The position numbers were made by a program, and so were the translations under genes. DNA of 45,141 nucleotides from Chitinophagaceae bacterium. Lineage in GTDB: Bacteria > Bacteroidota > Bacteroidia > Chitinophagales > Chitinophagaceae. Below, piece after piece: positions 1-45,141 of the stretch (the first letter of the stretch is position 1; each line of letters opens with the position of its first letter). The stretch lies in the NCBI GenBank assembly GCA_009885535.1, contig VFKL01000078.1:1-45141 (forward strand), written 5' to 3'. The notes below the pieces were generated by a model. The model did not search any database and was not told where the DNA came from. It saw only the letters and a program-made list of their open reading frames with translations.

Positions 1-10
1 CAACTATATT

Positions 11-379
11 AGCTCCGTAGGTGCGACCTGTCATTAAAAGAAATAACAACAACTATATTAGCTCCGTAGGTGCGACCTGACCTAAAGAAACATGTCGCAC
101 CTACGGAGCTTTAAAAAAATATCCATCAAATGTTCTAGAAACATGTCGCTCCCATGGAGCTTAAAAAATAAATACACCCATTTAGCTAGAAACATGCCGC
201 TCCTACGGAGCTCAAAAAAAAATCATCAACAAATAATCTAGGAACATATCGCTCCTATGGAGCTGAAATTATAAGGTGTCAGATATTTAGTTGTTCTTTT
301 TAATTTTTATTTTTTACTTTTTACTTTTTTATTAAGCTCCATAGGTGCGAAATATCATTAGCTCCATAGGAGCGACATA
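11..379. repeat. Cluster of eight ~20-bp palindromic intergenic repeats
   Basis: Eight copies of a sequence close to AGCTCCGTAGGAGCGACAT occur. Plus-orientation copies start near 11, 60, 335 and 360. Inverted copies start near 91, 142, 193 and 245. The core GCTCC-GTA-GGAGC is a short stem-loop; several copies carry GGTGC instead of GGAGC, which weakens it. The four inverted copies are spaced 51, 51 and 52 bp apart and share a longer flank (CTAGAAACAT before, an A-run after). The stretch before ahcY has no credible gene. Similar elements are, from memory, scattered through many Bacteroidota genomes as REP-like sequences. Copies are too diverged and spacers too A-rich for a CRISPR array. Confidence 0.85.
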
Positions 380-384
380 CCATT

Positions 385-420
385 AAAAAAAACCCTCTTC
401 AAATGAAAAGGGCTTTTTTT
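385..420 (-). terminator. Rho-independent terminator of ahcY
   Basis: Read on the minus strand, CCCTTTTCA and TGAAGAGGG form a 9-bp stem (one G-U pair) with a very small loop, followed by a run of T. It lies about 20 bp beyond the ahcY stop codon. The A-run on the other side means it could also act on the plus strand. Confidence 0.8.
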
Positions 421-439
421 AATTATGTTTGAACAGAAA

Positions 440-1765
440 TTAGTAACGATACATATCAGTTTTGTATGGACCAAAAACTTCTAATCCCAAATAACTAGCT
501 TGTTCTGTTGATAAAATATCCAATTCAACACCAATTTTAGACAAATGTAAACGAGCTACTTTTTCATCTAAATGCTTAGGTAAAACGTACACTTTGTTTT
601 CATAACTTTCTGTATTCATCCAAAGTTCAATTTGAGCCAAAACTTGGTTGGTAAATGAAGCACTCATTACAAATGATGGGTGACCAGTAGCACAACCTAA
701 GTTAACCAAACGACCTTCAGCAAGTACAATGATGTCATTTCCGTCGATGGTGTACATATCAACTTGTGGTTTGATGGTATCTTTTGTGTTACCATAAGTA
801 TTATTCAACCAAGCCATATCAATTTCAATATCAAAGTGACCGATATTACAAACGATTGCTTTATCTTTCATCGCTCTGAAATGTTCTTCTTTAATCAAAT
901 CTCTGCAACCACTTGCTGTAACAATGATATCTGCTTCTTTAACCGCATCAATCATTTTTTTAACTTCAAATCCGTCCATTGCAGCTTGTAACGCGCAAAT
1001 TGGATCGATTTCAGTAACAATTACACGAGCACCTGCTCCACGTAAGCTCAATGCAGATCCTTTTCCAACATCACCGTAACCACCCACAACGGCAACTTTA
1101 CCAGCCATCATAATATCAGTAGCACGACGAATCGCATCAACTAATGATTCTTGACAACCGTATTTGTTATCAAATTTAGATTTAGTAACAGAATCATTTA
1201 CATTGATTGCAGGAATTGGTAAAGTACCATTTGCCATACGCTCATATAAACGATGTACACCTGTTGTTGTTTCTTCGCTCAAACCTTTGATGTTTGGAAT
1301 CAACTCTGGATATTTGTCAAAAACAGTGTTGGTTAAATCTCCACCATCATCCAAAATCATATTTAATGGCTTGTCTTCACTTCCAAAAAATAATGTTTGC
1401 TCGATGCACCAATCAGCTTCTTCAATAGATTGTCCTTTCCAAGCATAAACTCCGATACCAGCAGCAGCAATAGCAGCAGCAGCTTGATCTTGAGTAGAAA
1501 AGATATTACAACTGCTCCATTTAACTTCAGCACCTAAAGCGATTAAAGTTTCAATTAAAACAGCCGTTTGAATGGTCATGTGTAAGCAACCTGCAATTCT
1601 TGCACCTTTTAATGGTTGGCTTGCAGCATATTCATTACGAAGACTCATTAGCCCTGGCATTTCTGCTTCAGCCAATCTGATTTCTTTACGGCCCCATTCT
1701 GCGAGGCTCATGTCTTTTACCTTATTTTTCAAGGAAAAGTCGATAGCTTTTAATGTAGTTGACAT
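440..1765 (-). CDS. ahcY: Adenosylhomocysteinase (S-adenosylhomocysteine hydrolase)
   Basis: Splits S-adenosylhomocysteine into homocysteine and adenosine in the cytoplasm, removing the product inhibitor of SAM-dependent methyltransferases and feeding the methionine cycle. At 441 residues it has full family length. Visible are the substrate region DDGGDLT (139-145), the catalytic stretch SVTKSKFDN (192-200), the NAD-binding loop GGYGDVGKG (228-236), [15 protein letters not shown] and the usual C-terminal end MYRY. The ATG at 1765 fits the family N-terminus. It is transcribed divergently from the Lrp/AsnC gene, 116 bp away, so that regulator might act on it (inference). Identification is secure. 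Confidence 0.97.
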
Positions 1766-1785
1766 ATTTATTTGTTTTTAGAACA

Positions 1786-1816
1786 CGAAACTAATTCAAA
1801 AAGAACAATATTCTAA
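1786..1816 (-). promoter_or_regulatory. Candidate Bacteroidota-type promoter of ahcY
   Basis: On the minus strand TTAG-N19-TAGTTTCG differs at one base in each box from the phylum consensus TTTG-N19-TAnnTTTG. It would give a leader of roughly 20 nt before the ahcY ATG. Two mismatches keep this tentative. Confidence 0.35.
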
Positions 1817-1881
1817 ATTGTAAAATAAAAATAGGACAGAAATATATAATTATATAAATTAGCAGAACAAACACAAATTTT

Positions 1882-2385
1882 ATGATAAAAAAAGTAGAAC
1901 AAAAAGAACAAACGGCTATATCCAATCCAACATTAGACAAAACAGACCTGTTGATTTTAAAATTGTTACAAGAAAATGCAAAGAGTACAGTAAAAGAAAT
2001 CGCAGAAAAAGTTCATTTAAGCACTACGCCTGTTCATGAGCGCATAAAAAGAATGGAACAAAATGGGGTAATCAAGCAATACGCCACTTTAGTAGACCAC
2101 ACCAAAGTAAAAAAAGGATTGATGGTGATTTGTTATGTTTCATTAAAAGAACACAGCAAAAATGCAGGTACTAAATTCATTAAATCAATTAATGCGCTTA
2201 ATGAAGTTATCGAATGTTATAACATCAGTGGAGAGTTTGATTTTATGCTAAAAGTAGTTGAAGAAAACATGGATAAATATTACGATTTCCATGTGAATCG
2301 ATTAAGTCAAATTGAAAATATGGGCAATGTACAAAGTGTATTTGTAATGGGCGTTATCAAACAAACACATCAATTGGTGTGGTAA
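1882..2385 (+). CDS. Lrp/AsnC-family transcriptional regulator
   Basis: A DNA-binding regulator of the leucine-responsive/AsnC family, 167 residues. The N-terminal winged helix-turn-helix is clear (DLLILKLLQENAKST, then VKEIAEKVHLSTTPVHERIK, about residues 22-60). The C-terminal AsnC/RAM ligand-sensing and oligomerisation domain follows (FDFMLKVV...VQSVFVMGVIK). The first ~20 residues are a polar extension. Such proteins usually sense an amino acid and form octamers; the ligand cannot be read from sequence. It is divergent from ahcY and convergent with fabI, with a shared terminator downstream. Autoregulation or control of ahcY is possible but not shown. Confidence 0.93.
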   Translation: MIKKVEQKEQTAISNPTLDKTDLLILKLLQENAKSTVKEIAEKVHLSTTPVHERIKRMEQNGVIKQYATLVDHTKVKKGLMVICYVSLKEHSKNAGTKFIKSINALNEVIECYNISGEFDFMLKVVEENMDKYYDFHVNRLSQIENMGNVQSVFVMGVIKQTHQLVW

Positions 2386-2392
2386 ACTATGT

Positions 2393-2428
2393 TATAAAAA
2401 AAAACGCTGGTAAAATACCAGTGCTTTT
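2393..2428. terminator. Bidirectional terminator between the lrp-like gene and fabI
   Basis: CTGGTA-AAA-TACCAG forms a 6-bp hairpin flanked by an A-run on the left and GCTTTT on the right. It sits between two convergent genes and can serve both. Confidence 0.7.
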
Positions 2429-2449
2429 GAAAATCATTGTAATCAAAAA

Positions 2450-3262
2450 TTATTTTTCCATTTGCTCAATTACTGCATTTGTAACCCCTGTAAATGAGAA
2501 CCCACCATCATGAAATAAATTTTGCATCGTTACCATTTTGGTATGGTCGCTAAACATCATCACACAATAATTGGCACAATCTTCTGCAGTAGCATTTCCC
2601 AAAGGACTCATTTTTTCTGCATAGTTGATAAACCCGTCAAAGCCTTTAACACCGCTACCAGCCGTAGTTTTTGTAGGCGACTGAGAAATGGTATTTACAC
2701 GTACATGTTTTTTTACGCCATAATGATAGCCAAAACTTCTCGCTACACTTTCTAAAAGTGATTTAGCATCTGCCATTTCATTGTAATCAGGAAAAACCCT
2801 TTGTGAAGCAATATAACTCAATGCCACTACACTACCCCATTCATTGATGGCGTCTTTTTTCATACAAGTAGCCAAAACACGATGAAGGCTCATTGATGAA
2901 ATTTCAAACGTTTTTAAATTATGCGCATAGTCAATTTCTGTGTAATGTTTTCCTTTACGAACATTTATACTCATGCCAATTGAATGTAAAATAAAATCAA
3001 ATCCTCCGCCAAAATGCTCCATAGCTTTGTTTATCAAGTTCTCTACATCTTCGGCATTACTTACATCACATGGTACTACAGGTGCATTTATTTTTTCTGC
3101 AAGTTTATTGATTTCTCCCATACGCATGGCTACAGGAGCGTTTGTAAGTAATATTTCAGCGCCTTCTTCAAAACATTTAATTGCAGTTATCCAGGCGATT
3201 GACTTTTCGTCCAATGCACCAAAAATGATTCCTTTCTTCCCTTTTAATAAATTGTTTGACAT
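2450..3262 (-). CDS. fabI: Enoyl-[acyl-carrier-protein] reductase FabI
   Basis: Catalyses the last reduction of each fatty-acid elongation cycle, trans-2-enoyl-ACP to acyl-ACP, with NADH or NADPH. It is a 270-residue short-chain dehydrogenase fold. The N-terminal cofactor loop is GIIFGALDEKSIAW (11-24). The FabI-type active site is present as Tyr150, Tyr160 and Lys167 in ALSYIASQRVFPDYNEMADAK. MSPLGNATAEDCANY and the FHDGGFS end match the Bacteroidota FabI type. It lies 60 bp downstream of recN on the same strand, and could be co-transcribed with it or use its own promoter. Confidence 0.95.
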   Translation of the reverse strand: MSNNLLKGKKGIIFGALDEKSIAWITAIKCFEEGAEILLTNAPVAMRMGEINKLAEKINAPVVPCDVSNAEDVENLINKAMEHFGGGFDFILHSIGMSINVRKGKHYTEIDYAHNLKTFEISSMSLHRVLATCMKKDAINEWGSVVALSYIASQRVFPDYNEMADAKSLLESVARSFGYHYGVKKHVRVNTISQSPTKTTAGSGVKGFDGFINYAEKMSPLGNATAEDCANYCVMMFSDHTKMVTMQNLFHDGGFSFTGVTNAVIEQMEK

Positions 3263-3322
3263 GATTATATTTTATGATTATGTGTAAAATTATTTGTTTT
3301 AATTCAAAATAAATACAACGAT

Positions 3323-4978
3323 TTAATTTGACATCATTTCTTTTGCATTTTCCAATGCAGCAATTGTAGGCTTTTCCCCACTCAGCATTTGTGCAATTGC
3401 GTTTATCCTTTCGGCTTCATTCAGAATTCGAATATTTGTAGCAATTTTTTCTCCTTTTACTTCTTTGTACACAAAAAAATGGGTTGATGCTTTTGCCGCA
3501 ATTTGTGCCTGATGCGTAATAGCAATTATCTGATGAGAGGTTGATAAAGATTTCATGATAAGCCCAACTTGCTTTGCCGCTTCGCCGCTTATTCCGGTAT
3601 CAATTTCATCAAATATCAATGTAGGCAACGCAAGTTTTTGCGCCACCAATGATTTTATGCTCAACATTAATCTGCTTAATTCACCACCACTGGCCACTTT
3701 CCCAATTGGTTCAAATTTGTTGCTCTTATTGGCATCAAACAAAAACTCAATGGCATCAATACCAAACATATTTAATTCTGTTTCTAAAATGCTAACATTT
3801 AATCTCGCATTAGGCATTCCCACTTGTGCAAGCAAACGATTCACCTCTTTTACAAAGCCATCGATTTGTTTTTTTCTATTTGCAGAAATTTTCTTTGCAG
3901 AAATTGTACAAGCATCAAACAATACAACCAAAGATTTTTCTAAAGCTTCAATGGATGAAAATACATTTGTAAATGCATCTAATTTTATTTGTAAACTTTC
4001 CTTTAGAGAAATCAATTGTTCTGTTGTAGAAAATCCATGCTTCTTTAAAAGTTTGTATCCCGCTGATAGTCGATCATTTAATATTGAAATTCTTTCTTCA
4101 TCATATTTTACTTGGCTTTCAATTCTCTCCAATTCATCAGCAATGTCCTGCACTTCAATGATGGCGCTATTTAAACGCTGGTGCAAGTTTAATAAGTCGG
4201 GATGAAAATCATCCAACAATTTTAATTTATTATTTATCGTTTTTAATTGGTTTATAACGGGTTGTTCCGCATTTGAAAGCTCTGATGAAATTGTAGACAA
4301 TTGTAGCTTTATTCGCTCTGCATTATTTAGTAATTTCAATTCGATTTCAATATCTTCCAATTCATTTTCTTTAAGTGAAAGTTCTTCCAGTTCAGAAAAT
4401 AAAAATTGATTGTAATCCAATTCTTTATTGGCTTCCGCTTGTTCTATTTTTAATTGGGCTAAAGATTTTTTTGCCTGCTGATATGTTTCAAACTGTTTTT
4501 TAAAATCAAGCAATAAAGTTGTATGATCTGATAAAGCATCTAGAACATCGCGCTGAAAACTTTCGGAGTTAATTTCAAGGGTATCAAATTGTTGATGCAA
4601 ATCAACCAAATGAACACTTAGCGTTTTTACTTGAGATAAATTAACGGGTGTATCATTGATGAAACTTCTTGATTTTCCATTAGCCGCAATTTCTCTACGG
4701 ATAAGAATTTCATTTTCAAAATCCAATTCATTTTGTTGAAAAAAATGAACTACTTGTTGACTTTTATTTATTTTAAAAAGACCTTCAATGATACATTTTT
4801 TTTGAGGATCTTGAAGCACATTGCTATCTGCACGTTGACCAAGAATTAAATTTAATGCGCCCATCAAAATACTTTTTCCAGCTCCAGTTTCACCGGTAAT
4901 AATATTCAACCCTTGCTCAAAATGTATTTCGAGTTGGTCGATGATGGCATAGTTTTGTATGAATAGTTTTGATATCAT
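3323..4978 (-). CDS. recN: DNA repair protein RecN
   Basis: An SMC-like ATPase that acts in recombinational repair of double-strand breaks. At 551 residues it has normal length. It shows the N-terminal Walker A GETGAGKS (29-36), a long central coiled coil (about 150-380), then the ABC signature ASGGELSRLMLSIK and Walker B LIFDEIDTGISG, followed by the H-loop region ITHQAQIAAKA. The ATG at 4978 starts the conserved N-terminal MISKLFIQNYAIID. It lies upstream of fabI and is separated from the zinc-ribbon gene by that gene's terminator, so it has its own promoter. I saw no LexA-like box. Confidence 0.96.
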   Translation of the reverse strand: MISKLFIQNYAIIDQLEIHFEQGLNIITGETGAGKSILMGALNLILGQRADSNVLQDPQKKCIIEGLFKINKSQQVVHFFQQNELDFENEILIRREIAANGKSRSFINDTPVNLSQVKTLSVHLVDLHQQFDTLEINSESFQRDVLDALSDHTTLLLDFKKQFETYQQAKKSLAQLKIEQAEANKELDYNQFLFSELEELSLKENELEDIEIELKLLNNAERIKLQLSTISSELSNAEQPVINQLKTINNKLKLLDDFHPDLLNLHQRLNSAIIEVQDIADELERIESQVKYDEERISILNDRLSAGYKLLKKHGFSTTEQLISLKESLQIKLDAFTNVFSSIEALEKSLVVLFDACTISAKKISANRKKQIDGFVKEVNRLLAQVGMPNARLNVSILETELNMFGIDAIEFLFDANKSNKFEPIGKVASGGELSRLMLSIKSLVAQKLALPTLIFDEIDTGISGEAAKQVGLIMKSLSTSHQIIAITHQAQIAAKASTHFFVYKEVKGEKIATNIRILNEAERINAIAQMLSGEKPTIAALENAKEMMSN

Positions 4979-5050
4979 TTGTGCGGAGCAAATTAAGAAA
5001 ACTTAATCTAAATTTTATTTTTTGTTTGGCAAAAGAAAAATTATTACAAT

Positions 5051-5075
5051 AAAAAACCCATCTTTTTAGGATGGG
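5051..5075 (-). terminator. Rho-independent terminator of the zinc-ribbon gene
   Basis: On the minus strand GCCCATC-CTAAAAA-GATGGG is followed by six T. It lies 25 bp after the stop of the zinc-ribbon gene and insulates recN from it. Confidence 0.85.
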
Positions 5076-5100
5076 CTCTTACATTATATTCTGAAAAAAA

Positions 5101-5856
5101 TTATTTTACTTCAACTGAATCTACTAAATCTACATCAGCCAAAATTCGTCCGCAATTTTCGCAAACCATAATTTTTTTACGCAATTTGATTTCGCTTTGT
5201 TTTTGTGGAGGGATAGCATGGAAACAACCGCCACAACTATCTCGCTCTACTGCAACTACAGCTAAACCATTGTGATAATTATTACGAATACGATCGTAGC
5301 TATTTAATAAACGTTCGTCAGCTTGTGTCCTTGCTTTTTCTGCAATTCCATTATAATGCGTTTCTTCTTTTTCTGTTTCGCTGATGATTTTTTCTAACTC
5401 TCCTTTTTTCCCGCTCAAATTTAACTCTTTAGTTGCAACAGCTTTTATGGCAAGTTCCAATTGACGTGCCTTATCTGAAATTTCCTCTGTAGCATCTTTA
5501 ATGTGCTTTTCGCAAAGTTTTTCCTCAAGTTGTTGCATTTCAATTTCTTTATTCAATGCTTCAAACTCACGACTATTTTTTACATTGTCGCTTTGTTTTT
5601 CATACTTTTCAATTAAAGCTTGAGCATCTTTAATGCCTTGTTTTTTTTGTTCGATGAATTCTTGAATTCCGTTGATTTCTTCTTCAATACGAGTTTGACG
5701 TGCATGAAGACCTTCAATTTCATCTTCAAGATCTTTCACTTCAATAGGAAGTTCACCTTTTAATATTTGAATTTCATCCAGTTTGCTGTCAATCTTTTGT
5801 AATCTTACAAGAGCCGTTAATTTTTCTTCAACTGAAAATTCTTTAGTCGCAGCCAT
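5101..5856 (-). CDS. Coiled-coil protein with C-terminal C4 zinc ribbon
   Basis: A 251-residue cytoplasmic protein. Residues ~10-180 are a highly charged helical coiled coil. The C-terminus carries two CxxC pairs (CGGC at ~208 and CENC at ~232) that should bind one zinc ion, plus the conserved IPPQ segment between them. This matches the C4-type zinc-ribbon (formerly DUF164) family, some of whose members are reported to bind nucleic acid or ribosomes; the role here is unknown. It follows the NIF3 gene by 56 bp on the same strand, a pairing common in Bacteroidota, and ends in its own terminator. Confidence 0.88.
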   Translation of the reverse strand: MAATKEFSVEEKLTALVRLQKIDSKLDEIQILKGELPIEVKDLEDEIEGLHARQTRIEEEINGIQEFIEQKKQGIKDAQALIEKYEKQSDNVKNSREFEALNKEIEMQQLEEKLCEKHIKDATEEISDKARQLELAIKAVATKELNLSGKKGELEKIISETEKEETHYNGIAEKARTQADERLLNSYDRIRNNYHNGLAVVAVERDSCGGCFHAIPPQKQSEIKLRKKIMVCENCGRILADVDLVDSVEVK

Positions 5857-5912
5857 ATTTAATTTGTTTTTTAAATTTTTGTTGATTCTTACTTTTGTGC
5901 CATATTTATAAA

Positions 5913-7007
5913 TTACAAATATTTTACCGGGTTGGTAAGCACATCCGTTTTGAAGTGGGCAAAGGTAGGGAAATTCTTTTTCAAAACATCAGCAAATAGT
6001 TCAATTGTAAATTGTTCGCTCTCGAAATGTCCAATATCCACCAAAACCAATTTATCGTTGGCTTCAAAAAACTCATGATACTTGATATCTGAAGTAATAT
6101 ACATATCTACACCTACTCGAATTGCATCCTGAATTAAAAAACTTCCCGCTCCACCACAAATGGCAATTTTTTTTATTTTGTCAAAAATAATTTTGGTATG
6201 TTTCAAATATTTTACGTTGAAAATTAATTTCAATTCATTTAAAAAGTCAATTGTATTTACAGGCTGCTCAAATTCTGCAATAATCCCAGCCCCAATTTCT
6301 TGATGTTTGTTTTGCAGGGTATACAATTCAAAAGCTACTTCTTCGTAGGGATGCGCATTTCTCATTGCATTTAAAATGGCAGATTGTTTCCAAATGGGAA
6401 AAATCACCTCCAATTTTACTTCTTTTTGAATCGTTCTTTCTCCAATCTTTCCAGTATGTGGATCAGCCCCTTCAAGCGGTTTAAAGCTTCCAACCCCCTC
6501 AGAAACAAAACTACATTCTCCATAATTGCCCATTTCTCCAGCTCCAGCGTCAAACAATGATTTTTCTAGTACCTCTTGATATTCAAATGGAACAAACACC
6601 ACCAATTTTTGAATTAAAAGTGATTTGGGTTGTAAGATTCTCCTATTTATCAAATTTAGTTTGTCTGCAATTTTACCATTAACCCCATTAATTACGTTGT
6701 CCATATTTGTATGGCAAGCATAAATGGCAATATCATTTTTTATTGCTGCAATGATTGTTTTATCAACATAATAATCGGAATCAAACTTTTTAATGCCTTT
6801 GAAAACGATGGGATGATGTGCTATTATCAGATTACAATTCTTTGTAATCGCTTCATTTATAACAGATTCTGTTACATCCAAACACAATAATGCACCCGTA
6901 CATTCCGTTTGCTTCAAACCTGTGATTAAACCGGAGTTGTCGTATGATTCTTGTAGAAACAGCGGTGCCATTTTTTCTAATACTGAAATTATTGCTGAAA
7001 TAGTCAT
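5913..7007 (-). CDS. NIF3/DUF34-family dinuclear metal-centre protein
   Basis: A member of the widely conserved NIF3 (YbgI/YqfO, DUF34) family, toroidal hexamers with two metal ions per subunit; the physiological reaction is not settled (GTP cyclohydrolase 1-type 2 is only a legacy name). Metal-binding motifs are IIAHHPIVFKG (His64, His65), CHTNMDNV (His99, Asp103) and, near the C-terminus, DIGHFESEQF (His and Glu). At 364 residues it includes the YqfO-type PII-like insert (about 125-240, with ADPHTGKIGERT and NAHPYEEVAFE). It begins a two-gene unit with the zinc-ribbon protein. Divergent from the lipoprotein gene at 7093. Confidence 0.93.
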   Translation of the reverse strand: MTISAIISVLEKMAPLFLQESYDNSGLITGLKQTECTGALLCLDVTESVINEAITKNCNLIIAHHPIVFKGIKKFDSDYYVDKTIIAAIKNDIAIYACHTNMDNVINGVNGKIADKLNLINRRILQPKSLLIQKLVVFVPFEYQEVLEKSLFDAGAGEMGNYGECSFVSEGVGSFKPLEGADPHTGKIGERTIQKEVKLEVIFPIWKQSAILNAMRNAHPYEEVAFELYTLQNKHQEIGAGIIAEFEQPVNTIDFLNELKLIFNVKYLKHTKIIFDKIKKIAICGGAGSFLIQDAIRVGVDMYITSDIKYHEFFEANDKLVLVDIGHFESEQFTIELFADVLKKNFPTFAHFKTDVLTNPVKYL

Positions 7008-7092
7008 GGTTAAAATTATGTAATACCCGGTAATTTTTAAAATAACATCTAAAATTGCAAAAAGATTAGATGATTTTTTTTATTTTTAATTT

Positions 7093-7566
7093 ATGTTAGT
7101 ATTCAAAAAGCAAATAAAACTTCCCTTTTTATATTTATTCCTTATTTTATTTATAAGCCATTCTTTTATGGGCTGTAAGAAAAAAACAGAAGAAGTATAT
7201 GTAGCAAATATTTTTGAGCAGTATTTTGAGCAAAACATATTAAACAATGACTTTATTGTTAGCTATTCAAAAAATCAAGGTATAGAAAATACAAGTGAAT
7301 TTGATGGCTATAGATTTAGGTTATTAAAGAACACCTATTATGATGGGCCAATGACCGCTACTAAAAATGGCGTAACGTATTCTGGTACTTGGAGCAGCAA
7401 CAGTGATTACGGAAAACTCATTATAAATATTACCCAGCCAACTATTCCTGCTGAATTTATTTTCTTAAATACATCTTGGCGATTTACAGAAAAAGCCCTG
7501 CCAACCATGAAGTTAGCACCTTGGGGCAATACAGATTCCACAGAACTTCACATGCAAAGACAATAA
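7093..7566 (+). CDS. Small predicted lipoprotein of unknown function
   Basis: A 157-residue protein with a lysine-rich start, a hydrophobic stretch and a lipobox-like SFMGC at residues 24-28, so it is probably exported and lipidated at Cys28. The charged KKKTEE after the cysteine fits a tether. The mature part contains the pattern YDGPMTATKNGVTYSGTW and ends with IFLNTSWRFTEK, suggesting a small beta-sandwich or lipocalin-like fold, but I recognise no named family. It precedes the giant PKD protein by about 95 bp on the same strand without an obvious terminator between them, so co-transcription is possible. Confidence 0.75.
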   Translation: MLVFKKQIKLPFLYLFLILFISHSFMGCKKKTEEVYVANIFEQYFEQNILNNDFIVSYSKNQGIENTSEFDGYRFRLLKNTYYDGPMTATKNGVTYSGTWSSNSDYGKLIINITQPTIPAEFIFLNTSWRFTEKALPTMKLAPWGNTDSTELHMQRQ

Positions 7567-7660
7567 ATTTTTACCCCAACACAATAATTTAACAACTTTT
7601 GAGTTTATAGTTTAAGAAATGTTCAATCATTTCGAATTATATAAAACAAAAGCCAATCCT

Positions 7661-10600
7661 ATGAATTATTTAACTTGGGTAAAAACCACGGGTATTATTG
7701 CGATATGCTTTGTACTCAACACAGTAAGCTTTGCACAAGCAAACTTCAGCACAAACACAACATCAGGTTGTGCACCTTTAGCCGTAAATTTCACCGACAA
7801 TTCAAATGGCAGTCCTACACAGTGGACTTGGCATTTTGGCGATGGTGCCATTTCTCGTCTTAGAAACCCATCAAGGGTTTATGATGTTCCTGGTGATTAT
7901 ACTATAAAATTGGTTATCAATACCCCCAATGGTGTTGATTCAATTATTAGAACACAGTATATACATGTTTACGCTAAACCAGTTGTAAATTTTTCAACCT
8001 CGAACGCTAGTGGCTGTACCCCTGTAATTACAAATTTTAGTGATTTAAGTACTTCTCAAAATGGAAACATCGTTTCTTGGAACTGGGATTTTGGCGATGG
8101 TAATTTAAGTACATTACGTAATCCTTCTCATACTTATTTAAGTTCTGGAAACTTCAATGTTTCATTACAAACTACAAATAATTTTGGATGTACGTCTTCA
8201 AAAACTGTTGCGAACTACATACAAGTTTATGATCATCCAAATGCTATTTTCACCAGTAGCAATGTTCCAATTTGTAGTGCTCCTGAATTGGTACGATTTA
8301 ACAACGGGTCTACTGGTTTAGGTTCTCTATCTTATGCTTGGATATTTGGAGACGGAACCACATCGAATGATACTAATGCAGTTGTATCTCATAATTATAT
8401 GACCACAGGTAATTTTAATGTTCAATTAATTTTAACAAATTCCTATGGCTGTACTGATACGTTTGTAAAAAACAATGCAGTAATGATTGCAAATAATATT
8501 AGTGGTTTTAATACTTTAAATGTTGCTTGTAAAAATGAGGTTGTAGCCTTTACAAATACAAGTACACCAATACCAACAGGAACATTATGGAATTTTGGTG
8601 ATGGAACAACTTCAATAGGCAATAACACTTCACATCAATATACAGCAGCGGGTATTTATGACATTAAATTATACAACAATTTTGGATCTTGCGTAGATTC
8701 AGTGGTAAGAACCATTACCATAAAAGATATACCAATAGTAGATTTCACCGCAAATCCACTATCTGCTTGTATTGCACCAATAACAGCAAATTTCACCAAT
8801 ACCTCAACCCTAGCTACAACTTATTTATGGAACTTTGGCGATAACACAACATCTACGAGTGTTTCCCCAAGTCATGTTTATAATACTCAAGGCAATTACA
8901 CCATAACCTTAACTGGTACATCTGCAAATGGCTGTAAAGACACAAGAGTAAGAGATCAATATATTAGTATACAATTACCAGTAGTTACGATTAGAAATAT
9001 GCCACAAAGCGGATGCGGTCCATTAACAAAAACGTTTCAACATCAAGTAATTGGTGGAGATAACATTGTAAGTTATCAATGGAATTTTGGAGATGGCACT
9101 ACATCAACACTAATGCGTCCTACGCATACATTTAACTTAGGCACTTACAATATTACACTGATTATAGTAACAGCTTCTGGTTGTACAGATACCGTTGTTT
9201 ATAATAACGGAATTAGAGTTGGAACAAGACCACATACCGCATTTGATGCAACACCAAGAATTACTTGCGCACAATGGCCAGTAGCCTTTGGAGATTCAAC
9301 ACCAGTAGCGGATTCGGCAAATCAATGGCTATGGAATTTTGGAGACAATACAACAAGTACATTGCAAAATCCTAGACATATTTATGTCGACACTGGTTAC
9401 ATGACTGTTACGTTGGTAACGGCAAATAATGGCTGTAAGGACACTTTAATTATGACAGATTTTTTATTCATCAACCCGCCTGTAGCAAACTTTAGATTTA
9501 TCATAGATTGCTCAAACAGAAGAAAAAGAAAGTTTATTGATCAATCGATTGGTGCAGATAGTTGGTTATGGAATTTTGGTGATGGAACAACGTCAACAGA
9601 AAGAAATCCCGAACATATTTACACAGCTGATGGTCAATACAATGTATTTTTAACGGTTTACAACAATACTACAGGTTGTAGTTTTTCTAAAACAATTGGT
9701 GGTTATATAATCGACCAACGTCCAACAATAGGTGCATCAAGCTACTCTATTTGTAAACCAGGCGATGTAACATTAAAAGCGTTAGGCGTAACCCCGTCTT
9801 ATTTCACTGCATTTAATTGGACCTTTGGCGATAACTCAACAGGCACTGGAGATTCAATTACAAAAAGATATTTCAACGCAGGTGTGTATTGTGTAAGATT
9901 AACATCAGTTGATAGAAACTTTTGTAAGGATACGGTATTTACAAATCCATGCATCAAAGTAAATGGTCCCAAAACAAAATTTAGTACTTCTACTACAAAT
10001 AGTTGTGCAAATACAAATATTATTTTTAGAGACAGCTCAACAACAGATGGTAGAAACAGAATTATTTCAAGAACTTGGAATTTTGGAGATGGCACAATTA
10101 TAACAACCACAGACTCAATAATAAGCCACCGATATACAACAGGCGGTTTGTTTACAATAAGTTTATTGGTAAGGGATTCATCAGGTTGTAGTGATTTATT
10201 AACCAAAACAAATTACGTTACAGTAAACAAACCAATTGCAAATTTCTACACCGCAGATTCTGTAAGTTGTCCAATCAGTAGTATACATTTTATAAATAAT
10301 TCTCAAGGATTTGGATTAACCTATTTATGGAATTTTGGAGATGGGAATTCATCTACATTGCCTAATCCAGCGCATCAATACGGGATAAATGGATTATACA
10401 ATATCTCATTATCAATTGTAGATCAAAATGGTTGTACAAATGATACAACAAAAACAAACATGGTACGTATTTCTCGTCCGATAGCACGTTTTCAAGTGAG
10501 TGATACCTTAGGAACTTGTCCTCCATTAATTGTGAATTTCAATAACCAATCTTCAAACCAAATCAGTTGGTCATGGGACTTTGGAGATGGTTCGGGTGTG

Positions 10601-12466
10601 GTAAGTGCATTTAGTCCTTCTCATTTCTATGCAGTTGCGGGTACCTTTCACCCTAAATTAATTATCACAAGCCCAGGAGGCTGTAAAGATACCGCTCAAA
10701 AAACAATAGTAGTAAGAGGACCAAGTGGAACATTTAATTATGCTGGGTTAAGCGGATGTATTCCAACGATAGTAAACTTCAATGCAAATACAATAAACAC
10801 AATTAGTTATACTTGGGATTTTAGTGATGGAACAGCTGTAGATACTACATCAAATGCAATATCACACCAATATACGGTAGCAGGTTCATTTTTACCAAAG
10901 GTTATTTTAAGAGATACTAGTGGATGTACTTTTGCTTTAAGAGGAATAGACACCATTAAAATACATGCAATAGATGCAGATTTCAATTTCAACACGCAAA
11001 CGATTTGTGAACAAGGTTCGGTATTATTTAACAGCAGTACGATTGGTACAGATGCAGCAGCAACATATCAATGGAATTTTGGAGACGGATCAACTTCAAC
11101 AATCCAAAATCCAAATCATTTTTATGATACTACCGGGATCTACTATCCGAAGTTAGTGGTTACATCTACATTTGGTTGTACCGATACCATAACAAGTGTT
11201 AACCCTATCAAAATCGTAAAATCTCCAGTGGCTAATATTACACAATCTATAAATGGTTGCGTGCCTTTGAATGTTAATTTCAATGGATTAAATATTGCAG
11301 CAGATACTTCCGCTTTAACTTGGTCTTGGAGATTTGGTAACGGTGTAGTTTCTAACTTAATGACACCTTTGATGCAAACATATTCAAATGCAGGAAATTA
11401 CCCGATTGAATTGATTGTTACAAACAGTTCAGGATGTAAAGATACAGCCAATGCTACAATTGAGGCTTATGCAATACCTGTAATCAATGCGGGTTTAGAT
11501 ACGATGATTTGTAGAGGAACGGGAATAAACATACAAGCGACTGGTGCTACTCAATATGTATGGAGTCCTTCAACGGGATTAAGTTGTACAACATGCGCTA
11601 GTCCAATTGCGAACCCAGATAGTTTACAACAATACATTGTAACTGGCACAACCGTTCATGGATGTAGCAGTAAAGACTCGGTAAAAGTTGCTGTAAAATA
11701 TCCGTTTAACATGACGACCAGCAGAAAAGACTCATTATGTATTGGAAACGCTGTAACCATGCATGCAAGTGGCGCATACAGATATACCTGGACTCCTTCT
11801 GCAGGGTTAGACAATCCAAACTCAGCAAATCCAGTAGCAACGCCAAGTGTGAGCACAACATATCAAGTAGTAGGTACAGATGATAAAAATTGTTTTACTG
11901 TAACAGCTACCATTCCAATTATTGTTCATAATTATCCAACTGTTGAAGCAGGAGCAGATAGGACGATAAATGTTGGACAAACAATCAATATTATTCCTCA
12001 AGTTTCTTCGGATGTAATTGATGCAAGATGGACACCTACAAACGCTATTTTTCGTGACATATTCCCAGGCATAACGGTAAAACCCAATACTACCACAACT
12101 TACAAAGTGGTGGTTAAAAACAAAGGAGGTTGCAAAACAACTGATCAATTAACGGTAAGTGTATTGTGTAATGGTGCAAACATGTTTATACCGAATACAT
12201 TCTCTCCAAATCAAGATGGCGTAAACGATCTTTTTTATCCAAGAGGAAGTGGCATCTTTACTATTAAAAGATTCAAAGTATTCTCAAGATGGGGTGAAGT
12301 AATTTATGAACAAAACAACTTCAATGCAAATGATCTTTCTAAAGCTTGGGATGGTACATTCAAAGGAAAGAAATTAGACCCAGATGTATATATTTATACC
12401 GTTGAAGTAATGTGTGAAAACTTTACCGTGTTATCATTCAAAGGAAATGTGGCTTTAATAAAATAA
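7661..12466 (+). CDS. Giant secreted PKD-repeat protein with type IX (type B) C-terminal sorting domain
   Basis: A cell-surface or secreted protein of about 1600 residues. The ORF opens at 7619, but the ATG at 7661 (Met15) places a clean signal peptide at the N-terminus (MNYLTWVKTT...SFAQA) and is preferred. I count 15 PKD-type modules by their WNFGDG-like strand, usually ~80-100 residues apart, each with a cysteine near its start (SGC or NGC). Three Ig-like repeats with WSPSTGL/WTPSAGL motifs follow, then the gliding-motility-type C-terminal domain (FIPNTFSPNQDGVND, FSRWGEVIYE, WDGTFKG, VYIYTVEV). That domain directs export through T9SS and surface attachment. Likely roles are adhesion or gliding, as for SprB-like proteins; no catalytic domain is visible. 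A PorP/SprF protein follows. Confidence 0.92.
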   Translation: MNYLTWVKTTGIIAICFVLNTVSFAQANFSTNTTSGCAPLAVNFTDNSNGSPTQWTWHFGDGAISRLRNPSRVYDVPGDYTIKLVINTPNGVDSIIRTQYIHVYAKPVVNFSTSNASGCTPVITNFSDLSTSQNGNIVSWNWDFGDGNLSTLRNPSHTYLSSGNFNVSLQTTNNFGCTSSKTVANYIQVYDHPNAIFTSSNVPICSAPELVRFNNGSTGLGSLSYAWIFGDGTTSNDTNAVVSHNYMTTGNFNVQLILTNSYGCTDTFVKNNAVMIANNISGFNTLNVACKNEVVAFTNTSTPIPTGTLWNFGDGTTSIGNNTSHQYTAAGIYDIKLYNNFGSCVDSVVRTITIKDIPIVDFTANPLSACIAPITANFTNTSTLATTYLWNFGDNTTSTSVSPSHVYNTQGNYTITLTGTSANGCKDTRVRDQYISIQLPVVTIRNMPQSGCGPLTKTFQHQVIGGDNIVSYQWNFGDGTTSTLMRPTHTFNLGTYNITLIIVTASGCTDTVVYNNGIRVGTRPHTAFDATPRITCAQWPVAFGDSTPVADSANQWLWNFGDNTTSTLQNPRHIYVDTGYMTVTLVTANNGCKDTLIMTDFLFINPPVANFRFIIDCSNRRKRKFIDQSIGADSWLWNFGDGTTSTERNPEHIYTADGQYNVFLTVYNNTTGCSFSKTIGGYIIDQRPTIGASSYSICKPGDVTLKALGVTPSYFTAFNWTFGDNSTGTGDSITKRYFNAGVYCVRLTSVDRNFCKDTVFTNPCIKVNGPKTKFSTSTTNSCANTNIIFRDSSTTDGRNRIISRTWNFGDGTIITTTDSIISHRYTTGGLFTISLLVRDSSGCSDLLTKTNYVTVNKPIANFYTADSVSCPISSIHFINNSQGFGLTYLWNFGDGNSSTLPNPAHQYGINGLYNISLSIVDQNGCTNDTTKTNMVRISRPIARFQVSDTLGTCPPLIVNFNNQSSNQISWSWDFGDGSGVVSAFSPSHFYAVAGTFHPKLIITSPGGCKDTAQKTIVVRGPSGTFNYAGLSGCIPTIVNFNANTINTISYTWDFSDGTAVDTTSNAISHQYTVAGSFLPKVILRDTSGCTFALRGIDTIKIHAIDADFNFNTQTICEQGSVLFNSSTIGTDAAATYQWNFGDGSTSTIQNPNHFYDTTGIYYPKLVVTSTFGCTDTITSVNPIKIVKSPVANITQSINGCVPLNVNFNGLNIAADTSALTWSWRFGNGVVSNLMTPLMQTYSNAGNYPIELIVTNSSGCKDTANATIEAYAIPVINAGLDTMICRGTGINIQATGATQYVWSPSTGLSCTTCASPIANPDSLQQYIVTGTTVHGCSSKDSVKVAVKYPFNMTTSRKDSLCIGNAVTMHASGAYRYTWTPSAGLDNPNSANPVATPSVSTTYQVVGTDDKNCFTVTATIPIIVHNYPTVEAGADRTINVGQTINIIPQVSSDVIDARWTPTNAIFRDIFPGITVKPNTTTTYKVVVKNKGGCKTTDQLTVSVLCNGANMFIPNTFSPNQDGVNDLFYPRGSGIFTIKRFKVFSRWGEVIYEQNNFNANDLSKAWDGTFKGKKLDPDVYIYTVEVMCENFTVLSFKGNVALIK

Positions 12467-12499
12467 TCATAATCGCGCTTTTGTTTATAGAATAAAATT

Positions 12500-12529
12500 G
12501 GGCTTGCAATAAAATGCAGGCCCTTTTTT
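12500..12529 (+). terminator. Rho-independent terminator after the PKD protein
   Basis: GGGCTTGCA-ATAAAA-TGCAGGCCC (9-bp stem, one G-U pair) followed by six T, 34 bp after the stop codon. It separates the PKD gene from the PorP/SprF gene. Confidence 0.88.
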
Positions 12530-12861
12530 ATTGTTAGAAATTGACACAAAGATTTGTTGTACATCAACATGGTGAGTGGAAATTAAAAATTCAAAATCGA
12601 AACTTATAATTAGAATATTTTTTTACTTTTTACTTTTAAATTTTTACTTGATAATTTATCCGGTTACTTTATTACAATTCAATACTGAAAGGCATTTCAC
12701 TGATATTTTATTATAAATAAAATATTTCCATATATACAAAAACCAGTTGTACAGTTAAGAAAAAAATAATTCACAAATTTTAAACTTTTGCTTCCTTTTT
12801 ATGCAATAAGTTAAGCCCAATTTCGTTTATATAATACCGTAACTTATTTAAAACAAACCCT
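12530..12861. other. AT-rich intergenic region without a gene
   Basis: No ORF of note. It holds low-complexity stretches such as TTTTTACTTTTTACTTTT and AGTGGAAATTAAAAA, which recur near the left end (about 304-329) and in the right-end repeat (about 44617-44631) respectively. The promoter of the following PorP/SprF gene should lie here, but no good match to the phylum consensus was found. Confidence 0.6.
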
Positions 12862-13893
12862 ATGAACACAACATTAAAAACACTGACGCTAATGTTATGC
12901 CTGTCATTTTGCAAACAAAATTTACAAGCACAAGACATCCATTTTTCACAAATATTTGAAACGCCAATTTTAAGAAATCCTTCACTGGCTGGATTATATA
13001 ATGGGGATGTGCGTATTCAAACTGTGCATAGAAATCAATGGAACTCTGTAACAGATGCATATCAAACAACTTCTGTGAGTTGCGACTACAAGAAGCATGT
13101 TGGCACCGGTGACGATTACATCAGTTTTGGAGGCCAAGTTGTTTATGATAAAGCGGGCACGATTGCTTTAACAACAACACAAATTTTACCAGCAATTAAT
13201 TACAACAAATCATTGAGTGATTTTAAAAATGTTTATTTATCATTAGGTTTCATGGGTGGCATAATACAGCGCAGACTAGATAGATCAAAAATAACAACAA
13301 ATAGTCAATACGATGGCAATGGATTTAATGGGATTTTATCTGACGGAGAAACATTTTCGTCAAATGGTTTCAGCTATTTTGATGGAAGTGTGGGCATGAG
13401 TTTGAATTCGCAATTGGGTACAAAAGAAAATAATAATTTTTATGTGGGATTAGCGTATCATCATTTCAATCAATCTAAGAAAGCAAATTTCTACAATACG
13501 GCAAGTCAATCAGTGATTCCAAGATGGGTGTTGTCTTCTGGGGTACGTTACGAAATGACAAACAATTCATATTTCACCCTTCAAGCAGATTACAATAGAC
13601 AAGGTACTTATCAAGAAATTGTAGGTGGTGCTATTTATTCAATGCGAATAGCACAAAATGAAGATGTAAAATATTTCTTTCATTGCGGAACATATATGAG
13701 ATGGAGAGACGCTATCATTCCGGTTGCAAAAATAGAATTCCAACCTTTAGCGGTAGCCGTTAGTTATGATGCAAATATTTCTGCTTTAAAAACGGCTAGT
13801 AGAGGAAGAGGCGGCTTCGAGATTTCTCTCTCTTATCAAAAATTCAGAAAAACCAACAGCAGTTTGGATGCTGTAAGATGCCCAAAATTCTAA
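12862..13893 (+). CDS. PorP/SprF-family type IX secretion membrane protein
   Basis: A 343-residue predicted outer-membrane beta-barrel of the PorP/SprF family. It has a signal peptide ending LQAQ, then the family opening DIHFSQIFETPILRNPSLAG and RNQWNSV, repeated amphipathic strands, IIPVAKIEFQPLAVAVSYDANIS and the C-terminal end CPKF. SprF-type proteins act late in T9SS, often specifically for the giant protein encoded beside them; PorP-type proteins anchor the motor complex. Its place just after the PKD cargo supports the SprF-like, cargo-specific role (inference). A terminator stands between the two, so it has its own promoter. Confidence 0.9.
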   Translation: MNTTLKTLTLMLCLSFCKQNLQAQDIHFSQIFETPILRNPSLAGLYNGDVRIQTVHRNQWNSVTDAYQTTSVSCDYKKHVGTGDDYISFGGQVVYDKAGTIALTTTQILPAINYNKSLSDFKNVYLSLGFMGGIIQRRLDRSKITTNSQYDGNGFNGILSDGETFSSNGFSYFDGSVGMSLNSQLGTKENNNFYVGLAYHHFNQSKKANFYNTASQSVIPRWVLSSGVRYEMTNNSYFTLQADYNRQGTYQEIVGGAIYSMRIAQNEDVKYFFHCGTYMRWRDAIIPVAKIEFQPLAVAVSYDANISALKTASRGRGGFEISLSYQKFRKTNSSLDAVRCPKF

Positions 13894-14224
13894 CACAATT
13901 ACTTTTAATAACCAACAGTTTTACCTTGACCAGGTTCTAACAAACAAATACTTTTGTTTTTATGGATTGTTTGGATAACAGGAGCCCTGCTTTATTGCGG
14001 GGCTTTCTTGTGTTTAAAATGTTTATTGTTTGTGGTTTGGTGTTTGGTGTTTGGCAACTTTTAAACCCTTAAACTATTAAACAAGCGAAGCGATTTAAAC
14101 ATTTTCACCAATCAACCCTTATCAGTTTTGTCCACTTGTCGCCACCAGCTTTTATTATTTTTTCTTAATTTGATGATTTGTAAAAATTGCTGACTAAATT
14201 GCATTAAAATTTTTAAAAAAAATT
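13894..14224. other. Intergenic region with terminator and low-complexity repeats
   Basis: After the terminator at 13983 it contains TTTGGTGTTTGGTGTTTGG and an AAACCCTTAAACTATTAAAC run. No ORF or RNA gene was recognised. The last ~100 bp before the peroxiredoxin are AT-rich and presumably hold its promoter. Confidence 0.55.
13983..14008 (+). terminator. Rho-independent terminator after the PorP/SprF gene
   Basis: AGCCCTGC-TTTATT-GCGGGGCT is an 8-bp stem with one G-U pair, followed by TTCTTGT. It lies about 90 bp beyond the stop codon. Confidence 0.8.
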
Positions 14225-14704
14225 ATGTCATTACAAATCGGAAACCAAGCACCTAGCTTCACTTTACATACTTCAATTAATGAAACAATCAGCTTGTCTG
14301 ACTTTGCAGGAAATAAAATGGTTTTAATTTTATTTTTTCCACAAGCTTTCACCGGTATTTGTACTAAAGAACTTTGCGCAGTAAGAGATGATATCAGCCG
14401 TTATCAAACTTCTGATGCTCAAGTTTTAGGCATTTCAGTTGATTCCGTATTTACTTTAGCAAAATTTAAAGAAGAACAACAATTGAATTTTCCTTTATTG
14501 AGCGATTTTAACAAGGAAGTTTCTACAGCTTATCATACCATTTATGAATCATTTACAGGAATGAATATGAAAGGTGTAAGTAAAAGATCAGCTTTTTTAA
14601 TTGACAAATCAGGTGTAATTCAATATGCAGAAGTATTAGAAAGCGCTGGAGACATTCCAAATTTTGATGCAATAAATGAATGTATTACCCGTTTAATGAA
14701 TTAA
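14225..14704 (+). CDS. Peroxiredoxin (AhpC/TSA superfamily, PrxQ/AhpE-like)
   Basis: A 159-residue cytoplasmic thiol peroxidase reducing H2O2 and organic peroxides. The active-site motif PQAFTGIC puts the peroxidatic cysteine at residue 46. A second cysteine at residue 51 (C-x4-C, CTKELC) is spaced like the resolving cysteine of PrxQ/BCP enzymes, while the AFTGIC context also resembles AhpE. The thioredoxin fold continues with VLGISVDSVF, FPLLSDFNKEVS and SAFLIDKSGVIQYA. It stands alone between terminator-containing intergenic regions and is probably monocistronic. The electron donor (thioredoxin-like or mycothiol-like) cannot be read here. Confidence 0.93.
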   Translation: MSLQIGNQAPSFTLHTSINETISLSDFAGNKMVLILFFPQAFTGICTKELCAVRDDISRYQTSDAQVLGISVDSVFTLAKFKEEQQLNFPLLSDFNKEVSTAYHTIYESFTGMNMKGVSKRSAFLIDKSGVIQYAEVLESAGDIPNFDAINECITRLMN

Positions 14705-14826
14705 TAATTTCATGGGTTAATGTTTATTCTTTTAGGACGCATGGGTTACCCTTTTTATCTTAATCAATTATTTTGATAAAAATTTAACGGCTATTTCACG
14801 AAAGAAAATATTTTATTTTCCGTCTA

Positions 14827-14857
14827 TTTGATTTAAATTCACTGAAAAATCGGTTTG
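14827..14857 (+). promoter_or_regulatory. Candidate promoter of the small T9SS-sorted protein
   Basis: TTTG-N19-TCGGTTTG matches the Bacteroidota consensus TTTG-N19-TAnnTTTG except for one base in the second box. Transcription would begin within a few nucleotides of the TTG start codon at 14864, so the message may be almost leaderless. Confidence 0.5.
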
Positions 14858-14863
14858 TAGCTT

Positions 14864-15208
14864 TTGAAAAAAATAATTATCATATTGTCATTGTTTTTTT
14901 TTGGTGTTAACCTACATGGTTTCAGCCAAAATATACCTACAGAAACCTCAAGTAGTTCAAACCGCATTATAAAATTCTATCCCAATCCTGCTTCAGCATT
15001 TATCAATTTCGATTTCTTAAGAAGCTATGACGTTAATTACACACTTTTCATATTTAATTTCATGGGGAAAAAAATATTAGAAATCAAAAATACCCCTTCA
15101 AGAATCAACTTAAACCTTGTAGATTTTTACCGAGGAATTTATATTTATCAACTTAGGGATAAAAATGGCATCATAATGGAAACCGGAAAGTTTCAAGTGG
15201 TGAAATAA
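14864..15208 (+). CDS. Tiny exported protein consisting mainly of a T9SS type A sorting domain
   Basis: A 114-residue protein. The start is a TTG: the in-frame stop TAG lies at 14858-14860, there is no upstream ATG, and the first internal ATG is near residue 68. Starting here gives a good signal peptide (KKIIIILSLFFFGVNLHGFSQ). After a short Ser/Thr linker comes a Por secretion-type sorting domain: IIKFYPNPASAFINF, LFIFNFMGKKILEIK, YRGIYIYQLRDKNG, then TGKFQVVK. No cargo domain is left between them. It is either a free-standing sorting tail, a very small surface protein or the relic of a longer T9SS cargo gene. Confidence 0.82.
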   Translation: MKKIIIILSLFFFGVNLHGFSQNIPTETSSSSNRIIKFYPNPASAFINFDFLRSYDVNYTLFIFNFMGKKILEIKNTPSRINLNLVDFYRGIYIYQLRDKNGIIMETGKFQVVK

Positions 15209-15252
15209 TATTTTACGCATCATGTATTCCTTTTTTCGAATCTTTTTTTCTG

Positions 15253-15295
15253 TGTCAAATTGTCGGCAATTCTATTATTGGCAACATGTTTGACA
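15253..15295. promoter_or_regulatory. Imperfect 43-bp palindrome upstream of grpE
   Basis: TGTCAAA at the left end and TTTGACA at the right end are exact inverted copies. Between them the arms continue imperfectly as TTGTCGGCAAT and ATTGGCAACAT around a TCTATT centre. It lies 33-76 bp before the grpE start, where a heat-shock operator would sit. It does not match the CIRCE element (TTAGCACTC-N9-GAGTGCTAA). Function as an operator is an inference. Confidence 0.45.
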
Positions 15296-15328
15296 ACATT
15301 TGTTTTGCAACAATCAATATAAATTATT

Positions 15329-15862
15329 ATGGAAGAAAACAAATTACCTTTTGAAGAGGAAGTGCCGAATTTATCAACCGATGAAGCGCCATTAGCTGAT
15401 GATTCAGATTCAGTAGATTCAATTAAAAACAAAATGCAAGAAGAGAACGATGAATTAAGAGACAAATATGTCAGATTATTGGCGGAATTTGACAATTTCA
15501 AACGCCGTACAGCAAAAGAAAGGATCGAGCTTCACCAAACAGCTGGTAAAGAAATGATTATTGCTTTACTTGATGTTATGGACGATTGTGACAGGGCAGA
15601 AAATGAAATTAAAAAGTCGGAACCAAAAGAAAGCAATGAAGGAACTTTGTTGGTTTTTAATAAACTTCGAAATCTACTTCTACAAAAGGGTGTTCAAGAA
15701 ATGGAAAGTTTAAACACAGAATTTGACCCTGAAAAACATGAAGCGATTTCCATTGTAGATACACCAGACGAAATGAAGGAAAAAGTTATAGAAGTGTTGC
15801 AAAAAGGTTATTATTTAAACGAAAAACTAATTCGGTTTGCTAAAGTAATAGTTGGCAAATAA
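15329..15862 (+). CDS. grpE: Nucleotide exchange factor GrpE
   Basis: The nucleotide exchange factor of the DnaK (Hsp70) chaperone, driving ADP release. It has 177 residues: an acidic, disordered N-terminus, the long dimerisation helix (about 35-75, with DKYVRLLAEFDNFKRRTAKE), a helical bundle (LLDVMDDCDRAE) and the C-terminal beta domain that contacts DnaK (MESLNTEFDPEKHEAIS... GYYLNEKLIRFAKVIV). It forms an operon with dnaJ, 18 bp downstream; dnaK is not in this window. The upstream palindrome at 15253-15295 may control it. Confidence 0.96.
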   Translation: MEENKLPFEEEVPNLSTDEAPLADDSDSVDSIKNKMQEENDELRDKYVRLLAEFDNFKRRTAKERIELHQTAGKEMIIALLDVMDDCDRAENEIKKSEPKESNEGTLLVFNKLRNLLLQKGVQEMESLNTEFDPEKHEAISIVDTPDEMKEKVIEVLQKGYYLNEKLIRFAKVIVGK

Positions 15863-15880
15863 TTAAACTGAACCAATATC

Positions 15881-17050
15881 ATGTCGAATAAAAGAGATTT
15901 TTACGAAATACTTGGCGTATCTAAAGGGTCTAGTCAAGATGAAATTAAAAAAGCTTACAGAAAAGTAGCGATGCAATATCATCCTGATAGAAATCCAGGT
16001 GACCAATCTGCTGAAGATAAATTTAAAGAAGCTGCTGAGGCATATGAAGTATTAAACGATGCGGATAAAAAAGCCCAATACGATCGTTTTGGGCATAATG
16101 CATTTGGACAAGGCAGATCTGGCGGTGGCGGATATAGTGGTGGCGGAATGAATATGGATGATATTTTTAGCCAATTTGGTGATGTATTTGGAGACGATGG
16201 TTTTAGCGGATTTTTTGGCGGTGGTGGGAGAAGCAGACGTGGCGGGCAATCGGGCGGAGCAAGAGGAAGTAATTTGCGGGTAAAGCTAAAATTGAATTTT
16301 GAGGAAATGGCAAAAGGTGCCAGTAAAACCATCAAAATTAAAAAATACATCAAATGCAATACGTGTACGGGAAGCGGCGCAAAAGATAAAAATAGTGTAC
16401 AAACTTGCGGTACATGCAAAGGAAGTGGTCAAGTAAGAAGGGTTCAAAATACATTTTTAGGTCAAATGCAAACGGTAGCCACCTGCCCTACTTGTAATGG
16501 TGATGGTACTTCAATTACTGCAAAATGTGGCATTTGTAAAGGCGAAGGCAGGATTTATGGAGATGAAACCATCAACATTGATATTCCAGCTGGTGTTCAG
16601 GAAGGAATGCAACTCAGCTTAAGCGGAAAAGGAAATATTGGTGAACGTGGTGGAAGTTTTGGCGATTTAATTGTTCAAATTGAAGAAGAAACACATCCTC
16701 AATTACAAAGAGATGGTCTGAATGTAGCTTTTGATTTATACCTCTCTTTTCCAGATGTGGTTTTTGGCACACAAGTAGAAGTACCAACAATTGATGGAAG
16801 AGCGAAAATTAAAATACCACCAGGAACTCAAAGCGGAAAAATATTCAGACTAAAAGGAAAGGGTTTTCCTCAAGTGAATGGCTACGAAAAAGGAGATCAA
16901 CTTATACATGTTAGTGTATGGACACCTCAAAATGTTTCGTCAGAAGAAAAATCAAGTTTGGAAAAATTGGCTCAATCAAAAAACTTTGAACCAAACCCTG
17001 AAAAAAATGAGAAATCATTTTTTGATAAAGTAAGGGAAATTTTTAGTTAG
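15881..17050 (+). CDS. dnaJ: Chaperone protein DnaJ (type I Hsp40)
   Basis: Co-chaperone that delivers clients to DnaK and stimulates its ATPase. At 389 residues it has the complete type I layout: J domain (5-70) with HPD at 34-36, a Gly/Phe-rich linker (about 75-130, [27 protein letters not shown]), then the zinc-binding region with four CxxCxGxG repeats ([32 protein letters not shown]), and the two C-terminal substrate-binding beta domains ([33 protein letters not shown]). Downstream of grpE and likely co-transcribed. The nearest terminator-like hairpin is about 170 bp beyond the stop, past a dispersed repeat. Confidence 0.97.
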
Positions 17051-17054
17051 TTAT

Positions 17055-17164
17055 ACCATTTTGAATTACAATTTAGTCCACTATTTCATAGTATAATGCC
17101 GATTGGATAGCTGTTTGGGACAATTTCATTGGACCATTACAGAAATTACTTCATGATTAAAACC
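17055..17164 (+). repeat. Dispersed ~110-bp intergenic repeat, copy A
   Basis: Aligns without gaps to 33278-33387 over about 110 bp at roughly 79% identity by hand count. Within it 28 bp are identical (17100-17127, including GATTGGATAGCTGTTTGGGA). A small hairpin ACTAT-TTC-ATAGT sits at 17080-17092. It lies between the convergent dnaJ and VWA genes, so in this copy it cannot be an ordinary 5' leader. No ORF of significance. It could be a structured RNA, a degenerate mobile repeat or a protein-binding element. Confidence 0.8.
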
Positions 17165-17221
17165 ACGCTTCTACTGTTTAATTTAACTCTATTCAATAGT
17201 AGAATGAAAGTTAATAGAAAA

Positions 17222-17264
17222 GGAAAATACAGTTTGCATTATGTTCAATCTGTTTTCCTTTTTT
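17222..17264. terminator. Bidirectional terminator between dnaJ and the VWA gene
   Basis: GGAAAATACAG on the left pairs with CTGTTTTCC on the right (one two-base bulge), followed by a T-run on the plus strand and TTTTC on the minus strand. It overlaps the last codons of the VWA gene. A second hairpin, TTCTACT...AGTAGAA (17169-17204), precedes it. Confidence 0.6.
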
Positions 17265-19011
17265 TATTGCCATAAATTTTAGATGCTTTTTCAATCAGAT
17301 TTAAAAACTCTTTTTGTAACCGATTGGTTTCATCGATACTAGAGTGAGCCAAACTTTTTATACTCCTCCATGATTTTTCTGGAAAATAATGAGATTGTTT
17401 TAATTTCAATGAAAACATGGTTATTGCAGTTGCCAATTTCAATGCTTTACCAATACTATCAAATGGCAGGTAATTGGGATTAGCTAAATAATGTAGTGCA
17501 TGATTTGTATGCGCACTATTTATTGAATAACGCAAATCCATTTCGGCAATGCCAATGTTTGATTTTGAGTTGCATAGTTTAGTCAAGCTTTCTGTTGGAA
17601 CAATTTCAAAAATCGCAAGCACATTGCTCCCACTTCCGATTTCTCCCCCTTGTAACAAATTTTTATTATCAACCAATGCTTCTTTTTTATTGTCAAAACC
17701 AATTAGACGATACGTTTTCACCAAATTGGAATTAAAACTTACATTCATAAACGCATCATCAGCCACTGCATAAAATGTTTGTGTAAGCTCTTTTACCAAA
17801 ACCCTTTCTGCTTCCTGAATATCATCTAAATAAGCATAATTCCCATTGCCATTTTTAGCCAACGTTTGAAGTTTAGAGTCTTTTAAATTTCCCATGCCAA
17901 CACCCAAACAAGTTAAGTAAACACCTGTTAATCTTTGTTTTGAAATGATTTCATCCAACGATTTTTCTGATGTTTCTCCAACATTAAAATCACCATCTGT
18001 AGCCAAAATCACTCGATTATTTCCACCTTTTATAAATGTTTTTTTTGCCAGTTGATACGCCATCCGAATTGCTGATTCTCCAGGAGTATCTCCATAAGCC
18101 TCCAACGTTTCTATAGATTCTAATATTTTTTTCTGGTTTTGTCCAGATGTAGGTTGAAGCCATATTTGAACATAACCACCATAAGTTACAATTGAAACAG
18201 TATCAATGGGTCTCAAGTTTTTTACAAATAATTGAAATGCCGCTTTTAGCAAGGGCAATCGATTGGGCATATCCATACTCCCTGATACATCAATTAAAAA
18301 AACAAAATTGCCAGGAGGTACATTTTCGAGGTCGATTTTTTTTGCACTTACATTAACAAACATCAATTTATTTTGGTCATTCCAAGGACAAGAAGTTAAC
18401 TGTGATTGAACACTAAATAAACTGTCGCCACCAGGTGTATAATAACCGAGGTTGAAATAATTAACCAATTCTTCTGTACGAATTGCATCTGTGGGCACTT
18501 GGTTTCCCATTTTTAAAAACCGCCGCACATTACTGTAAGAAGCTTTATTTACATTCATTGAGAAGCCCGTATTCGGAAATGTTTTGGCATCAATTATATC
18601 ATTTTCAACCAATTGAAAATACGTTTCATCTCCAGCCGCTAAAGCCCTAAAAGCTTCTCTACTTTGATCTTTTGTAATGGAAATTAATTTAGGCTGGCGC
18701 TTACTGATCGCATCGTCTGTTGACTTTAATTTTATCTTTTGCCAGATGTCTGTTTTAACCCCAATGGTAAGGGTTTCAAATCCATCTAAACTTATTGTAA
18801 GTGTATCGTAAAGTCGTTTTTCATCTATGCCAAAACTGCCTGTATTAGATTCCGAGTAATAGATTTTTCTTTCGCCATGCACAAATATTTTAGCATGAGG
18901 GAGGGGTTTATTTTTTTCGTCTTTAATTTCACCACGCAAATAATACTGCGCCTGTGCATGATTAACACACAAAAATGTTAGACAATAAACAATTGATTTT
19001 TTAAAAAACAT
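17245..19011 (-). CDS. Exported VWA-domain protein (YfbK-like) with N-terminal carboxypeptidase-regulatory-like domain
   Basis: About 588 residues. The track opens at a GTG (19017); the ATG two codons later is equally good and gives the signal peptide MFFKKSIVYCLTFLCVNHAQA. Residues ~25-95 form a CarboxypepD_reg-like beta domain (LRGEIKDEKNKPLPHAKIFV). A YfbK-type N-terminal region follows (NTGFSMNVNKASYSNVRRFL, EELVNYF), then a von Willebrand A domain with an intact MIDAS (FLIDVSGSM, ATDGDFNVGE). The C-terminal part is the DUF3520-like region. Likely a periplasmic or surface protein binding partners through a metal ion; its partner is unknown. Last gene of the operon starting with the symporter, 45-50 bp after hpt. 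Confidence 0.88.
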   Translation of the reverse strand: MFFKKSIVYCLTFLCVNHAQAQYYLRGEIKDEKNKPLPHAKIFVHGERKIYYSESNTGSFGIDEKRLYDTLTISLDGFETLTIGVKTDIWQKIKLKSTDDAISKRQPKLISITKDQSREAFRALAAGDETYFQLVENDIIDAKTFPNTGFSMNVNKASYSNVRRFLKMGNQVPTDAIRTEELVNYFNLGYYTPGGDSLFSVQSQLTSCPWNDQNKLMFVNVSAKKIDLENVPPGNFVFLIDVSGSMDMPNRLPLLKAAFQLFVKNLRPIDTVSIVTYGGYVQIWLQPTSGQNQKKILESIETLEAYGDTPGESAIRMAYQLAKKTFIKGGNNRVILATDGDFNVGETSEKSLDEIISKQRLTGVYLTCLGVGMGNLKDSKLQTLAKNGNGNYAYLDDIQEAERVLVKELTQTFYAVADDAFMNVSFNSNLVKTYRLIGFDNKKEALVDNKNLLQGGEIGSGSNVLAIFEIVPTESLTKLCNSKSNIGIAEMDLRYSINSAHTNHALHYLANPNYLPFDSIGKALKLATAITMFSLKLKQSHYFPEKSWRSIKSLAHSSIDETNRLQKEFLNLIEKASKIYGNKKRKTD

Positions 19012-19062
19012 GGGCACTATTTAAAGTACAGCATCAATTTTAAATATACCAATTATATTTTA

Positions 19063-19605
19063 CTATTCTGTGATTTTTAGTTGATAAATATCTTTAAGAT
19101 TTCTTCCCAAACCATCGTAATCTAACCCGTATCCAACCAAAAACTTATTGGGTACTTCAAATCCCAAATAATCCACTTTTATAGGATACAATAAAGCGTC
19201 TGGTTTGTGTAATAAAGACGCTATGCGAATGCTTGAAGGATTTTGATTTATAAGTTGTGGTAAAAATTCATGTAATGTTTTACCTGTATCTACAATATCT
19301 TCAATTAATATTACATCTCGATCTTTTAGTGATACATCTAATCCAATAGATGTGGTTACTTGGCCGGTGCTTTTAATTCCTTTGTATGAAGCCAATTTTA
19401 TAAAACAAATTTCCGCTTCTATATTTAACGACTTAAATAAATCTGAACCAAACATAAACGACCCATTTAAAATAGCGATAAACAATGGACATTTACCAAT
19501 ATAATCAGTATTTATTTGATTGGCTAAACGCTCAACTTGAATAAGAATTTCTTCATGACTTAAAAAACCAATAAATGATTTATCATGGACTTGTATTGTT
19601 TTCAT
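19063..19605 (-). CDS. hpt: Hypoxanthine phosphoribosyltransferase
   Basis: Purine-salvage enzyme joining hypoxanthine (and usually guanine) to PRPP to give IMP/GMP. At 180 residues it has typical bacterial length. The PRPP-binding loop VILIEDIVDTGKTL (98-111) is canonical, and FIAILNGSFMFGSDL, SYKGIKSTG (flexible loop) and the base-binding VDYLGFEVPNKFLVGYGLDY are all present. The gene starts 3 bp after the stop of the glucosaminidase gene, so the two are probably translationally coupled. hpt alleles are named hpt or hprT. Confidence 0.95.
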   Translation of the reverse strand: MKTIQVHDKSFIGFLSHEEILIQVERLANQINTDYIGKCPLFIAILNGSFMFGSDLFKSLNIEAEICFIKLASYKGIKSTGQVTTSIGLDVSLKDRDVILIEDIVDTGKTLHEFLPQLINQNPSSIRIASLLHKPDALLYPIKVDYLGFEVPNKFLVGYGLDYDGLGRNLKDIYQLKITE

Positions 19606-19608
19606 TTT

Positions 19609-20757
19609 TTATTTTGATATAATCAAACGCTGACCGATTTTCAATTTCATAGAATTTAAATTATTCCATTCTTTTAAATCGTCAACATCAACATTGTACT
19701 TTTTTGATATCGCTTGTAAATTTTCATTGGGTTTTACTTCATGATATTTGATTGATGGTTTCGAATTGGCAATAGTTGTTTGTTTTTTTTCTTCATCATC
19801 AACTATAACTTCTGATTTAAGCGACAAAATTCTACCCAGTCTTAATTCATCCGCTTCATTTAATCCATTAAATGCCATTAAATAACTAATTTGAATTCCC
19901 ACATTTTGAGAAATATCGTAAACAGTTTCTCCTTTTTTTACTTTGTATGTTTTTGCAAGCGCTTCGATTCTTTTTCTTTGCAAATAAATCCATGATGATT
20001 TTTCAATGATGCCATCTTCATACAAATCATTATAATCAAGTAAATCTGCAAGGTCAATACCAAATTTTGTAGCGATTGCTAATAAAGAAATACCACTATC
20101 TACATAGATTGCATTCAACCCATTGTATGCTTTGGGTTTGATGTGCGAGGGAAAAATAAAATTTCCAATTTTTTCAACAGATTGATTTACAATTGATGAG
20201 TTATTCTTCTCCTTATTGATGGCATAAATGCTATAATCTGGAATTTCTTTTAATGTTTCTATTGTGAATTCATTGAGATTGTAAGCTTCAATTGTTTTTA
20301 TCAATATTTGAGGATATCTCGGATTTGTAGCGTATCCTGCTTTTTTTAATCCATGCGCCCAAGCGCTATAATCTGAAGGGTCTAAACTAAAAAGAAACGC
20401 ATAATGTGCTCGATTTCTTAAAAAATCGCTATGATCTATATAGCTTAAATATGCGCTATCATATTTTCTAAAACATTCGCCACTTTCATCATCATCGTGA
20501 TAAACTTTTTCCCCAATCCATTCAACTTTACATTTTATACCAAAATGATTATTTGATTTTTTTACAAGTACGCTATTGCCACTCTCTGTTTCTAAAACGC
20601 CTTGTGCTAAAGTTATAGCTGCTGGAACTCCGGAACGAATCATTTCTTTAATGGCGAAATCTTTATAGCGTTCAATATACTGAGTCGTAGTTATTTTTTG
20701 AGCAATAACCACATTCATCATTAAAAAACTTAGAAATATTAAAAAAATTTTTTGCAC
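19609..20757 (-). CDS. Exported glucosaminidase with LysM domains (peptidoglycan hydrolase)
   Basis: A cell-wall hydrolase of 382 residues. A signal peptide (MQKIFLIFLSFLMMNVVIAQ) is followed by a glucosaminidase domain (about 25-175) with the catalytic-glutamate motif LAQGVLETESG (Glu56), NNHFGIKC and AGYATNPRYPQILIKTIE. The C-terminal half has one degenerate and two clear LysM modules (KVKKGETVYDISQNVGI, then HEVKPNENLQAISKKYNV, each ending in G-x-x-L). The start is a GTG: two codons upstream is the in-frame TAA that ends the O-methyltransferase, so no earlier start exists. It probably trims glycan strands during growth or division. Confidence 0.93.
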   Translation of the reverse strand: MQKIFLIFLSFLMMNVVIAQKITTTQYIERYKDFAIKEMIRSGVPAAITLAQGVLETESGNSVLVKKSNNHFGIKCKVEWIGEKVYHDDDESGECFRKYDSAYLSYIDHSDFLRNRAHYAFLFSLDPSDYSAWAHGLKKAGYATNPRYPQILIKTIEAYNLNEFTIETLKEIPDYSIYAINKEKNNSSIVNQSVEKIGNFIFPSHIKPKAYNGLNAIYVDSGISLLAIATKFGIDLADLLDYNDLYEDGIIEKSSWIYLQRKRIEALAKTYKVKKGETVYDISQNVGIQISYLMAFNGLNEADELRLGRILSLKSEVIVDDEEKKQTTIANSKPSIKYHEVKPNENLQAISKKYNVDVDDLKEWNNLNSMKLKIGQRLIISK

Positions 20758-20760
20758 GAA

Positions 20761-21402
20761 TTATAATTTTCTAATTAACATTAATCCATCTCTAATGGGA
20801 ATCATTACTAGTTCAACACGTAAATCGTTTGCTACATATTTATTAAATGCGTCAATTGCTTTTGCATTTTTTCCAGTTATATCCTCCGAAAAAACCTGAC
20901 CATGAAAAAATACATTGTCTACTAAAATCCACCCACCCATTTTTAATCTGGGTAAAGTTAATTCGTAATAATCAATATAGCTTACTTTATCTGCATCAAT
21001 AAAAACCAAATCCCATTCCTCATTCAATTGCTGAATGATGTCTATGGCATTTCCAATATGAATTGTAATCTGATTATTAACGCTAGATTTTTCAAAAAAT
21101 TGCTTAGCTGTTTTTGCATCCTCTTCTCTAATTTCAATGGTATGCAGGTGACCGTCATTTGTTAACCCTTTACTTAAGCACAGTGCACTAAATCCTGTAA
21201 AACTCCCTATTTCCAATACTTTCGTGGGCTTGATCATTATACTAATCATTTCCAGAAATTTACCTTGCCATTTTCCACTAAGCATGTGCGCATGACCGTG
21301 ATGTTGATTGGTATATGCTTCAATTTCTTGCAAAATAGAATCCTGACTACTGGTAAAATCAGTGCAATATTTTTCAGCCAAAGGATTCAGAATATCTATC
21401 AA
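20761..21402 (-). CDS. SAM-dependent O-methyltransferase
   Basis: A 213-residue class I methyltransferase of the O-methyltransferase family 3 (caffeoyl-CoA/catechol type). Seen are the SAM-binding motif VLEIGSFTGFSALCLSKGL (~75-93), the acidic ribose-binding strand HTIEIREED, the metal/catalytic motif DLVFIDADKVSYIDYYE and WILVDNVFFHG. The substrate is unknown; bacterial members often methylate small catechols. The start is a TTG whose last bases overlap the TGA stop of the symporter by four nucleotides, pointing to translational coupling. The next ATG is too far downstream. Confidence 0.92.
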   Translation of the reverse strand: MIDILNPLAEKYCTDFTSSQDSILQEIEAYTNQHHGHAHMLSGKWQGKFLEMISIMIKPTKVLEIGSFTGFSALCLSKGLTNDGHLHTIEIREEDAKTAKQFFEKSSVNNQITIHIGNAIDIIQQLNEEWDLVFIDADKVSYIDYYELTLPRLKMGGWILVDNVFFHGQVFSEDITGKNAKAIDAFNKYVANDLRVELVMIPIRDGLMLIRKL

Positions 21403-22916
21403 ATTAATTTATTTATACTTTTTTTTGAAATCATTAACAAACCTATAAAAGTTAAAACCCCGTTTATTAAAATTAATTCGTTTCCGATTTTATATCCATG
21501 AAAAATTTGCTCAGAAAATTTGGTTAATCCCAATTCGATATGCAATTTCTTTTCATACCATTCCGGGCTGCTCAACATATCAATAAACAAAGCAGATAAG
21601 GGAGCAGATAAACAAACAGGCCATATTTTTTTCCCATTTAGTGTTTTATTGGTTAGAATCCCAAATGCAAATAACCCGAGTAATGGGCCGTATGTTATCC
21701 CTGCAAATTTTAAAATAAAATCAATTATTAGTTTGTCATTTATTGCTTTAAAAATAAGTACCAAAATAAAAAATAAAATTGCAAAAGAAACATGCACTTT
21801 TAATCTTTTTGATTTTTTAACTTTTTCAGAGACATCACTTTGATTCATATTGAGGATATCTATACAAAAACAAGAGGTGAGTGAAGTAATGGCACCGTCT
21901 ACACTTGGGAAGAGTGCAGAAATTAATGCAATGATAAAAAGAATTCCAATTGATCCACTAAAGGCATCACTCAATGCAATAGTTGGAAACAAATCATCTG
22001 GTTTATCGGTTGGCAAATTGGCTTGAGCTGCATATAAATAAAGTATTCCGCCTAAAAAAAGAAATAGAAAATTAACCAGCATTAAAACCGCGGTAAAACT
22101 CATCATATTTTTTTGAGCATCTTTTAAATTTTTTACACTGATGTTTTTCTGCATCATTTCTTGATCAAGTCCAGTCATTGCAATGGCAATAAACATTCCA
22201 CCAATGATATGCTTTAAAAAATACGATCCGGATTTTATATCTGTATTAAAAATTCGGGAATAACCTTTTTGTTGCAAAGCGTTAAATGCACCAAAAACAT
22301 CCAGATTTATCGCTTTTAAAATTACAATGGTACAAACTACCAACCCAAGTAACATGCCTGTAGTTTGAAGGGTATCCGTGTAAATAATAGTTTTTACGCC
22401 GCCTTCAAAAGTGTATAGCAAAATCAAAACAAGGATAACAAGCGCCGTTGCAATAAATGGGATGCCCATTTTATCCAAAATGAAAAGCTGTAAAATATTG
22501 ATGACTAAATAAAGACGAGCAGTAGCGCCAACGGCACGAGAAACGATAAAAAATGTAGCGCCGACTTTATGTGCTTCTACACCAAATCGATTTTCGAGAT
22601 AGGTGTAAATGCTGGTGAGGTTCATTTTGTAATATAAAGGCATCAATACAAAAGCAATAACCAAATAGCCCAACAAATAACCCAGCACAATTTGAAAATA
22701 GAAAAAATTTCCGCTGCCCACGCCACCGGGTACACTTACGAAAGTTACGCCACTTAATGAAGTGCCAATCATACCGAATGCCACCAACATCCAATTGCTG
22801 TTTTTATTGCCAATAAAAAAAGACTCGTTATTTGAACCACGTGACGTATACCAAGCAACAGTCAACAGCAAAACAAAATAACCAACAACAAAAGAAAACA
22901 AAACAATGGGTGACAT
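21399..22916 (-). CDS. Sodium:solute symporter (SSS family)
   Basis: An inner-membrane transporter of about 505 residues with roughly 13 predicted helices, coupling solute uptake to sodium. Family features include GTSLSGVTFVSVPGGVG near helix 2, RAVGATARLYLVINIL, TFEGGVKTIIYTDTLQ and SALFPSVDGAITSLTSCFC. The substrate is not readable; the family covers sugars, proline, pantothenate and sialic acid. The track starts at a TTG (22919) immediately before an ATG at 22916, which I prefer. First gene of a five-gene operon with the O-methyltransferase, glucosaminidase, hpt and VWA genes, linked by overlaps or gaps of 3-50 bp. Confidence 0.94.
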   Translation of the reverse strand: MSPIVLFSFVVGYFVLLLTVAWYTSRGSNNESFFIGNKNSNWMLVAFGMIGTSLSGVTFVSVPGGVGSGNFFYFQIVLGYLLGYLVIAFVLMPLYYKMNLTSIYTYLENRFGVEAHKVGATFFIVSRAVGATARLYLVINILQLFILDKMGIPFIATALVILVLILLYTFEGGVKTIIYTDTLQTTGMLLGLVVCTIVILKAINLDVFGAFNALQQKGYSRIFNTDIKSGSYFLKHIIGGMFIAIAMTGLDQEMMQKNISVKNLKDAQKNMMSFTAVLMLVNFLFLFLGGILYLYAAQANLPTDKPDDLFPTIALSDAFSGSIGILFIIALISALFPSVDGAITSLTSCFCIDILNMNQSDVSEKVKKSKRLKVHVSFAILFFILVLIFKAINDKLIIDFILKFAGITYGPLLGLFAFGILTNKTLNGKKIWPVCLSAPLSALFIDMLSSPEWYEKKLHIELGLTKFSEQIFHGYKIGNELILINGVLTFIGLLMISKKSINKLI

Positions 22917-23000
22917 CAAATAGGAGTTTAAATCAGAAAATAATATCGATGAAGTTAATCAAATTAGCTTTGAAAATGTCAACATTGAAATGTAATACGG

Positions 23001-23609
23001 TTATTTTCTGCCTTGAAAAAGCGCAATATTATATCCGGCTCTGATTATAGGGACAGACCTACCTAGATTATTTTTATATGGTGAATATGGCGAATTTGCT
23101 ACATCCCATAAAATCGAAAAATAGTAGTACGATTTTTGTTCGGGGAAATCTTTTCCATTTGACATACCTCCACCTACTAAAAAACTATGGGCATCATATT
23201 TATATTTTTCAACCCCTACATCGCTTGATGTACCAAAAGGCATATACTTGGTTCTTAAAAAATTGAACTCATACTGAGCATGTGCAAATAAAAATTTTGC
23301 AGGAAACAACCTCACAAATGCGCCAGGACCGTATAGAGTTTGACGTAATCGATTCCCCTGCACACCTCCAAAATCTCTTTCCGTGATATAATTTATACTT
23401 GGGTTTATCGCAAAATCTACATATTTATTAAAGCTATAACCAATGTAAGGACCAATCCCCAGGTTAGTGAACGTGTTGCCAAATCCAGCATTCACCGTTC
23501 CACCAGTAAATACATTCTCCTTTTTAAAAAAACCAACCGACTCGTCATCTTGTGCAAAAAGATTTAAAGAACATAATAATAAAACAAAGAGAAAATATTT
23601 TTTATGCAT
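23001..23609 (-). CDS. Small outer-membrane beta-barrel protein
   Basis: 202 residues with a clear signal peptide (MHKKYFLFVLLLCSLNLFAQ) followed by an acidic start and alternating amphipathic strands typical of an OmpA/OmpX-like 8-stranded barrel (NAGFGNTFTNLGIGPYIGYS, VDFAINPSINYI, LFPAKFLFAHAQYEFNFL, SFLVGGGM). It ends in IALFQGRK, not in an aromatic residue. No enzymatic motif is present. It lies 38 bp downstream of the FAD oxidase gene on the same strand and may be co-transcribed. The specific function is unknown. Confidence 0.82.
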   Translation of the reverse strand: MHKKYFLFVLLLCSLNLFAQDDESVGFFKKENVFTGGTVNAGFGNTFTNLGIGPYIGYSFNKYVDFAINPSINYITERDFGGVQGNRLRQTLYGPGAFVRLFPAKFLFAHAQYEFNFLRTKYMPFGTSSDVGVEKYKYDAHSFLVGGGMSNGKDFPEQKSYYYFSILWDVANSPYSPYKNNLGRSVPIIRAGYNIALFQGRK

Positions 23610-23647
23610 GGTTTTTATTTTAGTAATACTATTTAAATTTAAGATTT

Positions 23648-25042
23648 CTATTTGAATATCTTACCGGCATTTAAAATGTTATTTGGATCAAATGCTTTTT
23701 TAATATTTTTCATAAGTGCCAATGTAACTTCAGGAAAAACAATATCCATGTACTCTTTTTGAATTAGCCCAATGCCATGTTCGCCACTTATAGTACCGCC
23801 TAGTGATTTCACCAAGGAAAATAAATCCCTCAAAATGGGAATAACCTCAGGGTTATTTAAACTGTAAATGCTGCCTGGTTTTTTTATGCGTACATGTAAG
23901 TTTCCGTCTCCGGCATGACCATAACAAACCACATTAAAATCATGTTTTTGTCCGAGCGCTTTCACCCCTCTAATAAGTGCCGGCAGTTCTGCTCTCGGAA
24001 CAACGGTATCTTCTTCAATCGTATAACCATCAATCTTTACCGCTTCGGATACCCTTCTCCGTAACTTCCATAGTTCTGCTTTTTGTTGTGCATCATCGGC
24101 AAAGAAAACATCTCCACAATCAAAATCTGTGAGCAAGTTTGCAATCGCTTCCATTTCATTCATAAGTGTTTCCAAATGATTGCCGTCTAATTCAATAATT
24201 AAATGTGCTGCCATTTCATCTGTAACTGGCACTACCGAACTGTCTACAAACTTGCTTACAATTTTCAACGCATCTATCTCCACCAATTCTAATGCGCTTG
24301 GCGTAAAACCACCTCTGAATATGGCGCTTACCGCTTCTCCAGCTTTTTCAAGATTATTGAAAGGCACCAACATCAACAAATCATATTTTGGAAAAGGCAA
24401 TAATTTCAAAACAATTTTTGTAACCAAGCCTAATGTGCCTTCGCTGCCCACAATCAATTGTGTAAGGTTGTAACCCGTTGAATTTTTAAGTACGTTTGCA
24501 CCTGTCCAAATGATTTCTCCCGTTGGTAAAACCATCTCTAGATTTAAAACATAATCTTTAACTACACCATATTTAACGGCTTTAGGACCGCCACTGTTTT
24601 CGGCTATATTTCCACCAATAAAACAGCTGCCTTTACTACTAGGATCTGGCGGATAAAACAAACCTTTTTCTTTAACTGCATTTTGTAAAACTTCCGTAAT
24701 TACACCAGGTTCTGTGGTTACTTGTAAATTTCTTTCATCGATTTCTAAAATAGCATTCATTCTTTCAAAAGAAATAACTACTCCTCCAAATTGAGGAAGC
24801 GCACCACCACTCAATCCTGTGCCTGCTCCTCTTGGCGTAACAGGAATTTTATTGAGGTTACAGATTTTCATCACCTTGCTGATTTCTTCAGCCGTTCTTG
24901 GTTTTATAATGATATCTGGAATAAAATGAAGGTTTTCGGTTTCATCATGGGCGTATTTATCCTTGCTTTCTGCATCAAAAAATACATTTTCCTTACCTAA
25001 TATTTCTTCAAATTGAATGATTAAATCTGAATAATCTTGCAT
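23648..25042 (-). CDS. FAD-binding oxidoreductase, GlcD family (glycolate/D-lactate dehydrogenase-like)
   Basis: A 464-residue flavoprotein of the VAO/PCMH family oxidising a 2-hydroxy acid such as glycolate, D-lactate or D-2-hydroxyglutarate. The FAD-binding-4 domain spans about 35-215, with PRGAGTGLSGGALP, TEPGVIT, PPDPSSKGSCFIGGNIAENSGG and GSEGTLGLVTKI. The FAD-oxidase C domain follows, with the metal/substrate-site motifs YGHAGDGNLHVRI and GEHGIG and the end AFDPNNILNAGKIF. The substrate cannot be settled from sequence. No glcE/glcF partner lies nearby, favouring a stand-alone dehydrogenase. Confidence 0.92.
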   Translation of the reverse strand: MQDYSDLIIQFEEILGKENVFFDAESKDKYAHDETENLHFIPDIIIKPRTAEEISKVMKICNLNKIPVTPRGAGTGLSGGALPQFGGVVISFERMNAILEIDERNLQVTTEPGVITEVLQNAVKEKGLFYPPDPSSKGSCFIGGNIAENSGGPKAVKYGVVKDYVLNLEMVLPTGEIIWTGANVLKNSTGYNLTQLIVGSEGTLGLVTKIVLKLLPFPKYDLLMLVPFNNLEKAGEAVSAIFRGGFTPSALELVEIDALKIVSKFVDSSVVPVTDEMAAHLIIELDGNHLETLMNEMEAIANLLTDFDCGDVFFADDAQQKAELWKLRRRVSEAVKIDGYTIEEDTVVPRAELPALIRGVKALGQKHDFNVVCYGHAGDGNLHVRIKKPGSIYSLNNPEVIPILRDLFSLVKSLGGTISGEHGIGLIQKEYMDIVFPEVTLALMKNIKKAFDPNNILNAGKIFK

Positions 25043-25116
25043 GGCTAATTTCTGTTTTCTAAAAAAAACAAATTTCGTATTTTTTAAGGAGTATCATTTG
25101 TTTGTTTTAAAAAATA

Positions 25117-26181
25117 TTAAAAACTTGGGCAAAGTGCTTGACGATATGGCGTTTTGGGGTAAAAACCTTTCTTGATGAGGGAAATTTCGGCTGCGCCCAT
25201 GGATTGATTATATGATTTTAAAGTAGAAATAGTTGCATCATAACTGAAATTGAATTGCATTGATTTGATTTGAAACCCCAATAAAGGAATAATCGCATCT
25301 TTATTTCTAAAATATACCCCTGAAATAAATTGGGTTTCGCCTCCCGAAATTAAATTGATTCGTGTAGATAAACCAAGTATAACTTGTGAAGCAGCAGCTT
25401 GATTGGTATAATAAATACTTGATTGTAATATGAGACTTTTGTTTATTTTAAGCATCGCGTTTGCAAATCCGATATGACGAATTGGAATGGTATTGCCACT
25501 TGTTGGATTTGAAAAAAAACTTTCTTTAGGTTTATTTACATGATGAATTGAATACCCTGCATTTAAATAAATATCTTCTTTGGGAAAATAGGCGTAATTG
25601 ATACCCGCTTGCAAATCAAAATAATTTACTTGTGTGTTGGCAAACGTGACACTAGTTGGCAATGTAATGTCGAAAAAATGACCATTAAATTGATCTGGGA
25701 ATTTCAAATTATTGGTTTTGATACTTTTGTTTGCCCATCCCAAATTAAATCCAGCACTTAACAAACTGCTATTTCCAAGCATTTGATGATACGCTAAAGA
25801 TCCATATAACTTTGTTGATTTTAAATTGCCTTCTCCTGCTTCATCCGATAACAATAAAAAACCAACACCCATCCAGCCGTTTTCAAATTTATCTCTAAAC
25901 AATTGCGCATCGCCAAAAACACTAATCGTTTTATAAGGCAACACCATTATATTACTAAATTGATTTCGTACATGCGCACCTATTCTATAATCTGCATCAG
26001 GAATAAAGCCAGTATTTGCAGGATTTGTGCTTAATGGAGAATTATAAAATTGTGAAAAATGAAGGTCTTGGGCGAAAGTAATATTAGTCATTGACAACCC
26101 AACAACAAACAACAATTGCATAAAAAAAATCGAACATTTTTTATGAACTTGATTACGATATGTGAATGTAGTTTTTTTCAT
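25117..26181 (-). CDS. PorP/SprF-family type IX secretion membrane protein, second copy
   Basis: A 354-residue outer-membrane protein with a signal peptide after a basic start (ending ITFAQ), the family opening DLHFSQFYNSPLSTNPANTGF, NQFSNI, the barrel strands, and DAIIPLLGFQIKSMQFNFSYDATIS near the end. It ends in CPSF, matching the CPKF end of the copy at 12862. It begins 2 bp after the stop of the giant SBBP/PKD protein, so the two are clearly one operon and probably work as cargo plus dedicated SprF-like helper (inference from the SprB/SprF model). Confidence 0.92.
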   Translation of the reverse strand: MKKTTFTYRNQVHKKCSIFFMQLLFVVGLSMTNITFAQDLHFSQFYNSPLSTNPANTGFIPDADYRIGAHVRNQFSNIMVLPYKTISVFGDAQLFRDKFENGWMGVGFLLLSDEAGEGNLKSTKLYGSLAYHQMLGNSSLLSAGFNLGWANKSIKTNNLKFPDQFNGHFFDITLPTSVTFANTQVNYFDLQAGINYAYFPKEDIYLNAGYSIHHVNKPKESFFSNPTSGNTIPIRHIGFANAMLKINKSLILQSSIYYTNQAAASQVILGLSTRINLISGGETQFISGVYFRNKDAIIPLLGFQIKSMQFNFSYDATISTLKSYNQSMGAAEISLIKKGFYPKTPYRQALCPSF

Positions 26182-26183
26182 TT

Positions 26184-29100
26184 TTATCTAATCAATGTAA
26201 TATCTCCAGTTTTTCTAATTTTATTTCCATTGGTGAGTATGGCATCTATCGTGTATGCATAAACGTCCATTGGTTGTAATTTTCCTTTGAAATATCCATC
26301 CCATCCTTTATAAATATCATTAGATTGAAAAACCAATTGTCCCCATCTGTTATAAATTCTCCAATCTAATTTCCCAATACCAAATCCTTTGATTTTTATA
26401 ATGGCATTTTGTCCAAATTTATCTGGTGTAAATGCATTGGGCACATCCAGAAGTGGATCAATTAATGCCGATGTTGTAAGCGAAAAAGTATCGGTACATC
26501 CATATTGATTTGTAGCAATTAATGAAGTATTAAAATTTCCAGTTGAAATATATTGATGTGCCGGATTGGGGGAAATCGCCGTAATATCATCACCAAAATT
26601 CCATAAGTAAGAAACAGCGCCAGAAGATTGATTGATGAAAATAGTTGGCGTATTGGTTAGTGGTGGATTAGGCTGCCAAGTAAAACTTGCATTTGGAATA
26701 TCACGAACGATTATGGTGAAATAATCTGAAGTATCAATACGATTGCAAGTATTTGGATTTCTAGCAATGATTCTAACGGTGTATGTTCCTGGTGTTAAAA
26801 ATAATTTTGTTGGATTTTCTACATTGGTTGTGGTACCATCGCTAAACTCCCATGTCACATCATTTGAAGTAGATTGATTTTGGAATAATGCAAGATATGG
26901 CGCACATCCTTCTGGAGCTGTGCTGAGTTTGGCTTCTACCAATGGATTTACGGCAAGCGTAATGGATTTTTTATCCGGACTGTTGCAAAAATTATTATCA
27001 ATCAATGTGAGTGTAACGGTATAATTCCCAATGGCAGGATAAACATGATTCCCATTAAAAGATGTATCTGGAGCGGAACCATCACCATAATTCCATACAA
27101 AACTTTGCGCATTAAAATTTCCAAAAGTTGGGGAAGATAAATTATTAAAAGTGTAATTCAAACTCGAGCAAGGCAAAGATTTAATCGCAATGAAATCAAG
27201 TATAGCTTTATTGTTCCCAGCCTTTATTTTTAGATAGCTGGTATCTCGGATATTACATGTAGTTGAATCTTCTGCGATAATTCTAACTAAATAAGTACCA
27301 ACGGAATTATAGGTTGTAAACGTGCTGAAATTTGGGGCGTTGATGGTATCTTTTTGTCCATTCCCAAAATCCCAATAAATCCTTTTTGCTTTTATTAAAG
27401 TATCTCTAAAATCAACACGAAAAGGCACGCAACCTGCGGTGTCATTAATAACAGCATTAATTGAAGATTGAATTCCGGAAACTACACCAGCAAAATTCAT
27501 TTCAATTTTCACTGCGGCTTCGTTGCAATTTGAGCTGCCATTTATTCGTCTCCAAGCGCCTGATGTAGTAGGAAAAGTTGCACCACCATTGCAATTGGCA
27601 CACAACGCCTGATAAATAATTCCATTTTCATCAAACCTACTGGTACCGCCATCTACGTGATCCCCAGTATTTCCTTTGTATTGCCCAAAATTAGACCCAA
27701 ACAATAAAGCAGCTGCATTTTTCTTTAACACAAAAAAGTAGAAATCTTCGCCATCGGGAGCACCAACCGTGGTTAATGGATTTAATAATGGAAGTCCGAG
27801 TGTGGTTCCTGTAGTATAATTTTTGTACACGTTAATACCGCCACCCCAACCTGAAACGTATACATTTTCGCAGCGATCAACCAGAAATCCAATAGGTGAA
27901 ATGTTGGGTGCCAAAGTACCGTTTCCAAAAATGGTTGAATATACAAAATTGGACAAGTCGGGTTTTAATTTGCAAATAAATTGTGCGCTATTGGCAATGC
28001 TATAAGGCGCATTTATTACAGGCCAATTTCCTGTGGTAGTTCCCATTACATAAGGATAACCAAGCTTATCAAATTTTAGTCCGTAAATCAAATCCGTTCC
28101 AGATGTGCCTAAATAAGTTGTTTTTAAAATGCTTGAATAATTAGTTGCCAACTGCACCACAAACCCATCTGAAATACCGCCTTTAAAATTGGGATACAAA
28201 CTACCTGTTTTATTACCTGGAAGATTAGTGCTTGTTGTACCACCTGCAACACACAAATTATTTGTAATTGGATTAATGCTGGCAACAAAACAAGCATCAT
28301 CACCTGTACCTCCAAAAAAACTACCGAATAAATAACTTGATAAATCTGGATTAAATTTCAAAATCAAACCATCTTGTAACCCTCCTCCAAAAGCATTATT
28401 AGTATTTAATGACGCTCCAATTGTAGGAAAATTATTTGATTGAGTACAAGATGCCAAAACAATATTATTGTCTTTGTCAATGATTACTTCGCTCCTTGCA
28501 TCATCTCCATAATTTCTTCTTAAACGATCAGCGCCATCAGGGGATTCATACTTTGAGCGAATATTAACGCCATCATTATTTGAGCCACCTATTTTTATTG
28601 ATCCAATTAATGCGGTACCAGAAGCATTAAATTTTGTTAATACAATATCATTATTTCCACCTGGACCAATCAAAGGTTTTGTAGTTGGATAATTAGTTGA
28701 AAAAGATCTTCCAGCAACGATTAAATTTCCTTCAGCATCTACAATCATACTATGCGGTTGTTCATTACCGTTACCTCCAAGATAAGTGGCATAAACCCGA
28801 TTGGTACCATTTGAATTAAATTTAAAAATGGCAATATCATGTCCATCCAAAACACCTTCCATAACACCGCCTAAATACGTAGTTTGAAATGCACCAGTTG
28901 ACGTCAAATATCCATTTCCAAATGCAATTCCTCCCGCATAAAAACTACCATCTGGACCAGGCGTAGCCGTGTATCCCCAATTGTCTACAGCACTTCCGGT
29001 AAATGAAGAAAAAATGATTGCCGGATCTATGATTAATATTTTTGAAGGGTCGTAATCTTTTAATTTAAACCCAACTATATTGTTGTGAACTGAAAAATTA

Positions 29101-29756
29101 CAGGTTACTACATCACGAATTCCTGATAGATTTGTTTGATAGCTATACGGATACAATTCTTTCACAGAACCTGCTGCCGTTTGAATTATTAACGATTTTT
29201 GTTGCACGTACACTTTTTCTGTACCATCATATTGCATCAATATTTTTGAAGGATCACCACCAGGATAAACAATGAAATCGTATTTCAAATTTTCACCTTC
29301 ATTATAATAACGTACATCAATATTGGGGTATATATTTTTATAAGTAACGGATTGATATATTTTGCAAGCAGAAGCCCATTTTGAACGGTCATTTCCTAAA
29401 AAATAATTGTTGTACGTGTTTGTTGATTTCTCCGGTTTTATTTGTGCATTTTCAGATGCGCCTAAAAGCGAAACCCGGTAAACAGCAGAATGTAAAGTAA
29501 GTTTATCATTCAGATCCACAACGCTGTCTTTGTGGCCATGAACATAATAGGAAAGTTTTTGCCAGTCATCCTGATTGTGAAGCAATACTGAAAAACCATT
29601 TTTTTCGAGGAAAAAAGCGCCATTTTTAAAATCGCCTTTGTATTTCACCGCGTCATTCCATTGACCTTTATTTTCAACAAATTCGATTTGAGCTTGACTG
29701 TTTAGCCAAATAAAAAAAGCAAACAGAAAAGTTGATATTTTAGGCAAATTAGACAA
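26184..29756 (-). CDS. Giant secreted SBBP-propeller/PKD protein with type IX (type B) sorting domain
   Basis: 1190 residues. Signal peptide to residue ~22 (FFIWLNSQAQ), then a DUF7948-type N-terminal domain (FVENKGQWNDAVKY), a region of SBBP-type beta-propeller repeats (about 240-740; recurrent TYLGGNGNE, IVDAEGNLIVAG, SFFGGTGDD, TYLGTSGTD), four PKD modules (WDFGNG, WNYGDG, WEFSDG, WNFGDD) and the gliding-motility C-terminal domain (NAFTPDKFGQN, IYNRWGQLVFQ, WDGYFKG, DVYAYTI). The start is TTG: an in-frame TAA lies two codons upstream and there is no ATG; a second TTG three codons in (29747) is equally possible. Probably a surface adhesin or gliding-related protein. Confidence 0.9.
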   Translation of the reverse strand: MSNLPKISTFLFAFFIWLNSQAQIEFVENKGQWNDAVKYKGDFKNGAFFLEKNGFSVLLHNQDDWQKLSYYVHGHKDSVVDLNDKLTLHSAVYRVSLLGASENAQIKPEKSTNTYNNYFLGNDRSKWASACKIYQSVTYKNIYPNIDVRYYNEGENLKYDFIVYPGGDPSKILMQYDGTEKVYVQQKSLIIQTAAGSVKELYPYSYQTNLSGIRDVVTCNFSVHNNIVGFKLKDYDPSKILIIDPAIIFSSFTGSAVDNWGYTATPGPDGSFYAGGIAFGNGYLTSTGAFQTTYLGGVMEGVLDGHDIAIFKFNSNGTNRVYATYLGGNGNEQPHSMIVDAEGNLIVAGRSFSTNYPTTKPLIGPGGNNDIVLTKFNASGTALIGSIKIGGSNNDGVNIRSKYESPDGADRLRRNYGDDARSEVIIDKDNNIVLASCTQSNNFPTIGASLNTNNAFGGGLQDGLILKFNPDLSSYLFGSFFGGTGDDACFVASINPITNNLCVAGGTTSTNLPGNKTGSLYPNFKGGISDGFVVQLATNYSSILKTTYLGTSGTDLIYGLKFDKLGYPYVMGTTTGNWPVINAPYSIANSAQFICKLKPDLSNFVYSTIFGNGTLAPNISPIGFLVDRCENVYVSGWGGGINVYKNYTTGTTLGLPLLNPLTTVGAPDGEDFYFFVLKKNAAALLFGSNFGQYKGNTGDHVDGGTSRFDENGIIYQALCANCNGGATFPTTSGAWRRINGSSNCNEAAVKIEMNFAGVVSGIQSSINAVINDTAGCVPFRVDFRDTLIKAKRIYWDFGNGQKDTINAPNFSTFTTYNSVGTYLVRIIAEDSTTCNIRDTSYLKIKAGNNKAILDFIAIKSLPCSSLNYTFNNLSSPTFGNFNAQSFVWNYGDGSAPDTSFNGNHVYPAIGNYTVTLTLIDNNFCNSPDKKSITLAVNPLVEAKLSTAPEGCAPYLALFQNQSTSNDVTWEFSDGTTTNVENPTKLFLTPGTYTVRIIARNPNTCNRIDTSDYFTIIVRDIPNASFTWQPNPPLTNTPTIFINQSSGAVSYLWNFGDDITAISPNPAHQYISTGNFNTSLIATNQYGCTDTFSLTTSALIDPLLDVPNAFTPDKFGQNAIIKIKGFGIGKLDWRIYNRWGQLVFQSNDIYKGWDGYFKGKLQPMDVYAYTIDAILTNGNKIRKTGDITLIR

Positions 29757-29855
29757 GGCGAGTTATTTTATACAAAGTACAAATTAAGAATCAATAATAA
29801 AACAACTTTAATATTGAAAAGTTTAAATTCTTCAATTTTAACGAAATGAAAAATT

Positions 29856-31895
29856 CTACGAAATTTTACTCCATTGTGTTTTAGATTTTTGCAGTTGTAA
29901 ATAATTTTTAATTACTTGGTTTTCAGGAGTGTTCAACTCAAAATCTTTCTCTAAAATATTGGCTACCGAATCTCTAGCGGCTTCAAGTATATTTTTATCC
30001 GTTACAATGTTTGCCAATTTAAATAGAAGCGCACCACTTTGTCGGGTTCCTTCCATTTCTCCGGGACCACGAATCTCCAAATCTTTTTCCGCTATCTTAA
30101 ATCCATCATTGGTTTCTGTCATTATTTTCATTCTTTCTCTTGCATCGGCGGAAAGTTTATTCCCAGTAATTAAAACACAATAACTTTTTTCCGCACCTCT
30201 CCCTACTCTTCCTCTAAGTTGATGTAATTGCGACAATCCAAATTTCTCCGAGCTTTCAATAACCATAACGCTTGCGTTAGGCACATTAACCCCTACTTCA
30301 ATAACTGTTGTTCCTACCAAAATATGCGTATCTCCTGTTACGAATTTAATCATATTCGACTCTTTCAAATCCGGAGTTTGTTTTCCATGAACCATACTAA
30401 TCCAATATTTCGGCTCAGGGAAAAAAGATTTCACTTCTTCGAATCCTTTCATTAAATTTTCATAATCCATTTTACTACTTTCTTCTATCAATGGATAAAT
30501 GACGTATGCCTGTCTGCCAAGTTTCAACTGTTCTTTTATAAAGTCCATCACTTGTGGCCTTCCGTTTTCAAATCGATGAACGGTAGTGATGGGTTGTCTT
30601 CCAGGTGGCAATTCATCGATTATACTATAATCCAAATCACCATAAGCCGTTAATGCCAATGTACGGGGAATAGGTGTAGCCGTCATCACCAACACATGTG
30701 GCGGAATACTGTTCTTTTTCCAAATTTTCGCCCTTTGAGCCACACCAAATTTATGTTGTTCATCTACAACAGCATATCCTAAATTTTTAAAAATTACTTT
30801 ATCTTCAATAACGGCATGTGTACCAATTAATATTTGCACAGCTCCATCTGCACAGCCAGCTAATATTGGCTTTCTATTTTTCGCTTTTGTTGAACCGGTA
30901 AGCAATTGAACGTTTATATCGATATTTTTCAATTGTTCTTTTATGGTATTAAAATGTTGTTGTGCCAAGATTTCAGTTGGTGCCATGAGCACACTTTGGA
31001 AGTTGTTATCAGCGGCTATCAACATCGATAATAAGGCAACCATTGTTTTTCCACTTCCAACATCCCCTTGTAACAATCGGTTCATTTGGCGCGCACTAGC
31101 CGTATCTTTTCTGATTTCTTTTAATACTCTTTTTTGTGCACCGGTTAATTGAAAAGGCATTTCGTTTTCGTAAAAATTTGTAAACAATTCGCCAACTTTT
31201 TCAAAAACCAAACCACGGCTAAATTGTTGTCGACCAAGCTTAATCAATTGAATAGAAAATTGCGCAAAAAAAAGCTCTTCGAACTTCAACCTACGCGTAG
31301 CCTGATGAAAATTAGACATGTTGGTAGGAAGATGGATTTGCTGATAAGCTTGAAATCGACCAATCAATTTATACTGTTGTAAAATATTTTCTGGAAGGTT
31401 TTCAAAAACGTCTTTTTCTGAAATTTGTTTAAATAATTCTTGAGTTAGATTACCAATTGCTTTTGCATGTAATCCTTTTGCCTTAAGCTTTTCAGTTGTG
31501 GGATAGATGGGTTCTAAATAAGATTTTCCAGTTGCATTTTGTGTAGTGTACACTTCCAAATCCGGATGTGCAATTTGTGGCTTTCCCATAAAAAACCCAA
31601 CCTTCCCAAAAATCAAATATGCTTTTCCAACTTGTAATAGTTTTTCTACCCAGCCAATTCCTTGAAACCAAACCAATTCAATAATTCCCGTTTGATCTTT
31701 TAAATGTGCAACCAATCTTTTACTTCGTTGTGTACCAAGGATTTCAAAATCCAAAAGTATTCCTGCAACCTGTGCGTATTCGGTATTATGATTTAAACTT
31801 ACAATGGTGTCAACATGGGTTTTATCGATATGCCGGTGGGGAAAATGTTCCAGTAAATCTTTAAACGTAAAGATGTGTAATTCTTTACGCAACAA
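29856..31895 (-). CDS. recG: ATP-dependent DNA helicase RecG
   Basis: Branch-migration helicase that remodels stalled forks and Holliday junctions. It shows the OB-fold wedge domain (about 50-140), helicase motif I GDVGSGKT, DEQHKFG (motif II), MTATPIPRTLA (III), GTTVIEVGVNVPNA (V) and QLRGRVGRG (VI), plus the TRG-like end LEIRGPGEMEGTRQSG. The annotated start is a TTG at 31895, but the same frame stays open to a stop at 31983-31985 and encodes NILSSPIEYLKGVTTFKGDL, the conserved RecG N-terminus. No ATG, GTG or TTG lies in that extension, so the real start may be a rare codon (ATT near 31967 or 31973). The gene follows the DEAD-box helicase on the same strand. Confidence 0.94.
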   Translation of the reverse strand: MLRKELHIFTFKDLLEHFPHRHIDKTHVDTIVSLNHNTEYAQVAGILLDFEILGTQRSKRLVAHLKDQTGIIELVWFQGIGWVEKLLQVGKAYLIFGKVGFFMGKPQIAHPDLEVYTTQNATGKSYLEPIYPTTEKLKAKGLHAKAIGNLTQELFKQISEKDVFENLPENILQQYKLIGRFQAYQQIHLPTNMSNFHQATRRLKFEELFFAQFSIQLIKLGRQQFSRGLVFEKVGELFTNFYENEMPFQLTGAQKRVLKEIRKDTASARQMNRLLQGDVGSGKTMVALLSMLIAADNNFQSVLMAPTEILAQQHFNTIKEQLKNIDINVQLLTGSTKAKNRKPILAGCADGAVQILIGTHAVIEDKVIFKNLGYAVVDEQHKFGVAQRAKIWKKNSIPPHVLVMTATPIPRTLALTAYGDLDYSIIDELPPGRQPITTVHRFENGRPQVMDFIKEQLKLGRQAYVIYPLIEESSKMDYENLMKGFEEVKSFFPEPKYWISMVHGKQTPDLKESNMIKFVTGDTHILVGTTVIEVGVNVPNASVMVIESSEKFGLSQLHQLRGRVGRGAEKSYCVLITGNKLSADARERMKIMTETNDGFKIAEKDLEIRGPGEMEGTRQSGALLFKLANIVTDKNILEAARDSVANILEKDFELNTPENQVIKNYLQLQKSKTQWSKIS

Positions 31896-32026
31896 ATCAC
31901 CTTTGAAGGTAGTAACCCCTTTTAGATATTCTATGGGTGAAGATAATATGTTTGAATTTGCTGAAATAAGAATTGACTTTATTTACAAAGGTATTGAAGC
32001 AAACCAATTAATTATAATTGCAATTT

Positions 32027-33229
32027 CTATTTTTTGTTGAAATGATTTCTACGTTTTGAATGATGATTTGAATGACTTGTTGACCTTTCGGGTGTTTCTC
32101 CCAATTCTTTAGGTACTTCACCTTTGGGAACTTCATATCCCAATAATTGTTCAATAACGGTAAGCTTTTTTTGTTCAGCTACATTTACAAGTGTATATGC
32201 AGAGCCTTTGGCTCTCGCGCGCGCAGTTCTACCAATACGATGTACATAATCTTCCCCATCATGTGGCACATCAAAATTGATCACCAATTCAATATTATCA
32301 ATATCAATTCCTCGGCTTAAAATATCTGTAGCTATTAGAATAGGCAGTCTGCCACTTCTAAAATCACTAAGTACAGATTCCCGTTTATCTTGATCTAAAT
32401 CACTATGAATTTCATCTGCTTTAAAAGACAATCGTTTCAACTCTTTGGTCAATTGTTTTACACTGAGTTTGCTGCTACAGAAAATCAATGTATTGTCGAA
32501 ATTGGTTTGTTTAAGTAAAAAAGAAACGAGCGGAATTTTTTGAGGCTCGTAAATTAAATACACCAACTGATTGATTTTTTCTGGTGGTTTAGAAATGGCA
32601 ATATTGATTTCAATGGGTTGATGTAAAATAGATTTGGCTAACGTGCGGATTTTGGGTGGCATGGTAGCTGAAAACAAAAGATTCTGACGTTTTTGTGGTA
32701 AATGTTTAATCACAAACATAATATCGTCATAAAAGCCCATATCCAACATTCTATCTGCTTCATCTAACACCAAATATTTTAAATCCTGCAATTTTACATA
32801 GCCCATTTTTATATGAGAAAGCATTTTCCCTGGCGTGCAAACCACAATATCAGCACCCATACTTAATGCTTTTTTTTCTTGTATAAACGCATTTCCATCT
32901 CCACCACCATAAACAGCGATTGAACTGATACCTGCGAAATAACCAAAACCTTCTAAATGTTGTGCTATTTGAATCGCAAGTTCACGGGTTGGCACAATGA
33001 CCAAAGCTGTAATTGAATTGGTTGTGAGCGGTGTGGTTAGAATATTTTGAATCAAGGGCAATAAAAAAGCAGCCGTTTTTCCTGTTCCGGTTTGAGCAGC
33101 AGCGATAATGTCTTTACCAGCCAAAATATGTGGAATTACTTCTTGTTGAACAGGTGTAGCTTCTTCGTATCCAGCAGCATCTATCCCTTCCATCAAACGA
33201 TTGTCGAAATTAAAATCTAAAAATTTCAA
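32027..33229 (-). CDS. DEAD-box ATP-dependent RNA helicase (RhlE-like)
   Basis: A 400-residue RNA helicase. Motifs in order: the Q motif region (FDNRLMEGIDAAGYEEATPVQ), Walker A AAQTGTGKT (44-52), PTRELA (Ia), TPGK (Ib), VLDEADRMLDMGF (II), SAT (III), LIFCSSK (IV), ATDILSRGIDI (V) and HRIGRTARA (VI). A short basic tail rich in His, Ser and Arg ends the protein, as in RhlE-type enzymes of Bacteroidota. It acts in ribosome assembly or RNA turnover, often in the cold. The start is a TTG; no upstream ATG exists before the in-frame stop, and an internal Met13 would cut the Q-motif region. Upstream of recG, gap 40-130 bp. Confidence 0.95.
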   Translation of the reverse strand: MKFLDFNFDNRLMEGIDAAGYEEATPVQQEVIPHILAGKDIIAAAQTGTGKTAAFLLPLIQNILTTPLTTNSITALVIVPTRELAIQIAQHLEGFGYFAGISSIAVYGGGDGNAFIQEKKALSMGADIVVCTPGKMLSHIKMGYVKLQDLKYLVLDEADRMLDMGFYDDIMFVIKHLPQKRQNLLFSATMPPKIRTLAKSILHQPIEINIAISKPPEKINQLVYLIYEPQKIPLVSFLLKQTNFDNTLIFCSSKLSVKQLTKELKRLSFKADEIHSDLDQDKRESVLSDFRSGRLPILIATDILSRGIDIDNIELVINFDVPHDGEDYVHRIGRTARARAKGSAYTLVNVAEQKKLTVIEQLLGYEVPKGEVPKELGETPERSTSHSNHHSKRRNHFNKK

Positions 33230-33277
33230 ATGATTATTTTTTGAACGAAGTTAAACAATAATATCCTTGATTCTTAA

Positions 33278-33387
33278 ACCATGTTGAAATGCATTATAGT
33301 CAGCTATTTAATGGTATAGTGTCGATTGGATAGCTGTTTGGGACAATTTCGTCGGGCAATTGCAGATATCAGTTCGGTATTAAACGT
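33278..33387 (+). repeat. Dispersed ~110-bp intergenic repeat, copy B
   Basis: Second copy of the element at 17055-17164, same orientation on the plus strand. Core identical at 33323-33350. The hairpin of copy A is kept as GCTAT-TTA-ATGGT (33303-33315): two base changes turn Watson-Crick pairs into G-U pairs and do not break the stem. This copy lies between the divergent DEAD-box and CvfB-like genes and ends about 20 bp before the latter's ATG. Confidence 0.8.
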
Positions 33388-33407
33388 ATCTTGCAATAAA
33401 AAATAAG

Positions 33408-34247
33408 ATGATTAAAGTAGGTACATACAATCAAATGAAAGTTTTAAGGGCTGTAGAGTTTGGCGTGTATTTAGATGATGGAAATGAAGGCATTTTATTA
33501 CCCAAAAGATTTGTGCCCACTAACTTAAAACCAGGCGACGAAATTGAAGTATTTATTTATCATGATGGTGATGAAAGGTTGATTGCTACTACTCAAAAGC
33601 CAAAAGGAATACTTGGCGATATTGTAAAATTAGCCGTTGTAAGTATAAATGCACAGGGTGCGTTTTTAGATTGGGGACTTATGAAAGATATATTCGTACC
33701 TATTTCTCAGCAACAACAGAAAATGATTCCCAAAGGTGAGTATTTGGTAAAAATTGTATTGGATGAACAAACAGGACGTATTGCAGCTACGGAAAGAATT
33801 GAACGTTTTTTAAGCAATGAAAACTTAACGGTTTCTGAACTTGAAGAAGTGGATTTGTTGGTGTATAGAAGAACCGATATTGGATATGTAGTCATCATCA
33901 ATAACATACATACAGGCGTTTTACATCACAATGAAATTTATAGAAACATCACGTCTGGCGATTCTTTTAAAGGTTTCGTAAAAAAAATACACCCAAAAGA
34001 AAACAAAATAGATGTCGCTGTTGGAAAATCTGGATACAAGAGAGTAGAAGATGAAACGAGTAAAATCCTTCGTTTATTAAACGAGAACAATGGCTTTCTT
34101 CCTTACAACGACAAAAGCAATCCGGATGACATTTATGCTGTTTTTGAAATGAGTAAAAAGACGTTCAAAATGACCATTGGAAATCTGTATAAAAAAAGAA
34201 TGATCAATATTGATGAAAAGGGAATTTGGATTGTTAAGGAAGTATAA
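33408..34247 (+). CDS. CvfB-like S1-domain RNA-binding protein
   Basis: A 279-residue protein of the CvfB/YitL family, which contain tandem S1-type OB folds and a winged helix for RNA binding. Visible: a first S1-like fold (about 1-65, GVYLDDGNEGILLPKRFVP), a second (about 68-140, VSINAQGAFLDWGLMKDIFVP), a third (about 145-210, YRRTDIGYVVIINNIHTGVL) and a C-terminal winged helix (about 215-279, ILRLLNENNGFLPYND...MTIGNLYKKRMINI). CvfB in Staphylococcus influences virulence-gene expression; in Bacteroidota the role is undefined. Preceded by dispersed repeat copy B. Confidence 0.9.
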   Translation: MIKVGTYNQMKVLRAVEFGVYLDDGNEGILLPKRFVPTNLKPGDEIEVFIYHDGDERLIATTQKPKGILGDIVKLAVVSINAQGAFLDWGLMKDIFVPISQQQQKMIPKGEYLVKIVLDEQTGRIAATERIERFLSNENLTVSELEEVDLLVYRRTDIGYVVIINNIHTGVLHHNEIYRNITSGDSFKGFVKKIHPKENKIDVAVGKSGYKRVEDETSKILRLLNENNGFLPYNDKSNPDDIYAVFEMSKKTFKMTIGNLYKKRMINIDEKGIWIVKEV

Positions 34248-34282
34248 AATGAATTAAGAAGGCAATCAGTAAAATCAACATT

Positions 34283-35380
34283 TTAATAGTACTCTAACAA
34301 TACAATTTTCCCAAAATCGTTTAATATCCCTTCGTCCACAAATTCAATATCTCCACCACTTTCAATTACCTTTTCAATAATATCATCTACAGCGTCTTTG
34401 ATGAAAAAATTGCTGGTTAAAGAATTTTCCTTTTTATAAATCACTTCTTTATTAGCGCCATGTTCAGCAGGGAAATAAAAATTCTTTTCTACAATAAGCA
34501 AGCGACCTCGGTTTTGAACAGATGCTTTCCATACTTCATTAATGCCAACCGCTAATTTCTTTTTGCCATACGCATCATCAATCAAACCCATTAATCTTTT
34601 CTGATGAATGATTTTCCAATTTTTAATGTAGGGTTTCATTACCTCTTGAAATTCGAATTCTGATTTCTCTTCAAAATTTCCATGAATGTAATCAATTACA
34701 TGCTGCGTGTTATGGGTAATGGATTTAAATTGTCCGAGTGTTTTTGGTGTACCCATAACAAAAATAGGTAGCTTATAGGTTTTCAATAAAATAGACAACC
34801 CATTGTCAGTATGCATCAGAAATTTATTGATTAAAATTTCTTTTCGCTTTTTTTCGTCGCTAAAATTGGCCACGCTTTCGGAAATATCATTTTTATACGC
34901 ATCAATATTATCAGGCATGTTAGAGGTTATACGAATAAACTTAGTAGTATTTCCTAAATATATTTTTGTCCATTTATTGCTCAATACCACCAATAAATAT
35001 TTATGAATTTCTTTTTTACTATAAATCAAATCTCTGATTTCAAATGAATCGTCGATAATGATTTTTTCTTCAACAGGAATATCGAGGTAATAAATTTTTT
35101 CAATTAATGGAGATATGAAAATGGCTACAGATTTCTTATGTGTATTATAATTTAAACCATCTAATATTAGGTTCAGTTTATTTAAAACAGGCAAATACTT
35201 ATCTTCTGGATAATTCAATTCCAATTCTTTCTCCATTTTATTTTTAGCCATTTTAAGTTTATAATCCAACTCTTTCTTCAAACCGATTTTTGGCTCAAAT
35301 GGCATTATAATTGAAATACAAGGCAAATACTTTGGCGAATTTAATACTGCTTCAAAAGAATCTTTAAGTTGCGTTTCCAT
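34283..35380 (-). CDS. baeRF-family protein (bacterial archaeo-eukaryotic release factor relative)
   Basis: A 365-residue cytoplasmic protein. The pattern of an N-terminal alpha/beta domain (YLPCISIIMPFEP, HKKSVAIFISP), a central domain (KYLLVVLSNKWTKIYLG) and a C-terminal L7Ae/eRF1-domain-3-like part (LLIVEKNFYFPAEHG, DIIEKVIESGGDIEFVDE) fits the baeRF group, related to eRF1/Pelota. Some members are now described as ribosome hibernation or rescue factors. There is no GGQ motif, so it is not a peptide-release factor. It is downstream of a small membrane-protein gene (29-bp gap) and opens the stress-gene island. Family call is from memory of such proteins; function is inferred. Confidence 0.75.
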   Translation of the reverse strand: METQLKDSFEAVLNSPKYLPCISIIMPFEPKIGLKKELDYKLKMAKNKMEKELELNYPEDKYLPVLNKLNLILDGLNYNTHKKSVAIFISPLIEKIYYLDIPVEEKIIIDDSFEIRDLIYSKKEIHKYLLVVLSNKWTKIYLGNTTKFIRITSNMPDNIDAYKNDISESVANFSDEKKRKEILINKFLMHTDNGLSILLKTYKLPIFVMGTPKTLGQFKSITHNTQHVIDYIHGNFEEKSEFEFQEVMKPYIKNWKIIHQKRLMGLIDDAYGKKKLAVGINEVWKASVQNRGRLLIVEKNFYFPAEHGANKEVIYKKENSLTSNFFIKDAVDDIIEKVIESGGDIEFVDEGILNDFGKIVLLEYY

Positions 35381-35409
35381 AATTTTTAATTTTTAGTTAG
35401 AAAATACAT

Positions 35410-35796
35410 TTAGATTAATTCTTTGCCTTTTAATTGTATTGAAATAAATATGATTAAAGTACCTATTGTTAAAATAATTACATCAATCCATCGTGATGAT
35501 TCAATTAAAATAAACTGTGTTACAATCCAAATTATCAATAAAACACCTCCCGCTATTGACCAATTAAATTTTGATTTATGGTTTATAAAAAGATAAAATA
35601 TAGCTATGGTATTGCTAATTCCTACGGTTAAAAACAATAATAACCCAGGCATTCTAAAGTCTTTAAATGATGTAGTTTTTAAAATAGCTATGTTGGAGTT
35701 AATCATTGTTCCGTCCGGTACAGACATCATCATAAATCCTATCATTAATGACAAGACGCATACAGTGGAAGAAAGTATAATTAATGTTGTTTTCAT
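35410..35796 (-). CDS. Small four-helix membrane protein of unknown function
   Basis: 128 residues with four hydrophobic segments: about 5-25 (LIILSSTVCVLSLMIGFMMM), 50-72 (GLLLFLTVGISNTIAIFYLF), 78-98 and 102-122. The loop between helices 1 and 2 carries PDGTMINSN and FRMPGL. No catalytic motif. Upstream of the baeRF-like gene on the same strand with a 29-bp gap, so probably one transcript, suggesting a shared stress context. I do not recognise a named family. Confidence 0.72.
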   Translation of the reverse strand: MKTTLIILSSTVCVLSLMIGFMMMSVPDGTMINSNIAILKTTSFKDFRMPGLLLFLTVGISNTIAIFYLFINHKSKFNWSIAGGVLLIIWIVTQFILIESSRWIDVIILTIGTLIIFISIQLKGKELI

Positions 35797-35884
35797 AAGA
35801 CAATTAAAAATTTAAAAGTCGAAATTTTAAAAACCTAAATTGCGTTTTTTAACCAGCATCCAGTATTTAGTATCCAACTTCCCC

Positions 35885-36397
35885 TCAACAACAATCTTGA
35901 AATTCAAGATCATTTTTTACCAATTGATTAATTTGGCGTATATACGTTCCTGTTAATTCCCCATATGCAATAATATGATTGCTAATTTCTCGCTTCAACA
36001 TTAATTTTTTTGTCTTGATTGGCAACTCTATGAAACAGTCTAAAGCATAAATTTTAAAAACATATTTATGTACGCCATTTATTGGACAAGGTCCACAATA
36101 AGTATTTTTAGCGAAATCATTTACACCACTAATACCCTGTTTTGTATTTTCTCGAATGTTATGTGTTGTAGGAATATTCCAAACAATCCAATGAGTCCAT
36201 GTATCAATTGGCGCGTCAGGATCTTCAACAATAATGACTAAGCTAACAGCATTGTTGGGAATAAACGCCAAATCAATTGGCGGGTTTACATTTGAACCGT
36301 CACAAGTGTATTTAATTGGAATTGCATTTCCCTCTTCGAAAGCTTTACTTGTAACATAAAGTTTTTTAATCGATTTTTCAATTAATGTTTTTACCAT
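35885..36397 (-). CDS. YbhB/YbcL family (PEBP-like) protein
   Basis: A phosphatidylethanolamine-binding-protein-like protein. The open frame begins at 36490, but the first 31 residues lie in what should be promoter DNA and are not family-like. The ATG at 36397 (MVKTLIEKSIKKLYVTSKAF) gives about 170 residues, close to family length. Conserved features: IPIKYTCDGSNVNPPIDLAF, VEDPDAPIDTWTHWIVWNIP (the D-P-D-A-P and H-W ligand-pocket motifs), GPCPINGVHKYVFKIYAL. Bacterial members are small cytoplasmic or periplasmic proteins of uncertain ligand; no signal peptide is seen. Divergent from the DUF892 gene, with a TGAY-N4-GTCA repeat between them. Confidence 0.9.
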   Translation of the reverse strand: MVKTLIEKSIKKLYVTSKAFEEGNAIPIKYTCDGSNVNPPIDLAFIPNNAVSLVIIVEDPDAPIDTWTHWIVWNIPTTHNIRENTKQGISGVNDFAKNTYCGPCPINGVHKYVFKIYALDCFIELPIKTKKLMLKREISNHIIAYGELTGTYIRQINQLVKNDLEFQDCC

Positions 36398-36473
36398 AAA
36401 AAATGTTTTAAGTGATGATTCAAAATAAACGATTCGTATAAAATATGAAAATGACCTAAAACAAAGTGTCGTA

Positions 36474-36485
36474 TGATTAAAGTCA
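36474..36485. promoter_or_regulatory. Inverted-repeat operator candidate (TGAT-TAAA-GTCA)
   Basis: TGATTAAAGTCA lies between the divergent PEBP and DUF892 genes and matches, as TGAY-N4-GTCA, the site upstream of the first USP gene (44501-44512). The form recalls Crp/Fnr-family operators. Short and only two copies, so uncertain. Confidence 0.35.
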
Positions 36486-36536
36486 TTCAAATAGATTTAT
36501 CAGAGATATATTTTCGGGAACTAAAACAAAATAATT

Positions 36537-37049
36537 ATGCAAAATATCAATACACTACATCAGCTTTTAGAAGATGATATGAGAAAATTTATAGTAGCTG
36601 AAAAGACGCTACAGCATACTATTCCATTATGGATTAAACTCGTTAATTCAGTGAAATTGAAAACCATTCTTTTAAAATATTTCGATCAAATTAAAGACCA
36701 TGTAACACAAATGGATAAATATTTTGAATCCGAAGAATTACAATTTGTTTACAACAATCATAAAGTAATGTCAACATTGGTTTCAGATTCGGAAGAACGA
36801 ATATTGCGGTGTGAGGATTTTACAGTGAAAGATGCTTGTATATTATCCTGTATTCAAAACATCAATCACTATAAAATTGGTTGTTATGGAACAGCAGCTG
36901 CCTTTTCTAATGTATTGGGAAAGTCAAATATTGGCATGTTATTCCATCAATTTGAAGTCAATGAAAAACAAATCGATGATCGTTTAAGTCAATTGGCCGA
37001 ATACGAAATCAACAACCAAGCGATTATGCATTTGCCGTCAAATAAATAA
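36537..37049 (+). CDS. DUF892 (YciE/YciF-like) ferritin-like protein with degenerate metal site
   Basis: A 170-residue four-helix-bundle protein of the DUF892/YciF group, associated with stress in many bacteria. The opening LHQLLEDDMRKFIVAEKTLQHTIP matches the family's first helix with its AEK motif. The later HYKIGCYGT (111-119) aligns with the usual EHYEI-type motif, but the flanking glutamates are Asn and Lys. The final EE pair is EK (143-144). On that basis the di-iron site is probably incomplete (inference). It is followed by a tandem repeat and the BON gene on the same strand; both may be co-regulated. Confidence 0.82.
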   Translation: MQNINTLHQLLEDDMRKFIVAEKTLQHTIPLWIKLVNSVKLKTILLKYFDQIKDHVTQMDKYFESEELQFVYNNHKVMSTLVSDSEERILRCEDFTVKDACILSCIQNINHYKIGCYGTAAAFSNVLGKSNIGMLFHQFEVNEKQIDDRLSQLAEYEINNQAIMHLPSNK

Positions 37050-37091
37050 AGTAATTAAAATCATTTTTAAAAGTAATTAAAATCATTTTTA
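37048..37091. repeat. 22-bp tandem duplication between the DUF892 and BON genes
   Basis: AAAGTAATTAAAATCATTTTT occurs twice, 22 bp apart, immediately after the DUF892 stop codon. A shorter, related AAATCATTAAAATCA appears at about 37135-37149. Two or three similar direct repeats ahead of the BON gene could be a regulator-binding array, or simple slippage. Confidence 0.7.
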
Positions 37092-37154
37092 AAAATTACA
37101 AAATATAATTCCTTTGATTTAAACAAAATTATAAATCATTAAAATCAAAAAGAC

Positions 37155-37829
37155 ATGAAGACAGACATTGAAATTCAAAAAGACGTAGTTGAACAATTGA
37201 AATGGGAACCATTTTTAAATGCAGCTCAAATTGGAGTTGCGGTTAAAGATGGCATTGTAACCTTATCTGGACAGGTGGATGCTTATTCAAAAAAAGTATT
37301 GGCTGAAAAAACAGTAAAAAAAGTTATTGGTGTTAAAGCAATTGCTGAAGACATTCAAGTTGGATTGTCGCCAGCATACAAAAAAACAGATACGGAAATC
37401 GCTGTAGCAGTTGTAAATGCAATTAAGTGGCATACCATGATTCCAGATGAAAAGATTAAAGTGAGTGTAGAAGATGGCAATGTAAAATTGGAAGGAGAAG
37501 TTGAATGGGAATACCAAAGAAATCAAGCAAAAACATCAGTAGAAAATCTAATTGGCGTTCGATTTGTAACTAACCTAGTTGCAGTAAAGCCAAAAATTAC
37601 TCCCTATGAATTACAATTAAAAATCAATGCAAGTTTTCAACGAAGTGCAAATATTGACGCTTCTAAAATCACAGCAGAAGTAATTGGAAGCAGGGTTATT
37701 TTAAGGGGAAAAGTGAGGTCGTTTGCAGAAAGAGAAGATGCTGAAAATGCAGTATGGTCTGCACCTGGAGTCATTATGGTAGAAAACAAACTGGTTATTG
37801 AAGAACCAGAATATGCATTCGAAGATTAA
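37155..37829 (+). CDS. Triple BON-domain protein
   Basis: A 224-residue protein made of three BON domains (roughly 5-72, 77-146 and 150-218). Each shows the typical beta-alpha-alpha-beta pattern and a G-V-V-L-R/T-G-type centre (GIVTLSGQVDAYSKK, GNVKLEGEVEWEYQRNQA, SRVILRGKVRSFAERED). BON domains usually bind phospholipid or envelope components, as in OsmY, but no signal peptide is visible, so this one appears cytoplasmic, as in other stress-island BON proteins. It is followed by a strong bidirectional terminator. Confidence 0.92.
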   Translation: MKTDIEIQKDVVEQLKWEPFLNAAQIGVAVKDGIVTLSGQVDAYSKKVLAEKTVKKVIGVKAIAEDIQVGLSPAYKKTDTEIAVAVVNAIKWHTMIPDEKIKVSVEDGNVKLEGEVEWEYQRNQAKTSVENLIGVRFVTNLVAVKPKITPYELQLKINASFQRSANIDASKITAEVIGSRVILRGKVRSFAEREDAENAVWSAPGVIMVENKLVIEEPEYAFED

Positions 37830-37851
37830 AAATATATAACATTGATTTTGA

Positions 37852-37883
37852 AATCCCGTTGTAAAAAACGGGATTTTTTTTAT
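37852..37883. terminator. Bidirectional terminator after the BON gene
   Basis: AAATCCCGTT and AACGGGATTT form a perfect 10-bp stem around a small A-rich loop, followed by a T-run. It separates the convergent BON gene and the small helical gene at 37890. Confidence 0.9.
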
Positions 37884-37889
37884 TTACAA

Positions 37890-38285
37890 TCAACCTTTTT
37901 TACGAAGCATTTCGTTTAAAAATTCATTACAATGAAACTTCACACTGATGTGATCTTGTTCCATTTTTTTAAATTCAAGTGTAATTTCTTTTTGTTTTTG
38001 TTCTATTGATTTAGTAACCATTTTATCCACCATTAAAATATCAAATTCCGTTAAAACCTTTTTCTGTTCGAAAATAATATTCCTTAAAACTTCAAATTTA
38101 TTTCTTGTGTTTTCTAATATAAGTTGATGTACGTCTGCTTTTGAGGCAATATCAACTATAGAATTTCTTTCAACAATTTCTTTCAATCTAAATGATAAAT
38201 TTGAAAGCTCGGTCATGTAAAATGAAATAGAATGTAACCAAGCATTAAGTTCATCATCATAAAAAGCAGTGATTTTTTTAGACAT
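37890..38285 (-). CDS. Small helical protein of unknown function
   Basis: A 131-residue protein, predicted almost entirely helical, with heptad-like leucine and isoleucine spacing (LSNLSFRLKEIVERNS, KFEVLRNIIFEQKKVLTEFDIL, KQKEITLEFKKMEQDH). No cysteines suggest metal binding and no signal peptide or membrane segment is seen. It starts with MSKKITAFYDDELNAWLHSISFY, a form I associate with uncharacterised proteins near stress genes in Bacteroidota, but I cannot name a family. It is alone on the minus strand between the BON and Hsp20 genes. Confidence 0.72.
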   Translation of the reverse strand: MSKKITAFYDDELNAWLHSISFYMTELSNLSFRLKEIVERNSIVDIASKADVHQLILENTRNKFEVLRNIIFEQKKVLTEFDILMVDKMVTKSIEQKQKEITLEFKKMEQDHISVKFHCNEFLNEMLRKKG

Positions 38286-38456
38286 ATTAATATTGATTTT
38301 TTATTAATGAAAAATGAAAATGAGAAAAGCATATGTGTAAATAAAATAAAAATGAGAAGACAATAAGATGATGAGCATTAGAAAAAGGAAAACATTAATC
38401 ATGAAAATAAATAGCAATACTTTTTATTTTTAAACAAATAACCTAAAAAAAATATT

Positions 38457-38900
38457 ATGAAAAAAAGCGACCAAACTGCAGAAAAAAATAATGTTTATCC
38501 AGGCACTTTTGTTCGCCAAAATAATATGGATAAATTAAAGGATGAATTTTTAAAAGACAAAAACAAAATAACTAAAAAACCTCAGGTTAATTTAATTGAG
38601 TCGAATCATGCGATTTTAATAGAAATGGCCATACCTGGTGTAAAGCGTGAAGATTTTTTAATTGAAGTTAAAGATGATATACTTACCGTACACGTGTTGC
38701 ATGAAGACGCTAGTAAAGATTTCGTAGCATTTTCCATGCATGAATTTGATTGCAATAAATACAAGCGAAGCATACAGCTTCCACCAAATGCGGATTATGC
38801 ATTTGTGAGTGCAAAATATAATGATGGATTATTAACCATTTACATTCCAAAAACTAATGAACCTTTCATAAATCAACAAAATACAATTATCGTTTATTAA
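38457..38900 (+). CDS. Hsp20/alpha-crystallin small heat-shock protein
   Basis: A 147-residue holdase chaperone that binds unfolding proteins. The alpha-crystallin domain spans about 42-140, with IEMAIPGVKREDFLIEVKDD, LTVHVLHED and the C-terminal beta strand motif SAKYNDGLLTIYIPK, matching the family A-x-x-x-n-G-v-L motif. The N-terminus is short and polar. An IxI-like C-terminal tail (IIV) is present. It begins a likely three-gene operon with the phosphorylase-like gene (9-bp gap) and the PLD-family gene (no gap). Confidence 0.93.
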   Translation: MKKSDQTAEKNNVYPGTFVRQNNMDKLKDEFLKDKNKITKKPQVNLIESNHAILIEMAIPGVKREDFLIEVKDDILTVHVLHEDASKDFVAFSMHEFDCNKYKRSIQLPPNADYAFVSAKYNDGLLTIYIPKTNEPFINQQNTIIVY

Positions 38901-38909
38901 AATTGATCA

Positions 38910-40559
38910 ATGTCATTTACATTTTATCATGAATATACAATTGACGAAAAATTCAGAAAAAAAGTGGCGTATTTCTGTATGGAATTTGCATTAGATCAAC
39001 CATTAAAAACCTATGCTGGAGGCTTGGGATTTTTGGCAGGTTCTTTTATGAAAAGTGCATACGAACTAAATCAAAATATTGTAGGTATTGGAATATTATG
39101 GAAATATGGATACTACAATCAAACCAGAAAACAAGATCAAACAATGGATGTTTTGTTTGAAGAAAAAAAATACGGATTTTTGATAGACACCAAAATTAAA
39201 TTCAAAGTTACGGTTGCATGTAAAGAGGTTTGGGTTAACGCATTTTTTTTACCTTCTCATGTTTTTAAATCAGCACCAATTTTTTTCCTTTCAACAGATT
39301 TACCCGAAAATGATTATTTATCAAAAACAATTTGTCATAAATTATACGATTCAAATCCTGAAACATCAATAGCGGCATCTATTTTACTTGGCGCTGGCGG
39401 GTCTAAACTTTTGAGTTTGATAAACTGGGAACCAGAAATTTACCATATGAACGAATCCCATGCGCTCCCAATTGGATTTTACCTGCTAAATAAATTCAAA
39501 GAAATCAACCTTGTAAAAGAAAAGTTAGTTTATACAAATCACACCGCTGAAGAAGGTGCAAATAAAATTTCGAGTATTGCACTACTTGAAAAAATGAGTT
39601 ATTTCTGTGGACTCTCAACTGATTTTATAAAATCTAATTTTTCAAACGACAAAAGCAATTTAAACCATACTTATGTTGCATTGATGCTTTCTGGAAAAGC
39701 AAATGCCGTATCTGAATTACACAAAAATAAGTTGTTGACCATTTGGGAAAAGTACAACAATATTTGTCCAATACATGCCATAACGAATGCGCAAAATTTT
39801 AAATTTTGGCAAAAAGAATGCCTGTATAAAACAATTGAAAAAAATGATATCAATCAATTTGAAATTGAAAAGAAAAAATGCAAAAAAGAACTTTTTGAAA
39901 TCGTAGCAGATCAATGTGGCGAAATTTATGATGAAAATATTTGCACATTGGTTTTTGCTAAAAGATTTGCAGCTTATAAACGTCCCGATTTACTATTGTA
40001 TGATATAGATCGATTTTTAAAATTGATCACAAATTCAAAATATCCAGTACAAATCATTTGGGCTGGAAAACCTTATCCTATGGATTATTTTGGAATTGGC
40101 GTATTTGATAAAATTGTAAACGTTTGTAAATCACACAACAATTGCGCTATCCTTGTTGGCTATGAAATTAGTTTGTCGAAAAGCTTAAAATCAGGTTCAG
40201 ACATTTGGCTAAATACCCCTCGAATTGGGCATGAAGCATCCGGTACAAGTGGAATGTCGGCATCTATGAATGGCGCTATTAATGTTGGAATTCAAGATGG
40301 CTGGTTTCCTGAATTTGCAAAAAATGAAGAAAATAGTTTTGTAATTAAGGCTTGTGAAAATAGTTTGCAAGATATTTTGCAGGATGAAAAAGATGCAGAA
40401 AATCTGTATACAATTTTAGAAAATGAAGCGATTCCGTTGTATTACGAAAATCGAGAAAAATGGTTTGAGATAACAAAAAAAAGCATGCTTAATATCATAC
40501 CCAACTTTGATAGCAACAGAATGGCAATAGAATATTACGAGACATTATATTCAAAATAA
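38910..40559 (+). CDS. Short alpha-glucan phosphorylase-family protein with Ser in place of the PLP lysine
   Basis: A 549-residue GT35-type protein, shorter than the ~800-850 residues of classic glycogen phosphorylase but similar to short homologues in Bacteroidota. Conserved stretches are VAYFCMEFALDQPLKTYAGGLGFLAGS near the start, IYHMNESHALP (His and Glu of the active centre), FAKRFAAYKRPDLLLYD and PRIGHEASGTSGM. The canonical motif is EASGTxxMK, whose lysine holds pyridoxal phosphate; here residue 450 is Ser (codon TCG). Without PLP, phosphorolysis is doubtful and another glycosyl-transfer or a structural role is possible. Cytoplasmic. Second gene of the Hsp20 operon. Confidence 0.85.
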   Translation: MSFTFYHEYTIDEKFRKKVAYFCMEFALDQPLKTYAGGLGFLAGSFMKSAYELNQNIVGIGILWKYGYYNQTRKQDQTMDVLFEEKKYGFLIDTKIKFKVTVACKEVWVNAFFLPSHVFKSAPIFFLSTDLPENDYLSKTICHKLYDSNPETSIAASILLGAGGSKLLSLINWEPEIYHMNESHALPIGFYLLNKFKEINLVKEKLVYTNHTAEEGANKISSIALLEKMSYFCGLSTDFIKSNFSNDKSNLNHTYVALMLSGKANAVSELHKNKLLTIWEKYNNICPIHAITNAQNFKFWQKECLYKTIEKNDINQFEIEKKKCKKELFEIVADQCGEIYDENICTLVFAKRFAAYKRPDLLLYDIDRFLKLITNSKYPVQIIWAGKPYPMDYFGIGVFDKIVNVCKSHNNCAILVGYEISLSKSLKSGSDIWLNTPRIGHEASGTSGMSASMNGAINVGIQDGWFPEFAKNEENSFVIKACENSLQDILQDEKDAENLYTILENEAIPLYYENREKWFEITKKSMLNIIPNFDSNRMAIEYYETLYSK

Positions 40560-41732
40560 ATGAAAAAGAATGCTCCATTTGCACCAACGAAATTAAATAC
40601 TGCGAAATTAATTAATGGAGGGAAAATGTATTTTGATACAGTAATAGATTTAATTCGAAATGCTAAGTCAATCATTTTTTTACAAACGTATATCTTAAAA
40701 GATGACGAAACGGGAAAAATGATTGCAGACGAATTAAAATGTGCTGCCAAAAGAAATGTAAATGTTTATATTTTACTAGATGGTTTCGCCTCTGGTAATT
40801 TGCAGCAATCATTTATTAACGATCTAACATCAGCAGGAATTGAGTTGCTATTTTTCAAACCTATTTTTAAAAATAATCATATTTATTTTAGTAGACGATT
40901 GCACCATAAAATTATAGTTGTAGATGGAAAATTTACATTAATTGGCGGGTTGAATATTGCAAACAGATATAACGAAATCAACAATCTTAAAGCCTGGCTT
41001 GATTTTGCAGTGCTAATTGAAGGAGAGTCATCATTTCAAGTAGAAAACTATTGTAATCAAGTAAGATTAAAAACAACCAACAAAAAAGATGAAATCAAAA
41101 CAAACGTTGAATTTGATTTCAATGATATCCCATTAGAAGATCAATGCACCATTAAAATCAGAAGAAACGATTGGCTAATGCATTTGAATGAAATATCATC
41201 AAATTACATTGAATTATTACGCAATTCGAAAAATGAGATTTTGATACTTTGTAGTTATTTTATTCCTGGAAATGTTTTAAGAAGATCTATGGCTAACGCA
41301 TCAAGAAGAGGTGTAAAAATAACTGTAATTACTGCAAGTCAATCTGATGTGCCTTTAACTAAACCTGCTGAAAGATGGCTTTACGATTGGTTGTTAAGAA
41401 ATAACATAAAAATTTATGAGTATCAAAATAATGTGCTTCACGGTAAGTTAGCAGTTAGTGATCAAACGGCGGTTACTATTGGATCTTACAATATTAATAA
41501 TTTAAGCACGTATGTTTGTTTGGAGTTAAATGCAGAAATAATAAATGTATCATTTGCTAAAAATGTACAAAATACTTTGCAAAATATTATAGAGAAAGAA
41601 TGCATTGAAGTGAGTTCAATTTCTCATCATCACCAAAAAAATATGTTGAATCAATTTTTCAGATGGTGTAGTTATCAAACGTTAAGATTTGTGTTATTGA
41701 TATTCACATTCAATTTAAAGCGTGAAAATTAG
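40560..41732 (+). CDS. Phospholipase D-family protein (cardiolipin-synthase-like)
   Basis: A 390-residue protein with both HKD motifs: HHKIIVVD (115-122) and, near residue 296, HGKLAVSD. That is the signature of enzymes such as cardiolipin synthase. It lacks the two N-terminal membrane helices of classic ClsA, but has a hydrophobic C-terminal stretch (LRFVLLIFTF), so it probably acts at the membrane like ClsB-type enzymes. The ATG follows the TAA of the phosphorylase with no gap, so translation is likely coupled. Its 3' end overlaps the convergent hydrolase gene by four bases. Substrate is inferred. Confidence 0.87.
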   Translation: MKKNAPFAPTKLNTAKLINGGKMYFDTVIDLIRNAKSIIFLQTYILKDDETGKMIADELKCAAKRNVNVYILLDGFASGNLQQSFINDLTSAGIELLFFKPIFKNNHIYFSRRLHHKIIVVDGKFTLIGGLNIANRYNEINNLKAWLDFAVLIEGESSFQVENYCNQVRLKTTNKKDEIKTNVEFDFNDIPLEDQCTIKIRRNDWLMHLNEISSNYIELLRNSKNEILILCSYFIPGNVLRRSMANASRRGVKITVITASQSDVPLTKPAERWLYDWLLRNNIKIYEYQNNVLHGKLAVSDQTAVTIGSYNINNLSTYVCLELNAEIINVSFAKNVQNTLQNIIEKECIEVSSISHHHQKNMLNQFFRWCSYQTLRFVLLIFTFNLKREN

Positions 41733-42739
41733 TTACCCAATATTCTATTAAAAAAGAAAATAGTTTCATTTAAATTCCATGATTGAAAACGTCCACGTTG
41801 AACAACTAATTTATTTTCATCTGGATGTTGAATGAAATAATGAAACACAAAATCGCTACTGGGATTACGCCAACCTAAAACCTGACCAAATCTCAAATCA
41901 TTAAATATTAAGGTGTTATTTAATTTTTTTATGGTGTAAAAATTTTCGGAGAATCTAATTAATTTTTGTAGAGCTTCATAATTATCAACGCTATCAATAT
42001 AAAATGAGTTTTGTTCAAATCGAGAAAAATGAATTGAATCCGAATGGTCTAAAATGGAATAGTAGCCAATATCAAAAGCATTCTTTTTTTTCACAACGAT
42101 ATACCAAAGGAAATTTTGAAATGGGGCTGGAGTAGTGAAATATGAAATAGATTTTTCTGAAGAATATGTCATGGATTTTTCTACTTTATAATCAACAACC
42201 AATTTATTAAATATGCCAAACAAAACATACAACATGGGCGTAAATAATCCTAATTTCCACCAACGACTTCTGTGTAAATGATATGCATTCAAATAAATTA
42301 AGAACGCAAAAGAAACCAAAGGCATTATGGAGAAAAAAGGATCTGCTACATAAATAATATTGAATGAAAAGCGTTTGTGGCTAAAGGGTTCAAGCCAACC
42401 AATGCCATAATTATTAAAAGAATCTAATAATAAATGAATTGAAATTTCAACTAAAAAGAAAACAATCCATTTGGAAAATCTAATATTATGCGGTTGATGT
42501 ACTTTATCTGCAATTAATGCAAAAATGGGAACCAATAACATCATAAAAAAAATGGAATGCGTAAAGCCTCGATGTGCAAGCAATGCGGATGGAACATCCA
42601 TCCATAAGTTGGCAATAAAATCAATATCAGGAATACTTTGCGCTAGTGCACCCCAAAACATTGCTTTTTTTCCAAACCCTTTTTCAAAAAATGCTTCACC
42701 TACACAAGCACCCAATGCAATATGTGTGAATGAATCCAT
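41729..42739 (-). CDS. YdjM-like membrane-bound metal-dependent hydrolase family protein
   Basis: A 336-residue protein resembling the DUF457/YdjM group (putative inner-membrane hydrolases). The N-terminus shows FTHIALGACVGEAFF, a conserved DIDFIANL acidic motif and HRGFTHSIFFM, probable metal ligands, interleaved with four or five hydrophobic segments up to about residue 185. The C-terminal third is soluble and less conserved. No activity is established for this family to my knowledge. Probably the last gene of the USP operon, 16 bp after the second USP gene; its end overlaps the PLD gene on the opposite strand by four bases. Confidence 0.83.
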   Translation of the reverse strand: MDSFTHIALGACVGEAFFEKGFGKKAMFWGALAQSIPDIDFIANLWMDVPSALLAHRGFTHSIFFMMLLVPIFALIADKVHQPHNIRFSKWIVFFLVEISIHLLLDSFNNYGIGWLEPFSHKRFSFNIIYVADPFFSIMPLVSFAFLIYLNAYHLHRSRWWKLGLFTPMLYVLFGIFNKLVVDYKVEKSMTYSSEKSISYFTTPAPFQNFLWYIVVKKKNAFDIGYYSILDHSDSIHFSRFEQNSFYIDSVDNYEALQKLIRFSENFYTIKKLNNTLIFNDLRFGQVLGWRNPSSDFVFHYFIQHPDENKLVVQRGRFQSWNLNETIFFFNRILGN

Positions 42740-42755
42740 TTTTAAATTTTATTTA

Positions 42756-43595
42756 TTACTTGTTGTGTGCAATAAACAATGGCATTTCAAATGCATTAAC
42801 CAACGCATCTGCCATACTAGATTTGAACCATCTCGATATCATAGATCTTCTGTAAGCACCAATTACAGTAACAAAACTTAATGGTTCTTTCTGAAGATGG
42901 TTTATAATTTCAACTTCTGATATCCCTTTTAAAACGGTAAAACTAATATTTGAAAAATGTCTTTTCATTAATTCTTTGAGCAGTTTATTTTCGGGGAGAT
43001 GTGAATTTTCATCCATCGGTTTTATAGAAATCACTTCAACAGGCATGTTGATGTGTGGCGACATTAAGTACGCAAACATTTTTAAAGCATACACTGAATT
43101 AGATTTCCCATCAAACAAAAAAATTACTTTTTGAAATTCCTTAAATGTATCGGGAGTTAAAAAAACAGGACACTGCGAATTGCTTAAAACATCTTGCAAA
43201 AATCGACTGGGATATTTTTCTTCATGATGATTAAATGAAGTACCCTTGCTTAAAATTAATAAATCTGCAAAAATGCTTTCGTGCAATAATTCCGAAATGG
43301 CAGTTTTTTCATCATGATGAATATTAAAAGCTAATTTATTTGCTGCACCACGTTTATAAAACTCATTAGCTGATGTTCTTCTTTTATTGTTGTCATCTTC
43401 TTTTAAATTATGTAATTTTTTTTCTGAAACACCTTGATCAAAAACCAAATCGTAAATCTTATAACTGGTATACGATTTATCATCCAAAAAAACACCCGTC
43501 AAATGTGATTTTAATAATTTAGATAAATAAATAGCATAATCAGAAGTGGTATCAATAGATTTCAATCCATCAAAGGCAGCGATGATTTTATTCAT
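42756..43595 (-). CDS. Tandem-domain universal stress protein (UspA family), second of pair
   Basis: 279 residues forming two UspA domains (about 1-145 and 150-279). Features are KIIAAFDGLKSIDTTSDYAIYLSKLL, the Asp-containing first strand, LLILSKG, CPVFLTPD, then KVIFLFDGKSNSVYALKMFAYL and VTVIGAYRRSMISRWFKSSMAD. The usual ATP-binding loop G-x2-G-x9-G(S/T) is broken (GAYRR instead of GxxG), so it may belong to the non-ATP-binding type. Proteins of this family are induced under starvation or low oxygen. 12 bp downstream of the first USP gene, same operon. Confidence 0.9.
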   Translation of the reverse strand: MNKIIAAFDGLKSIDTTSDYAIYLSKLLKSHLTGVFLDDKSYTSYKIYDLVFDQGVSEKKLHNLKEDDNNKRRTSANEFYKRGAANKLAFNIHHDEKTAISELLHESIFADLLILSKGTSFNHHEEKYPSRFLQDVLSNSQCPVFLTPDTFKEFQKVIFLFDGKSNSVYALKMFAYLMSPHINMPVEVISIKPMDENSHLPENKLLKELMKRHFSNISFTVLKGISEVEIINHLQKEPLSFVTVIGAYRRSMISRWFKSSMADALVNAFEMPLFIAHNK

Positions 43596-43607
43596 AAACG
43601 TATCAAT

Positions 43608-44432
43608 TTATTTATGGCAGATAAAAATCGGAAGCTGATGTTCGCTAATGACTTCCATCAAAAAACTTTTTTTAAAAAATTGAGAGAAAGAAGTTCTTCC
43701 AAATGATCCAGCGATTAATATGGATGATTTTCTATCTGCAATCCATGTTGAAAAATATTTCCTAGAATCAATATCTAATTTTGATACGGTTAAATCTGTA
43801 AAATGCCGAGATACCAATTCTTCAATATATTTTTCATTGGGTATAAGCGAATTTTCATCTTGATTGGCATAGGTTAATAATGTAGGATTTTTGGCCAATT
43901 CTGGCAATAAATAAACAAACTGTTTTATTGCAAATACGGAGGATTCGCTTCCATCATAAGCAATAATATTTATTGAAGGGAAGGTGTATTTTTCAGGAAC
44001 TACAATAACCGGACACTCTATATTTTGCAAGGTTTCTTTTAAATAATTATTGGGGTTTCCAGAACCCATATTTTCATAAAACTTTTCCTCTCCAATGATT
44101 AATAAATCCGCAAACCTTGATTCTTTTTTTAATTCGGGTAATGCCAAATCGTTTAAGTCTTTATGTGTGCGATATTCAATATGATTTTTCACACAAAGTG
44201 CTTCAAATTTTTTTACATTTTTTTCAATCACTTCCATATCATCATCTTCTAATAATGGCAAAAAATTAGGTGTACTCATTCCATCGGCATAACTCCACAA
44301 ATTGGCATAACTAATTTGAGGCAAAAACACGCCAGTTAACAATATCGGATTCAATGCATTTAATTTATTTACAAAATCAAACGCTGCATCGGAAAAATGT
44401 ATTCCATCAAAAGCAAGTAGTATTTTTTTCAT
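43608..44432 (-). CDS. Tandem-domain universal stress protein (UspA family), first of pair
   Basis: About 274 residues. The track opens at 44477, but the extra 15 residues would extend into the promoter; the ATG at 44432 gives the family N-terminus MKKILLAFDGIHFSDAAFDF. Two UspA domains (about 1-145 and 150-274) are seen, with LLIIGEEKF, CPVIVVPEKY, then INIIAYDGSESSVFAIKQFVYLL and LIAGSFGRTSFSQFFKKSF. The last loop keeps G-x2-G but not the final G-S, so nucleotide binding is uncertain. First gene of the USP-USP-hydrolase operon; a good promoter and an operator candidate lie upstream. Confidence 0.9.
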   Translation of the reverse strand: MKKILLAFDGIHFSDAAFDFVNKLNALNPILLTGVFLPQISYANLWSYADGMSTPNFLPLLEDDDMEVIEKNVKKFEALCVKNHIEYRTHKDLNDLALPELKKESRFADLLIIGEEKFYENMGSGNPNNYLKETLQNIECPVIVVPEKYTFPSINIIAYDGSESSVFAIKQFVYLLPELAKNPTLLTYANQDENSLIPNEKYIEELVSRHFTDLTVSKLDIDSRKYFSTWIADRKSSILIAGSFGRTSFSQFFKKSFLMEVISEHQLPIFICHK

Positions 44433-44447
44433 ATTATTTAGTTTTGA

Positions 44448-44478
44448 CAAACATAGGAAGGCAATACATTGTATCAAA
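44448..44478 (-). promoter_or_regulatory. Bacteroidota-type promoter of the USP operon
   Basis: On the minus strand TTTG-N19-TATGTTTG matches the phylum consensus TTTG-N19-TAnnTTTG exactly, including spacing. Transcription should begin about 12 nt before the ATG at 44432. A TCAAAT-A-ATTTGA palindrome (about 44474-44486) overlaps the upstream box. Confidence 0.8.
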
Positions 44479-44500
44479 TAATTTGAATCAAGTTGTTAGT

Positions 44501-44512
44501 TGACCTGAGTCA
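44501..44512. promoter_or_regulatory. Operator candidate TGAC-CTGA-GTCA upstream of the USP promoter
   Basis: A perfect 4-4-4 inverted repeat about 60-65 bp before the predicted transcription start, a normal place for a Crp/Fnr-family activator. The same TGAY-N4-GTCA pattern occurs at 36474-36485. Function is inferred. Confidence 0.4.
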
Positions 44513-44577
44513 TATAATACATAAAACCACTACCCTATTTTCGTTTCGGGTTTTTCATATAGGATATTGGATAAAAC

Positions 44578-44608
44578 GAGCTGGATTTCTATCCGGCTCT
44601 CTTTTATT
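44578..44608 (+). terminator. Terminator-like hairpin of the end repeat, copy 1
   Basis: GAGCTGGAT-TTCT-ATCCGGCTC (9-bp stem, one G-U pair) followed by TCTTTTATT. No plus-strand gene lies just upstream, so what it would terminate is unclear. Confidence 0.55.
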
Positions 44609-44871
44609 AATTAAAAAGTGGAAATTAAAAAATTAAAAAAACGAATGAACAACTTTCAACTTTCAACTTTCAACTTTTGACTTTTGACTTTATTATAATC
44701 ATTGATTACACTAACGCGCATCATATTTCAATATGCTCTCGACCAAAAAATCTACTCAAACACTGGTCTTTATTGCCTTTTTCCCTTTCATCACGATTCC
44801 AACTGCAAAATCCGGTTCAAAAGTTGAAATTAAAAAATCAAAATTGTTGATTTTATTGCTTTACTTTTTTT

Positions 44872-44902
44872 AATAAAAATGAGCCGGATAGAAATCCAGC
44901 TC
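44872..44902 (-). terminator. Terminator-like hairpin of the end repeat, copy 2
   Basis: The same GAGCTGGAT/ATCCGGCTC stem on the minus strand, followed by ATTTTTATT. Confidence 0.5.
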
Positions 44903-45067
44903 GTTTTATCCAATATCCTATATGAAAAACCCGAAACGAAAATAGCGTGATGATTTATTGTGAAATATGATGCGCGTTAGTGTAATCAATGATTATAATA
45001 GAGTCAAAAGTCAAAAGTTGAAATAGTTCATTCTTTTTTTTAGTTTTTAATTTTTCACTTTTTAATT

Positions 45068-45098
45068 AATAAAAGAGAGCCGGATAGAAATCCAGCTC
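45068..45098 (-). terminator. Terminator-like hairpin of the end repeat, copy 3
   Basis: The same stem on the minus strand, followed by TCTTTTATT, as in copy 1. An opposite-strand GTTTTATC follows the stem, so weak bidirectional action is possible. Confidence 0.5.
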
Positions 45099-45141
45099 GT
45101 TTTATCCAATATCCTATATGAAAAACCCGAAACGAAAATAG

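Follow-up and report, generated by a model that had tools for sequence, protein, structure and literature searches.

RUP of Streptococcus pneumoniae is a 107 bp element present in about 110 copies, it carries IS630-Spn1-like ends, inserts at TA and has been proposed to be moved by IS630-Spn1 (PMC2229807, PMC3049150). The IS630-family elements studied so far duplicate TA, ISY100 being the studied example (PMC2170065). In the wider IS630-Tc1-mariner group, the Fot transposons of the pogo group duplicate the three bases TAA (PMC7386202), and from Porphyromonas gingivalis a further non-autonomous miniature element, MITEPgRS, has been described (PMC4596501).

The DNA analysed here is a 45,141 nt stretch (the window; contig VFKL01000078.1) of the draft genome of an uncultured Chitinophagaceae bacterium (G000, 2.57 Mb in 210 contigs), in which we find two copies of a 103 bp dispersed element. 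We read it, with a probability of roughly 0.85, as a non-autonomous MITE which inserts at and duplicates TNA and for which an IS630-family transposase, acting in trans, is the most likely mover. Compared by description, RUP is the closest known kind: the two are alike in length (107 vs. 103 bp), copy number (about 110 vs. at least 62), mostly intergenic placement and IS630-like terminal repeats, but differ in target (TA in RUP, a 3 bp TNA duplication in the MITE), in phylum and in the modular, two-hairpin build of the MITE. Likeness to the IS630 family (NCBIfam NF033545) comes through an insertion sequence (IS) of a congener, genome G063, which matches the family model and has termini in common with the MITE, whilst the MITE itself differs from characterised IS630 elements in having no transposase and in its TNA rather than TA target. 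Fot elements share a 3 bp TAA duplication within the wider group, but are eukaryotic and autonomous and have no demonstrated relation to the MITE; MITEPgRS, again likened by description, is a non-autonomous miniature element from the same phylum. A search of the Chitinophagaceae literature, of partial coverage, found no such element, and our verdict is that the 103 bp MITE is ordinary in kind and new as a family.

Window copies and the wider family

A preliminary description of the window, made from the sequence alone, had reported a gapless repeat of about 79% identity with an identical 28 bp core. Pairwise alignment of 17055-17164 with 33278-33387 confirms this (79% identity over 111 bp, core CGATTGGATAGCTGTTTGGGACAATTTC), although the ends given there were slightly off and the element with its target duplications spans 17051-17159 and 33274-33382. 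Copy 1 (17054-17156; all features given for the two copies are on the forward strand) lies between direct TTA repeats at 17051-17053 and 17157-17159. Its left 26 bp terminal repeat (TACCATTTTGAATTACAATTTAGTCC, 17054-17079) is a subfamily C end which begins with TACC and is identical at 19 of 26 positions to the terminal inverted repeat (TIR) of the G063 IS630-family element, its right terminus has decayed from GGTA to ATGA, and its right hairpin unit (TAATGCCGAT...AATTACTTCATGAT, 17094-17157) is supported by the consensus fold and subfamily-level covariation. Copy 2 (33277-33379) lies between TTA repeats at 33274-33276 and 33380-33382; here the left terminus has decayed from TACC to AACC and the right GGTA is intact. 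Both copies are placed by an alignment of 76 copies. The family has at least four subfamilies (A to D, names coined in this analysis), and both window copies are nearest to C.

The element had also been called two-copy, which is wrong: at least 62 alignable copies are present in its own genome, a lower bound drawn from the fetched loci inspected. BLAST with the element returned 40 loci at E<1e-16 in this genome, and pattern searches gave 36 matches to the core (≤3 mismatches) and 58 to the right end, against 0 for the reversed control in each case. Related Chitinophagaceae MAGs also carry the element, with further copies in the nearest congeners (at least 14 in G017, about 9 in G011 and a few in others); most genomes of the genus have none, and presence is patchy. 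Across 84,980 species genomes, the exact 32-base core occurs in 19 stretches, all from MAGs and mostly titled Chitinophagaceae or Chitinophaga; the single MAG labelled Streptomyces griseus is taken to be a mislabel. Spread by phage or plasmid was rejected, as viral contigs (searched with the exact core), phages and plasmids gave no match.

A full copy has the form TNA-TACC(N95)GGTA-TNA, that is 103 bp plus the duplications, with ends TACCAATTTGAATTA... and TACCGATTGGATATC... The terminal 26 bp follow TACS...GWCC at both ends with few exceptions, and form imperfect inverted repeats (TACC...GGTA) in which 14-16 of 26 positions are identical between ends. Internally the element is made of a left unit of about 40 bp (TACC...GGTA) and a right unit of about 60 bp (TGCC...GGTA), each of which folds on itself in the consensus fold, with a central TAA common to both; lone left units flanked by TAA on both sides also occur (L111).

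Several variants accompany this basic form. In G011, copies in L101 and L103 carry an extra segment of ~20 bp (CCTGTGCCGAAACCTCGGTACG) within the right unit, and two copies of the same genome (L101 699-805 and L102 699-807) match the subfamily A consensus derived from G000 at every position, suggesting either recent activity or interspecies exchange. L079 (G000) and L094 (G017) are apparently the same insertion locus, their left units belonging to different subfamilies (D vs. B-like), which suggests conversion or replacement. Genome G009 holds a sister MITE family (loci L210-L225, at least 66 end matches) with TACC/GGTA ends, TWA flanks and the same two-unit build, its right units being tandemly repeated in some copies.

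By a crude ORF count over 62 copies, placement is mostly intergenic, 33 copies lying between tandem, 9 between divergent and 8 between convergent genes, with 10 undecided and 2 within an ORF. The nearest ORF end is a median of 21 bp away, and such placement is what tolerated insertions should show. The copies adjoin genes in general, and the link to protein-folding or RNA-handling loci drawn from the neighbours of the two window copies is not needed. The latter are two old, degraded subfamily C insertions for which no role in the host is evident. Another interspersed repeat, ~200 bp long, unrelated to the first and apparently also a MITE (ends AACCCGGATTTTGCAGTTG / CAACTGCAAAATCCGGGTT), was seen as well: a truncated copy lies near the window end (about 44700-44818, reverse strand), full copies lie in L012, L082, L085, L132, L143 and L146, and one copy interrupts a 103 bp MITE copy in L039 (788 onward).

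Target duplication and empty sites

Across the 76 copies the 3 bp flanks are direct, not inverted, repeats: TAA/TAA in 31, TTA/TTA in 20 and TCA/TCA in one. The middle base of the two flanks agrees in nearly all pairs (A/A 40, T/T 27, A/T 1, T/A 2; Fisher p=6e-16 over the 76 copies, a nominal value because copies related by descent are not independent). At the locus of copy 2, G017 has an empty site with a single TTG, GAATC-TTG-TACGTATC, where the window reads GATTC-TTA-[103 bp]-TTA-AACGTATC, and the element is also missing from the orthologous loci of G011, G005, G027 and G012. Copy 1 is likewise missing in the sister genome G017, which has 86 bp where the window has 195 bp. Gapless junctions with one TNA were found for L036 in three genomes (G017, G075 and G069), for L026, L033 and L022 in G017 and for L029 in G069; the L029 site in G017 retains TACCAA, apparently a scar left by a lost copy. 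The alternative of a 2 bp TA duplication, in which the outer TNA would belong to the target site, was considered, but the length of the empty sites rules it out. Matching flanks were recognised by eye in two species (e.g. L023/L087, L031/L093 and L009/L095), which implies that old and younger insertions coexist, and one copy sits within another (L039).

The TNA duplications, together with empty sites that hold a single TNA, identify the element as a MITE, so that among the three options first offered (an undescribed small RNA, a dispersed structured element or a decaying MITE) the last was the right one. The palindromes are imperfect, their mismatches are conserved and the copies are scattered mainly through intergenic DNA, features that might also fit mobilisation by a Y1 (RAYT) transposase, as in REP/REPIN-like or IS200/IS605-like palindromic elements. 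Y1 transposition, however, leaves no target duplication, whereas the TNA duplication here is highly significant and confirmed by empty sites, which makes a Y1-moved palindrome extremely improbable.

Folding of the element

A structured RNA, small or cis-regulatory, dispersed through the genome and with its fold kept by selection at each locus, has two points in its favour: the consensus folds score better than shuffles (z of -3.0, -6.3 and -3.2), and between subfamilies the two hairpins carry compensatory changes, for example at columns 67/107 (UA 58, CG 15). Within individual copies, however, later substitutions in the hairpin have produced G-U mismatches in 50 cases and A-C mismatches in 48 (a count which leaves out the subfamily-diagnostic column pair 66/110), and this equal frequency implies that, once inserted, copies are under no constraint to keep an RNA fold. 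Pair counts showed no compensatory change in the outer repeats when paired end-to-end, RNAalifold returned no consensus structure, and searches of Rfam found nothing at gathering level for the window, nor anything up to E=1 when a full consensus copy was used. By these four lines (Rfam, RNAalifold, pair counts and the G-U vs. A-C test) a structured RNA was rejected, with no locus-level RNA selection detected, and with it the proposed small RNA or structured element; the target duplications, the empty sites and the patchy presence in the genus also stand against it, and we consider it very unlikely.

The stem that had first suggested selection on RNA or DNA structure, ACTAT-TTC-ATAGT in copy 1 (17080-17092) with the wobble-paired GCTAT/ATGGT in copy 2, does exist in both window copies. 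The family as a whole does not conserve it: just 2 of the 76 copies form all five pairs and most form one to three, so the stem is a coincidence, and what the copies carry is transposon ends with random substitutions. For the MITE itself, we infer that the hairpins matter for transposition of the source elements and not as expressed RNA, which fits both the covariation between subfamilies and the decay of individual copies.

IS630-family ends and the likely mover

To look for a partner transposase, the positions common to both MITE ends were combined into a search pattern. In the congener G063 this pattern matched four ends, flanked by TTA or TAA, that belong to a longer repeat. This repeat is a multi-copy IS, about 1.2 kb long, in which the coding region is split into orfA and orfB. 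Both halves match the NCBIfam IS630 transposase model NF033545, each scoring under the cut-off set for the whole protein, as halves of a split protein should, and orfB matches Pfam DDE_3 (PF13358) above cut-off. At five insertions its other end is likewise flanked by TTA or TAA, and just inside this end lies an inverted repeat in the same layout as the MITE right unit. MITE left ends A and B are identical to the G063 TIR at 21 of 26 positions (0 of 100,000 shuffles as good) and the right end at 17 of 26 (1 of 100,000).

The window genome, as represented by its draft assembly, encodes one diverged relative of the G063 transposase (its halves are 61% and 50% identical in amino-acid sequence), with TIR TACGATAGTG...CAGACC and ends TACG...GACC, which agree with subfamily D at 18 of 26 positions (1 of 100,000 shuffles) and less well with the other subfamilies. 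L227 (G000 contig 137, about 928-2093) is the single-copy IS630-family element of this genome; its orfA and orfB lie in different frames, as in the G063 IS, and a full transposase possibly needs a frameshift. Single TIR-like matches elsewhere in G000 were discarded as ends of a full IS, being fragments or chance matches without a partner end.

These ends point to an IS630-type transposase as the most likely mover. The MITE, a pair of neighbouring hairpins with a central TAA in common, bounded by imperfect 26 bp repeats (TACS...GWCC), inserts at TNA, mostly TTA or TAA, with duplication of those three bases, and, having no transposase of its own, would be moved in trans, probably by cut-and-paste, by an IS630-family (Tc1/mariner-like DDE) enzyme reading the TACC/GGTA ends. 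Set against this are the confinement of MITE-IS similarity to the ends, the failure to find an IS with exactly the MITE's ends in the window draft genome, G017, G011 or G009, and the fact that characterised IS630 elements duplicate 2 bp, TA, and not 3 bp (PMC2170065). The 3 bp TNA duplication is the sole feature out of line with IS630, and it rests on the flank statistics together with the empty sites.

Some IS5 groups are known to make TNA or TWA duplications, as is PIF/Harbinger, and a mover from another DDE family, for instance an IS5-type enzyme from a TNA-targeting group, would suit the target. The three DDE_Tnp_1 (IS4/IS5-type) transposases of the window genome were, however, rejected as partners, having no matching ends, and the ends with TWA flanks are found instead on an IS630-family IS, so we regard an IS5-type mover as unlikely and retain an IS630-type transposase. 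More tentatively, and as a rather doubtful extension, a Bacteroidota branch of IS630 and its MITEs may use a 3 bp TNA target, with a transposase that reads a folded end and a subterminal hairpin that compensatory changes maintain in every source lineage, of the IS and of the MITE alike.

An abundant dispersed repeat of this lineage is explained in this way, and should not be mistaken for a regulatory RNA. It is also a clear example, backed by empty sites, of an IS630-type MITE that duplicates 3 bp, and can serve both the annotation of these MAGs and the question of how target length differs across the IS630-Tc1-mariner group.
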